This document shows positions 1-40,096 of a stretch of 40,096 nucleotides of DNA, piece after piece. Location of the stretch: IMG/VR virus record IMGVR_UViG_3300049459_000138, positions 1-40,096 of that record. One strand, 5' to 3'. The translations under genes were made by a program, and so were the position numbers. The notes under the pieces are model-generated. The model did not search any database and was not told the origin of the DNA. It saw nothing but the letters and a program-made list of their open reading frames with translations. Each line of letters starts with the position of its first letter. Position 1 is the first letter of the stretch. The stretch is from a virus.

Positions 1-23
1 TCGCCCCAAAATTCAGCCGCCAA

Positions 24-1127
24 TTATGCCACGTCGATCCACTCTGCGCCTCGACTGTCGCGGTACAGGTCAGTCATTGAGGCCGAACGGTGACCGAGCA
101 GTTTCTGGGCATCGCGGCCTTCGACTTCGTGCAGGCGCGCGGCGAGCGACCGCTGTTCGTGAAAGGACGGTGGCTGGCGTCCGAAAGTTATCCCCAGCTT
201 CACGCCGGCTTTGTCCCTGGCTTCGGAAAACGCGGAGCTCAGCGTGTCCAGTACCACCGGTTGGCCAGCCTTGGCCCGTCCCGGCGCCTTTGCATGGTGC
301 ACCAGGTGTTGTGACAGAACGTTATCTCGGCATTGTTTGATGACTTGGGCCAAATCAAGATCAACCGACTCAAGTCGGATGGCGGTGCTGATCCGAAGCC
401 TGGCGCCGGTCTTGGACTGCACGACATGCAGGAAGCCGTCATGCACATCCTTGAACAGCATCGAGGCGATGTCGTCCCGCCGCTGGCCGGTAAGCACTGC
501 CAGTTCCATCGCCCTGCGCAGCCACGGCTTCGTGGCTTCCTCATAGATGGCCTTCCAAAGTTCCAGCGTCAGCCGCTCGCGCTTGATGTTCACCCGCGCC
601 GCCTTGGTCACCTCGACCGGGTTGGTGTCTGCCCAACCCCGCGCCTGAGCCTCGGCGAACACGTCTCGCAACAGCGAGCGCATCGCCCGGGCCATCTGCG
701 CCTTTCCCTCTTTGGCCATGCCTGTCAGGTAATCGGCCACATCCATCGTTGTGATTTCCTTAATCCCCTTTGAACCAAACACTGCAGCCAATCGATTTAT
801 CCGCATCCCCACGTTTTTGTTGCTGCTGGCGGACAGCTTGCGCTCGGCGAACAACTCGCGGTATTCGTCCAGCCATTCGGAGAACAGCTTGCCGGGAGCC
901 AACGCTGGTGTGCTGATGCGATCGGTGAGGGTTGGCTTGATGGTGTCGGCATGGTTCGCGGCGACGGCCTCGCGAATGGCCGCCTCCTTGTCCTTACCCA
1001 GACCGAACACGCGACCACTGATCGGGTCGCGGTACGTGTAATAGGTGACGCCGTTTCGGGCGTCGGTCTTGCGGTAGAGATTGGGCGGAAGATCCTTTGA
1101 CCCGGTATTACGCGGCCTGGGCGCCAT
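24..1127 (-). CDS. int: Lambda-type tyrosine recombinase (phage integrase)
   Basis: This 367-residue enzyme should catalyse site-specific integration of the phage at attP/attB and, with Xis, its excision. It aligns along its whole length with lambda Int as I remember it. The N-terminal arm-binding domain (about 1-65) carries the motif DLPPNLYRK. A core-binding SAM-like domain lies at about 80-175 and the catalytic domain at about 180-360. The catalytic residues are visible: R216 in TGQR, K239 in SKTG, H323 and R326 in FHEQR, H346 in LLGHRS and the nucleophile Y355 in DLYRDSRG. Lambda has FHELR, so the Gln at 325 is a small variation. The gene ends 23 bases from the window edge, so the attachment site is probably at or just beyond that edge. 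Its start overlaps xis by 20 bases, as in lambda. Confidence 0.97.
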   Translation of the reverse strand: MAPRPRNTGSKDLPPNLYRKTDARNGVTYYTYRDPISGRVFGLGKDKEAAIREAVAANHADTIKPTLTDRISTPALAPGKLFSEWLDEYRELFAERKLSASSNKNVGMRINRLAAVFGSKGIKEITTMDVADYLTGMAKEGKAQMARAMRSLLRDVFAEAQARGWADTNPVEVTKAARVNIKRERLTLELWKAIYEEATKPWLRRAMELAVLTGQRRDDIASMLFKDVHDGFLHVVQSKTGARLRISTAIRLESVDLDLAQVIKQCRDNVLSQHLVHHAKAPGRAKAGQPVVLDTLSSAFSEARDKAGVKLGITFGRQPPSFHEQRSLAARLHEVEGRDAQKLLGHRSASMTDLYRDSRGAEWIDVA

Positions 1128-1350
1128 TGCGTGCTCTCTCTATTCTGCTGATCAGGCTGCCGCCGACGATCCGGACTGGCTGCTGGTCAGGTTCTTGGTA
1201 GTGGGCGTCGGATTCTACATAGTAGTTGCGACCGTGCTTGACCGGTACCGGAGCGATCCGGCCTTCTCGCGCCCATTTGCGCAAGGTGTTGGCGCTGGGC
1301 GGAGTCTTGAACTCGGCTGCGGCCCATTCGTCCAGGGTGACTTTGCTCAT
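1108..1350 (-). CDS. xis: Lambda Xis-like excisionase
   Basis: The 80-residue product should be the recombination directionality factor that bends attR DNA and steers Int towards excision. It follows the lambda Xis pattern: an opening like VTLDEWAAAEF, then a winged-helix segment with SANTLRKWAREGRIAPVPVK and GRNYY, then a basic tail with RIERARNG. Lambda Xis is 72 residues, so the size fits. It lies immediately upstream of int in the same leftward operon and overlaps it by 20 bases, which is the usual coupled arrangement. Confidence 0.92.
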   Translation of the reverse strand: MSKVTLDEWAAAEFKTPPSANTLRKWAREGRIAPVPVKHGRNYYVESDAHYQEPDQQPVRIVGGSLISRIERARNGAQAA

Positions 1351-1392
1351 GAATGCTCCATGCCGCGCGTGGCGGCAGAAGGTGGTGAAGGG

Positions 1393-1731
1393 TTAGGGCT
1401 TGGCGATCTTGTTCCAGCCGCCCTGACGATGGGTTTCGTGGTAGGTGTCGACGCCACGGTGCTGTCCGTGACTAATGCGGCAGAGCTTGCAGGTCCTGGA
1501 GTTACCAAAATCGCCGTACTTCACTGTCTCGAACCTGGTCCAGCGATGGCCGAACGGCTTGCATATCAGTGTTCGGGCCGTCATCACGATGGCGCTCCAG
1601 AGCTTCGGGTGATTCGAGCGCAGGTCGTTGTGGATATGGTTGAGCCGCATCCCGATACGCCACCGCAGCGGTCGGCTTTTATCGCCTTTGCGAAGGGGTT
1701 CAGTGATGAGCTTTCCGATTTGTTTAAGCAT
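1393..1731 (-). CDS. Small zinc-ribbon-like phage protein, DUF1660-like
   Basis: The function is unknown. I chose the start at 1731 (112 residues, MLKQIGKL), which has a GAGG seven bases upstream. A start at 1809 is also open but would overlap the next gene by 29 bases. The C-terminal part holds CKPFGHRW followed by CKLC about 22 residues later, and further histidines. This resembles the short prophage zinc-binding family DUF1660 (CxxFGHKW...CxxC). The middle is basic and helical. It belongs to the leftward early operon between xis and a ParB-like gene. The family link is a resemblance only. Confidence 0.55.
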   Translation of the reverse strand: MLKQIGKLITEPLRKGDKSRPLRWRIGMRLNHIHNDLRSNHPKLWSAIVMTARTLICKPFGHRWTRFETVKYGDFGNSRTCKLCRISHGQHRGVDTYHETHRQGGWNKIAKP

Positions 1732-1780
1732 GGCTTCGCCTCGCCCGCCGTACACCGGCAGGCTGGTAGGTGGAAGAGGT

Positions 1781-2122
1781 TTACAGTTGAACTGCGAGTA
1801 GGTCGGCAACTACTTCGCCGGTGTCGTGGAAGTACCAGTCGCTGTCGGTCAGGTTGTTGATCAAGAAGGCGGCAAACTTGTCAGCCGGCATGCGCCTCAT
1901 GATCCGCTCGAACTTTGGCGCCGGCCCTTTCCAACTTGGCTCGGCGCCGACGAGGCGGGCGGCTGCCAGGTTGTGGTGGCCATCCAAGAGAATGCGGTAG
2001 GGCTTGCCGCGAATCTCCATAGCCAAGGTCCTGACCACGAAAACCTTAAACGTGGCAGCCTTCCTGACAATGACGTCGCGGTTCAGGTATCGCTGGCTGC
2101 TGATCAGCGGTGGTTGGATCAT
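1781..2122 (-). CDS. ParB/sulfiredoxin-fold-like small protein
   Basis: The start at 2122 (113 residues, MIQPPLIS) is preceded by GGGGAGG with a seven-base spacer, much better than the upstream in-frame codon at 2143. The segment ILLDGHHNLAAARLVGAEP resembles the DGHHRLAAA box of the ParB/Srx nuclease-like fold. Known proteins with this fold bind or cut nucleotides or DNA, but this one lacks a visible HTH and its role is not clear. The start codon overlaps the stop of the 23-codon gene upstream (ATGA), so translation of the two is probably coupled. Confidence 0.6.
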   Translation of the reverse strand: MIQPPLISSQRYLNRDVIVRKAATFKVFVVRTLAMEIRGKPYRILLDGHHNLAAARLVGAEPSWKGPAPKFERIMRRMPADKFAAFLINNLTDSDWYFHDTGEVVADLLAVQL

Positions 2123-2190
2123 CGCCGCCTCCCCCTGTAGCAATACACGTAGGCGAACCAGGCGAGGGCTGGCACTGTGAGCAGGATCAT
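2119..2190 (-). CDS. 23-residue single-span membrane peptide
   Basis: This very short open frame encodes MILLTVPALAWFAYVYCY followed by RGRR. That is one hydrophobic span with a positively charged C-terminus, so an N-out/C-in membrane peptide is predicted. It is bracketed by two ATGA overlaps: its ATG sits in the stop of the 2187-2648 gene, and its own stop overlaps the ATG of the ParB-like gene. Such exact stop-start coupling on both sides is strong evidence that it is translated. The function is unknown. Confidence 0.6.
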   Translation of the reverse strand: MILLTVPALAWFAYVYCYRGRRR

Positions 2191-2648
2191 GGCGTCACCT
2201 TGGTGCAATAGCCGCACTTCAATAGGATCTCTTTGCACTTTTCTGCCGCTTCCTGACCTTGATCGACCACTACGTCTTCAAGCCACTCCTCTACCGCTTG
2301 ATTGCGCAGTTCGGTGAGTGGCTGAGTAAGTGGCTTCCGGCGTGCCCACCAGCAGGCCGGGCCGCTGTCAGTGTCGGAGATGGCAAGAACAAACCAGCCA
2401 TCACCCTCCGGCTTGCTTGGCTCCCAGTGCGCACAGGAACCCTCGCCCTGTTCAAAGTACGGATCGTTGTCGGTGTCGACCTCGTACTCCATTTCAGCGG
2501 TCACGATGGCCAGTCCCTGAGCTTTGACCCAGGCCCGAGACTCTTCAGCCTGACCCTCTTCGAACACCGGCAAGTTGGGGTGATGCCACCAGCCATCCGC
2601 CTCACGCACAACAGGGGCGGGCTGGATCAAAGCGATTTCTTCAGGCAT
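2187..2648 (-). CDS. Conserved phage early protein, unknown function
   Basis: The 153-residue acidic protein has an N-terminal segment with GWWHHPNLPVF, a central segment with GDGWFVLAISDTDSG and ACWWARRKP, and a C-terminal helix ending in two cysteines (CGYC). The aromatic-rich GWFVLAISDTDSGP text is familiar from early-operon proteins of Pseudomonas and Burkholderia phages, but I know no function. AAGGA seven bases before the ATG supports the start. It is the first gene of a run coupled to the 23-residue peptide and the ParB-like gene. Confidence 0.75.
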   Translation of the reverse strand: MPEEIALIQPAPVVREADGWWHHPNLPVFEEGQAEESRAWVKAQGLAIVTAEMEYEVDTDNDPYFEQGEGSCAHWEPSKPEGDGWFVLAISDTDSGPACWWARRKPLTQPLTELRNQAVEEWLEDVVVDQGQEAAEKCKEILLKCGYCTKVTP

Positions 2649-2711
2649 GACTTCGTCCTTGCCGCTATAGCGGCTGACTTTGAAGGGGGAGGGAGGGTAA
2701 ATATCTTCGCG

Positions 2712-2727
2712 ACTCTAAATTTAGAGT
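2712..2727. promoter_or_regulatory. 16-bp perfect palindrome in a divergent intergenic region
   Basis: ACTCTAAATTTAGAGT is a perfect palindrome lying between the leftward 2648 gene and the rightward DUF2971 gene, about 40 bases before the DUF2971 start. Its position and symmetry suggest an operator for a dimeric repressor controlling the AT-rich cargo gene. It differs from the phage CI operators (ACCATCGGTAT type), so a different regulator would be involved. This is an inference from symmetry and position only. Confidence 0.45.
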
Positions 2728-2765
2728 TGCTATCCTTAGCGTTTTGCGAATGGTGAGGGCGATTG

Positions 2766-3416
2766 ATGCTTGTTTATCATTTTGTAGATGATCACTACGG
2801 GCTGATCAATTTAAAGAGGCGACGTTTAAAAGTTTCTCAATTCGACTCGGTAAACGATCCTTTCGAACTGCTTTGCCATTCCTTAGGAGATCGCGAGCTC
2901 AGAAGCCGCATGGGAAAATTTAAGAAATTCACCGCCTCTGGTACTGGAATGATTTGTTTCAGTAGATCAATGAGCAGTCCGGTTCAGTGGGCTCATTATG
3001 CAAATCGCCACAAAGGCTTATGCTTAGGCTTTGAGATACCCGAGACTTTTCTCGAACCGGTTCGTTATGTTTCAGAGCGTATTGATTTTCGTCTTGAGAT
3101 ACCTTGGGCAGCCGATGCGGCAGATCCAAGGGCCGAAGAATGTTTTTTAACAAAGTATGACCACTGGGCCTATGAGCAAGAGTTACGGCTATTTGGCGAT
3201 CTAAAGACGCCAGACCCTGATAGTGGTCTTTATTTTAATGCTTTTAGTGAACATATGAAGTTGGTTGAAGTTTTTGTCGGTTACGCCTCAAAGATAAAGA
3301 AGCATGAGTTGCACTCTGCGCTTGATGAGCTTAGTTCAGAAGTACGATGCTACAAAGTTAGGCCTGCTTTCAATTCTTTTAATATGGTGAAAAATCAAAC
3401 CGAGGAGTGGAATTAG
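2766..3416 (+). CDS. DUF2971 family protein (AT-rich cargo gene)
   Basis: The ATG at 2766 (216 residues) has GAGG seven bases upstream; the in-frame TTG three bases earlier is too close to it. The protein shows the DUF2971 signature: YHF near the N-terminus, a SVNDPFE motif, CFSRSMSSPVQWAHYA with HKGLCLGFE, and a later KYDHWAYEQELRLF. The biochemical activity of this family is not established. It lies opposite in strand to the surrounding operon, is visibly AT-richer than its neighbours, and has its own upstream palindrome. It therefore looks like a moron expressed in the lysogen, perhaps for host benefit or defence. Confidence 0.85.
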   Translation: MLVYHFVDDHYGLINLKRRRLKVSQFDSVNDPFELLCHSLGDRELRSRMGKFKKFTASGTGMICFSRSMSSPVQWAHYANRHKGLCLGFEIPETFLEPVRYVSERIDFRLEIPWAADAADPRAEECFLTKYDHWAYEQELRLFGDLKTPDPDSGLYFNAFSEHMKLVEVFVGYASKIKKHELHSALDELSSEVRCYKVRPAFNSFNMVKNQTEEWN

Positions 3417-3458
3417 TCTGCCAATTTCGTTGGGCTCTGATGGCGACTGCGAATTGCG

Positions 3459-5264
3459 TCAGGCAGCCAGTCGCTGGTAGAGCTCGATGATGTCTGCGGC
3501 GTTGGCGCTGACCAGTGCCTCGGCTTCATCCGGGCAAACGCTGTTGCCGATCAACCGCACTTGGTCCGTCTTGTTGATGTCGCGCCACTCCTCGGCACCG
3601 GTGACCGGATCAACGAACAACCCACGGTCGATGATGTATTCCTTGTCGAAACCCTGGGCTGCTTTCAGCTCCGGCGGTTGCAGCATGCGCAGGGTGATGT
3701 CCACCAGCACATAGCCGCCGACCATCACCATTTCCGCCGGGTCTTTGAAGTGCTCCGGCAGGTATTCATGCATGAAGGCGGCGCAGCGGCGGGCGCCTTC
3801 CAACTGCTCAGGCGTCAGCGTGTCCGGCACCTGCACCACCTCGACCAGCGCAACCCGGTCCTTCGTCGGCAGGGTGTGCATTGGCTCGGTGAGCGATATG
3901 CCGTCCTTCTCGTTGCCGTAGTACTTCACCAGGTAGGCATTGACCAACCGCTGGTTGGCGCCTGATTGGCAGATGGTTGAGAGCGGTGAGTCGGCGGCTC
4001 GGCCGTCACCGTCGTAGAAGCCGCCGTTCGCCTGTTCGAAGAACGCTGCAACAACACCGTGCCGCGCGGCTCCGGCCAACACGGTCTGTGTGGGCTCGGC
4101 AGGGGAACTGCCGACGGCGTTCTGCCCGAAGGCTGTCATGTGTGCGGCAACCATCGCGAAGTGTCCGCCTTTGACCTGGGCGACCTGCGTGCGCAGTGGC
4201 TCTTGCGCGTCGAAGTTGCGTTGAGATGAGCCGTTGGCGCACTCGGTGAGGAACGGCGCCGCTACCGGCTGCACAAGCGCGTGATGCGTGCCACCGGCGC
4301 TGATGGTCGACAACGCTTCGTCCACGCCGTGGGTGCTGGTGTGCGCTTCGGATGTTCCGCGCATCGGTACAATGAACGGCTTCGCACTGGTCAGCACATG
4401 CCGCCAGCAACCCTTGGCCACACGTCGCATGGTGTTCACGGCCATTGGCTTGTCTCTGAAGATCGTGCGGCCGACGTTGCTCCAGTCGATGCACTCGGCA
4501 GCAGTGCGCCAAGGTAGCTGTTTCGCTGTTGGCTTCTTGTGACGTTTGGGCTCTGGCCAGACAATCGCTTTCCCGTCGCTGCGGGCAACCAGGTACAGGC
4601 GTTTGCGGATGGTCGGAGTGCCGGCGTTGGCCGCTATGCGCTCGCGCCATTCGACGTTGTAGCCAAGGCCGCGAACAAGCGCTGTCACCGGCACGAACTC
4701 GCCGATTGATTCGAGGATCTCAGGCATGTCGGGGTGATCGGCTGCCAGCCCGGTGCTGAGCGCGGCAATGAATGATCTGAAGGTGCGCCCGCGCTCGGCC
4801 TTGATCGGCTGACCTTCTTCGTCAATCGGGCCCCAGTCGCAGAACTCTTCGACGTTCTCCAGGAACATCAGGCGGGGCCGAGTGGCGTGTGCCCAGCGAA
4901 CAACCACCCAGGCCAATCCACGAACACCTCGATCACGTGGTGCGCCGCCCTTGGCCTTGCTGTGGTGGCGGCAGTCGGGCGAGGCCCAGAGGATTCCGAC
5001 CGGTTGGCCACCGGTGGCGTGAACGGGATCCACCTCAAACACGTCGGCGACATAGTGCGCGGTCTGCGGGTGGTTGGCGCGGTGCACAGCCAGGGCGATC
5101 GGGTTGTGGTTTACCGCCACGTCCGGCTCCCGATATGCCCGGGCGATGCCGGTGCTGGCGCCACCGCCGCCGGCGAACAGGTCCACCACCAGTTCTTTTT
5201 CGAACGGTAGGCCCATGCTTGGCTGGCCATGGATGAACTGGGGAAGTTTCCGTTGTGCGGACAT
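3459..5264 (-). CDS. C5 cytosine-specific DNA methyltransferase
   Basis: The 601-residue protein should transfer a methyl group from S-adenosylmethionine to cytosine C5. Motif I is DLFAGGGGAS (28-37), the catalytic loop is SPDC with C98 (motif IV, where most relatives have PPCQ), motif VI is LENV (135-138), motif VIII is RKRLYLVA (220-227), and the C-terminal motifs are RMLQPPELKAAQGF (526-539) and RLIGNSVCP (570-578). The region between about 315 and 476 has five degenerate repeats in the target-recognition zone. GAGG lies seven bases before the ATG. There is no cognate restriction enzyme, so protection of phage DNA from host restriction is the likely role. Confidence 0.93.
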   Translation of the reverse strand: MSAQRKLPQFIHGQPSMGLPFEKELVVDLFAGGGGASTGIARAYREPDVAVNHNPIALAVHRANHPQTAHYVADVFEVDPVHATGGQPVGILWASPDCRHHSKAKGGAPRDRGVRGLAWVVVRWAHATRPRLMFLENVEEFCDWGPIDEEGQPIKAERGRTFRSFIAALSTGLAADHPDMPEILESIGEFVPVTALVRGLGYNVEWRERIAANAGTPTIRKRLYLVARSDGKAIVWPEPKRHKKPTAKQLPWRTAAECIDWSNVGRTIFRDKPMAVNTMRRVAKGCWRHVLTSAKPFIVPMRGTSEAHTSTHGVDEALSTISAGGTHHALVQPVAAPFLTECANGSSQRNFDAQEPLRTQVAQVKGGHFAMVAAHMTAFGQNAVGSSPAEPTQTVLAGAARHGVVAAFFEQANGGFYDGDGRAADSPLSTICQSGANQRLVNAYLVKYYGNEKDGISLTEPMHTLPTKDRVALVEVVQVPDTLTPEQLEGARRCAAFMHEYLPEHFKDPAEMVMVGGYVLVDITLRMLQPPELKAAQGFDKEYIIDRGLFVDPVTGAEEWRDINKTDQVRLIGNSVCPDEAEALVSANAADIIELYQRLAA

Positions 5265-5349
5265 AGGGGATCCTCGCCGGCTGGCGTGATTCGTTGAAGT
5301 GGGGTATTTGTGTTCGGCCCGGCATGGAGCCGGATCGAAGAGGTGCTAT

Positions 5350-6297
5350 GTGAAGGCCGTTGAGAAAGTTAAAGCGCAAAAAGCAGTTGATAAAATACAA
5401 AGTGGGGAGTTTGACGAGAGTGACGTCGAAATGCTCTTCTTGCGTTTGAGAGCATACTCAGGTGAGCACAAAATATTTCGAGAGTCTGCTGACTTTGTGG
5501 CACATAACGATGTACGAAACAAGGGGCTAACAGTTTCGTCGCTTGATAACTTCTATTTGAGTCTTCGTTTTTTTTGTGAGTATTCAGGTGATAATGCCAA
5601 GAAGTTGGATATATCAAAAGAGTTTCCGTCCTACGTAAAAAAACTTCTGAAGTATCAAGCTGTAAATTGCGATCAGGATGACTTTAAGAGCAGGCTTAAA
5701 ATGTCATCTCAAAAAGCGATCTCTATTATAGATAATGTTTTTCGAGAGGATACTGTTAAAAAGACTTGTACTCTAAAGGATGGAAGAGTAAGTGATTCCA
5801 AGTTGGCGGTATTGAATCAGCTTTTAAGCTTTATTAAAGTTGATTCTGTATTTACTCCTGAGCAGTTTATGGATGATTTGTATGGGGTGCTTAAAAAAAA
5901 TGGCATTCAATATGCTGAAGAAAAAGTTGAGCTAAATAAATCTAAAATTCTGCTTTCGTTTGGCTTACTCCTGCATATGGCTGACTTTAAGTTGACTGGT
6001 GGGGGCAAGGCGAAGTGCTTATTGGGTTGTGAGGGTGCGTGGCAACCGGACGATACGCTAGCAAACGAAGATCGATTTGGAAAGTTAAGTATCTTTGGTC
6101 ATTGTGAAATAGCCATGGGCGATAATCCTGTAACGGTAATTTATAATGTGTTTGATACAGGGCTTCAGGCATCAGATTACTGCGGGGCATTAATGTTTAA
6201 GCCGGAGCTGCATCCGCAACTCTCAGACGTCTCCGGCACGAAATTAGACCTAGAGCGTCCATTGCAAATGATTGACGGTCTGCTTGTTCCTATCTAA
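5350..6297 (+). CDS. Unknown AT-rich cargo protein
   Basis: I place the start at the GTG at 5350 (315 residues) because AAGAGG lies six bases upstream. The open frame extends to 5299 but has no ribosome site there. I do not recognise the family. The N-terminal third is basic and helical (KAVEKVKAQKAVDKIQ) and contains HKIFRESADFVAHNDVRNKG. The C-terminal third looks like a beta-rich domain with LFGLLL-type hydrophobics and several cysteines. It has no obvious signal peptide or membrane span. Its base composition is much more AT-rich than the methyltransferase next to it, and it runs opposite to the early operon, as expected for a horizontally acquired cargo gene. Confidence 0.75.
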   Translation: MKAVEKVKAQKAVDKIQSGEFDESDVEMLFLRLRAYSGEHKIFRESADFVAHNDVRNKGLTVSSLDNFYLSLRFFCEYSGDNAKKLDISKEFPSYVKKLLKYQAVNCDQDDFKSRLKMSSQKAISIIDNVFREDTVKKTCTLKDGRVSDSKLAVLNQLLSFIKVDSVFTPEQFMDDLYGVLKKNGIQYAEEKVELNKSKILLSFGLLLHMADFKLTGGGKAKCLLGCEGAWQPDDTLANEDRFGKLSIFGHCEIAMGDNPVTVIYNVFDTGLQASDYCGALMFKPELHPQLSDVSGTKLDLERPLQMIDGLLVPI

Positions 6298-6342
6298 AGC
6301 AAGCGGTGCCTGTTGGTTAAGATAGGTTTTAAGATTTTAGGT

Positions 6343-6362
6343 CAGGCCGGTCACCCGGCCTG
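6343..6362. terminator. Strong GC hairpin between convergent genes
   Basis: CAGGCCGG, a four-base loop TCAC, and CCGGCCTG form an eight-pair hairpin between the end of the rightward cargo gene (6297) and the end of the leftward DUF2303 part (6369). Neither side has a clean T-run immediately after the stem, so it may act as a bidirectional pause or mRNA end protector and not as a classical intrinsic terminator. Confidence 0.45.
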
Positions 6363-6368
6363 CATGGC

Positions 6369-6935
6369 TTACTTCGGATCGAATGCGCCCAGAGACAGCG
6401 TGGCGGCATCTCCAATATTGCGCTGGAGCACGGCTTTGAACTCCTGAGCAATATCCTCGCGCTGGACCTCTTCGCCGACCCAGCGAAGCTTCAGCACCGG
6501 TTGCGCGCCGCTGGTGATGACCGACAGGCGCAGGATGATCTGCTGCTCGGTCAGACCCTCGAACGGAATCGTGCGGAATTGCAGGGCAACAGGTAGGGTT
6601 TCTTTGCTGCGCGCCTCGATCTGGTCCATTGCGCTGCGGCTGGCGCTAGTGTCGCCTACCGTGGTTTCTGATTCGCTGGTTGCCTTGATGGTGATGGTTC
6701 GAACGGCTGCGATGGCTTTGGCCACAGGGATTGCGTTGCCTTCCTCGTCAACCGGCGTTAGGTACTGGTGCCAGTCTTCGATCCAGTCGCTCAAATCCTT
6801 TTGACTGATGCCTCGCCCGCCGATTGCCTGCGCAGCGGTGTAGCCGGCGGTTGCCTTCAGCTTGAGAATTGCTCGGTCATCCGCATGGCCCGGCTCGGCG
6901 ACGGTGCCTAGATTGAACAGCAGCACGCAGCTCAT
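6369..6935 (-). CDS. DUF2303 (YfdQ-like) protein, C-terminal part
   Basis: The 188-residue product corresponds to the C-terminal two thirds of DUF2303/YfdQ proteins, which are normally about 265-275 residues. Recognisable text includes NLGTVAEPGHADD, ISQKDLSDWIEDW, SRSAMDQIEA, PFEGLTEQQ and KLRWVGEEVQREDIAQEF. The function of the family is unknown; it is common in early operons of proteobacterial prophages. Its ATG overlaps the stop of the N-terminal part (ATGA), so it may be made by reinitiation, or it may be the result of a one-base deletion in a formerly single gene. Confidence 0.8.
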   Translation of the reverse strand: MSCVLLFNLGTVAEPGHADDRAILKLKATAGYTAAQAIGGRGISQKDLSDWIEDWHQYLTPVDEEGNAIPVAKAIAAVRTITIKATSESETTVGDTSASRSAMDQIEARSKETLPVALQFRTIPFEGLTEQQIILRLSVITSGAQPVLKLRWVGEEVQREDIAQEFKAVLQRNIGDAATLSLGAFDPK

Positions 6936-7171
6936 TTCATCTTGGTTGATAAAGCCTCGGCTCGGTCCGCCACATAGGCGCTGAAGTCGGCGAGCGAATG
7001 AGTGGAGTAAGCGCCACGGAAGCGACTGCGACCGTTTTGAAACTTCTCCAGGTCGATGACCTTTGAGCTTTCCGGCAGCACCACGGTAGGAATCAGGGTA
7101 TTCAACGTCTTGCCAGTGGCTTCCAGCGCGGTATCGGTGATGAGTTGAATTGCTTCTTTCGTGAGGGACAT
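6932..7171 (-). CDS. DUF2303 (YfdQ-like) protein, N-terminal part
   Basis: The 79-residue product contains the N-terminal DUF2303 text, with KVIDLEKFQNGRSRFRGAYS and THSLADFSAYVADRAE. It stops exactly where the rest of the family continues in the other frame (NLGTVAEPGHADD). Together the two parts total about 267 residues, the normal size of the intact protein. One missing A in the run at the junction (ATGAAATGAGC on the coding strand) would explain the split. The ribosome site before its ATG is weak (AGAGACC). Confidence 0.75.
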   Translation of the reverse strand: MSLTKEAIQLITDTALEATGKTLNTLIPTVVLPESSKVIDLEKFQNGRSRFRGAYSTHSLADFSAYVADRAEALSTKMK

Positions 7172-7205
7172 ATTTCAGGTCTCTATTGGGAAGGGTTACG
7201 GGGGA

Positions 7206-7553
7206 TCAGGTACGGCGCGGGATTGGCGCCTCATCCCGGGTGAACATTTGGTCGTGCTTCTCGGCGAACAACGAGATCTTGCCGCCGCTGCCGACGTGCA
7301 TCGGCGTGTCGAGACTGGTGTTCTCGCTGCGGGTACCGCGCTTCGTCGGCACCTTGTAGTCGAGCTTGTGCTTGATCTTCACCTGGCTGGATTCGCCGAT
7401 CTGGCTGAAGTCCAGGGTGATTACCAGCTTGCCGGCCTTGCCGTGGTCAACGACCCCGGAGGCTACTTCGGAAAGGGCATGGCCGATTTGGCTGGCGAAC
7501 GCGCCGCCGTTGAGCTCTTCGAGGAACTCTGCGGTATCGGTAGGAGTAGGCAT
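7206..7553 (-). CDS. Conserved phage early protein upstream of DUF2303
   Basis: The 115-residue protein has an N-terminal helical part (TAEFLEELNGGAFASQIGHA) and a beta-rich centre with GKLVITLDF and VKIKHKLDYKVP. It ends with a basic tail PIPRRT. A protein of this sort is commonly found just upstream of DUF2303 genes in Pseudomonas and Burkholderia phages, but no function is known. GGAG eight bases before the ATG supports the start. It belongs to the leftward early operon. Confidence 0.75.
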   Translation of the reverse strand: MPTPTDTAEFLEELNGGAFASQIGHALSEVASGVVDHGKAGKLVITLDFSQIGESSQVKIKHKLDYKVPTKRGTRSENTSLDTPMHVGSGGKISLFAEKHDQMFTRDEAPIPRRT

Positions 7554-7644
7554 GGCTGTTGCTCCGGGATGGCCAAGAGGCCGCTGGGTGGTAAGTTGAA
7601 TTGCGACTGGCGAAGACGCTGGCGCACCTGGTTGTTGATGCGCC

Positions 7645-7953
7645 TCACGAGGCGAACTTGAAGTTGTTTTCCCGGGCGATCAGGCGGGCGCGCTTGGCTT
7701 CCATGCCGCACTCTCTGGCGGCCTTGGCGACGGGCGTGCCGGCCTCGGCCAACTCCTTTAGCCTGGGCGCGATCTTGTCCCGCTCGGCGCGCAGCTTGTT
7801 GCTGTGCGGCGTGGTGCCGAAGTGAGGCGCTTCAGCGCTGACGCCTGAGGCGATCTGCTGCGCTGTCTTGCCAGAGCCGAAGAACTGATCCAGCTTTCGG
7901 TTGAGGTCCTCGATTATCGAGTCTCGCGGGTTTGGCATTGGTACGCCGATCAT
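7645..7953 (-). CDS. Small HTH-like phage protein
   Basis: I take the ATG at 7953 (102 residues, MIGVPMPNPRD) because it overlaps the stop of the upstream gene as ATGA; a GTG nine bases further up is also open. The C-terminal 40 residues, with RLKELAEAGTPVAKAARECG followed by MEAKRARLIARENNFKF, look like a resolvase-type helix-turn-helix, so DNA binding is likely. The N-terminal half is helical (DLNRKLDQFF). The function is unknown. Confidence 0.65.
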   Translation of the reverse strand: MIGVPMPNPRDSIIEDLNRKLDQFFGSGKTAQQIASGVSAEAPHFGTTPHSNKLRAERDKIAPRLKELAEAGTPVAKAARECGMEAKRARLIARENNFKFAS

Positions 7954-8240
7954 TTGTCCCACCCGTCGATGTTCACCTTCATGCCGTCAGCGCGTGCTTC
8001 CAGTACTTGGGCCAGGTTGATCGCTGCCTTCCAGGTGAAGCGGAAACCCTTCACTTTGCCGGTGGCACGCTCAATGACGTGGTAGGCGTTGTCGCCCTTG
8101 GCGACGACCTGGAAGCGAACCGCACCTACCGGTGCTTCCTTGCCGATCATTGCGTAGAACTCGGCGGTGGCCGCCGTGGCGCGTATGTGCAGAGCAATGT
8201 TGCCGTCGACTCGCGCTTGCATCAGTGGGTGCATTTGCAT
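7950..8240 (-). CDS. Conserved small phage early protein
   Basis: The 96-residue protein has a beta-rich centre (VGAVRFQVVAKGDNAYHVIE) followed by a helix (WKAAINLAQVLEARAD). No family with known function is recognised. GAGG lies eight bases before the ATG. It is coupled by ATGA to the HTH-like gene downstream. A long hairpin (8272-8326) lies in its leader. Confidence 0.65.
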   Translation of the reverse strand: MQMHPLMQARVDGNIALHIRATAATAEFYAMIGKEAPVGAVRFQVVAKGDNAYHVIERATGKVKGFRFTWKAAINLAQVLEARADGMKVNIDGWDK

Positions 8241-8271
8241 GACTGATCCCTCGGTGTGGGTTGCGTGTATT

Positions 8272-8326
8272 CGTCAGCACTCGGCCGCCTGCTGGTTGCC
8301 GTTGGGCGCAGGGGAGAGTGCTGACG
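8272..8326 (-). promoter_or_regulatory. Long leader hairpin upstream of the 7950-8240 gene
   Basis: CGTCAGCACTC (8272-8282) pairs perfectly with GAGTGCTGACG (8316-8326), an 11-pair outer stem. Inside, CCTGC and GCAGG can form a second stem. In the leftward transcript it lies about 30 bases before the ribosome site of the 96-residue protein. It could regulate translation or protect a processed 5' end. Its sequence is unrelated to the two repeated leader elements further upstream. Confidence 0.5.
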
Positions 8327-8340
8327 GATAAAGGCGGGCG

Positions 8341-8374
8341 TAAAAAAGCCCGATCGGAACCGGGCTTTTGTTTG
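8341..8374. terminator. Bidirectional intrinsic terminator
   Basis: AAAAGCCCG and CGGGCTTTT form the stem, with runs of A on the left and T on the right, so it can terminate in either direction. On the leftward strand the stem is followed by six Ts. It lies inside the early left operon downstream of the 257-residue gene. Leftward genes beyond it therefore depend on antitermination or on local promoters. Confidence 0.75.
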
Positions 8375-8701
8375 CGTCACGAAGACCTCCCTACGTGTCG
8401 CAGGTGCCGCCATTGGGCGGGCTTCGATATCTGTCGGTTACATGGCTGCCAATCCTCCGTGCTGGGTTGGTGGAAATGCGGGGGGCCGCGTTGCGCGGTG
8501 CAGAATCATCCGCATCGGAGATCGCTCGAATCTGGCTGGCGAGTAAACCGTCTTCGCCGCGACAAAAACCGCTCTGGCTCGGGTAAAGGTGGCCACCTTG
8601 CTATCTCGGGGCAGTCAGCCGAGCGATCTCCGATGCGGCCTGGTGCTGGGGAGTACCAGGTGCTCGGGCAGTTATCGTCAGGCTGACGTGGCGCTGGTTG
8701 T
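8375..8701. other. Non-coding stretch with nested dyads
   Basis: I see no convincing gene here; together with the leader to its left, about 460 bases (8241-8701) lack one. Open frames such as 8261-8686 have no ribosome site and an implausible composition. The stretch holds a hairpin CCTGGT...ACCAGG (8639-8660), a 19-bp inverted repeat (8510-8528 with 8620-8638) and a 14-bp palindrome AAGGTGGCCACCTT (8586-8599). Confidence 0.5.
8510..8638. repeat. 19-bp perfect inverted repeat, candidate structured RNA
   Basis: CCGCATCGGAGATCGCTCG (8510-8528) is the exact reverse complement of 8620-8638. The 91 bases between the arms include the palindrome AAGGTGGCCACCTT. A transcript in either direction would fold into a long stem closing a structured loop. 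No transposase or target duplication is visible, so a non-coding RNA or regulatory structure is more likely than a mobile element. Confidence 0.5.
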
Positions 8702-9475
8702 TCAGTCGTAAAGTCCGTAGCAGAAGTCGTGCTCGTCGCAATCGATCACCAACTGGGCGCCACCGAAGTACAGTGCAGCGGTGAGCTTTTCCCACCGCTT
8801 GTAGATCATGAAGTTGCGACCTATCGGTTTACCTTCCAACTTCGCGCTATAGGCTTCGCCGAAGTCATAGCCCTGTTCGTTTTGGCCGCGGATGCTGACG
8901 CTGATCCGGTTTGCCAGCTCCCACTCACTACGCTTGCGGTCAGAAGAGTACCGGGCCGCGGAAGTGCGCTCTTCTGGTTGGGGGTCAAAGCAGATGTGTA
9001 TGTGCTTGGTGATGCTGCTGTAGCTGTTTTCATCCTCGCGAATAGTGATGTGCGGTCGTTCCCACTGTTCATCGGTGGCGCGTTCTTTGTGCTCTTCGAC
9101 GAATGCATTCAGCAAGTCGCTGAGGTTTACGAACGCTGGCACGATGTCGTCTTTCAGGGCCTCGTCAATCGCGGCTTGCGACCGGCGCAGCATTTCGCCA
9201 GTCACGCCCGAAGATTCCCACTGGGCCTTCATTGCGGTCGCAATGAGGTCGTTGTAGCGGGACAGCTCGAAAAGGTTTTCGACGTTCGACGGGAGCGCCT
9301 GCTTGATGGCTTCCTTCACCAACTTGCCCATATCGCTGTACGAGCTGAAAGCATCTTTGATGATGTCCGTGAACATCTTTTCCACGTTCGCAGAGATGAT
9401 TTCTGCTGGGCGCTCACTCGCGGAAAAGCGAGCGATATGGTCGTGCATCAGGGCTTGAATCGTTTGTTCGCTCAT
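8702..9475 (-). CDS. Conserved phage early protein (257 aa), unknown function
   Basis: The N-terminal half is helical and amphipathic (MSEQTIQALMHDHI, MGKLVKEAIKQALP). The C-terminal half is mixed, with HIHICFDPQPEERTSAARY and an aromatic, acidic end (DCDEHDFCYGLYD). Proteins of this layout are common in early operons of Pseudomonas and related phages without assigned function. GGAG six bases before the ATG supports the start. The leader carries one copy of the repeated hairpin element (9496-9541). Confidence 0.75.
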   Translation of the reverse strand: MSEQTIQALMHDHIARFSASERPAEIISANVEKMFTDIIKDAFSSYSDMGKLVKEAIKQALPSNVENLFELSRYNDLIATAMKAQWESSGVTGEMLRRSQAAIDEALKDDIVPAFVNLSDLLNAFVEEHKERATDEQWERPHITIREDENSYSSITKHIHICFDPQPEERTSAARYSSDRKRSEWELANRISVSIRGQNEQGYDFGEAYSAKLEGKPIGRNFMIYKRWEKLTAALYFGGAQLVIDCDEHDFCYGLYD

Positions 9476-9495
9476 TTGGTGCTCCGTGCTTGATC

Positions 9496-9541
9496 GGTTG
9501 TCATCCCGCTGCCCACTCAGTGAATGGGCAGAAGTGATGCT
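9496..9541 (-). promoter_or_regulatory. Repeated leader RNA element, copy A
   Basis: On the leftward transcript this reads AGCATCAC, a seven-pair stem (CTGCCCA with TGGGCAG), a loop TTCACTGAG, and then GGGATGACAACC. An outer CATC/GATG helix can close it. It lies between the stop of the 53-residue gene and the ribosome site of the 257-residue gene. Copy B at 9716-9762 has the same flanks and loop but a different stem sequence that still pairs, so the structure itself is conserved. Confidence 0.65.
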
Positions 9542-9702
9542 TACTCAGCCTGGAGCGTTTCGATTGCCTGCCGGTAGTCGGCAGCGATCGTCCTGCTGTT
9601 TGCCGCGTCGTCGTACCGTCCTTCTTTTTCCTGAATGACCGCGTTGCGCTTGTAGTTGGTGGCGCTGCTTTCGAGCAGGGAAACTGCAGATGAGTGCTTC
9701 AT
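9541..9702 (-). CDS. Small phage protein (53 aa)
   Basis: The peptide starts MKHSSAVSLLESSATNYK and ends AADYRQAIETLQAE. It is highly charged and predicted helical throughout. GAGG lies nine bases before the ATG, directly after copy B of the repeated leader element. Similar short helical proteins occur as the first gene of early left operons in Pseudomonas phages. It has no known function. It is the first gene transcribed from the left promoter. Confidence 0.7.
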   Translation of the reverse strand: MKHSSAVSLLESSATNYKRNAVIQEKEGRYDDAANSRTIAADYRQAIETLQAE

Positions 9703-9715
9703 GGTTTGTTACCTC

Positions 9716-9762
9716 GGTTGTCATCCCAAGCAGCCCTCGGTGAAAGGCTGCTCAGTGATGCT
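9716..9762 (-). promoter_or_regulatory. Repeated leader RNA element, copy B
   Basis: On the transcript the order is AGCATCAC, a seven-pair stem (AGCAGCC with GGCTGCT), a loop containing TTCACCGAG, and GGGATGACAACC, ending directly at the GAGG ribosome site of the 53-residue gene. Compared with copy A, the flanks and loop are nearly identical and the stems differ but pair. This covariation indicates a functional RNA, probably controlling translation of the gene that follows. Confidence 0.65.
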
Positions 9763-9939
9763 GTCCGTCCTATTGCCGCTGGAGGAGCGGGGCGCATTGC
9801 TTGCCGGGTCATTCACACGGTTAAAGCGTTTCACCATCGAGCAGCCGTCCAGGTTGTTCCTGTCGTAGGCAGGCTTTCGGGCCTGTCTGCTCGCCGGTCG
9901 CCGGTAGAGGCAATGCGGTCTGTTGTTTGTTGCGCTGAC

Positions 9940-9951
9940 TGTTAAAGAGCA
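9940..9951 (-). promoter_or_regulatory. boxA-type antitermination site in the left leader
   Basis: The leftward strand reads TGCTCTTTAACA, identical to the core boxA of bacterial rRNA leaders and close to lambda nut boxA. NusB and NusE (S10) bind boxA RNA. It sits about 40-55 bases downstream of the presumed transcription start, the usual place for a nut site. A hairpin (CAGGC, CCGAAA loop, GCCTG at 9870-9885) follows about 55 bases later and could serve as a boxB-like part. No lambda N-like gene is recognisable. Confidence 0.65.
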
Positions 9952-9999
9952 GCGAGCTGGTTGGCTCTGGCGCCTTCTTGTTCGTTGGCGTTGAGATCA

Positions 10000-10041
10000 A
10001 GTTAACCATCGGTATATTTATACGTCAATACCGATGGTTAA
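10000..10041 (-). promoter_or_regulatory. Left early promoter PL with two CI-type operators
   Basis: On the leftward strand TTGACG (10023-10028) and TTAACT (10000-10005) are spaced by 17 bases, a sigma70-type promoter. Two 14-bp operators, TTAACCATCGGTAT (10002-10015) and its exact inverse ATACCGATGGTTAA (10028-10041), overlap the -10 and the -35. The same motif recurs in the repressor-cro interval, so the phage repressor and Cro should shut this promoter. Confidence 0.8.
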
Positions 10042-10079
10042 TTTATTTTTGCTCGGCGTGGGGTACTCTTTCGCCATAA

Positions 10080-10095
10080 CTGGACGTATATACAG
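10080..10095. promoter_or_regulatory. LexA (SOS) box
   Basis: CTGGACGTATATACAG fits CTG-N10-CAG with an AT-rich centre; it differs from the canonical CTGTN8ACAG at one outer base. It lies 15 bases before the DUF1654 start codon, overlapping the likely promoter. Host LexA would repress this gene until DNA damage. A second, stronger box occurs at 39528-39547. Confidence 0.65.
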
Positions 10096-10110
10096 TGTAG
10101 TGAGGGAGTT

Positions 10111-10428
10111 ATGGGCAAGGCACAGAAGGCGAAACCGGCAGTACGAGTGGAGATGTCTGCGGTTCAGCGGCTGGGATTACGCGTGTCGTCGATGATCAAC
10201 TCGCCGCGCGCACAAGAAAGATGCTCGGTGTTGATTCATCGGATGGATTCTGATCAGGACGCTGATTGGGAAGAGGTAATGAGTCAGATATCTGAAACGG
10301 ACGGGGTGAGCATGGTGTTTCAGGATGATGGCGGGGTTCTGTTGGAGTGGGAGGCTCCAAGTGAGGAAGATCGAGTGCTTGAGATAGGGGAGGTGGACCT
10401 AGTGGAAGAGGAGCTGGCGCCTTTCTGA
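10111..10428 (+). CDS. DUF1654 family protein, SOS-controlled
   Basis: The 105-residue protein shows the DUF1654 pattern typical of Pseudomonas and its phages: AVQRLGLRVSSMINSPRAQ, then CSVLIHRMDSDQDADWEEVM, then an acidic C-terminus with ETDGVSMVFQDDGG. The function of the family is unknown. GAGG five bases before the ATG supports the start. It stands alone between the left promoter and the immunity genes, runs rightward, and has its own LexA box and terminator, so it can be expressed independently after DNA damage. Confidence 0.8.
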   Translation: MGKAQKAKPAVRVEMSAVQRLGLRVSSMINSPRAQERCSVLIHRMDSDQDADWEEVMSQISETDGVSMVFQDDGGVLLEWEAPSEEDRVLEIGEVDLVEEELAPF

Positions 10429-10438
10429 AGGGCGAAGA

Positions 10439-10466
10439 AAAGCCCGCTTAGTGGCGGGCTTTGTTT
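10439..10466 (+). terminator. Intrinsic terminator of the DUF1654 gene
   Basis: AAAGCCCGC and GCGGGCTTT form a nine-pair stem with a six-base loop, followed by TTGTTT, eleven bases after the DUF1654 stop. The A-rich left arm makes it partly usable by leftward transcripts from the next gene as well. Confidence 0.8.
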
Positions 10467-10484
10467 GGTATGTCACTAAAGCTT

Positions 10485-10724
10485 CTACTCGGCCTTGCCC
10501 CGCACAATCCTTCCCGCCTTCACTTCATCAGCGTAAGCAGTCAATCGATCTTCACCTGCATGAAATACAGTGCACATCTTTAGGACCGCCTGTGCATCTG
10601 CCTCATTGCCAGCCAGGCTAAGCCGTTCGGCAACCCTCAGCAGCTCCACGGCGGACCACTTCAGATCAGATGCGACACCTTGGAGGTCACGTTTAAGGTC
10701 TTGCTCTGGTTTGTTGAGCCCCAT
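10485..10724 (-). CDS. Small phage protein (79 aa) downstream of the repressor
   Basis: The ATG at 10724 is preceded by AGGAG with a five-base spacer, so I prefer it to the GTG six bases further upstream. The product is almost entirely helical and charged, with LKRDLQGVASDLKWSAVELL followed by RVAERLSLAGNEADAQAVL. I recognise no family with a function. It follows the repressor gene on the same strand after a 36-base gap, so it is probably expressed in the lysogen. Confidence 0.65.
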   Translation of the reverse strand: MGLNKPEQDLKRDLQGVASDLKWSAVELLRVAERLSLAGNEADAQAVLKMCTVFHAGEDRLTAYADEVKAGRIVRGKAE

Positions 10725-10760
10725 TCCCACTCCTATTCTTCCCCTCCGCGCCAGATCCGA

Positions 10761-11642
10761 CTATGCCTTCCTCGCATTCCAGATCATCAGCACCTTCGCG
10801 TGAACAGTCACGTCCTCAATCCGCGCCTCTTGATCCCTAATATTCGGGTTGTCGGACACCAGCAAGAAGCGTTCGGAGTCCAGTATCTGAATCCGCTTGA
10901 TGAATAGGTGCTCATGCCAGGTCAGAACGTAGATCCCATCGCCCGCGTACTCGTTTACGCCCTTGTCGACGATCAACGGGTCTTTATCGTTGATGGTGCC
11001 CTCCATGCTCTGGCCCCAGCCGGTAATCATCGCCAAGGAATGAGGAGAGGTGTAGGTGATACCTTTTTCCCGAAGTACGTCCTCGCGGATAATCAGGTTC
11101 CTGATCACCTCGTTGTAATCGCCTGGTACCTGCCCATGCCCCATTGCGGCGCGGACATCGTACTGACGGATCACTATCTCTTCCGGCCTGGCCTTCAACC
11201 CGGAAAAATCCGCCTGGATTACTTTTCCGTGCGCTTCCCCCGCCGCAGTCAGAGCGGCGTTCGCAATTCTCTCTTGAGCGTCAGCGTCGAGGTTCTTGCC
11301 CGCGTGCTTGCGGATCATTTCCATAACCTTCTCGGCCGCGCTTGATCCGCTAGGCGTTGTCGTCTTCGTCTGAGCGCTGGTCAGCGCGGCTATCTCTCCA
11401 GCCAGTCGAGGACTGAAGGCCGAAACGGGCTCATCAAGCATGCGCGCCAATACAGCCGCGAACTTGGCGTTCAAGGGATTCAGGCCCTTGAAATAAAGGT
11501 TCACCGCGGCGGGCGTCATCCCTGCCTCATCGGCGATTTTCTTTTGGCTGAGCTTCAGCTCGTTCTTCTTGGAAAGGAACAAGTCGTGCGCGGCTGCGCA
11601 CTCGGCGAGCAGCTCTGGCGGGAGGATTCGTTTCTTGGTCAT
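10761..11642 (-). CDS. cI: CI-like phage repressor (HTH plus S24 domain)
   Basis: The start at 11642 gives 293 residues. An N-terminal HTH at about 31-58 reads LSQKKIADEAGMTPAAVNLY. The C-terminal LexA/CI-type domain has the serine motif GWGQSME (S212) and the lysine in LFIKRIQ (K249). The expected Ala-Gly cleavage pair is not obvious; the segment there reads VRAAMGHGQV (163-172). The protein should bind the five dyad operators and maintain lysogeny. No Shine-Dalgarno sequence precedes the ATG. The promoter -10 lies so close that the mRNA is probably leaderless, as for lambda cI. Confidence 0.9.
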   Translation of the reverse strand: MTKKRILPPELLAECAAAHDLFLSKKNELKLSQKKIADEAGMTPAAVNLYFKGLNPLNAKFAAVLARMLDEPVSAFSPRLAGEIAALTSAQTKTTTPSGSSAAEKVMEMIRKHAGKNLDADAQERIANAALTAAGEAHGKVIQADFSGLKARPEEIVIRQYDVRAAMGHGQVPGDYNEVIRNLIIREDVLREKGITYTSPHSLAMITGWGQSMEGTINDKDPLIVDKGVNEYAGDGIYVLTWHEHLFIKRIQILDSERFLLVSDNPNIRDQEARIEDVTVHAKVLMIWNARKA

Positions 11643-11650
11643 CGCGCGAA

Positions 11651-11679
11651 TGTATACCAATGGTTAAAAATAAGAAGAA
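11651..11679 (-). promoter_or_regulatory. Repressor maintenance promoter (PRM-like)
   Basis: On the leftward strand TATACA (11651-11656) is a good -10, 17 bases from a poor -35 TTCTTC (11674-11679). Initiation would fall within a few bases of the repressor ATG (11642). The poor -35 abuts the operator at 11677-11690, a geometry that suits activation by bound repressor. The operator at 11654-11667 covers the -10, suiting negative autoregulation. Confidence 0.6.
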
Positions 11680-11715
11680 ACCATCGGTATTGATTAAAAA
11701 TTAACAGATGGTTAA
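11654..11715. promoter_or_regulatory. Right operator region with three repressor sites
   Basis: Three related dyads are present: ATACCAATGGTTAA (11654-11667), GAAACCATCGGTAT (11677-11690) and TTAACAGATGGTTAA (11701-11715). All match the TAACC-ATC-GGTAT half-site pattern of the two left operators. They are spaced at roughly two helical turns, so they could be occupied by adjacent repressor dimers on one face of the DNA. The left pair is 1.6 kb away, allowing looping as in lambda. Confidence 0.8.
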
Positions 11716-11718
11716 TAT
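11690..11718 (+). promoter_or_regulatory. Right early promoter PR
   Basis: TTGATT (11690-11695) and TAATAT (11713-11718) are separated by 17 bases. The right-hand operator (11701-11715) covers the spacer and -10, and the middle operator touches the -35. Transcription would begin near 11725 and run into cro at 11748. Confidence 0.75.
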
Positions 11719-11747
11719 CGGCCTCATCTACGACCCGAGGCTTGATC

Positions 11748-11942
11748 ATGAATGAGACCCCCCTCGACAAGTTTGTTGCTGAAAAAGGTCAGTCCGAGGC
11801 AGCGAGGCTTCTTCGTGTGACCGCCCCGGCAATTCACAAAGCGTTGTCTGCCAAACGCGACATTCGTGTGCTTGAGCTACCTGACGGCAGCTTCGAGGCA
11901 AATGAACTTCGCCCGTTCCCATCTCAGAAATCAGCCGCTTAA
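11748..11942 (+). CDS. cro: Cro repressor, lambda type
   Basis: The ATG at 11748 (64 residues) has GAGG seven bases upstream; the TTG six bases earlier is not needed. The protein follows lambda Cro closely: a helix-turn-helix in FVAEKGQSEAARLLRVTAPA plus IHKAL, then the beta strand LELPDGSFEANELRPFPSQK, where lambda has INADGSVYAEEVKPFPSNK. It should bind the same operators as the repressor and turn off repressor synthesis during lytic growth. Confidence 0.93.
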   Translation: MNETPLDKFVAEKGQSEAARLLRVTAPAIHKALSAKRDIRVLELPDGSFEANELRPFPSQKSAA

Positions 11943-11970
11943 CCCGCTGAACAAATGATCGTCCACCACA

Positions 11971-11983
11971 TGGCGGTTCGCCA
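11971..11983 (+). other. Small hairpin between cro and cII
   Basis: TGGCG, loop GTT and CGCCA form a five-pair hairpin in the 64-base gap between cro and the CII-like gene. In lambda this interval holds nutR and tR1. No clear boxA is seen just before it, so it is recorded only as a possible structured element of the right leader. Confidence 0.3.
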
Positions 11984-12006
11984 CGTAACAATTTTCGAGG
12001 TGTTAC

Positions 12007-12432
12007 ATGCAATCACTGATGAGAGCTATCTACGACGTAGTAGACGAGCACGGCACCAAGAAGATCGCGGAAGGCGCCAGCTTTACGTCACGCACCCTGC
12101 TGGCTCAGAAAGCAAACCCTGATTACGACAGCCACAACATGAACGTGCCTGAGCTTGATCGGATCATGGCGTTTACCCAGGACTTCCGCCCTCTGGCAGC
12201 TTGGGCAGATCGCTTCGGGTTTGATCTGGTGTCGCGTGAGCGTCCCGTTGCGAAGCCATTGCTGATCGCGCTGGGGAACCTATCTGCCGAGTGCGGCGAC
12301 GTGGGCCGGCTGATCTTCGATGCAACTGCCGACAACCACATCAGCCAGCACGAAAAAGCCCAAGGGGAAAAAGCAATTCTTGAAGCGATCGATGCGCTGC
12401 AGATCCTGCGCGAATCGCTGAAGGCTGCCTGA
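12007..12432 (+). CDS. CII-like phage regulator (Phage_CP76 family)
   Basis: The 141-residue protein matches the phage regulatory CII family PF06892: AIYDVVDEHGTKKIAEG, a short conserved LLAQKANPDYDSHNM segment, DRIMAFTQDFRPLAAWADRF, and a helical C-terminus. In relatives this protein is a DNA-binding regulator that favours lysogeny. GAGG six bases before the ATG supports the start. It is the second gene of the right early operon, the lambda cII position, although it is not lambda CII in sequence. Confidence 0.85.
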   Translation: MQSLMRAIYDVVDEHGTKKIAEGASFTSRTLLAQKANPDYDSHNMNVPELDRIMAFTQDFRPLAAWADRFGFDLVSRERPVAKPLLIALGNLSAECGDVGRLIFDATADNHISQHEKAQGEKAILEAIDALQILRESLKAA

Positions 12433-12449
12433 ACGACAGGCACAAAAAA

Positions 12450-12478
12450 ACCGGGCTGCAACCCGGCTCTTTCAACAA
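12450..12478 (+). terminator. Hairpin with boxA-like tail after cII
   Basis: AACCGGG and CCCGG form a short stem around CTGCAA, followed by CTCTTT, so it can act as a weak terminator. The tail GCTCTTTCAACA also resembles boxA with one extra C. It separates the CII-like gene from the Rha gene and may be an early right control point comparable to lambda tR1/nutR. Confidence 0.5.
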
Positions 12479-12502
12479 CTTGTAAAACACAGTGGGGCCA
12501 TT

Positions 12503-13207
12503 ATGAACACGATCGTCGCTCCAATCAATACGGTCACCATGTCGAGCCGTGAGATCGCCGATCTCACGGGCAAGCAGCACAAGGACGTCATCCGTGACAT
12601 CCGTGTGATGCGAAAGGCACTGGCAGGCGATGGCGCAGATCTGCGCCATCTCCAAGAGGTCAAGGATGGGCGGGATTACACAGCTGAATTCCACCTCGAC
12701 CGCGTCCTGACTGAAACCCTATTGACCGGCTACAGCATCCCGCTTCGTCATCGTGTCGTGACACGTTTGAGAGAATTGGAAAACGTGTCGCGACAGGTTG
12801 TCACGATTCCGCAATCCCTTCCCGAAGCGCTCCGCCTTGCCGCCGATCTGGCAGACAAGAACGATGAGTTGCAGAGACTGATTACAGACCAGGCGCCTAA
12901 GGTCGCGGCCATCAAACGGCTCGCAGCAGCTGGTGGCGCGATCTGCATCACCGATGCTGCCAAGCAGTTGGGTCTGGCTCCGGCACGTCTATTCGCTTGG
13001 TTGGAGCAGCACCGCTGGATATTCCGGCGGCATGGCGGAAAGCGCTGGGTTGCCTATCAGCCGCGCATCACCACCGGGCACATGACTCACAAGGTCACAG
13101 CGTTGAAGCCTGACCCAGAAACCGGGATTGAGCGCGCTGCATTCGATCCGATGGTTACCCCGAAAGGCCTTACACGTCTCGCTGAACTACTGCAGGAGGC
13201 CGCGTAA
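12503..13207 (+). CDS. Rha-type regulator with KilAC antirepressor domain
   Basis: The N-terminal 95 residues are the Rha family domain (TMSSREIADLTGKQHKDVIR, LTETLLTGYSIPLRHRVVTR). The C-terminal half is the phage antirepressor KilAC domain (DAAKQLGLAPARLFAWLEQH, WIFRRHGGKRW, VTPKGLTRLAELL). Rha affects phage growth in a host-factor-dependent way in lambdoid phages, and KilAC domains occur in antirepressors. The two-domain build is common. Its stop overlaps the ATG of the next gene by one base. Confidence 0.9.
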   Translation: MNTIVAPINTVTMSSREIADLTGKQHKDVIRDIRVMRKALAGDGADLRHLQEVKDGRDYTAEFHLDRVLTETLLTGYSIPLRHRVVTRLRELENVSRQVVTIPQSLPEALRLAADLADKNDELQRLITDQAPKVAAIKRLAAAGGAICITDAAKQLGLAPARLFAWLEQHRWIFRRHGGKRWVAYQPRITTGHMTHKVTALKPDPETGIERAAFDPMVTPKGLTRLAELLQEAA

Positions 13208-13956
13208 TGGCCGGCGACTGGATCAAATTCGAACTCACCACCCTGGATAAACCCGAGGTTTGTCAGATTGCCGACCTGGCCGATATCGACCCTGACGCGG
13301 TCGTCGGCAAGCTGATGCGTGTCTGGGGTTGGTTCGACCAACAAACCGAAAAAGGTAACGCTCCGAGCGTTAGTAAAAAGTTACTGGATCGTCTCGTCGG
13401 TGTTATCGGTTTCTGTGAGCACATGAAGTCGGTCGCTTGGATGATCGAACTCGACGGCGTGATCAGTCTTCCGCATTTCGACCGTCACAACGGGAAGACC
13501 GCTAAAAACAGGCTTCTCACGGCAAAGCGCGTAGCAAACCACAAGGCTAGTAACGGTAAAAGTAACGCTGCGAACGTTAGCGGTGCGTTACCTAAAGAAG
13601 ATGTAGAGAAGAATAAAGAACCTCTCTCTGCGCAGGCGCCTGTTGATCCTCGCATGCCCAACGAAATGACCCTCGACTGGGTGCCAGATGACACGCTGCT
13701 GAAAACCTACGCCTTGCACCGCGGGCTATCGCTGGACCTGTTCACCGAGGAAGTTCGCGTTGCATTCACTGCTCACTACGAACCTCAGCACCAGGTCAAC
13801 ACCCAGGCTGAATGGGTGGGCATGTTGGTCAAATGGGTCAACAACGACAAGGTCCGTTCCGCTGCCTCGAACGTGAAGCAGTTCAAGCCGAAGCAGGCGC
13901 CTGCATCCGACTTCGACGATGACGATACCGAATGGCAGAACGGGGTGAGGCCATGA
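13207..13956 (+). CDS. Phage replication initiator with DnaT-like C-terminal domain
   Basis: The 249-residue protein has an N-terminal winged-helix-like region (MAGDWIKFELTTLDKPEVCQ, LMRVWGWFDQQ, ISLPHFDRHNGKTAKNR), a polar linker (about 115-150), and a C-terminal DnaT-like ssDNA-binding region (TLDWVPDDTLLKTYALHRGL, WVGMLVKWVNND). It occupies the place of lambda gene O, just before a P-like gene, and should open the origin and help load the host helicase. The linker-coding DNA contains repeated dyads that look like an origin. It ends in an ATGA overlap with the P-like gene. Confidence 0.82.
   Translation: MAGDWIKFELTTLDKPEVCQIADLADIDPDAVVGKLMRVWGWFDQQTEKGNAPSVSKKLLDRLVGVIGFCEHMKSVAWMIELDGVISLPHFDRHNGKTAKNRLLTAKRVANHKASNGKSNAANVSGALPKEDVEKNKEPLSAQAPVDPRMPNEMTLDWVPDDTLLKTYALHRGLSLDLFTEEVRVAFTAHYEPQHQVNTQAEWVGMLVKWVNNDKVRSAASNVKQFKPKQAPASDFDDDDTEWQNGVRP
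13355..13625. other. Putative replication origin inside the initiator gene
   Basis: Two near-identical dyads, GTAACGCTCCGAGCGTTAG (13355-13373) and GTAACGCTGCGAACGTTAG (13562-13580), differ at two bases. Further GTAAC/GTTAC units occur at about 13380, 13550 and 13587. An A-rich stretch follows (about 13590-13620). Lambda has the same design: iterons and an AT-rich segment in the middle of gene O, encoding a protein linker. Confidence 0.6.
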
Positions 13957-14636
13957 AGACTGTCTCCGTGATTGCCCAAGACCTTTGGACGAAGGCCCAG
14001 TCAGGTGAGTTCATCGCTGCAAGCGACACTGTCACGGTCGCGAATGAAACCAACAGCACGTTGGTGGTTGCCATCAATGAGTTGTTCAAGGAACTGCGTT
14101 CGATCCGTTCCGCGTGGCGCCAGGCTTGGCCGGACCAAGAAACCTATCGCGCTTCCAAGCGGCAATGGTTCCAAGCGTTCCTCGAGGAGGGTATCTGCAC
14201 TCAAGGTCAGATCAATTTCGGAATGACCCAGGTGCGTAGGCAGCCCGGTGACTTCATCCCAAGCCCGGGCCAGTTCATCGAATGGTGCAAGCCAACCCCC
14301 GAAATGCTGGGCCTGCCGACGATTGCGGCCGCGCACCGGGAGGCATGCCGCAATGCATATCCGGGCATGGCAGGGCAGGGCAAGTGGTCGCACGACGCAG
14401 TCTGGCACACAGCCAAAGAGTGTGGCTTCGAAAGCCTGAACAAGCTCGATACAGCACTCAGCCTCAAGCTGTTCGAGCGGAATTACACCATCACCATTCG
14501 CCGCCTGCTAGCCGGCCTGCCACTCCAGTCGATGCCCAAGGCTCTGCCCGCGCACGCCGACGCGAAGGTGACCCCTGAAGTCGGCAAGGATGCCTTGGCT
14601 CAGATGCGCGCCAAGCTGGGAGGTGTCCGTGGCTGA
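13953..14636 (+). CDS. Lambda P-like replication protein (helicase loader)
   Basis: I choose the ATG at 13953 (227 residues), which overlaps the upstream stop as ATGA; an ATG at 13932 is also in frame. The protein fits the phage replication protein P family: LVVAINELFKELRSIRSAWR, the QWFQAFLEEGI segment, FIPSPGQFIEWCKP, and a C-terminal part rich in helices. Lambda P takes DnaB helicase from the host and delivers it to the origin-bound initiator. Its place directly after the initiator gene supports the same job here. Confidence 0.88.
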   Translation: MKTVSVIAQDLWTKAQSGEFIAASDTVTVANETNSTLVVAINELFKELRSIRSAWRQAWPDQETYRASKRQWFQAFLEEGICTQGQINFGMTQVRRQPGDFIPSPGQFIEWCKPTPEMLGLPTIAAAHREACRNAYPGMAGQGKWSHDAVWHTAKECGFESLNKLDTALSLKLFERNYTITIRRLLAGLPLQSMPKALPAHADAKVTPEVGKDALAQMRAKLGGVRG

Positions 14637-14832
14637 CTCACGCCTCGCACCTACCAACCCTGCCGATTACCGCTTCGCCGTGCACTGCTGTGCGCACAAG
14701 TGGGACCTCACAGACAAGCCGGATCGCGCGGTGGCTTTGTTCGAGCATCAGATTCTCGCATTCAAATTCGGCCAGGCCATGTGGCCACAACATTTCGAGG
14801 TGATCGACGTCATCACCGGGGAGAAAGTATGA
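14629..14832 (+). CDS. Small phage protein (67 aa), GTG start
   Basis: GGAGG lies five bases before a GTG at 14629, which decides the start. The product begins MADSRLAPTNPADYRFAV and ends VIDVITGEKV, with two cysteines and a histidine (HCCAHKW) near residue 20. The function is unknown. It overlaps the end of the P-like gene by eight bases and is coupled by ATGA to the next small membrane protein. Confidence 0.7.
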   Translation: MADSRLAPTNPADYRFAVHCCAHKWDLTDKPDRAVALFEHQILAFKFGQAMWPQHFEVIDVITGEKV

Positions 14833-14960
14833 CTGCCTACCTGAGCGAATACCTGATTCACGTGTACCTCGGATTCATGCTGATTGCCGCCGGTGGTCTT
14901 TTGTGGGCGATACGCCGCCTTGAGAGCCGCGCCCGGATCTCCCGAGGGAATCGCGAATGA
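14829..14960 (+). CDS. Small single-span membrane protein (43 aa)
   Basis: The product runs MTAYLSEYLIHVYLGFML, then IAAGGLLWAIRRLESRARIS. That is one transmembrane helix (about residues 8-30) followed by a basic tail, with the N-terminus predicted outside. Both ends are stop-start overlaps (ATGA) with neighbouring genes. The function is unknown. Confidence 0.65.
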   Translation: MTAYLSEYLIHVYLGFMLIAAGGLLWAIRRLESRARISRGNRE

Positions 14961-15388
14961 AGCCGGCCGCCATGAAGCTGTTCAAGCAGAAGCCCGTGCG
15001 GGCCAAATCAATCGACCGCGAAGGCCTTGAGCAGGCAGCGTTGATCGCCGAGCTTCGCGTCCGCATGCCGGAAGTCGCCGACCTGATCTATCACGTCCCC
15101 AACGGCGGCCATCGACTCAAGTCAGTGGCGGTAAAACTGAAGCAACAGGGCGTGGTCGCCGGCATTCCTGACCTGGTGCTGACCATGGCGCGTGGTGGAT
15201 TTTTCGGACTGTACATCGAGTTCAAGGCAACACCACCGAACGATGCCGCGATCTCGGCAAGCCAGCATGAGCGTATCCGCAAACTCAATGACCAGGGCTA
15301 TCTCGCCATGGTTTGCCGCGGGCACTTCGATGCGATGGAGCAGATCCGCGCCTACTTGCGCTTGGCACCGACTTCGGTGGTCGCATGA
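14957..15388 (+). CDS. VRR-NUC domain nuclease
   Basis: The 143-residue protein is a minimal VRR-NUC (PD-(D/E)xK type) nuclease. HVPNGGHR (46-53) and the GIPDLVL segment with D72 are followed by LYIEFKA with E88 and K90. Later comes SQHERIRKLNDQGY, the usual QxxxxxxLxxxGY helix. Family members process branched or structured DNA; in phages they sit in replication operons and may resolve junctions. It starts in an ATGA overlap with the membrane protein and ends in one with the second recombinase. Confidence 0.9.
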   Translation: MKPAAMKLFKQKPVRAKSIDREGLEQAALIAELRVRMPEVADLIYHVPNGGHRLKSVAVKLKQQGVVAGIPDLVLTMARGGFFGLYIEFKATPPNDAAISASQHERIRKLNDQGYLAMVCRGHFDAMEQIRAYLRLAPTSVVA

Positions 15389-16665
15389 GCAGTGCTGCCG
15401 TGAAGATCACCGACGCCGAGATCAAGCGCCAGGCCGCCGGCGATGTCCGCGATCTGCGAGACACCGAGAATCGCGGGCTGTACCTGCGCTTCAATAAAGA
15501 CCGTGCCCGTCCGTCCTGGTATCTGGTAATCAAGCGAGCGTGGAACCTCATCGGTAATTACCCCGACCTCAACGCCAAGCAGGTCGTGGCGGCGCTCCCA
15601 GCCACCCGGCTACGTGTTGCGGCTGGAGAGGGGTCTACTCTTTCGAAGTGGGTCACCACCGGCGAGCTTTTGGGCTGGTACGGCGAGCGCATGGCCCGCG
15701 ACCGCAACCTGTCCAGCAAGCGCAAGAAGACCGGTGCCTCGGCCATCAAGTGCCACCTGATTCCGCGCCTTGGTCGCCTGCCGCTGACCCAGATCGACAA
15801 AGCAACTCTCGACAGCCAACTCATGTGGCCGTTGCAAGAAAGCATCTCCATCGACTACGTGCGGCTGGTGTTCCAGTTGCTGGCCCTGGCCTTTCGTCAG
15901 GCGTTCAAGCTGGGTCTGATTTCGTCCAACCCGATGGCCGCCATCAAGTTCAGCGACTTCTCCAAGGCCAAGGTCGGGATCAAGCCGTCCAGGCTGCGGG
16001 TTGTTCAGTTGCAGGACCTGCTCAAGCAATTGCTCAACGTGATCCTGCTCAATCCGTCCGAAGGCATGCTCGCCCTGATGATGCTGTGCCACGGCACGCG
16101 CATCGGCGAAACCCGGCAGGCGCGCTGGTCGCACATCAGCCTAGCCGAGCGTGAGTGGTTCATCCCGGGTGAGCACACCAAGACCGGTGTCGAGCATCAC
16201 CTGCCGTTGACCGACCAGGTGCGCAAGCTGTTGATCCGGTACCGCGAGATCCAGCAGGCCAAAGGGTACGACGGCCAGTTCCTCTTTCCATCCCGCAATG
16301 GCAAGGCACTCAGCGAAGGCCAGGCCAGCGCCGTATTCGCCAAGTTGGGGCAGGGCGAGTGGACCAGCCACGACCTACGCAAAGTGGCTCGAACTGGTTG
16401 GGCAGACATCGGCATCGACCACCTGATCGGCGAGCTGCTGATCAACCACGCGATGGGCCACAACGTGAAGGTGTACATCCAGTCGGACGTGATGAGCCGC
16501 AAGCGTGACGCCCTCGAGAGGTGGCACGCCCATCTAGACGAGCGTGGGTTTGACCTAATTCACGGGTTGACCGGCGTTAGATTCGGAGATTCCGGTAATG
16601 CGCTGGAAGCCACGGAACATAAGGCCTGCGAGGCCATTGAAGAATCAACCATAGGCGAGGTTTAA
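15385..16665 (+). CDS. Second tyrosine recombinase, in the replication operon
   Basis: The start at 15385 (426 residues) overlaps the VRR-NUC stop as ATGA. The catalytic domain is complete: R239 in HGTRIGE, K266 in HTKTG, H329 and R332 in SHDLRK, H355 in INHAMGH and the nucleophile Y364 in VKVYIQS. The N-terminal 90 residues resemble the P4-type integrase arm domain (LRDTENRGLYLRFNK, SWYLVIKRAW). It is not closely related to the lambda-type Int at the left end and is not next to an attachment site. Possible jobs are genome dimer resolution, a regulatory inversion, or an alternative integration system. Confidence 0.9.
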   Translation: MSSAAVKITDAEIKRQAAGDVRDLRDTENRGLYLRFNKDRARPSWYLVIKRAWNLIGNYPDLNAKQVVAALPATRLRVAAGEGSTLSKWVTTGELLGWYGERMARDRNLSSKRKKTGASAIKCHLIPRLGRLPLTQIDKATLDSQLMWPLQESISIDYVRLVFQLLALAFRQAFKLGLISSNPMAAIKFSDFSKAKVGIKPSRLRVVQLQDLLKQLLNVILLNPSEGMLALMMLCHGTRIGETRQARWSHISLAEREWFIPGEHTKTGVEHHLPLTDQVRKLLIRYREIQQAKGYDGQFLFPSRNGKALSEGQASAVFAKLGQGEWTSHDLRKVARTGWADIGIDHLIGELLINHAMGHNVKVYIQSDVMSRKRDALERWHAHLDERGFDLIHGLTGVRFGDSGNALEATEHKACEAIEESTIGEV

Positions 16666-16667
16666 AA

Positions 16668-16862
16668 ATGATGAATCAGGACCTTTTTAAGCCGAGCATC
16701 AGCCTCTGGCAGCACTACGTCACCATCCTCAGTGTCGGCGGCATGGGCGTGGCGATCTCTTTCAATTCGGGATGGGTCGCAACTATCGTCGTGGCTACGT
16801 TCTTTGTCGCTGCCGTTGTTGAGGGCTTCGCCGATGCTCGCCAGGGTCGTGAACGCCAATGA
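16668..16862 (+). CDS. Small membrane protein (64 aa)
   Basis: Two hydrophobic segments are visible (about residues 17-31, YVTILSVGGMGVAISF, and 36-53, WVATIVVATFFVAAVVEGF), with a charged C-terminal tail ARQGRERQ. GAGG seven bases upstream supports the start. The stop overlaps the next ATG (ATGA). The function is unknown. It is not in the usual holin position. Confidence 0.7.
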   Translation: MMNQDLFKPSISLWQHYVTILSVGGMGVAISFNSGWVATIVVATFFVAAVVEGFADARQGRERQ

Positions 16863-17173
16863 AGAAGCTCCACGGATCACTCCAGAAGCGCGAGCTGAAG
16901 TTCATCGTCGAATGCAGCATCTGTCTCGGGAAGGGCGAACGGCTCGGGCTTTTCCACTATCTCGAGTGCGAGCACTGCCTGGGATCGGGCTGGGTCTGCG
17001 GCCACACGCTCCAGACTCTGCCGTTGAGTGACGTTGTGCCGGTACTCAATGCGCGCTTGAAAGACGCGCTCACCGAGATCGCCAAGGCCCGCCATGTCAT
17101 CGGCGGTGCCCAGCAGCAATACGAACAGAACAACCGTCGCGGTGCCGGCGGATCGAACTTCACTGGGGATTGA
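16859..17173 (+). CDS. DnaJ-type zinc-finger phage protein
   Basis: Two CxxCxGxG motifs are present, CSICLGKG and CEHCLGSG, about 20 residues apart, with a further C and H in WVCGHTL. This is the zinc-binding pattern of the DnaJ central domain, here in a 104-residue protein without a J domain. The C-terminal half is helical and polar. Small proteins of this kind precede the antiterminator gene in many Pseudomonas and enterobacterial phages; their role is unknown. Confidence 0.75.
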   Translation: MKKLHGSLQKRELKFIVECSICLGKGERLGLFHYLECEHCLGSGWVCGHTLQTLPLSDVVPVLNARLKDALTEIAKARHVIGGAQQQYEQNNRRGAGGSNFTGD

Positions 17174-17182
17174 GGGAACGCC

Positions 17183-17746
17183 ATGGGCATCTACAAAGAC
17201 GTAATGGGCACACTGGTCCGGGTACTGGCCGCCGACAACATCGACAACAGCACCAAGCAAAGCTGGCAGAAGCTGATCGATGCCGACCTTCGCCAGGGCG
17301 GTACCGGCAGTTCATTGTCAGTGCGCGACAAGTTTGATTACGACTGCTGCCTCTACGCGCTCCTGCACCGTCAGCTTGAGCCAGCCCAGTGGGATGTGCT
17401 GGTCGCCAAGTACTCGACACACAAGGCCAACAAGGTCGCCGCCATCGGGCGCCTGGTGGGCCGCGTGGTTTCCCCAGCCCCACAACTGTTCATCTATAAG
17501 GCGCTCACTGCGTGGGCCATTCCAAAGCTGAAGGGCGTCGAGACTGGTAAGCGATCCACCGACATGATCGTGCTACCGGCGGAGTTCTACGACATGAACA
17601 CCTGGGACACGGAAGGCAAGCCAGAGCGCACTCGGCGTGATTGGAGGGCAGGCATCCATAAGCGCCTGGAGGCGCTGGAGGAAGCTGCGGTAGTGCATGC
17701 GACTGAGATCTTCGATCGTGAAGAAATCTTCCTTGATGCCGCTTGA
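17183..17746 (+). CDS. Putative late-gene antiterminator (Q position)
   Basis: The 187-residue protein has a helical N-terminus (GTLVRVLAADNIDNSTKQSW), then KFDYDCCLYALLHRQLEPAQ, WDVLVAKYSTH and AAIGRLVGRV, a layout reminiscent of the helical core of phage Q-type antiterminators. I cannot confirm the family from sequence memory. The context is strong: it is the last gene of the early right operon, and directly after its stop lies a promoter with two terminators, exactly the lambda Q/pR'/tR' design. If correct, it lets RNA polymerase read through the terminators of the late operon. Confidence 0.55.
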   Translation: MGIYKDVMGTLVRVLAADNIDNSTKQSWQKLIDADLRQGGTGSSLSVRDKFDYDCCLYALLHRQLEPAQWDVLVAKYSTHKANKVAAIGRLVGRVVSPAPQLFIYKALTAWAIPKLKGVETGKRSTDMIVLPAEFYDMNTWDTEGKPERTRRDWRAGIHKRLEALEEAAVVHATEIFDREEIFLDAA

Positions 17747-17771
17747 CTGGTTCGCCGACTCGCCGTAAATT
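17743..17771 (+). promoter_or_regulatory. Putative late promoter (pR'-like)
   Basis: TTGACT (17743-17748) and TAAATT (17766-17771) are spaced by exactly 17 bases. The -35 overlaps the stop codon of the Q-position gene. Initiation near 17779 would give a leader of about 65 bases ending at the first of two terminators, matching the lambda late promoter arrangement. Confidence 0.7.
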
Positions 17772-17813
17772 AACCCCATCATGTCGATCTTGCGCGTTAT
17801 GAGAGACGACACA

Positions 17814-17842
17814 AAAAAGCCCAGCCACCCGCTGGGCTTTTT
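17814..17842. terminator. First late-leader terminator (tR'-like)
   Basis: AAAAAGCCCAGC and GCTGGGCTTTTT form a perfect 12-pair stem with a five-base loop. It is A/T-tracted on both sides and works in either direction. It lies about 40-65 bases downstream of the predicted late transcription start. Confidence 0.9.
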
Positions 17843-17854
17843 GCTATCTATCCC

Positions 17855-17882
17855 AAAGCCCCGCCATCGTGCGGGGCTTTTT
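17855..17882. terminator. Second late-leader terminator
   Basis: AAAGCCCCGC and GCGGGGCTTT form a ten-pair stem with a six-base loop, followed by more Ts. It is only twelve bases after the first terminator. Two terminators in tandem give a tight block to late transcription until antitermination. Confidence 0.88.
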
Positions 17883-17968
17883 CGTATCTGGCACCTGTGC
17901 ATCCCTTAATCGCTTCGGCAGGGCGCTGCATGGTGGCCGGACCTAACCGCCCTTGTGGGCATCGAGAT

Positions 17969-18274
17969 ATGCCCATGCTGGATAAAAACCCGGACCTTCT
18001 TGCCTGGCTGCAAGCTGTATCGCCGTCCCTGTACGCCTTCGGCCTGTCCATCACCGTCGCTGCATTGCGGGTGATCTACGGCGGCGGGGGAATGCGGCAA
18101 GCAATCCTTGAGGGCTCACTGTGCGGACTGGCCACCCTGACGATGGTCCCGCTGCTTGAGTGGTTGGGCCTGCCGTCGGGTATGGCGACCTTCGCGGGCG
18201 GCCTCGTTGGCTTCCTTGGCGTAGACAAGTTCCGGCAATTGGCCGATCGAATCGTTACAGAGCGAGTGGGGTGA
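17969..18274 (+). CDS. Lambda-family holin with dual start
   Basis: The protein begins MPMLDKNPDLLAWLQAVSP. Two in-frame ATGs lie at 17969 and 17975, giving 101 or 99 residues; a GAG eight bases before the second favours it. The family is the lambda-type holin: SLYAFGLSITVAALRVIYGG, AILEGSLCGLATLTMVPL, LEWLGLPSGMATFAGGLVGF and LGVDKFRQLADR, with three membrane spans. It forms the hole that admits the endolysin to the cell wall. The start pair MPM parallels lambda S107/S105 (MKM), where the longer form is an antiholin. Confidence 0.9.
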   Translation: MPMLDKNPDLLAWLQAVSPSLYAFGLSITVAALRVIYGGGGMRQAILEGSLCGLATLTMVPLLEWLGLPSGMATFAGGLVGFLGVDKFRQLADRIVTERVG

Positions 18275-18277
18275 CCG

Positions 18278-18472
18278 ATGCAACTGATCGACAACTGGAA
18301 ACAAGCGCTGAGCATGACCAGCGTTCAGGCTGGCGGTGCAATCGCTGCCCTTGGCGTGGCTGAGCAGCTGATGCCATCGCTTCAGGCAGTGTTGCCACCG
18401 ATTGCCTATGGCGTGCTGGGCCTCCTGGTGATGATTGCCCGGGTAGTCCTCCAGCCGAAGCTGAGTAAGTGA
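18278..18472 (+). CDS. Second holin-like membrane protein (DUF7940-like)
   Basis: The 64-residue protein starts MQLIDNWKQALSMTSVQAGG, the typical opening of a small Pseudomonas phage holin-like family (DNWKQAxxxxSVQ). Two membrane spans follow (about 17-35 and 40-58), with a basic end VVLQPKLSK. It may be a second holin or an antiholin modulating the lambda-type holin, whose stop lies three bases upstream. Confidence 0.75.
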   Translation: MQLIDNWKQALSMTSVQAGGAIAALGVAEQLMPSLQAVLPPIAYGVLGLLVMIARVVLQPKLSK

Positions 18473-18535
18473 CCAAGAAGAACTGGTCAGTTACCACCCC
18501 AGGCTACAAGCCTTTCCCCATGATTCTCCTTGAAT

Positions 18536-18557
18536 GCGCCCTCGATCATGAGGGCGC
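18536..18557 (+). terminator. Hairpin after the holin genes
   Basis: GCGCCCTC and GAGGGCGC form an eight-pair stem with a six-base loop, followed by TTTAGC. The T-run is short, so termination is probably partial. It separates the holin pair from the packaging-region genes. Confidence 0.6.
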
Positions 18558-18609
18558 TTTAGCATTCGCCCGGTCAATCTGGCCGCACTGCACAGTTGAG
18601 TAACGAGCT

Positions 18610-18783
18610 ATGAGTGACCGTTCTGACTACTACGAGTTAAAAGGGATCGTGAGTGAAATGACGCCCGAGCAGCAAGCCGATGTCGAGAAAGCCAAGGACC
18701 AGGCTCTGGCAATCGCTAGCCAGTCAGATGTTGCGGTCATTGGTATCACGCTTGCGCTCATGCAGCTTGCAGTCAAGGCCTGA
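18610..18783 (+). CDS. Small phage protein (57 aa)
   Basis: The product starts MSDRSDYYELKGIVSEMTPE and ends with a hydrophobic helix VAVIGITLALMQLAVKA. The first part is a charged helix. The function is unknown. It starts after a 137-base gap and ends four bases before the GTG of the next small gene, as expected for a compact late operon. Confidence 0.6.
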   Translation: MSDRSDYYELKGIVSEMTPEQQADVEKAKDQALAIASQSDVAVIGITLALMQLAVKA

Positions 18784-18786
18784 GTC

Positions 18787-18975
18787 GTGGCCTGCAGCGG
18801 GTGCACCGCCCGGCGTGAGTGGCTCAAGAAGTGGAGTGGCATTGCGTATGAGCGAGCAGCTGAGTTACTTGGAAAGCCTGCTGACCCAGGTCCTGACCGA
18901 GCAGAAGCAGCAGACAGCGATCCTCAACAGGATGGCCGAGCAGCAACTACTCCTGATTCAGGCGCTGGCCGATGA
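18787..18975 (+). CDS. Small CxxC phage protein (62 aa), GTG start
   Basis: The product begins MACSGCTARREWLKKWSGIA followed by YERAAELL. The opening (A/S)CSGCxARREWLKKW is familiar from short proteins in this position of Pseudomonas phages. The C-terminal 30 residues are polar and rich in Ala, Asp and Pro, and are encoded by DNA that also encodes the next gene in another frame. An AAGG precedes the GTG. The function is unknown. Confidence 0.6.
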   Translation: MACSGCTARREWLKKWSGIAYERAAELLGKPADPGPDRAEAADSDPQQDGRAATTPDSGAGR

Positions 18976-19036
18976 GGATGGGGAAGACCCTGATGCTATG
19001 CCGTTGACCTACATGGATGGCACGCCATGCCGCTGA
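18848..19036 (+). CDS. Small coiled-coil phage protein (62 aa)
   Basis: The product starts MSEQLSYLESLLTQVLTEQK and continues as a leucine/glutamine-rich coiled coil to about residue 40, then an acidic tail ending YMDGTPCR. It overlaps the preceding small gene by 128 bases in a different frame and the HNH gene by ten bases. The heptad pattern, the conserved-looking MDGTPCR end and the position directly before HNH suggest it is translated, although its ribosome site is weak. Confidence 0.6.
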   Translation: MSEQLSYLESLLTQVLTEQKQQTAILNRMAEQQLLLIQALADEDGEDPDAMPLTYMDGTPCR

Positions 19037-19401
19037 GGCCGCAGAAGCCATGCAACGCCCAGGGCTGCAACGTGCTGACCCGCAACCCTCGCTACTGTGA
19101 TGATCATGCTCACCTACTGAAGAGCGCGGCCAGGGCCAAGCCTCGGGAGAGCAGCACCAAGCGCCACTACAACTACAAGTGGCAGCAAGCTCGGGCTGGC
19201 TTCCTTGCCAAGCATCCGCTCTGTCTTCATTGCTCAGCTCGCGGACTGGTAGTCGTGGCCACCGATGTCGACCACATCATCCCTCACAAGAACGACATGG
19301 CCCTGTTTTGGGACAAGACCAACTGGCAGAGCCTGTGCGGTCCGTGCCATTCGGCCAAAACGGCCGCCGAAGACGGCGGATTCGGCAATGCGAGGCGCTG
19401 A
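19027..19401 (+). CDS. HNH endonuclease of the packaging module
   Basis: The 124-residue protein has an N-terminal zinc knuckle (C9, C14, C24, H27) and a C-terminal HNH domain with zinc pair C66/C69, the DH pair in VDHIIPH (H83), N99 and C104-x-x-C107-H108. HNH proteins just upstream of the small terminase, as in HK97, stimulate the large terminase to make the specific cos cut. Its placement here fits that role. Confidence 0.92.
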   Translation: MPLRPQKPCNAQGCNVLTRNPRYCDDHAHLLKSAARAKPRESSTKRHYNYKWQQARAGFLAKHPLCLHCSARGLVVVATDVDHIIPHKNDMALFWDKTNWQSLCGPCHSAKTAAEDGGFGNARR

Positions 19402-19462
19402 AAGCAGAAAAACCCCGGAAAAAGCAGAAAAAACGGACCAAATGAGACGGATTCGCGTCTAT

Positions 19463-19511
19463 GGGAGGGGGAGGGTCGAAAGTCTGGGCCTTTTTGCTTC
19501 TAGACCGCGCC
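19463..19511 (+). other. Probable cos site
   Basis: The gap between HNH and the small terminase holds GGGAGGGGGAGGGTCGAAAG followed by CTGGGCC and TCTAGACCGCGC. A G-rich tract, a short spacer and a CTAGACCGCG-type block in this place recur in HNH-terminase phages as I remember them and probably mark the cohesive-end cutting site. The exact nicks cannot be read from one sequence. Confidence 0.5.
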
Positions 19512-19560
19512 CTCAATCGTTTTCTTACGCCCGCGAAATTAAAAATTCAGGAGTTGCGCG

Positions 19561-20046
19561 ATGGGAGGCACCTCCACGGTCGCCGGCCGTGGTCGCAAAC
19601 CCAAGCCGACGGCTCAGAAGAGACTTGCTGGGAACCCCGGAAAGCGGGCGCTAAACAATGATGAGCCTCAGTTCACCACCGTCACAAATATTGATCCACC
19701 GGAGTGGTTGAGCGAGCGCGCCGCCACCATGTGGAAGATGCTTATCCCTGAATTACTCCGGGAAAAAGTTGTTGCGCTGACTGATCTGCACAACGTTGAA
19801 GCGTTCTGCACCGCCTATGACAAGTGGCGGATGTCCGAAGAAGCGGTCCAGAAGTTCGGCATCGTTGTCGAGTCGTCCCAGGGCAGCCCGATGAAGAACC
19901 CCGCCCTCACCGCAGCGAATGAGTCCATGCGCCAGTTGGTCACCTTCGGTTCACTGCTGGGCCTCGATCCGGCCAGCCGGACGCGGATCATCGGCGGCAA
20001 CAAACAATCGTCCACCAACGAATTCGCCAAACTACTGAGTTCCTGA
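19561..20046 (+). CDS. terS: Small terminase subunit, P27 family
   Basis: The 161-residue protein begins with the typical basic [20 protein letters not shown] segment of P27-type small terminases. It continues with [20 protein letters not shown], a helical core, and the C-terminal [10 protein letters not shown] and ANESMRQL motifs. It recognises phage DNA at cos and docks the large subunit. AGGAG seven bases before the ATG supports the start. The stop shares one base with the ATG of the large subunit. Confidence 0.93.
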
Positions 20047-21773
20047 TGACCAAAGCCCTGCACGCCAATGTCGATAAGGCGATGGCGTGGGGGCGTTCCG
20101 TGTTGCGCGGGAAGGTGCCCGCGTGCCGCTACATCCATCAGGCAGTGCAGCGTCACTTCGACGACCTGGCCGCCAGTCGTAAACGTGGCTTCCGATTCAA
20201 GTTCGACCCGGTCAAAGCCGAGAAAAAGTTAAAGCTGATCCAGCTGCTGCCCCATACCAAAGGTGAGTGGGCCTTCAAACGTCAGCTCATCACCCTGGAA
20301 CCGTGGCAGTTGTTCGGCCTCGCCGTTACCTTTGGTTGGGTTAAGAAGAAGGGCGGGCATCGGCGGTTCCGCGAAAGCTACTGGGAAGTGCCGCGCAAGA
20401 ACGGTAAATCCGTGGTCGCGGGCGGCGTGGGCATCAGCATGTTCGTTGCCGACGGTGAGTTCGGCGCCGAGGTGTACTCGGGAGCGACCACAGAGAAGCA
20501 GGCCTGGGAGGTATTCCGCCCGGCGAAACTGATGGTCAGCAAGTCGCCACACCTCATCGAGGCGGCTGGCATCGAGGTCAATGCCTCGAACATGAACATC
20601 CCCTCCGACTTCAGCCGCTTCGAGCCGCTGATCGGTAACCCGGGTGACGGCGCTTCACCCAGCTGCGCGATCGTCGACGAATACCACGAACACCCGACCT
20701 CGGCCCAGTACGACACGATGCTGACCGGCATGGGCGCTCGTCGCCAGCCACTGATGTTCATCATCACCACCGCCGGCGCCGATATCGAAGGGCCGTGCTA
20801 TGACAAGCGCCGCCAAGTCATCGAGATGCTCGAAGGCACCGTTCCGGACGAGGAGCTGTTCGGCTGGATCTGGACGCTCGACGAGGGCGACGACTGGACC
20901 GATCCGAAGATGCTGGCCAAGGCCAACCCGAACCACGGTGTTTCGGTATTCCAGGAATACTTAGAAAGTCAGCAGGCCCGCGCGATCCGCTCGGCTCGAT
21001 TTACCAACACCTTCAAAACGAAGCACCTGAACCTCTGGGTGAGTGCCAAATCCGGTTACTTCAACATGGAGGACTGGAAGTCCTGCGAGGACACCACGCT
21101 TACCCTGGAGCAATTCGAGGGGCAGGAATGGAATGCGGGCTTCGACCTGGCGCGCAAGCTGGACATGAACTCCAGAGCGCGCTTGTTCTGGCGGGTGATA
21201 GACGGAAAAACCCACTATTACAGCATTGCTCCGAAGTTCTGGGTTCCCTATGACACCGCGTTCAATAGCGACAACAAGCGGATGTCTGAACGGTTCCAGG
21301 CTTGGGTTAACTCCAAGCATCTGGATGTGACCGACGGAGCCGAAGTCGATTATCGCGAGATCCTCGAGGACACCAAGGAGGCCAATCGCCACGCGCCGCT
21401 GCGCGAGTCTCCAATCGACCCGCATGGCGCTACGGGCTTGAGCCACGACCTTGATGACGAAGGTCTCACTCCGATCACGATCACGCAGAACTACACCAAC
21501 ATGTCGGACCCGATGAAGGAACTCGAGGCGGCCATCACTGCTGGCCGGTTCCATCATGACGGAAACCCGATCATGACCTGGTGTATCGGCAATGTGATCG
21601 GCAAGTTCCTGCCGGGCAACGACGACGTGGTCAGGCCAATCAAGCAAGGCGAAGACAACAAGATCGACGGCGCCGTCGCCCTGATCATGGCGATTGGGCG
21701 GGTTCTGGCAAACCTGCATCCCGACGACACCCTTTCGGACCACATTTCCAAACACGGAATTCGAACCTTATGA
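20046..21773 (+). CDS. terL: Large terminase subunit
   Basis: The 575-residue packaging motor has an ATPase domain with Walker A PRKNGKS (116-122) and Walker [11 protein letters not shown] (D211, E212). The motif III-like IITTAG follows at 239-244. The C-terminal RNase H-like nuclease contains GFDLARKLD (D367) and [10 protein letters not shown] (D541). It belongs to the Terminase_1 / HK97-type family. It cuts concatemers at cos and drives DNA into the prohead. It is coupled to terS and to the next small membrane protein (ATGA). Confidence 0.96.
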
Positions 21774-21961
21774 CCGATGAATCCAAGCCGCCGAAACTGG
21801 AGGCGCTGAAAGAGGCTTTGCCCGATCTCGTCGGTGTGCTTGGGCTTGGGCTGCTGACTCGCGGACTCTGGGCTTGGATGGGGGAGCCATTGGCATTGAC
21901 CGTCTGTGGATCGTTGCTGATTGCCCTGTCCGTTGTCTCGATCGTGCGGGGTGGTCGCTGA
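21770..21961 (+). CDS. Small two-span membrane protein between terL and portal
   Basis: The 63-residue product has a polar start ([20 protein letters not shown]) and two hydrophobic segments, [16 protein letters not shown] and [19 protein letters not shown]. Both ends overlap neighbours by a few bases, which supports translation. Small membrane proteins are occasionally found here in Pseudomonas HK97-type phages; the role is unknown. Confidence 0.65.
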
Positions 21962-23172
21962 TGCTCCGGGCTCTCCTAGGAAGAAAATCGGGCGTTCAGG
22001 TCATCGATACGCCAGAGAAACTCGCTCAGGCGCTGGGTGCTGGGTATGAAACTAATGCCGGTCAGCGCGTGACCACCACCAGCGCCATGCAGCAATTGGT
22101 TGTATTCAACTGCGTGCGGGTGCTGGCCGAGTCGATGGGGATGCTTCCCTGTCGGCTATTGAAGCAGACAGGCAGGGTTCGATTGCCTGCTACGGCTCAC
22201 CGGCTGTATCCGCTGATTACCATGGCCCCAAACAGCTACATGACGGCCCAAGAGTTCTGGGAAATGCTGGTCGCGTGCCTGTGTCTGCGTGGCAACTTCT
22301 ACGCATACAAGGTGATGGCATTGGGAAACGTGGTCGAGCTTCTTCCGCTCAGCCCGGACATCGTCACGCCAAAACTCAAGGATGACTGGTCGGTTGAGTA
22401 CAAGGTCAATTTCAAATCCGGCGAGCGGACGCTGACACAAGATGAGATCTGGCATGTTCGGCTGTTCACCCTGGACGGGCTCAACGGGCTGAATCCGATT
22501 GCTTATGCCCGTCAGGCACTTGGCCTGGGCCAGGCGATGGATGCGCATGCCGCGAAGCTATTCACCAACGGCGCGGTAACCAGTGGCGTTTTGCGCACCG
22601 AGCAACAGCTCACCGACGAAGCATTCGGTCGGCTTAAGACGGAGTTCCAAGGCGAGCACATGGGAGTGGCCAATGCCTATAAACCCATGATTCTGGAGAT
22701 GGGACTCGACTGGAAGCCCATCAGCCTCAACGCCCAAGACACCCAGTTCATCGAATCGAAAAAGCTGACCGAGGCGCAGATCTGCGGTTTGTTCCGTGTG
22801 CCGCCGCACCTGGTAGCCAGCATGGAAAAGATGACGCTCAACAACATCGAGCACATGGGCATGAGCTTCGTGAACTACTCGCTGGTTCCGATCATGACCC
22901 GCATCGAGCACCGCATTCAGGTCGGCCTACTCAGCGAGAAAGACCGCCTGACCCACTACGCCAAATTCAACGCAGGCGCCTTGATGCGTGGCGATCTGAA
23001 AGGGCGGTATGAGTCCTACGGCAAGGGCATTCAATGGGGGATCTTGAGTCCCAACGACTGCCGCGAACTCGAGGACGAAAACCCCCGTGAAGGTGGCGAC
23101 ATCTACCTCACCCCTATGAACATGACCACCAACCCAGAGGCTGCCGGCGATGCAGACAAAACAGCGTCTTGA
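21961..23172 (+). CDS. Portal protein, HK97 family
   Basis: I take the ATG at 21961 (403 residues), which overlaps the upstream stop by one base; the open frame extends further but within the previous gene. The protein carries the HK97 portal text VFNCVRVLAESMGMLPCRLL, ITMAPNSYMTAQEFWEMLVA, DEIWHVRLF, GLNGLNPIAYARQALGLG and FRVPPHLVASMEKMTLNNIE. Twelve copies form the ring through which DNA enters and leaves the head. Its 3' end overlaps the protease gene by 23 bases. Confidence 0.96.
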   Translation: MLRALLGRKSGVQVIDTPEKLAQALGAGYETNAGQRVTTTSAMQQLVVFNCVRVLAESMGMLPCRLLKQTGRVRLPATAHRLYPLITMAPNSYMTAQEFWEMLVACLCLRGNFYAYKVMALGNVVELLPLSPDIVTPKLKDDWSVEYKVNFKSGERTLTQDEIWHVRLFTLDGLNGLNPIAYARQALGLGQAMDAHAAKLFTNGAVTSGVLRTEQQLTDEAFGRLKTEFQGEHMGVANAYKPMILEMGLDWKPISLNAQDTQFIESKKLTEAQICGLFRVPPHLVASMEKMTLNNIEHMGMSFVNYSLVPIMTRIEHRIQVGLLSEKDRLTHYAKFNAGALMRGDLKGRYESYGKGIQWGILSPNDCRELEDENPREGGDIYLTPMNMTTNPEAAGDADKTAS

Positions 23173-23803
23173 CCTGCCGCTGACCATTAAATCGGTCAGT
23201 GACAGCGGCGAGTTCGAAGGCTATGGCTCCGTGTTCGGTGTCGAAGACAGCTACGGCGACGTGGTCATCCGCGGTGCATTCGCGGCCAGCCTGGCCAAGT
23301 GGAAAGAGAAGGGGCGTCTGCCGGCGATGTTGTGGCAACACAACATGAGTGAGCCGATCGGCATCTACACCGAAATGCGCGAGGACGACGTCGGTTTGTA
23401 CGTCAAAGGCCAATTGCTGATCGACGCAGACCCACTGGCCAAGCGTGCCCACGGTCACATGAAGGCCGGCAGCCTGACCGGTATGTCCATCGGCTACATG
23501 CTCGACGATTACGAATACGACAAGGAAAAGGGCATCTGGCTTCTGAAGGCAATCGACCTCTGGGAAGTTTCCCTGGTCACCTTTCCGGCCAACGATGAGG
23601 CCCGGATCACTGACGTGAAATCTTTGCTGGCCCGTGGCGAAACTCCACCACCCAGCAAAGTGGAGCGAGCCCTTCGAGAGGTTGGGTTTTCTGGCTCCCA
23701 AGCCAAGGCCTTTATGGCCAAAGGCTACGGCGCAGTATCACCGCGAGAGGCGGGTGCCGGCGAAGCACTGCAATCCATTAAATCCCTGATTGACCGAATG
23801 TAA
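23150..23803 (+). CDS. Prohead maturation protease, HK97 family (S78)
   Basis: The 217-residue protein contains the S78 prohead protease domain: EFEGYGSVFGVEDSYGDVV, LWQHN with H64, SLTGMSIGY with S113, and IDLWEVSLVTFPANDEA with E139. It cleaves the capsid delta domain and then itself during head maturation. The C-terminal 60 residues are a separate helical tail. It lies between portal and capsid as in HK97. Confidence 0.95.
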   Translation: MQTKQRLDLPLTIKSVSDSGEFEGYGSVFGVEDSYGDVVIRGAFAASLAKWKEKGRLPAMLWQHNMSEPIGIYTEMREDDVGLYVKGQLLIDADPLAKRAHGHMKAGSLTGMSIGYMLDDYEYDKEKGIWLLKAIDLWEVSLVTFPANDEARITDVKSLLARGETPPPSKVERALREVGFSGSQAKAFMAKGYGAVSPREAGAGEALQSIKSLIDRM

Positions 23804-23813
23804 GGAGCCTTTC

Positions 23814-25016
23814 ATGGCTGTTGAAATCAAAGATGTGCAGGAAGTTGCCGAAGCACTTGGCAAGAAGTTCGACGAGTTCAAGGAAAAGAACGACAAGCGA
23901 GTCGATGGCCTGGAAGCCGAAAAGAGCAAACTGTCCGGCCAGGTCGACACACTCAACGAAAAGTTGGGTGAGCTGGATGAGCTGAAATCCGCTCTGGAAA
24001 AGGAACTGGCTGGCCTCAAGCGGCCTGACGGTACCGGCTCGAAAGCCGCCAGCGAACACAAGACAGCGTTCATGCAGTTTGTGCGCAAGGGTATCGATAC
24101 CGGCCTGGGCGATCTTCAAGCCAAGGCGCTGCAAATCGGTACTGAAGCCGATGGCGGCTACGCGGTGCCGGAAGAGCTGGATCGCAGCATCATCGAGCTG
24201 CTGAAGGACACTTCGCCGATGCGCCAGGTGTGCAACCAAATCACCGTCGGCTCCCCGGACTATAAGCGCCTGGTGAGTCTTGGTGGCGCAGGCTCTGGCT
24301 GGGTTGGTGAGACTGCTGCTCGCCCGGCGACCGGAACCCCGACTCTCGGTCAGATCTCGGCCTTCATGGGGGAGATTTACTGCAACCCGCAGGCAACCCA
24401 GACCAGCCTGGACGATATGTTCTTCGATGCCGAGGGCTGGCTGAACACCGAAGCGGCGCGTGAGTTTACGGAAAAAGAAGGCAGCGCCTTCACCTCCGGC
24501 GACGGCGTCAATAAGCCGAAAGGCTTCCTGGCCTACCCGATGCTGACTACTGCCGATGATGCTCGCGCTTTCGGCACTTTGCAGAAGCTGATCACCGGTG
24601 TGGCCGGCGGTATCACCGGCGACAAACTGATTGATCTGATTCATGCACTCAAAGCCGGCTACCGCGCCAACGGCACATTCATGATGGGCAATCTGACCGT
24701 GGCCTATGTGCGCAAGCTCAAAGACAGCGAGGGGAACTATCTGTGGCGCCCAGGCCTGGAGGCTGGCGTTCCATCGACCCTACTGGGCTATGGCATCACC
24801 GAGAACGAAGACATGCCGGATGTTGCGGCCGACGCCAATGCGATCGCCTTCGGTGACTTCAAACGGGCCTACACCATCGTGGACCGCATCGGTACCCGCG
24901 TGCTGCGCGACCCCTACACCAATAAGCCCTACGTTGGTTTCTACACCACCAAGCGCGTCGGCGGCATGCTGGTCGACTCCCAGGCCGTGAAGGTTCTGAC
25001 CCTTAGCGCTGCGTAA
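23814..25016 (+). CDS. Major capsid protein, HK97 fold
   Basis: AAGGAG six bases before the ATG at 23814 fixes the start (400 residues). The first 90 residues are a charged coiled coil (KFDEFKEKNDKRVDGLEAEK), the scaffold-like delta domain removed by the protease. The mature part shows GTEADGGYAVPEELDRSIIE, LKDTSPMRQVCN, GKAG-like loops and a C-terminus with GDFKRAYTIVDRIGTRVLRD. It is a typical HK97 gp5 homologue. Confidence 0.96.
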   Translation: MAVEIKDVQEVAEALGKKFDEFKEKNDKRVDGLEAEKSKLSGQVDTLNEKLGELDELKSALEKELAGLKRPDGTGSKAASEHKTAFMQFVRKGIDTGLGDLQAKALQIGTEADGGYAVPEELDRSIIELLKDTSPMRQVCNQITVGSPDYKRLVSLGGAGSGWVGETAARPATGTPTLGQISAFMGEIYCNPQATQTSLDDMFFDAEGWLNTEAAREFTEKEGSAFTSGDGVNKPKGFLAYPMLTTADDARAFGTLQKLITGVAGGITGDKLIDLIHALKAGYRANGTFMMGNLTVAYVRKLKDSEGNYLWRPGLEAGVPSTLLGYGITENEDMPDVAADANAIAFGDFKRAYTIVDRIGTRVLRDPYTNKPYVGFYTTKRVGGMLVDSQAVKVLTLSAA

Positions 25017-25023
25017 TCGTGGC

Positions 25024-25041
25024 GGGCGTCTTCGGGCGCCC
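25024..25041 (+). other. UUCG-loop hairpin after the capsid gene
   Basis: GGGCGTC, loop TTCG and GGCGCCC form a seven-pair hairpin (one G-U) just after the capsid stop. There is no T-run, so it is more likely a 3'-end stabiliser for the abundant capsid mRNA than a terminator. Confidence 0.5.
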
Positions 25042-25059
25042 AGCCCGCAGGAGAGCAAC

Positions 25060-25341
25060 ATGCCAACAATCAATGTGACCAAGCCATTCCCCTTTGCGGT
25101 TGACGGCAACGAAGTCATTCAAATCGAAGTCGGTGAGCAGGAGGTTTCTGATCGCTGCGCGCTGGTCGCCGTTGAGCACTTGGGGTTCGCCACTTTGCTC
25201 GATGACGAAGGTGGTACCGAAACCGATCCGCTCAAAATGACGGTGTCCAAGCTGAAGGAATGGCTTGCCGCCGAGGGCATCGATTTCGATCCGGCAGCGA
25301 AGAAGCCAGAACTGCAAGCGCTGGTGCCGAGCAATGATTGA
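25060..25341 (+). CDS. Head-region protein with HeH/LEM-like C-terminus
   Basis: The 93-residue protein has a beta-rich N-terminal half (MPTINVTKPFPFAVDGNEVI) and a C-terminal segment MTVSKLKEWLAAEGIDFDPA followed by KKPELQALV, which fits the HeH/LEM helix-extended-loop-helix motif. In phages such proteins sit between capsid and connector genes, sometimes as head decoration or assembly factors. GGAG six bases before the ATG supports the start. Confidence 0.7.
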   Translation: MPTINVTKPFPFAVDGNEVIQIEVGEQEVSDRCALVAVEHLGFATLLDDEGGTETDPLKMTVSKLKEWLAAEGIDFDPAAKKPELQALVPSND

Positions 25342-25651
25342 TCTGGCCACGGTCAAGGCGCATTTGCGCGTTGATCACGATGGCGAAGACGAGTTGATCC
25401 AAGGCTACACCGATGCAGCCTTCAGCACGTTTGAGCTGTGGACCAATCGAAAGCTGGTCGAGGAAGGGCAGCCTCTACCGGATCCCGTGGGTAATTCATT
25501 GCTACTCAGCAAAGCGATACGGCAGGGCGCCTTGCTGTTGATTGGCCACTGGTACGCCAGTCGCGAGTCGGTTGTTATCGGGACGATCACAGCTGAACTG
25601 CCCATGGCCACTAACGCGCTTTGGAAGCCGCATCGCTGGGTGAACGTATGA
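25334..25651 (+). CDS. Head-tail connector, HK97 gp6-like
   Basis: The start at 25334 overlaps the previous gene by eight bases and gives 105 residues. The text MIDLATVKAHLRVDHDGEDE, LIQGYTDAAFSTFELWTNR and AIRQGALLLIGHWYASRE is typical of the gp6-like connector family (Phage_connect_1), an all-helical protein forming the ring under the portal. Its position right after the capsid block fits. Confidence 0.92.
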   Translation: MIDLATVKAHLRVDHDGEDELIQGYTDAAFSTFELWTNRKLVEEGQPLPDPVGNSLLLSKAIRQGALLLIGHWYASRESVVIGTITAELPMATNALWKPHRWVNV

Positions 25652-25986
25652 GAGCAGGTTCCTTGCGTCACCGGATAACCTTCCAGGCCCTAGGCCTGAC
25701 TCAAGATCCAGAAACGGGCGAGATGTTGCCGGGTTGGGAAACCGTCTGGGAGAAGGTGCCGGCCTCGGTTGAGCCGCTAAGCGCTCGCGATTTGATCGCA
25801 GCGCAGGCGGGCCAGTCCGAAGCCTCCGGCCGCATGGTGATCCGCTACCGCGCGGGGGTGCTGCCGACGATGCGCATTCTGCACCGTGGCGACATCTACA
25901 ACATTCAGGGGCCGCCGATGCCGGATCCGGTATCGGGCCTTGAGTACCTCACCATTTTGGTGGCGAAGGGGTTGAATGATGGCTGA
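25648..25986 (+). CDS. Head closure/head-tail joining protein
   Basis: The ATG at 25648 overlaps the previous stop (ATGA) and gives 112 residues. MRAGSLRHRITFQ, ETGEMLPGWETVWEKVPASV, SARDLIAAQAGQSE and ILHRGDIYNIQGPP fit the phage head-tail adaptor family (SPP1 gp16 / Phage_H_T_join), which plugs the connector after packaging. Confidence 0.92.
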   Translation: MRAGSLRHRITFQALGLTQDPETGEMLPGWETVWEKVPASVEPLSARDLIAAQAGQSEASGRMVIRYRAGVLPTMRILHRGDIYNIQGPPMPDPVSGLEYLTILVAKGLNDG

Positions 25987-26464
25987 GACAGTCGAGTTCA
26001 GCATCCTTGGCCTTGACTCACTGATGGCAAAGCTTGAGTCAGTCACCTATGACATGAAGCGAAAAGGTGGCCGCTCGGCGTTGCGCCGTGCTGCTGCCGT
26101 AATTGCAGAGAATGCGAAGGCCCGCGCCATGCTCCTGGACGACGCGGAGACGGGCCGCTCGATCGCGGACAACATTGTGTTGCGATGGAATGGTCGGCTG
26201 TTCAAACGAACCGGTGACCTCGGGTTTCGCATTGGTGTTAAACACGGCGCGGTCCTCAAGGATGGCGGTGAATTATCGGCCAACTCCCCAACTCCTCACT
26301 GGCGTCTGCTGGAATTCGGCACCCAGTACATGGCCGCTGATCCATTCATGCGTCCAGCGTTGGAAGAAAGCATCAGCGACGCGACCAACGTTTTCGTGAG
26401 TGAGTACGAAAAAACAATTGATCGTGCGATCAAGCGTGCAGCCCGCGCCTCCGGAGGTGGTTGA
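25976..26464 (+). CDS. HK97 gp10-family tail protein
   Basis: Two adjacent ATGs (25976, 25979) are possible starts of this 161-162-residue protein. It carries the gp10-family pattern: LGLDSLMAKLESVTYDMKRK, a central basic helix, and the conserved HWRLLEFGTQYMAADPFMRP end motif. The family lies at the head-tail junction and is required for tail completion. It overlaps the previous gene by eleven bases. Confidence 0.92.
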   Translation: MMAETVEFSILGLDSLMAKLESVTYDMKRKGGRSALRRAAAVIAENAKARAMLLDDAETGRSIADNIVLRWNGRLFKRTGDLGFRIGVKHGAVLKDGGELSANSPTPHWRLLEFGTQYMAADPFMRPALEESISDATNVFVSEYEKTIDRAIKRAARASGGG

Positions 26465-26829
26465 TGTTTGCACCCATTTTCGCGGTATGTGCTGCTGACG
26501 CGGGAGTCGTCGCGCTGCTCGGCACGAACCCGACCAGGCTTTATCCGTTTGGCGAAGCCCCGCAGGACACGGTCAAGCCATACGCGGTTTGGCAGATGAT
26601 CACCGGTAGTCCCGAGAATTACTTGGCGGGACGTCCGGACGTTGATGGTTTCACGCTGCAGGTCGACGTTTACGCGCCGACGGGTACGGCCGTGCGGGAC
26701 ATCGCCAAGGCTCTGCGTAACGCGATTGAGCTAAAGGCGAACATCGTGCGCTGGGGCGGTGAGTCGAAAGACCCAGCCACCAAGATCTACCGCTACAGCT
26801 TCGACGTTGACTGGATAGTCCAGCGCTGA
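26464..26829 (+). CDS. Tail completion protein, DUF3168 / gp17-like
   Basis: The ATG at 26464 shares one base with the upstream stop and gives 121 residues. Conserved text includes [39 protein letters not shown] and [13 protein letters not shown]. This is the DUF3168 family (SPP1 gp17-like), which forms the tail end facing the connector. It is followed by a terminator. Confidence 0.9.
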
Positions 26830-26837
26830 TTCACCCC

Positions 26838-26865
26838 AGCCCGCCTTGTGCGGGCTTTCTTTTTC
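26838..26865 (+). terminator. Intrinsic terminator before the tail tube gene
   Basis: AGCCCGC and GCGGGCT form a seven-pair stem with a five-base loop, followed by TTCTTTTT. It lies inside the late operon, so read-through is needed for the genes beyond, consistent with antiterminated late transcription or with graded expression. Confidence 0.85.
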
Positions 26866-26885
26866 CCGAAACTTGGAGACATGCC

Positions 26886-27383
26886 ATGTCGATTCTTACC
26901 CAGGGCACGCAGATCTTTGCGCTGGTGCCAACTGTTGCTGACCCAACTGATCTCGAAGTAATCGAGATCCAGTGCGCGACAGCATTCAATCCAGGCGGTA
27001 ACCCCGCTGACCAAATTGAAGACACCTGCCTCAGCGACAAGGTTCGCAAGTACTTGCGCGGCTTGCGCACTCCGGGCCAGGCAACCCTGACGCTGAACGC
27101 CGACCCGCGCAACGCTTCTCACGTGCGCCTGCATCAGCTGTCGGAAGACGACAACATCGGCAATGTCAGTTGGGTAGTGGGCTGGTCTGATGGCACCGCA
27201 CCACCGACGCTCAACGTAGCTGGTGATGATTTCCAATTGCCTACCACGCGCACCTGGTTTTTGTTTGACGGCTATGTCAGCGACTTCCCGTTCGACTTCG
27301 CGGCAAACACGGTGGTGGTTACCTCGGCAACCATTCAGCGTTCGGGCGGTTCCGCCTGGATCCGCAAGACCATCACTCCGTAA
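26886..27383 (+). CDS. Major tail tube protein
   Basis: The 165-residue protein begins [20 protein letters not shown] and is rich in beta strands ([49 protein letters not shown]). Size, position before the G/GT genes and composition match siphovirus tail tube proteins (lambda V-like fold). It polymerises around the tape measure. A GGAGAC precedes the start. Confidence 0.88.
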
Positions 27384-27392
27384 GGATCAATC

Positions 27393-27818
27393 ATGCAGCT
27401 GAGTATCAAATCTCTGATGGAGCAAGGCTCGTTCACGGGCCGCCCCGTCATGAAGGAAATCACCTGGAAGCAGGGTGATACCGAGCATACGGCCACCGTA
27501 TATGTCCGGCCGCTGGGCTATCAATCTGCCGTAAGCGATCTGATGTCTGGCGTTGGCAAGCAGGATGGTGTGGCCGGCCGCATCGCCGTGAGCATCTGTG
27601 ACGAGGCAGGCAATCCGGTCTTCACCGTTGGCGACATCACCGGCGAAGCTGACCCAGAGCGCGGTGCGCTGGATGGCAACCTGTCCATGGCCCTGCTCGC
27701 TGTGATCGGCCAGGTAAACCAGTTGGGAAAGACGACGAGCTCTCCGACACCGACGAGCTCTGGCACGAAATCGCGATCTCGATCGGAGCCACGATCGCGG
27801 AAGCCAAAGAGCGCCTGA
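27393..27818 (+). CDS. Tail assembly chaperone (gpG-like)
   Basis: The 141-residue protein should coat the tape measure during tail assembly. Its N-terminal domain reads MQLSIKSLMEQGSFTGRPVM, ATVYVRPLGYQSAVSDLMSG and VGDITGEADPERGALDGNLS. After residue 113 the zero frame becomes Ser/Arg-rich low-complexity text (SRSRSEPRSRKPKSA), as expected beyond a frameshift site where the sequence is constrained by the other frame. Confidence 0.9.
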   Translation: MQLSIKSLMEQGSFTGRPVMKEITWKQGDTEHTATVYVRPLGYQSAVSDLMSGVGKQDGVAGRIAVSICDEAGNPVFTVGDITGEADPERGALDGNLSMALLAVIGQVNQLGKTTSSPTPTSSGTKSRSRSEPRSRKPKSA

Positions 27819-28027
27819 GTCTTGCCGAGTTCCGCAGTTGGGTGAGGTATCGCGAAAAGCGAGGATCACTCAACTGGGGCATGCGCATTGAACGAGGTAC
27901 GGCAATGTTAGCGGCGCTCTATGCCAACTACAAAAACCCGAATGGCGGTTACAAAATCTACGACTTCATGCCGCACGATTCGGAACAGCCGCTGACGCTG
28001 GAGCGGGCCATGGAGACCTGGGCGTGA
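27393..28027 (+). CDS. GT frameshift fusion (gpGT-like tail chaperone)
   Basis: A -1 frameshift at GGGAAAG (27725-27731) would join the first 113 residues of gpG to 98 residues of the overlapping frame, giving 211 residues. The T part reads DDELSDTDELWHEIAISIGA, then RLSLAEFRSWVRYREKRGSL, and NPNGGYKIYDFMPH, the conserved T-domain text of tail assembly chaperones. In lambda the GT form, a few per cent of product, links the chaperone to tail tube subunits. The T frame has no ribosome site of its own near its beginning. Confidence 0.88.
27725..27731 (+). other. Programmed -1 frameshift slippery site
   Basis: The heptamer GGGAAAG occurs in the zero frame as G GGA AAG, identical in sequence and phase to the lambda G/GT slippery site. 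Slippage puts ribosomes on GGG AAA and continues with GAC GAC GAG. The -1 frame is open until 28027. Confidence 0.9.
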
Positions 28028-28109
28028 TGCTCAGATTTCTCTGGCCTTCTATTTTTGATGAGTTTTCCTCATGATGTGAGATTGATCTAAATTTCATGGA
28101 GTGAGTGAA

Positions 28110-28595
28110 GTGGTGCGATTATTATTTGTGCTGTCAGCTACCGTGCTTTTGGTTGCATGTGAAAGCAAGATGGCCGTTGATAAGAAGGAGTCAATTTGCA
28201 TTTCAATTATTAAATCCACATCTGTTGATCCTTCTTCTATGGTTGTAAACTCGGTCGAGAGCAAAGAATATAATTTGAGTGAGTCGGATTTTATTAGGTT
28301 TCAAAATGAAAAATTTGATGGGGATGTTCCTCCGTCAAATGTTGCATTGAGAAAAATGCTAATAGAGGAAGGGGCATCATTAAAGCAATCTTATGTGCAG
28401 GTTGATTATACATCGACTGTCGGCGCCGGAAAATTTCGTGACAGAGCCTTGTGCTGGTTCGTTAATCCTAAGTCCGGTTATGAACTTTCAGGGATAACGG
28501 TTAGGGGGGTAGACTATAAATCCCCTCAGCTTTTAACTATTTTCCTTAAGTATGGGAAGCCAGCCGATCTAGATGTGATGAATCGAGTTAAGTAA
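28110..28595 (+). CDS. Lipoprotein cargo gene in the tail operon
   Basis: I place the start at the GTG at 28110 because GGAG lies eight bases upstream (161 residues). The N-terminus is a signal peptide, VVRLLFVLSATVLLVAC, with lipobox LVAC and mature Cys-Glu-Ser. Export and outer-membrane lipidation are predicted. The rest is polar and AT-rich in codon use, with no recognised family. It interrupts the normal G/GT-tape measure order and is followed by its own strong terminator. This is the classic build of a moron; surface exclusion of other phages is a plausible role. Confidence 0.8.
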   Translation: MVRLLFVLSATVLLVACESKMAVDKKESICISIIKSTSVDPSSMVVNSVESKEYNLSESDFIRFQNEKFDGDVPPSNVALRKMLIEEGASLKQSYVQVDYTSTVGAGKFRDRALCWFVNPKSGYELSGITVRGVDYKSPQLLTIFLKYGKPADLDVMNRVK

Positions 28596-28616
28596 TAGAA
28601 GACTGATTTTCTATTT

Positions 28617-28638
28617 AACCCGCCTTGGCGGGTTTTTT
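28617..28638 (+). terminator. Intrinsic terminator after the lipoprotein gene
   Basis: AACCCGC, loop CTTG and GCGGGTT form a seven-pair stem followed by TTTT. It isolates the lipoprotein gene from the tape measure gene starting at 28656. Confidence 0.88.
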
Positions 28639-28655
28639 ATTGCCTGGAGATTTGT

Positions 28656-31544
28656 ATGGCTTCGTCACTGGGAACGCTGACGCTCGATTTGATCGCTAGA
28701 ATCGGCGGTTTCACCGGGCCTCTTGATAAAGCCGAAGTGGCAGCTCGGAAGTCAGGAAAAGGAATTGCTGACTCGGCTAACATGGCCTCGCTTGCTTGGA
28801 GCGCCTTGGGCGAGGTGGTTGCAGGTGCTATCGCCGGTTTCTCGGTTGGCGCAGTGCTCACCAGCTTCATCGCCGAGACTCGTGATGCTGAGAAAGAGCA
28901 GGCGCAGCTCGCGGCCGTGCTGAAGTCCACCGGTGAATCGGCGGGCTTCAGTCGCGACCAGCTCAACGAAATGGCAGATGCCATGGAGAAGGCCACTACC
29001 TTCTCCGGTGGTGATATCAACCAGGCACAGACAGCGCTTCTTGCCTTCACTGGCGTTGTGGGCACTCAGTTCACCCGGGCGCTACAGGCTGCTGCCGATA
29101 TGGCTGCCCGCACAGGCACCACCGTGCAGCAGGCTGCCGAAACTATTGGTCGCGCACTTGATGTTCCCAGCGAAGGGCTGACATCTTTGGGTAAACAGGG
29201 CTTCAGGTTTACCGAAGATCAAAAGAAACTCGTCGAGTCCATGGAGTCTGTGGGAGACGTGGCTGGCGCCCAGGGCATCATTCTCAATGCGCTGGTGGAG
29301 TCCTACGGTGGCGCCGCTGCTGCTGCCCGTGACACCTTTGGAGGCTCTCTTCTTGCGCTAGGCAATACCGTGGCAGGCCTGCTGACTGGCGAGGGCAGCC
29401 TGGATGATGCCAAAGCTACTATTGAGGAAGTGAATACTGCTCTAGGCTCTCCAGTAGCGAGGGAAGCGATAGGAGCAGTTGGTCAAGCTGCAACAGTTTT
29501 AGCTGTGGTGCTTGCAACTCGGCTCGCAGCAAGCGCCGTTGGTACTGCATTCGCTTTTGCAGCGGCACAAGTTGAGGCTGTTCGGTATCAGCTGGCTCTG
29601 GCTCGAATGGCTGGAGTTGCGCCAGCAACAGCAACCGGACTAGTGGGAGTTGGAGTTGCTGCGCGTGGCGCATCGGCAGCTATGGCCTTGCTTGGTGGGC
29701 CTGCTGGACTAGTGCTCCTGGCGGTGAGTGCTCTTGGCTATTTCGCTATCAGTGGTAAGGAGGCTTCAGAGTCGGCTACCTCGCTGACAAACAAGATCGA
29801 CTACTTGAATAAGTCGTTCGACGGGCTCTCCAAAAGCCAAGCAGCCGCAGCGTTGCAGGGCATTAACAAAGATCTGATAGATTCCCAGTTGCTCGCTATA
29901 GATGCGGAGAGCGCTGTTTCACAGTACCAACGATTGCTGCGCGATCATCCAAATGACGCTCGTCAGCGTGAGTGGAACGAATCGCTGATCACCGCTCAGG
30001 GCGAACTGGATACCGCGCGCCAAAAGGTTGAGGCCTTCGGCGCGCAGATCAATGTGCTGAACGGAATCCTTTCCGCTCCTGTGGTGGTTGAGCAATCGAA
30101 GGCGTTCAAGGACCTGGCCAAGACACTCGACGAGCAGATATTGCTCTCGGGCAAAAAGACGAACGCCGATAAGCTTGCGGCTCGCATAGGGGCAGGTCTT
30201 GTCACCGGCCTGAAAGAGGGCGAGGGCGAGTTGCTGGTAGCCAAGGCGAAAACCTTGGACGCAAGCGAAGCGGCTATTGAAGCAGAGAAGAAAAGCGCAG
30301 CGGCTTCGAAACAGGCCGCTACAGCCGCAGCCACTGCTGCGACAGCACTGACCAAACGAGGTGAGGATGCTATCACCGAGTACCTGCGCCAGATCGAGTT
30401 GATCAACACAAGCACTGACGCCAGAAAAGACGCGACCGAAGCCACGAAGCTCCAGTTTGAACTGGAGTCAGGAAAGCTCACCAATCTAAGCAATCAGCAG
30501 AAAGAGCGCTTAAAAGGGCTCGCCGAAGAACTGGATAAGCGCAAGCTACTAAAGCAATCGAATGAAGATGACGGCAACGTCCAGAAGTTTCAGAGCAGCG
30601 TCGATCATCAGCTGACAATTGACCAGCGAGCTCTGGACGCGCCATTCCTCAATGCTTATGACACCGACGAGACCAAGCTACGTGCTCTGGAGATGCTCGG
30701 TATCGAGCAGGACTATCAAGACAAGCTTGAGGATTTACGTCAGCGGCACGAAGACAAGGACATCACCGATTCTGTATACGAGCGCGAGACCAAAATCCTT
30801 GATGAGGCGCTGAAAACGCGCCTCGAAAAACAAGAGAAGTACTACGGGCGGCTCGATGAGCTACAGAAAAACGGCACAGCGGGACTTATCAGTGGTTTCT
30901 CCACTCAAGCCCAAGCCAGCATGGACCTTTACGGCACCATGAAGAGTGTGGGCGCAGAGACTTTTCACGATCTCACCGATGCCATTACGGACTGGGCGGA
31001 AACTGGCAAGCTCGATGCCCAGGGATTGGCATCCAGTTTTATCCAGTCAGTGGGCCATGCGCTGCTTTCCTATGCTGCTGCACAGGTGGCGATGGCAGGT
31101 CTCAGCGCATTCAGCGCCATGATCGGTATTCCATTCGTTGGGCCCGTTGTAGCACCCGGTGCGGCGATCGCAGCGACTGCCGCAGCGGGAGTGATGATGA
31201 CGGCAGTAGGATCTGCGCTGGACGGTCAGGCACACGACGGTATCGATTACGTTCCGGCGGATGGTACCTGGAACCTCAAGAAGGGTGAGCGGGTTACAAC
31301 GTCTCAGACCAGTGCAAAGCTGGACAGGACGCTCGACCAGGTGAGCAAGGAGCGCAGCAACAATGGCCCGTCAGCGGCCCCCGTCATCAACCTGATCGAG
31401 GATGCCAGCCGAGCCGGCAAGGTCAATCGCCGCCAGATCAATCGTCAGGACGTTATTGATATCTACATCTCTGACATTCAGGCCGAGGGCGATATTCACC
31501 AAGCCGGCCAGCAAAAGTACGGCTGGACATCTCAAGGCAGCTGA
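28656..31544 (+). CDS. Tape measure protein
   Basis: At 962 residues it is the second-longest product and sets tail length; at about 0.15 nm per residue this suggests a tail near 145 nm. The N-terminal region has the lambda H-type text (LKSTGESAGFSRDQLNEMAD, RALDVPSEGLTSLGKQGFRF, LVESYGGAAAAARDTFGGSL). Hydrophobic segments occur near residues 285-370 and 800-850, and long coiled coils between about 540 and 720. The conserved C-terminus includes DGIDYVPADGTWNLKKGERV. GGAG six bases upstream supports the start. Confidence 0.95.
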   Translation: MASSLGTLTLDLIARIGGFTGPLDKAEVAARKSGKGIADSANMASLAWSALGEVVAGAIAGFSVGAVLTSFIAETRDAEKEQAQLAAVLKSTGESAGFSRDQLNEMADAMEKATTFSGGDINQAQTALLAFTGVVGTQFTRALQAAADMAARTGTTVQQAAETIGRALDVPSEGLTSLGKQGFRFTEDQKKLVESMESVGDVAGAQGIILNALVESYGGAAAAARDTFGGSLLALGNTVAGLLTGEGSLDDAKATIEEVNTALGSPVAREAIGAVGQAATVLAVVLATRLAASAVGTAFAFAAAQVEAVRYQLALARMAGVAPATATGLVGVGVAARGASAAMALLGGPAGLVLLAVSALGYFAISGKEASESATSLTNKIDYLNKSFDGLSKSQAAAALQGINKDLIDSQLLAIDAESAVSQYQRLLRDHPNDARQREWNESLITAQGELDTARQKVEAFGAQINVLNGILSAPVVVEQSKAFKDLAKTLDEQILLSGKKTNADKLAARIGAGLVTGLKEGEGELLVAKAKTLDASEAAIEAEKKSAAASKQAATAAATAATALTKRGEDAITEYLRQIELINTSTDARKDATEATKLQFELESGKLTNLSNQQKERLKGLAEELDKRKLLKQSNEDDGNVQKFQSSVDHQLTIDQRALDAPFLNAYDTDETKLRALEMLGIEQDYQDKLEDLRQRHEDKDITDSVYERETKILDEALKTRLEKQEKYYGRLDELQKNGTAGLISGFSTQAQASMDLYGTMKSVGAETFHDLTDAITDWAETGKLDAQGLASSFIQSVGHALLSYAAAQVAMAGLSAFSAMIGIPFVGPVVAPGAAIAATAAAGVMMTAVGSALDGQAHDGIDYVPADGTWNLKKGERVTTSQTSAKLDRTLDQVSKERSNNGPSAAPVINLIEDASRAGKVNRRQINRQDVIDIYISDIQAEGDIHQAGQQKYGWTSQGS

Positions 31545-31559
31545 GCAGTGGAGTAACGC

Positions 31560-32042
31560 ATGAGCAACCCGATCAACATCTGCTACGCCTCGGGTGGGTC
31601 GTTGCCGATCAATACCATTGAGGCGACCTGTGACATCTGGCCTGCCCCGATTCTGATCTGTGACGGCTACGAGGATCGCGTCTGCGGTACCGAAGATTCG
31701 CGGACGCTCGTCTTTACCGCTATGGCCTATGAGCAGGGCCTGCCCAATCAGGATAACAGCGCCTTCCAGAACTTGATCATCGCCCTGGATAACACGTCAG
31801 GCGAGGTGCAGATCCAGATTGAGAAGGCCAAGGCGGCGAGTGCTCGCGTGGTGCTGACCTGCCGGCGCTACTTGGAGAACGACCTGACCTATCCGGCTGA
31901 GCACTACCGCATGTCGCTGCTGAGTCGGCGGTACGAAGGAGTCACTGCGACCCTGACCTGCGGCCTGTTCGACCTGCTCGGCACAGCGTTCCCGCGCGAG
32001 CAACTGACCACCAGTGTCGCCCCTGGGTTGCTCTACATATGA
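31560..32042 (+). CDS. Tail tip protein, DUF1833 family
   Basis: The 160-residue protein fits DUF1833: IEATCDIWPAPILICDGYED, ETD-like FTAMAYEQGLPNQDNSAFQN, and the late segment YEGVTATLTCGLFDLLGTAF. Its place between tape measure and the NlpC/P60 protein corresponds to the lambda M/L region, so it is probably part of the distal tail complex. GGAG six bases upstream supports the start. The end overlaps the next ATG (ATGA). Confidence 0.88.
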   Translation: MSNPINICYASGGSLPINTIEATCDIWPAPILICDGYEDRVCGTEDSRTLVFTAMAYEQGLPNQDNSAFQNLIIALDNTSGEVQIQIEKAKAASARVVLTCRRYLENDLTYPAEHYRMSLLSRRYEGVTATLTCGLFDLLGTAFPREQLTTSVAPGLLYI

Positions 32043-32422
32043 GCCCGCTCAGTCGATACCTGTCAGCCCCCTACAAAGACGGCGCGCGCGGACCGCTGGC
32101 CTACGACTGCTACGGGCTGGCCATTGCTGTGCGGCATGAGGTGTTCGGCCTGCCGTTGCTGCCCTCGCTGGGTGGCGTAGGGCGGGACAAGCTGCGCGCG
32201 AACACCCTGGCTTACCGAGAACTCAAGATCGGCCTGGAAGAATGCTCGCCAGAGCCTGGAGCCATCGCGGCAGTCTTCAAGGGCGAGCTGATGGCGCACG
32301 TCGGCGTGGTCGTTCATCTTGACGGGCAACTGAAGGTGCTCGACACCAACCCGGGCGGCCCACGCATTCGCCCCGTGCGCGACTTCGAGTCGGCCTATCA
32401 ACGAGTGGTGTATTACCGATGA
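32039..32422 (+). CDS. NlpC/P60-like tail peptidase (lambda K-like)
   Basis: The 127-residue protein has the papain-like NlpC/P60 pattern: YDCYGLAI with C24, MAHVGVVVHLDG with H87, and LDTNPGG (D102) as the likely third residue. In siphoviruses this tail-tip enzyme cuts peptidoglycan cross-links during DNA entry or helps tail assembly. It is short, lacking the N-terminal Mov34 domain of lambda K. It overlaps both neighbours by four bases. Confidence 0.88.
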   Translation: MSPLSRYLSAPYKDGARGPLAYDCYGLAIAVRHEVFGLPLLPSLGGVGRDKLRANTLAYRELKIGLEECSPEPGAIAAVFKGELMAHVGVVVHLDGQLKVLDTNPGGPRIRPVRDFESAYQRVVYYR

Positions 32423-35400
32423 TCGAATTTTTTGCGAATAAGCTGGCCGGCTGCCAGCCGCTCGCCACCTTTACCACCCGCGAGCGGATGACAATCGAGG
32501 CGTGGATCCAGCAGCAGACAGCGGAGTATCAGCGCTCGCCCGAGCAGCCAATCAGTGTGGCGATCAATGACGAACTGATCTGCCCGACACTCTGGCACAA
32601 GGTCAAATTCAAACCGTCCGATCACGTCCAAATTTGGCGCGAGCCGAAGGGGCTGGCGGCAGTCGGCTGGGGCCTGCTCGCCATTGCGGCGGCGGTGGTC
32701 GTCAGCAAAGTTCTGGCGCCAAAGATGCCCGGCATGCCGAATAATTCTGGCGTAGCTCAGGGCAACCCACTCGACGAAGCCAGTGCCAAGGGCAACAAGG
32801 TCAAGCTGGGCGACCCCATCCGAACCTTGGCTGGCCTGCAGAAGTTTTACCCGTCCTACCTGGCTGAGCCGCGCACCTATTTCGCCAGTCCGCGTGAGCA
32901 GTGGGTGGAGATGCTGCTCTACATTACTACCGGCAGTGTGTGGGTTGAGCCCAGTGATATTTCGGTGGGTGAGACGCCAATTATTTCGCTCGGAGCGGAT
33001 GCCAGTTACACCATCTTTCCGCCGGGCGCCGACGTCACCGGTCACCCTGCGTCGATGCTTTGGTACAACGCGCCAGAGGTGGGCTCCAGTTCCAGTGGCT
33101 CGGCAGGCTTGGACCTGACCATTGCCAATCCGCTGACCCCATCATCGAGTGCGGCGGCCTATCAGTTTAATGGCGTGACGATCGCCATCCCGACTGGCGC
33201 CGGCTCATTCCCGACCGACTGGTCGACAGGGTTGGTGATTCGCGTGCTGTCGCCGTATCTGTACAACGTGGTCGACGGCGGCTCAGGCCGTGACATCGTT
33301 CGCGGTCCACTGGAAATGCTTGACCCATCCCCGGGTAAGCTGATCGAAATCAGCGGCGACAATGCCGGACTGTACGTCGTCAACTCCTACACGCCATATG
33401 CACCGGCCATTCCGCCATCTCCCGGGACTGCCTCGACCATTCTCGGCTCGAGTATTCCGGCGCGTTACGACTACGACGTCACACCGCTGACCTTTACCGT
33501 CACGCTCGGGACTACGCCGTATTCGGTCGCGCTGACCGCGGCCACCACTGACCTCGCTGGCCTGATCTCGGCGATCAATACTACGAAGGGTTCGGCGCCA
33601 TTCCTGGCCAGCGCCTCGTCGGGCAAGGTTCTGATCACCGAAATCGGCCTATTCTCGGGCCTGGTGCTAGTGTCATCCGGCGGAGCCGACGTACTGGGCT
33701 CCAGTCCGGTCAATACCACTGGCACGGCTGCCAGCGCCGGTACGCCGGAGCAACTGGCCGAAATGACCCTCGACTACGACGGCGGATCGCCGGCGAGTGG
33801 TTTGGCCATCGGCGCCAGTTTCTCCACGATTGGTCCGCGCGGCCTGCGCTATCGCATCACTGCCTTTAGTGCCGATCTGATGCTGGTGGACCGGCTGACG
33901 TCTTCTGGCTCAGTCGATGAAAGCTGGCCCGGGTTTGTGTTCAACGAAACCGTCAACGGCCTGATCACCCTGGATCCTTCCAACCTTGAAGGCGGTTACC
34001 GTGGCCCGATCGCCTGCTGCCCGAAAGGCGAACTGGTCACGCATATCGAATATACGGTATTTGCTCAGAATGGAATCATCGGTCTAGGACGCAAAGGTGA
34101 TACCTATACGGTACCGACTGCGCATGTCTTTGAGTACCGAGACATGGACGTTTCCGGAGCCTGGACGGTGCTGCCGCAATCGTTGTCCGGGAACACTCGC
34201 GACTCGCTCGGTTTCACCTTCCGCCATGCGTTGCCGTACCCGATGCGTCCCGAGGCGAGGATCAAGCGCCTACCCAAGGTGGGCGGGGAAAACTCCTCCG
34301 AGGTCAATGACGACATGTCCTGGTACAGCCTGCGTGGGCTGCGCCAGAATCGGCCAACCAGTTACCCGGGAATGACCACGATTGCCTTGCAGATCCGCGG
34401 CGGCGACCGGCTGTCCGCGCAATCGGAAAGCCAGGTCAATCTGATCGGCTGCCGCGTGCTGCCGGTCTACACCGGGGGCGCCTGGACCGCGCCGACCCTG
34501 ACGCGCGGGATCGTGCCGTGGTGCCTGCATGTACTGAAGTCGCTTGGCTACACCGATGCCGATATCGATCTGCCCGAGTGGGACCGCTACCACACGATCT
34601 TCGAGTCTGAAGGGCAGTATTATGACGAGGTGATCGATGACACCAGCACGGCCAAGGACCGTCTCAACAATGCGCTGGCCTGCGGCTATGCCGAACTGAC
34701 CATCAAGAATGGCCTAGTCAGCTTGGTACGGGACGAGCCGCGCGCTGCGTTCGACATCACTTACGGCCCGAAAACGCAGACCTACTCACCGCAGAACATG
34801 ACCAAGGGGCTGAAGATTGAAGGACCGCTGCCATCTATCAACGATTTCGACGGGGTCGACGTTGAGTACTACTCGGCACTGACCTGGGCCTGGGAAACGG
34901 TTCCGTGTCGCTGGCCGGGTGACGCCGGATCTAAAGTGGAGAAGGTCAAGCTGCCAGGTGTCGGCGATCGTAATCGCGCTTACCGCTTCGGTATGCGTCG
35001 TCGCGGTCACCAACTGTTCCGCCAGGACACCTACACCTGGGAAACCGAACTCGCCGGCATGAACTCGGGCTACCTGAGTTTCTGCGCGGTGGCCAGTGAC
35101 ACTCCCGGGTTGTGCCAAAGCGCGCAGCTGCGCAGCGTCACGGCGGTCAGCGGCGGCTTCCTGCTGGAATCGACCGAACCCATCGACTGGTCAGCGCCCG
35201 AGGCCTACCGGATTGGTATCAGCCGTCCCGATGGCTCTCTCTCTGGGCCTTTCCCGGTCACTGCGATTGACGAATACCACATGCAGATCGGCGACCTGGA
35301 TTTCGTACCGGACACCAGTTTGACCCTGGAGCTGCCTCAGTTGCTGGTCGGCCCGGAAAGCAAGTGGGCGTATCCGGTCCTAGTCAACAGCTCATCTCCA

Positions 35401-35481
35401 TCCAACGGCAACGTGGCAATGAAGGGCATGCCCTACGACGCCCGCGTTTACACTTACGACGGCAGCACGGCTCCTGTTTGA
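32419..35481 (+). CDS. Central tail tip / host specificity protein (TipJ-like)
   Basis: At 1020 residues this is the longest product. A hydrophobic segment, GLLAIAAAVVVSKVLAP (about 88-105), follows an N-terminal ubiquitin-like region, as in the lambda I/J and TipJ families. GNPLDEASAKGNKVKLGDPI and EALRGLRQNRPTSYPG-like text (SLRGLRQNRPTSYPGMTT) mark the hub domains. The middle (about 220-450) holds Gly/Ser/Thr-rich repeats probably forming inserted beta domains. The C-terminal half contains tail-hub domains with RAYRFGMRRRGHQLFRQDTY. It forms the tip complex beneath the tape measure and carries the fibre. Confidence 0.88.
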   Translation: MIEFFANKLAGCQPLATFTTRERMTIEAWIQQQTAEYQRSPEQPISVAINDELICPTLWHKVKFKPSDHVQIWREPKGLAAVGWGLLAIAAAVVVSKVLAPKMPGMPNNSGVAQGNPLDEASAKGNKVKLGDPIRTLAGLQKFYPSYLAEPRTYFASPREQWVEMLLYITTGSVWVEPSDISVGETPIISLGADASYTIFPPGADVTGHPASMLWYNAPEVGSSSSGSAGLDLTIANPLTPSSSAAAYQFNGVTIAIPTGAGSFPTDWSTGLVIRVLSPYLYNVVDGGSGRDIVRGPLEMLDPSPGKLIEISGDNAGLYVVNSYTPYAPAIPPSPGTASTILGSSIPARYDYDVTPLTFTVTLGTTPYSVALTAATTDLAGLISAINTTKGSAPFLASASSGKVLITEIGLFSGLVLVSSGGADVLGSSPVNTTGTAASAGTPEQLAEMTLDYDGGSPASGLAIGASFSTIGPRGLRYRITAFSADLMLVDRLTSSGSVDESWPGFVFNETVNGLITLDPSNLEGGYRGPIACCPKGELVTHIEYTVFAQNGIIGLGRKGDTYTVPTAHVFEYRDMDVSGAWTVLPQSLSGNTRDSLGFTFRHALPYPMRPEARIKRLPKVGGENSSEVNDDMSWYSLRGLRQNRPTSYPGMTTIALQIRGGDRLSAQSESQVNLIGCRVLPVYTGGAWTAPTLTRGIVPWCLHVLKSLGYTDADIDLPEWDRYHTIFESEGQYYDEVIDDTSTAKDRLNNALACGYAELTIKNGLVSLVRDEPRAAFDITYGPKTQTYSPQNMTKGLKIEGPLPSINDFDGVDVEYYSALTWAWETVPCRWPGDAGSKVEKVKLPGVGDRNRAYRFGMRRRGHQLFRQDTYTWETELAGMNSGYLSFCAVASDTPGLCQSAQLRSVTAVSGGFLLESTEPIDWSAPEAYRIGISRPDGSLSGPFPVTAIDEYHMQIGDLDFVPDTSLTLELPQLLVGPESKWAYPVLVNSSSPSNGNVAMKGMPYDARVYTYDGSTAPV

Positions 35482-35514
35482 TATAGGAGCTTCTGACAAA
35501 AGGACAACGAGCTA

Positions 35515-35991
35515 ATGCTCACATTTCCTGACACCCTGCCGCTGCCATTGCGTGAAGGTTACGGCTTCAATCCGGTCAGTCCGATTGCCCGATCACAGTT
35601 TGTAAGCGGAAGGGCGATTCAGCGCATCAGGTTCCGAAGCTTTCCCACAGCAGTCACCCTGACCTGGGTGCTGGATGCGAAACAGGCCAGGCTGTTTCAG
35701 GGCTGGTTCAAATGGGGAGTCGGGTACATCGACTGGTTCATGTGCCCGATCAAAAGCCCCATGGGGCTGACACCGACCCGGGTTCGCTTCACCGACATCT
35801 ACAGCGGACCGGAACTGGTCGGCGTGGATCACTGGCGCTTTTCGGTGCCGGCTGAGCTGTTCGAAATACCGATTGTTGATGAGGCCGAGTTCACTGGTCT
35901 GCTGGCCGGCCTGGACCTGACGGTCATGAATGCCGAGCTACGAGAGCAGCTTGAGGACTGGTACACGAAGAGCTGGCCAAGCGCCCTGTAA
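35515..35991 (+). CDS. Conserved tail-region protein (158 aa)
   Basis: The protein begins MLTFPDTLPLPLREGYGFNP and has beta-rich text with FKWGVGYIDWFMCPIKSP and WRFSVPAELFEIPIVDEAEF. It is conserved after the TipJ gene in Pseudomonas prophages as I remember them, without assigned function; a minor tail tip or fibre attachment protein is likely. AGGA lies thirteen bases before the ATG, so the ribosome site is weak. Confidence 0.7.
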   Translation: MLTFPDTLPLPLREGYGFNPVSPIARSQFVSGRAIQRIRFRSFPTAVTLTWVLDAKQARLFQGWFKWGVGYIDWFMCPIKSPMGLTPTRVRFTDIYSGPELVGVDHWRFSVPAELFEIPIVDEAEFTGLLAGLDLTVMNAELREQLEDWYTKSWPSAL

Positions 35992-36014
35992 GCCAACTTA
36001 ACCACCTACTTTCG

Positions 36015-36033
36015 AGCCCGCCCTGTGCGGGCT
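36015..36033 (+). terminator. Weak hairpin before the fibre gene
   Basis: AGCCCGC and GCGGGCT form the same stem, with nearly the same five-base loop, as the terminator at 26838, but only TATGC follows. It is probably a weak terminator or attenuator ahead of the fibre gene. Confidence 0.55.
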
Positions 36034-36056
36034 TATGCATTTATAGAGGACTTGAA

Positions 36057-38018
36057 ATGAGCGGAGCTGAATCTCTCCAGCTTTTTGAAGAGTTGGTGAA
36101 TAGCGGTAATGAGTTATTCCTGTCAGATAACGATTACGTCGTTATCAAAGGGGTGACAAAGCCCACCCTGAAAAAAGTCTATGCCGAATTTTTGTCGAGC
36201 CTACATACATATCCGACGATTGCGCAGGGTTTAACGGCGACCAGTGGAACAGGCACAAATAACCGGTTCTTCACTGTTCCAGGGGCAGGTGCCGATTATG
36301 AGGTTCGATACCGAAACGAGTCCGGTGTTGCTGTAGAGGTGGGTCGCTATCCGAGTGCGGAGCGTGTGGAGGGGCTGAATAGCTACATCGAAGGGATTGC
36401 TGGTGTGAGCCCTGTATCGGTTCCCCAGCTTTTTGAAAGCCTGGATGACAGTATTCCGCAAGCCATGATTCTAACGCCTGAGCGCGGCATTCTGGCGCGG
36501 TTTCCAGATCCCCGAGTCAACGACCTGCAGAGCACCTCCATGAGAAGTGGCGTGTACGAAACCTTGGACGAAATAGGTGAGGGTGAGGTGTGGATCCGTG
36601 ATGCGGACGGGAAGATTATTGCCCGGCTGGCATCGGCATCAATTGCGACGGTGGTGGCTGCACTCTCAGCATCCACAACCCTGCTCGAAGGGACGGCGGT
36701 CAAGAGCGAGTTTTACGAGACGCTCGACCCGAGTGCCGACATCCTGATTCTGGACGGCAGCGGCAAGGTCCTGGGATCGGTGGCATCCATCGCCCCAATA
36801 GCCGCTGAGCTGACTTTGGCTGCCGGGGCTCAGCCGTCGCTGAGTGGCCGACTTGGCAAGGGCCTGACCCCATATGGGGACGTGCTGGGGACCTACGCCA
36901 ATCGCTGGTCTGTACGCGATGCCCGTATGCGCCTGGAGAGGCTGGAAGCCGGTGAGTCAGTGCAATGGGTGATTGCGCTGCTCGGTGACAGCTACTCCAA
37001 CGACCGCAGCTACTACTCGCAGACGTTGGCGAAGCGTTTGCAAGACCATTACGGGATGGCGGGTGTGGGCTGGGTAGGCTTTGGCTGGTACAGCTCGCCC
37101 GTGTCGGGGACCTGGACTGCCGTTCTGCAACCGGTCGGCATCTCGGGCGCTGTGCGGGCGGACCTTGCCCCAATCTGTCAAGTGATTGGAACCTGGACCT
37201 GTGCCTATAACTCGGCGGCCAGCAACATGCCCGCGCTGTACAAGGTCACCTCGTCGACGCCTGAGGACTACGTACGGTTCAGTGTACCGCCGGCTGGCGG
37301 TGCCTATGCCAACAGCTGCCGATTGTTCTACAGCGGCGACGGCACCGGAGTGATTGCCGTCAGTTGGGATGATGGCCTGACCTATGGTGCGAATATTGCC
37401 TTGGCCACTGTGGGGGCCGACAACGTTGCGCTCGCGGGTGTTCCTGCTGCTGGGTGTGTAGCACGCCTCAAGGTGGTGTCTGGCAACGTGGGGATCGGTG
37501 GGGTGGATCTTCAAAGTACCGCGCCAGGCGTTCGCGTTCACAAGCTGGGCAGCTCTGGCGCCCGCTCGGTTCAATGGGCCGCAGTGGGTAGTCCTTGGCG
37601 TGCGCAGATGCTCGCGCTGGGCAGTCATTGTCACCAGGTGATGTTGGCCACGAATGACCAGACGGACTCAAATCCGCCGTTGATGGTCGCGGGCAATTTA
37701 TCGACCATCTTCGCCAACCTGTTCGCGGTGCTCCCTTACAGCGACAAGGTTATCGCCATGCCCGCAGAAAACCAACGAACCACCAACACGGTGGGCATGC
37801 CGTTGTATGCCCGGGCTGCACGGGAGTTCGCGGTGCCCAACGATATAGGCTTTGTCGATCTGCAGTACGTTTTTGGATCGCCAGCCAACTTCGCATCTGA
37901 CTACGCGGCGAGTAATCCGGCGCGCCCCTGGTATGGCACTGACCTGATTCATCCAGCAGGACCAACCGGTGGCCGCGCCATCGCGAATGCGCTGTTCAAC
38001 TTTTACACAAAGTCTTAA
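36057..38018 (+). CDS. Tail fibre/spike with SGNH esterase domain
   Basis: The 653-residue protein should bind and modify the host surface. The N-terminal 120 residues resemble fibre attachment regions. Three degenerate repeats with YETLD and DxxGK cores span about 125-242. From about residue 300 an SGNH/GDSL hydrolase follows: LLGDSYSND with S312, an ATND block with N533, and TDLIHPAG with D629 and H632. A beta-rich insert (about 350-490), perhaps a carbohydrate-binding module, splits the hydrolase. Such enzymes usually remove acetyl groups from O-antigen or exopolysaccharide; the true substrate is unknown. Confidence 0.85.
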   Translation: MSGAESLQLFEELVNSGNELFLSDNDYVVIKGVTKPTLKKVYAEFLSSLHTYPTIAQGLTATSGTGTNNRFFTVPGAGADYEVRYRNESGVAVEVGRYPSAERVEGLNSYIEGIAGVSPVSVPQLFESLDDSIPQAMILTPERGILARFPDPRVNDLQSTSMRSGVYETLDEIGEGEVWIRDADGKIIARLASASIATVVAALSASTTLLEGTAVKSEFYETLDPSADILILDGSGKVLGSVASIAPIAAELTLAAGAQPSLSGRLGKGLTPYGDVLGTYANRWSVRDARMRLERLEAGESVQWVIALLGDSYSNDRSYYSQTLAKRLQDHYGMAGVGWVGFGWYSSPVSGTWTAVLQPVGISGAVRADLAPICQVIGTWTCAYNSAASNMPALYKVTSSTPEDYVRFSVPPAGGAYANSCRLFYSGDGTGVIAVSWDDGLTYGANIALATVGADNVALAGVPAAGCVARLKVVSGNVGIGGVDLQSTAPGVRVHKLGSSGARSVQWAAVGSPWRAQMLALGSHCHQVMLATNDQTDSNPPLMVAGNLSTIFANLFAVLPYSDKVIAMPAENQRTTNTVGMPLYARAAREFAVPNDIGFVDLQYVFGSPANFASDYAASNPARPWYGTDLIHPAGPTGGRAIANALFNFYTKS

Positions 38019-38032
38019 TCAGGAGTCTAAAC

Positions 38033-38983
38033 ATGGCCGCTCTACAGGGTTCTTTCGTACTTGAATCGCCTATCGTCTCTACCGACACAACGCTGGAGGT
38101 CGCCGTTCGGGATGCACTTATGCGCGGGGTGGCGAACAATGGCGTGCGCTTTATCGCTGACCTGGGCTTTGGCTTCAGTTATCCGGCGGGGCCTTTCAGT
38201 AATCGGCCGGCGGCTGGAGCCCCAGTCAATGGCGCGTTGGTGGCCGACGTGGCAGAGCACGCAAACGGTAGCGTCGTGCTGACCAGTGGGCAGATCATTG
38301 GGTACGCCGGTGGCGGCTTCGACTATGCGGCGATCACCGCGGCCGGTAACTATTTGTCGGTGCCGCCATCCGTCGCTGCTGACATCTTCGCCGCCTTCGG
38401 TGGGCACGCTCAGCAGTTTATGGTCACCGCCTATGTGAAGCTGCCGTTAAAGGCCAACTGGAACTCGGGCGCGGCGCTGGCGCCCATGATCGCATGGGGT
38501 GATGCCAACGCAGCGGCTGGCGTAGCAGACATGATCACCATCGGCCAGTCGTCTATTTCCTCGCGTCTGGAGGCCATTCGACAGACCGTTGGTTCGACGC
38601 TTGTCTCGATGAACGTAACCGTTGCCGACAACGAGTATGGACAGCTGGCGCAGATCACTTTCTGGCGTAACGCGTCCGGCACCGGCCTCAGCCTTCGAAC
38701 TGACCAAGGTCGCCGAACTACATCTGGCGTAGTGGGTGCCGATAACACCGAAAACTTCAGCACCAAGACCGGTCGATTGGGCGCATGCAACACCTACGGC
38801 GTTCCATCGGCCGCCGGGGCCACCAACTCGATTAAATGGCGAGCCTATCGCCTGTTCGTTGAGAACCTTGCGCGCAGTGGCCGCGATCCGATGGCAGTGG
38901 CAGAAGCGGATTGGTTGCGTGTGCAAGCCCGGATCGCAGCCAGTGCGGCGGCCAATGGCGGCGTGTCGAAGGTGTTCGCTTAA
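38033..38983 (+). CDS. Fibre-region structural protein
   Basis: The 316-residue protein starts MAALQGSFVLESPIVSTDTT and is Ala/Gly-rich and beta-rich. Visible segments are FGFSYPAGPFSNRPAAGAPV, AAFGGHAQQFMVTAYVKLP and RAYRLFVENLARSGRDPM. A lectin-like (concanavalin-type) sandwich is possible from the strand pattern, but no family is certain. AGGAG seven bases upstream supports the start, 15 bases after the fibre stop, so it may be a second receptor-binding or fibre-capping protein. Confidence 0.65.
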   Translation: MAALQGSFVLESPIVSTDTTLEVAVRDALMRGVANNGVRFIADLGFGFSYPAGPFSNRPAAGAPVNGALVADVAEHANGSVVLTSGQIIGYAGGGFDYAAITAAGNYLSVPPSVAADIFAAFGGHAQQFMVTAYVKLPLKANWNSGAALAPMIAWGDANAAAGVADMITIGQSSISSRLEAIRQTVGSTLVSMNVTVADNEYGQLAQITFWRNASGTGLSLRTDQGRRTTSGVVGADNTENFSTKTGRLGACNTYGVPSAAGATNSIKWRAYRLFVENLARSGRDPMAVAEADWLRVQARIAASAAANGGVSKVFA

Positions 38984-39011
38984 AAAATAGGACGTCTGGC
39001 ATCTATTGTCT

Positions 39012-39035
39012 GCCCGCCGAGAGCGGGCTTTTTTT
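39012..39035 (+). terminator. Intrinsic terminator before the endolysin gene
   Basis: GCCCGC, loop CGAGA and GCGGGC form a six-pair stem followed by seven Ts, 28 bases after the fibre-region gene. It separates the structural genes from the endolysin gene. Confidence 0.88.
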
Positions 39036-39051
39036 CGTCTGGAGAAAAGTG

Positions 39052-39477
39052 ATGACTGCAACAGAAAGAGACCGCGACATCCTCGCACGCACGCTGTGGG
39101 GTGAAGCTCGCGGTGAAAGCCTGGCCGGTCAGATCGCCGTGGCCTGGACAATTCGCAATCGTGTAAACGACGGCAAGGCCAAGTCATGGTGGGGAGAGGG
39201 CTATGTTGGCGTGTGCCAAGCCAAGTACCAGTTCAGCTGCTGGAACAAGAACGACCCGAACTACGTTTACCTGAGTGGCGCGAAGCCGATTCCGTTCCGC
39301 GAGTTTGCTCAGGCGCAGATCGCCGCTGACCAGGTGATGGCCGGCAAGGTGCCTGATCCCACTGGTGGCGCCACGCACTACTACGCGACCGCCATGAAGA
39401 AGGCTCCGGACTGGGCGGCGAAGGCGAAGCAGACGCTGAAACTCGGCGGCCATGTTTTCTTCAAGGATGTTCCCTGA
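39052..39477 (+). CDS. Endolysin, SleB-type cell wall hydrolase
   Basis: GGAG seven bases before the ATG at 39052 fixes the start (141 residues). The text ILARTLWGEARGESLAGQIA, with the catalytic Glu in GEARGE, then VAWTIRNRV, FSCWNKNDPN and DPTGGATHYYA, is the Hydrolase_2/SleB family, which cuts peptidoglycan glycan strands. There is no signal peptide, so release needs the holin. It lies 21 kb from the holin genes, at the other end of the late operon. Confidence 0.92.
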   Translation: MTATERDRDILARTLWGEARGESLAGQIAVAWTIRNRVNDGKAKSWWGEGYVGVCQAKYQFSCWNKNDPNYVYLSGAKPIPFREFAQAQIAADQVMAGKVPDPTGGATHYYATAMKKAPDWAAKAKQTLKLGGHVFFKDVP

Positions 39478-39527
39478 GGGAGTGTCGCCTGTCAGCGAGA
39501 CGTTGAACGGCGCGATAGTGATTGCGA

Positions 39528-39547
39528 TACTGTTTATTTATCCAGTA
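39528..39547. promoter_or_regulatory. Strong LexA (SOS) box
   Basis: TACTGTTTATTTATCCAGTA matches the LexA consensus TACTG-N10-CAGTA in both arms, and the dyad extends to GATACTG/CAGTATC (39526-39549). It lies 11 bases before the ATG at 39559, so binding would block that promoter until DNA damage. Confidence 0.8.
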
Positions 39548-39558
39548 TCGAGCAAGCC

Positions 39559-39858
39559 ATGTACTTCCTTATTACACGCATGAGAGAGAGGGGTGTCGCC
39601 CGGGACTGGAAGGCGATCCGGCAAACGGTCGGCATCCGAGGTGACATCAACATCAGAAACCAGATGTGCGAGCAGTTGAACAGGACCAGCGATATCGCCG
39701 AGATCCGTCCGGCCGGCATGCCGCTCGATGCGGTTCCGCTTCTGCCGTTGCTGGATGCCCGCTTGTCGGGAATGGCGACCAACGCTTTCACGCTGAGTGG
39801 CCTGGAAGAAATCGACGGCTGCTTATATGCGCAGTCGTGGTGGTGCAGGGAGGTGTGA
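39559..39858 (+). CDS. SOS-controlled small protein of unknown function
   Basis: The 99-residue protein begins MYFLITRMRERGVARDWKAI and ends EIDGCLYAQSWWCREV. The middle contains SDIAEIRPAGMPLDAVPLLP. I recognise no family. The ribosome site is weak (GAG eight bases before the ATG). The LexA box directly upstream indicates induction by DNA damage, independent of the late operon. Its position at the right end suggests an accessory gene near the attachment site or a prophage-induction function. Confidence 0.7.
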   Translation: MYFLITRMRERGVARDWKAIRQTVGIRGDINIRNQMCEQLNRTSDIAEIRPAGMPLDAVPLLPLLDARLSGMATNAFTLSGLEEIDGCLYAQSWWCREV

Positions 39859-40096
39859 CGGTTCGGCAGGACGCCGGAGGTGGGGGTGGGGGTTTCTGCG
39901 GGAAATTCTTCCCCAAAACGCAACCGTTTGGACCAATGTTTATTGGGTTCCAAAGAGTCGCAAAAGGTGCTGATTTTCGTGGCTGATTTGTAGCTCAAGG
40001 CCTTGATTATAAAGGCCTTTGGCGATTCCTATGCGGCATCCCAGGCTTTGATGCCGAAAAGGTGCAACGTTTTGCTTGAAACGGTCAAGGAATTGC
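39859..40096. other. Right-end non-coding stretch
   Basis: I see no gene in these 238 bases. They hold a G-rich tract (GGAGGTGGGGGTGGGGG at about 39877-39893) with G-quadruplex potential, a hairpin AAGGCCTT...AAGGCCTT (39997-40019) that may end the 39559 gene, and a hairpin GGCATC...GATGCC (40035-40055). It could contain attachment-site arm sequences, but no repeat with the left end of the window is visible. Confidence 0.4.

Follow-up and report, generated by a model that had tools for sequence, protein, structure and literature searches.

A conserved tyrosine recombinase in the replication operon of lambda-like Pseudomonas phages is related to phage-plasmid recombinases and does not co-occur with NinG

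Introduction

The virus record analysed here, a stretch of 40,096 bases that we refer to as the window, belongs to a temperate phage of lambda-like type, and all of its relatives are from Pseudomonas. It encodes a terminal prophage integrase (Int) and, in the middle of its replication operon, a second tyrosine recombinase, called REC here and labelled 'integrase' in the databases. We find that REC is a conserved, mislabelled recombinase of a known superfamily, unusual in its slot and in its proposed role. A preliminary description made from the sequence had already drawn attention to this gene; the probable descent of REC from phage-plasmid recombinases and its exclusion with NinG and NinB are additions to that earlier reading.

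REC is a complete and conserved recombinase within the replication operon

REC is encoded on the plus strand at 15385..16665, from an ATG at 15385 to a TAA stop at 16663-16665, and its 426 residues include the complete R-K-H-R-H-Y catalytic set (R239, K266, H329, R332, H355 and the nucleophile Y364, encoded by nt 16474-16476), which together with a match to PF00589 (Phage_integrase, E 1.1e-18) places it in the tyrosine recombinase superfamily. None of the six residues varies among the 131 aligned homologues, and the earlier statement that this is a complete enzyme is borne out. The same description had called REC P4-like; a resemblance to Arm-DNA-bind_3 is indeed present (E 5e-4), but because it scores 20.6 bits against a Pfam cut-off of 27, P4-like stands as a resemblance and not as a clean assignment. 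The predicted structure (pTM 0.48, with a usable domain order and weak inter-domain confidence) has an arm-binding-like domain (residues ~1-80), a core-binding domain (residues ~92-192) and a catalytic domain (residues ~206-385), followed by a C-terminal tail of low confidence (residues 396-426). When this model was used in a structure search the top match was full-length lambda Int, followed by Tn1549 Int, XerA, XerH and Cre, and as the TM-scores of the full-length matches were low we take only the domain order and the superfamily from this search.

The operon that contains REC runs from a CII-like protein and an antirepressor (Rha/KilAC) through a DnaT-like replication initiation protein (13207..13956, plus strand; PF17948, phrog_2509), a lambda P-like helicase loader (13932..14636, plus strand; PF06992) and a VRR-NUC nuclease of 143 aa (14957..15388, plus strand; PF08774 E 9e-10, phrog_824) to REC, and continues with a small membrane protein (16668..16862, plus strand; phrog_29843), a phrog_5085 protein (16859..17173, plus strand) and a phrog_3412 protein (17183..17746, plus strand), after which come a holin and then a P27-type small and an HK97-type large terminase. 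The start of REC and the stop of VRR-NUC overlap as ATGA at 15385-15388. Both the stop-start coupling and the location inside the replication operon had been claimed for REC and are upheld, and this position likewise supports the view that REC would be expressed early in lytic growth. The helicase loader forms the upstream boundary of the nin slot and the phrog_3412 gene its downstream boundary, with the late-antiterminator (Q) role of the latter suggested by its position and by the annotation of the same slot in PseuP_224. The small membrane protein encoded directly 3' of REC is not conserved in relatives, and the phrog_5085 protein, of a CxxC type that appears DnaJ-zinc-finger-like by eye, is the downstream neighbour in most of them.

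A scan of viral contigs returned 415 REC relatives; the 80 best among them (79-85% identity) were retained. A scan of genomes returned 47 loci with REC relatives, all in Pseudomonas. Synteny is near-fixed across ~80 contigs, in the order P or DnaB, VRR-NUC where present, REC, phrog_5085 and the Q-like gene. The replication genes upstream range from >90% identity to undetectable, with a DnaB-type helicase sometimes found instead, and across relatives the conservation of REC exceeds that of its neighbours. Furthermore, the median dN/dS against the window REC is ~0.17, indicating purifying selection, and beyond the 131 aligned homologues there is one further locus only with an internal stop or ambiguous bases. 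Taken together, the invariant catalytic set, this dN/dS and the near-fixed gene order show that REC is neither a chance occurrence nor a remnant, and they contradict the possibility, raised at the outset, that it is a degraded gene in all relatives.

REC and the terminal Int

Int (24..1127, minus strand) belongs to the lambda arm-binding type (PF09003, E 3e-25, together with PF00589) and thus differs from REC, as had been described, and it is adjoined by an excisionase (1108..1350, minus strand; phrog_629). No excisionase is found beside REC and no lox-like palindrome within 300 bp of it is shared, in agreement with the earlier remark that an attachment site and an excisionase are missing from its surroundings. 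Of the 28 long contigs of REC phages, among them the window, 27 have a second, terminal PF00589 recombinase, and the exception (G003) is a contig that begins 9.8 kb upstream of REC and has its left part missing. Two PF00589 recombinases are also present in the named phages PseuP_224, Solano, VW-6S and SC_8.

With P4- and lambda-type integrases REC has arm, core-binding and catalytic domains in common. It differs from them in that it is mid-operon in all relatives and never terminal, has no adjoining excisionase and, by the palindrome scan, no adjoining att-like site, is not the sole recombinase able to integrate, and stands apart from the terminal Ints of its own phages in a maximum-likelihood tree, where the REC clade (support 99/99) contains no terminal Int. 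The separate terminal Int and the separation in the tree contradict the alternative that REC is the true integrase, and these comparisons point to a putative phage-DNA recombinase distinct from Int, not to the prophage integrase.

REC and NinG do not occur together

The lambda genes orf (ninB) and rap (ninG) are situated between P and Q, orf being always ahead of a junction resolvase gene (PMC4118853), and standalone phage VRR-Nuc proteins are dimeric and cut four-way junctions (PMC4103454). REC likewise lies between the helicase loader P (or DnaB) and Q, and a Holliday-junction nuclease is present by homology in the form of VRR-NUC; neither NinB/Orf nor NinG/Rap is part of the cassette in genomes with REC.

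A comparison comes from 43 long Pseudomonas-type phage contigs, the ones bearing a candidate-site palindrome described below and picked regardless of REC or NinG, of which 15 have REC and 28 do not, with G064 and its weak 24% match counted among the latter. NinG (Rap) was detected in 0/15 contigs with REC vs 26/28 without (Fisher p 9e-10, a descriptive value only, since one shared slot and common descent may partly cause the exclusion and p-values therefore overstate independence), and over all genomes tested the corresponding figures were 0/54 and 26/28. NinB-like matches at E 1e-3, mostly weak and with 5 passing the Pfam cut-off, were found in 0/23 genomes with REC vs 22/27 without. VRR-NUC was present in 20/23 vs 0/27, and in the 3/23 REC genomes where VRR-NUC is absent NinG is absent too. 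A detailed look at six relatives without REC showed NinG downstream of the antirepressor and replication genes, with a NinB-like match in five, and in two of the six NinG is directly 5' of the phrog_3412 gene, in the slot held by REC elsewhere.

The same alternation can be read from the accessible part of a published comparison, in which PseuP_222 has NinB and NinG while its sister PseuP_224 has a 'site-specific phage integrase' in the replication cluster; this protein is 72% identical to REC and occupies the same slot, and that part of the paper proposes neither a function nor mutual exclusion for the gene (PMC10305613). REC has the P-Q slot in common with lambda orf and rap, which adjoin a Holliday-junction nuclease or are replaced by one, but the protein families differ, and Orf and Rap act on homologous-recombination intermediates whereas REC should need a specific site. 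The VRR-NUC and REC cassette would work like the lambda cassette but is not that cassette.

REC is related to the recombinases of phage-plasmids

A REC homologue is the sole PF00589 protein in seven plasmid-type phages or phage-plasmids (those of P. aeruginosa, Delftia, P. lundensis, Halomonas and Vibrio, together with PARCL1pr and VPHZ6), and ParA is annotated in most of these. The Vibrio vulnificus plasmid NC_025128 (~79 kb), which we take to be pVv01, also encodes a REC homologue. REC falls in one clade (99/99) with these recombinases of circular phage-plasmids (pVv01 and elements of Vibrio, Pseudomonas, Delftia and Halomonas) at 37-47% identity, and they have the same three domains and the same slot, between the early genes and holin/terminase. 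The phage-plasmids differ from the window phage in encoding ParA or ParM and no other tyrosine recombinase, whereas the window phage has a separate Int and Xis. The window REC, unlike its phage-plasmid homologues, is also coupled to VRR-NUC and follows DnaT and P.

Inside this clade the RECs of integrating phages group together as one nested clade (100/97), the phage-plasmid recombinases being arranged as a grade. Because of this nesting REC most likely came from phage-plasmids, a direction that depends on the rooting of a tree in which several outgroup branches are long. Tyrosine recombinases encoded by circular plasmid prophages, among them that of pVv01, are believed to act as dimer resolvases (PMC8026635). 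Homologues at 30-34% identity were also found in the small Vibrio podophages 1.179.O (L329) and CKB-S2 (L332), in both of which all annotated genes are on one strand, the homologue is just 5' of the terminase genes and no second recombinase is annotated. These podophage homologues are labelled 'integrase' with no other obvious lysogeny gene, and 1.179.O also codes for a DnaJ-type cysteine-rich protein.

Search for a recombination site

A core site bound by the protein, which the preliminary description had put forward as something to look for, was sought with palindrome, lox-geometry and k-mer scans and by comparison with the phage-plasmids, and none of these gave a site tied to REC. Among 10 relatives no lox-like palindrome (11-bp arms, at most 2 mismatches, spacer 4-12) was shared within 300 bp of REC, and 24-mer and 16-mer conservation scans outside REC yielded operator-like elements, leader elements and terminators, with no element present in all genomes with REC. 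A clade-wide lox-geometry scan brought up a 38-bp palindrome, CGACAC-N-TTTT-N8..10-AAAA-N-GTGTCG, with 12-13-bp arms and an 8-bp spacer. This was rejected as the REC site because its co-occurrence with REC fails: 27 of 43 long phages bearing it are without REC and a 28th (G064) has the weak 24% match, and it is missing from three REC phages (G023, G024 and G027). Also rejected were the conserved non-coding DNA of Pseudomonas phage-plasmids, which consists of AT-rich repeats near parA that are more likely partition or replication sites, and a hairpin near the REC stop (AAGGCC-TGCGA-GGCC), the stem of which is not kept in many distinct sequences. A search against Rfam returned no match. For DNA inversion, a reading also set aside, the match to a tyrosine-type invertase model was below the cut-off.

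The last ~40 codons of REC, encoding the low-confidence tail, carry the strongest synonymous constraint in the gene (codons ~390-426; 16537..16669, plus strand). This 3' end includes a Shine-Dalgarno-like AGGCGAGG and the ATG of the next gene, and part of the constraint is explained by the ribosome-binding site of that gene. Elsewhere in the 3' end the rare codons ACA and AGA/GGA (GACA-N7-RGA) recur in several distant homologues, and as a lead to a recombination site the stretch is suggestive only. In addition, an invariant ACCATAGGCGAGGTTTAAAAATG in the 3' end overlaps the start of any following gene.

Proposed role of REC and alternatives

On the comparisons above, the probable target of REC is the DNA of the phage itself as it multiplies, and insertion of the phage into the host is probably not its task. 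The reading we favour, and regard as reasonably likely, is that a former phage-plasmid resolvase and a Holliday-junction-type nuclease form an alternative nin-region cassette that acts on multimeric phage DNA during lytic growth. The single tyrosine recombinase of circular phage-plasmids would have become the REC of integrating Pseudomonas phages, and VRR-NUC and REC, both presumably produced early in lytic growth, would replace NinB/NinG between P and Q. VRR-NUC would then cut branched replication or recombination intermediates, and REC, by means of its three domains and Tyr364, would recombine copies of one phage-borne site with each other in a site-specific manner, its likely substrate being dimeric or multimeric phage circles, with the DNA staying replicable and packageable. 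Catalytic activity, substrate and the direction and outcome of the reaction, be it resolution, multimer formation or junction processing, are here predictions from sequence. The earlier reading is supported in part, with dimer or concatemer resolution a putative activity. A simple recombinase given a dimer will by default resolve it, and on the simplest reading this activity would have been taken over with the enzyme. A more specific version, in which the nuclease and a recombinase derived from phage-plasmids replace NinB/NinG and the REC site lies within the 3' end of REC itself, where constraint on the codons acts on the DNA, seems quite unlikely.

An analogy is Cre of P1, which belongs to the same fold family (Foldseek E ~5e-4) and has a job like the one proposed for REC, the control of multimers of circular phage DNA. 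Cre is not, however, a sequence homologue of REC at the family level and is without an arm-binding domain, and REC is without a lox-like site in our scans.

Against a resolvase, the scans gave no site tied to REC, and the one strong lox-shaped element shows no linkage to it. The operon that holds REC, and that of its phage-plasmid homologues, also points away from the repressor and ParA, an unexpected orientation for a resolvase of the lysogeny phase. Moreover, the terminases look cos-type by family (HK97-like or GpA-like, by homology), and as packaging in cos phages requires multimers, wholesale resolution would be costly and multimer formation is possible instead. REC could accordingly fuse monomer circles in lytic growth so that a cos-type terminase finds two cos sites, the corresponding job in lambda being done by Chi/RecA- or Red-promoted exchange. 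This is a live rival because REC sits in the lytic operon even in phage-plasmids, as it does in integrating phages, and it would also fit the terminase families, the exclusion of REC with NinG/NinB, a recombination-promoting pair, and the lack of any known annealing recombinase in the scanned part of the left operon. We nevertheless consider it unlikely, since without some bias a simple site-specific recombinase tends to resolve intramolecularly, the scans gave no site, and concatemers would already be supplied by rolling-circle replication.

Cre keeps P1 circles monomeric, and REC might do the same if its phages also persist as circles, with lytic expression being incidental. Its ancestry among phage-plasmid recombinases and the dimer resolution ascribed to such enzymes (PMC8026635) point this way, but in every phage-plasmid inspected the REC operon is directed away from the repressor, Int and Xis are both encoded by the window phage, and no ParA was seen among those of its genes that were scanned, so that we consider such a role very unlikely. 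It is highly improbable that REC is a second or alternative integrase, serving another chromosomal site or prophage-prophage recombination: despite the 'integrase' label, the arm-binding-like domain and the overall likeness to P4- and lambda-type integrases, a terminal Int accompanies it in 27/28 long contigs, REC itself is never terminal and has neither excisionase nor att-like site (palindrome scan, 300 bp), and extrachromosomal phage-plasmids have its homologue as their one tyrosine recombinase. Finally, that REC is a hitch-hiker kept only through translational coupling in the P-to-Q block, with VRR-NUC replacing NinG and causing the exclusion, would suit the start-stop coupling and the 20/23 genomes in which VRR-NUC accounts for the missing NinG, but can be given hardly any weight as REC persists without VRR-NUC in 3/23, where NinG is absent too, has an invariant active site and a dN/dS of ~0.17, and is better conserved than its neighbours.

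If REC replaces NinG/NinB, as in the cassette we favour, nin-type recombination genes are replaceable in lytic growth by site-specific exchange, and a phage-plasmid maintenance gene has been taken over by integrating phages. The clean dichotomy of REC and NinG among otherwise similar phages offers a natural comparison for working out what purpose the nin-region recombination genes serve. The 'integrase' label on hundreds of Pseudomonas prophage contigs, meanwhile, misleads prophage typing and studies of integration sites.

Additional observations

The 82-kb Pseudomonas plasmid pHN2 (NZ_CP085886.1; L340 and L341) consists of two near-identical head-to-tail 41-kb copies of a REC phage-plasmid that are ~0.5 kb apart in length, and this double copy, which could be a natural dimer or an assembly artefact, was left out of the evidence used here. 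Repeats built on TTAGCTAAT are present at 1625, 33383, 33831 and 33959 of L340, near parA and in a non-coding stretch; they match P. aeruginosa phage-plasmid DNA and are possible centromere or replication iterons.

A phage-borne palindrome, TCGYGACAC-N-TTT-N10..12-AAA-N-GTGTCRCGA, is located at 12756-12793 of the window and has copies in relatives. It is set within coding contexts that are not homologous (Ant codon 85, or ~codons 13-20 of the post-CII gene), often accompanied by another copy in a ~121-aa gene that runs leftward; the exact pattern is missing from 8/10 whole Pseudomonas genomes. The single copy in each early operon is suggestive of a control element resembling nut, pRE/pI or an operator. 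Likewise, short palindromic or hairpin-like elements lie just 5' of the start codons of leftward early genes at 1360, 2656, 5278, 8257-8319 and 9502 of the window, examples being GCCGCTATAGCGGC, GCCGCCACGCGCGGC and a pair of arms, GTCAGCAC and GTGCTGAC, ~33 bp apart, and these elements are kept in 14-18 of 23 phages while their flanks are not.
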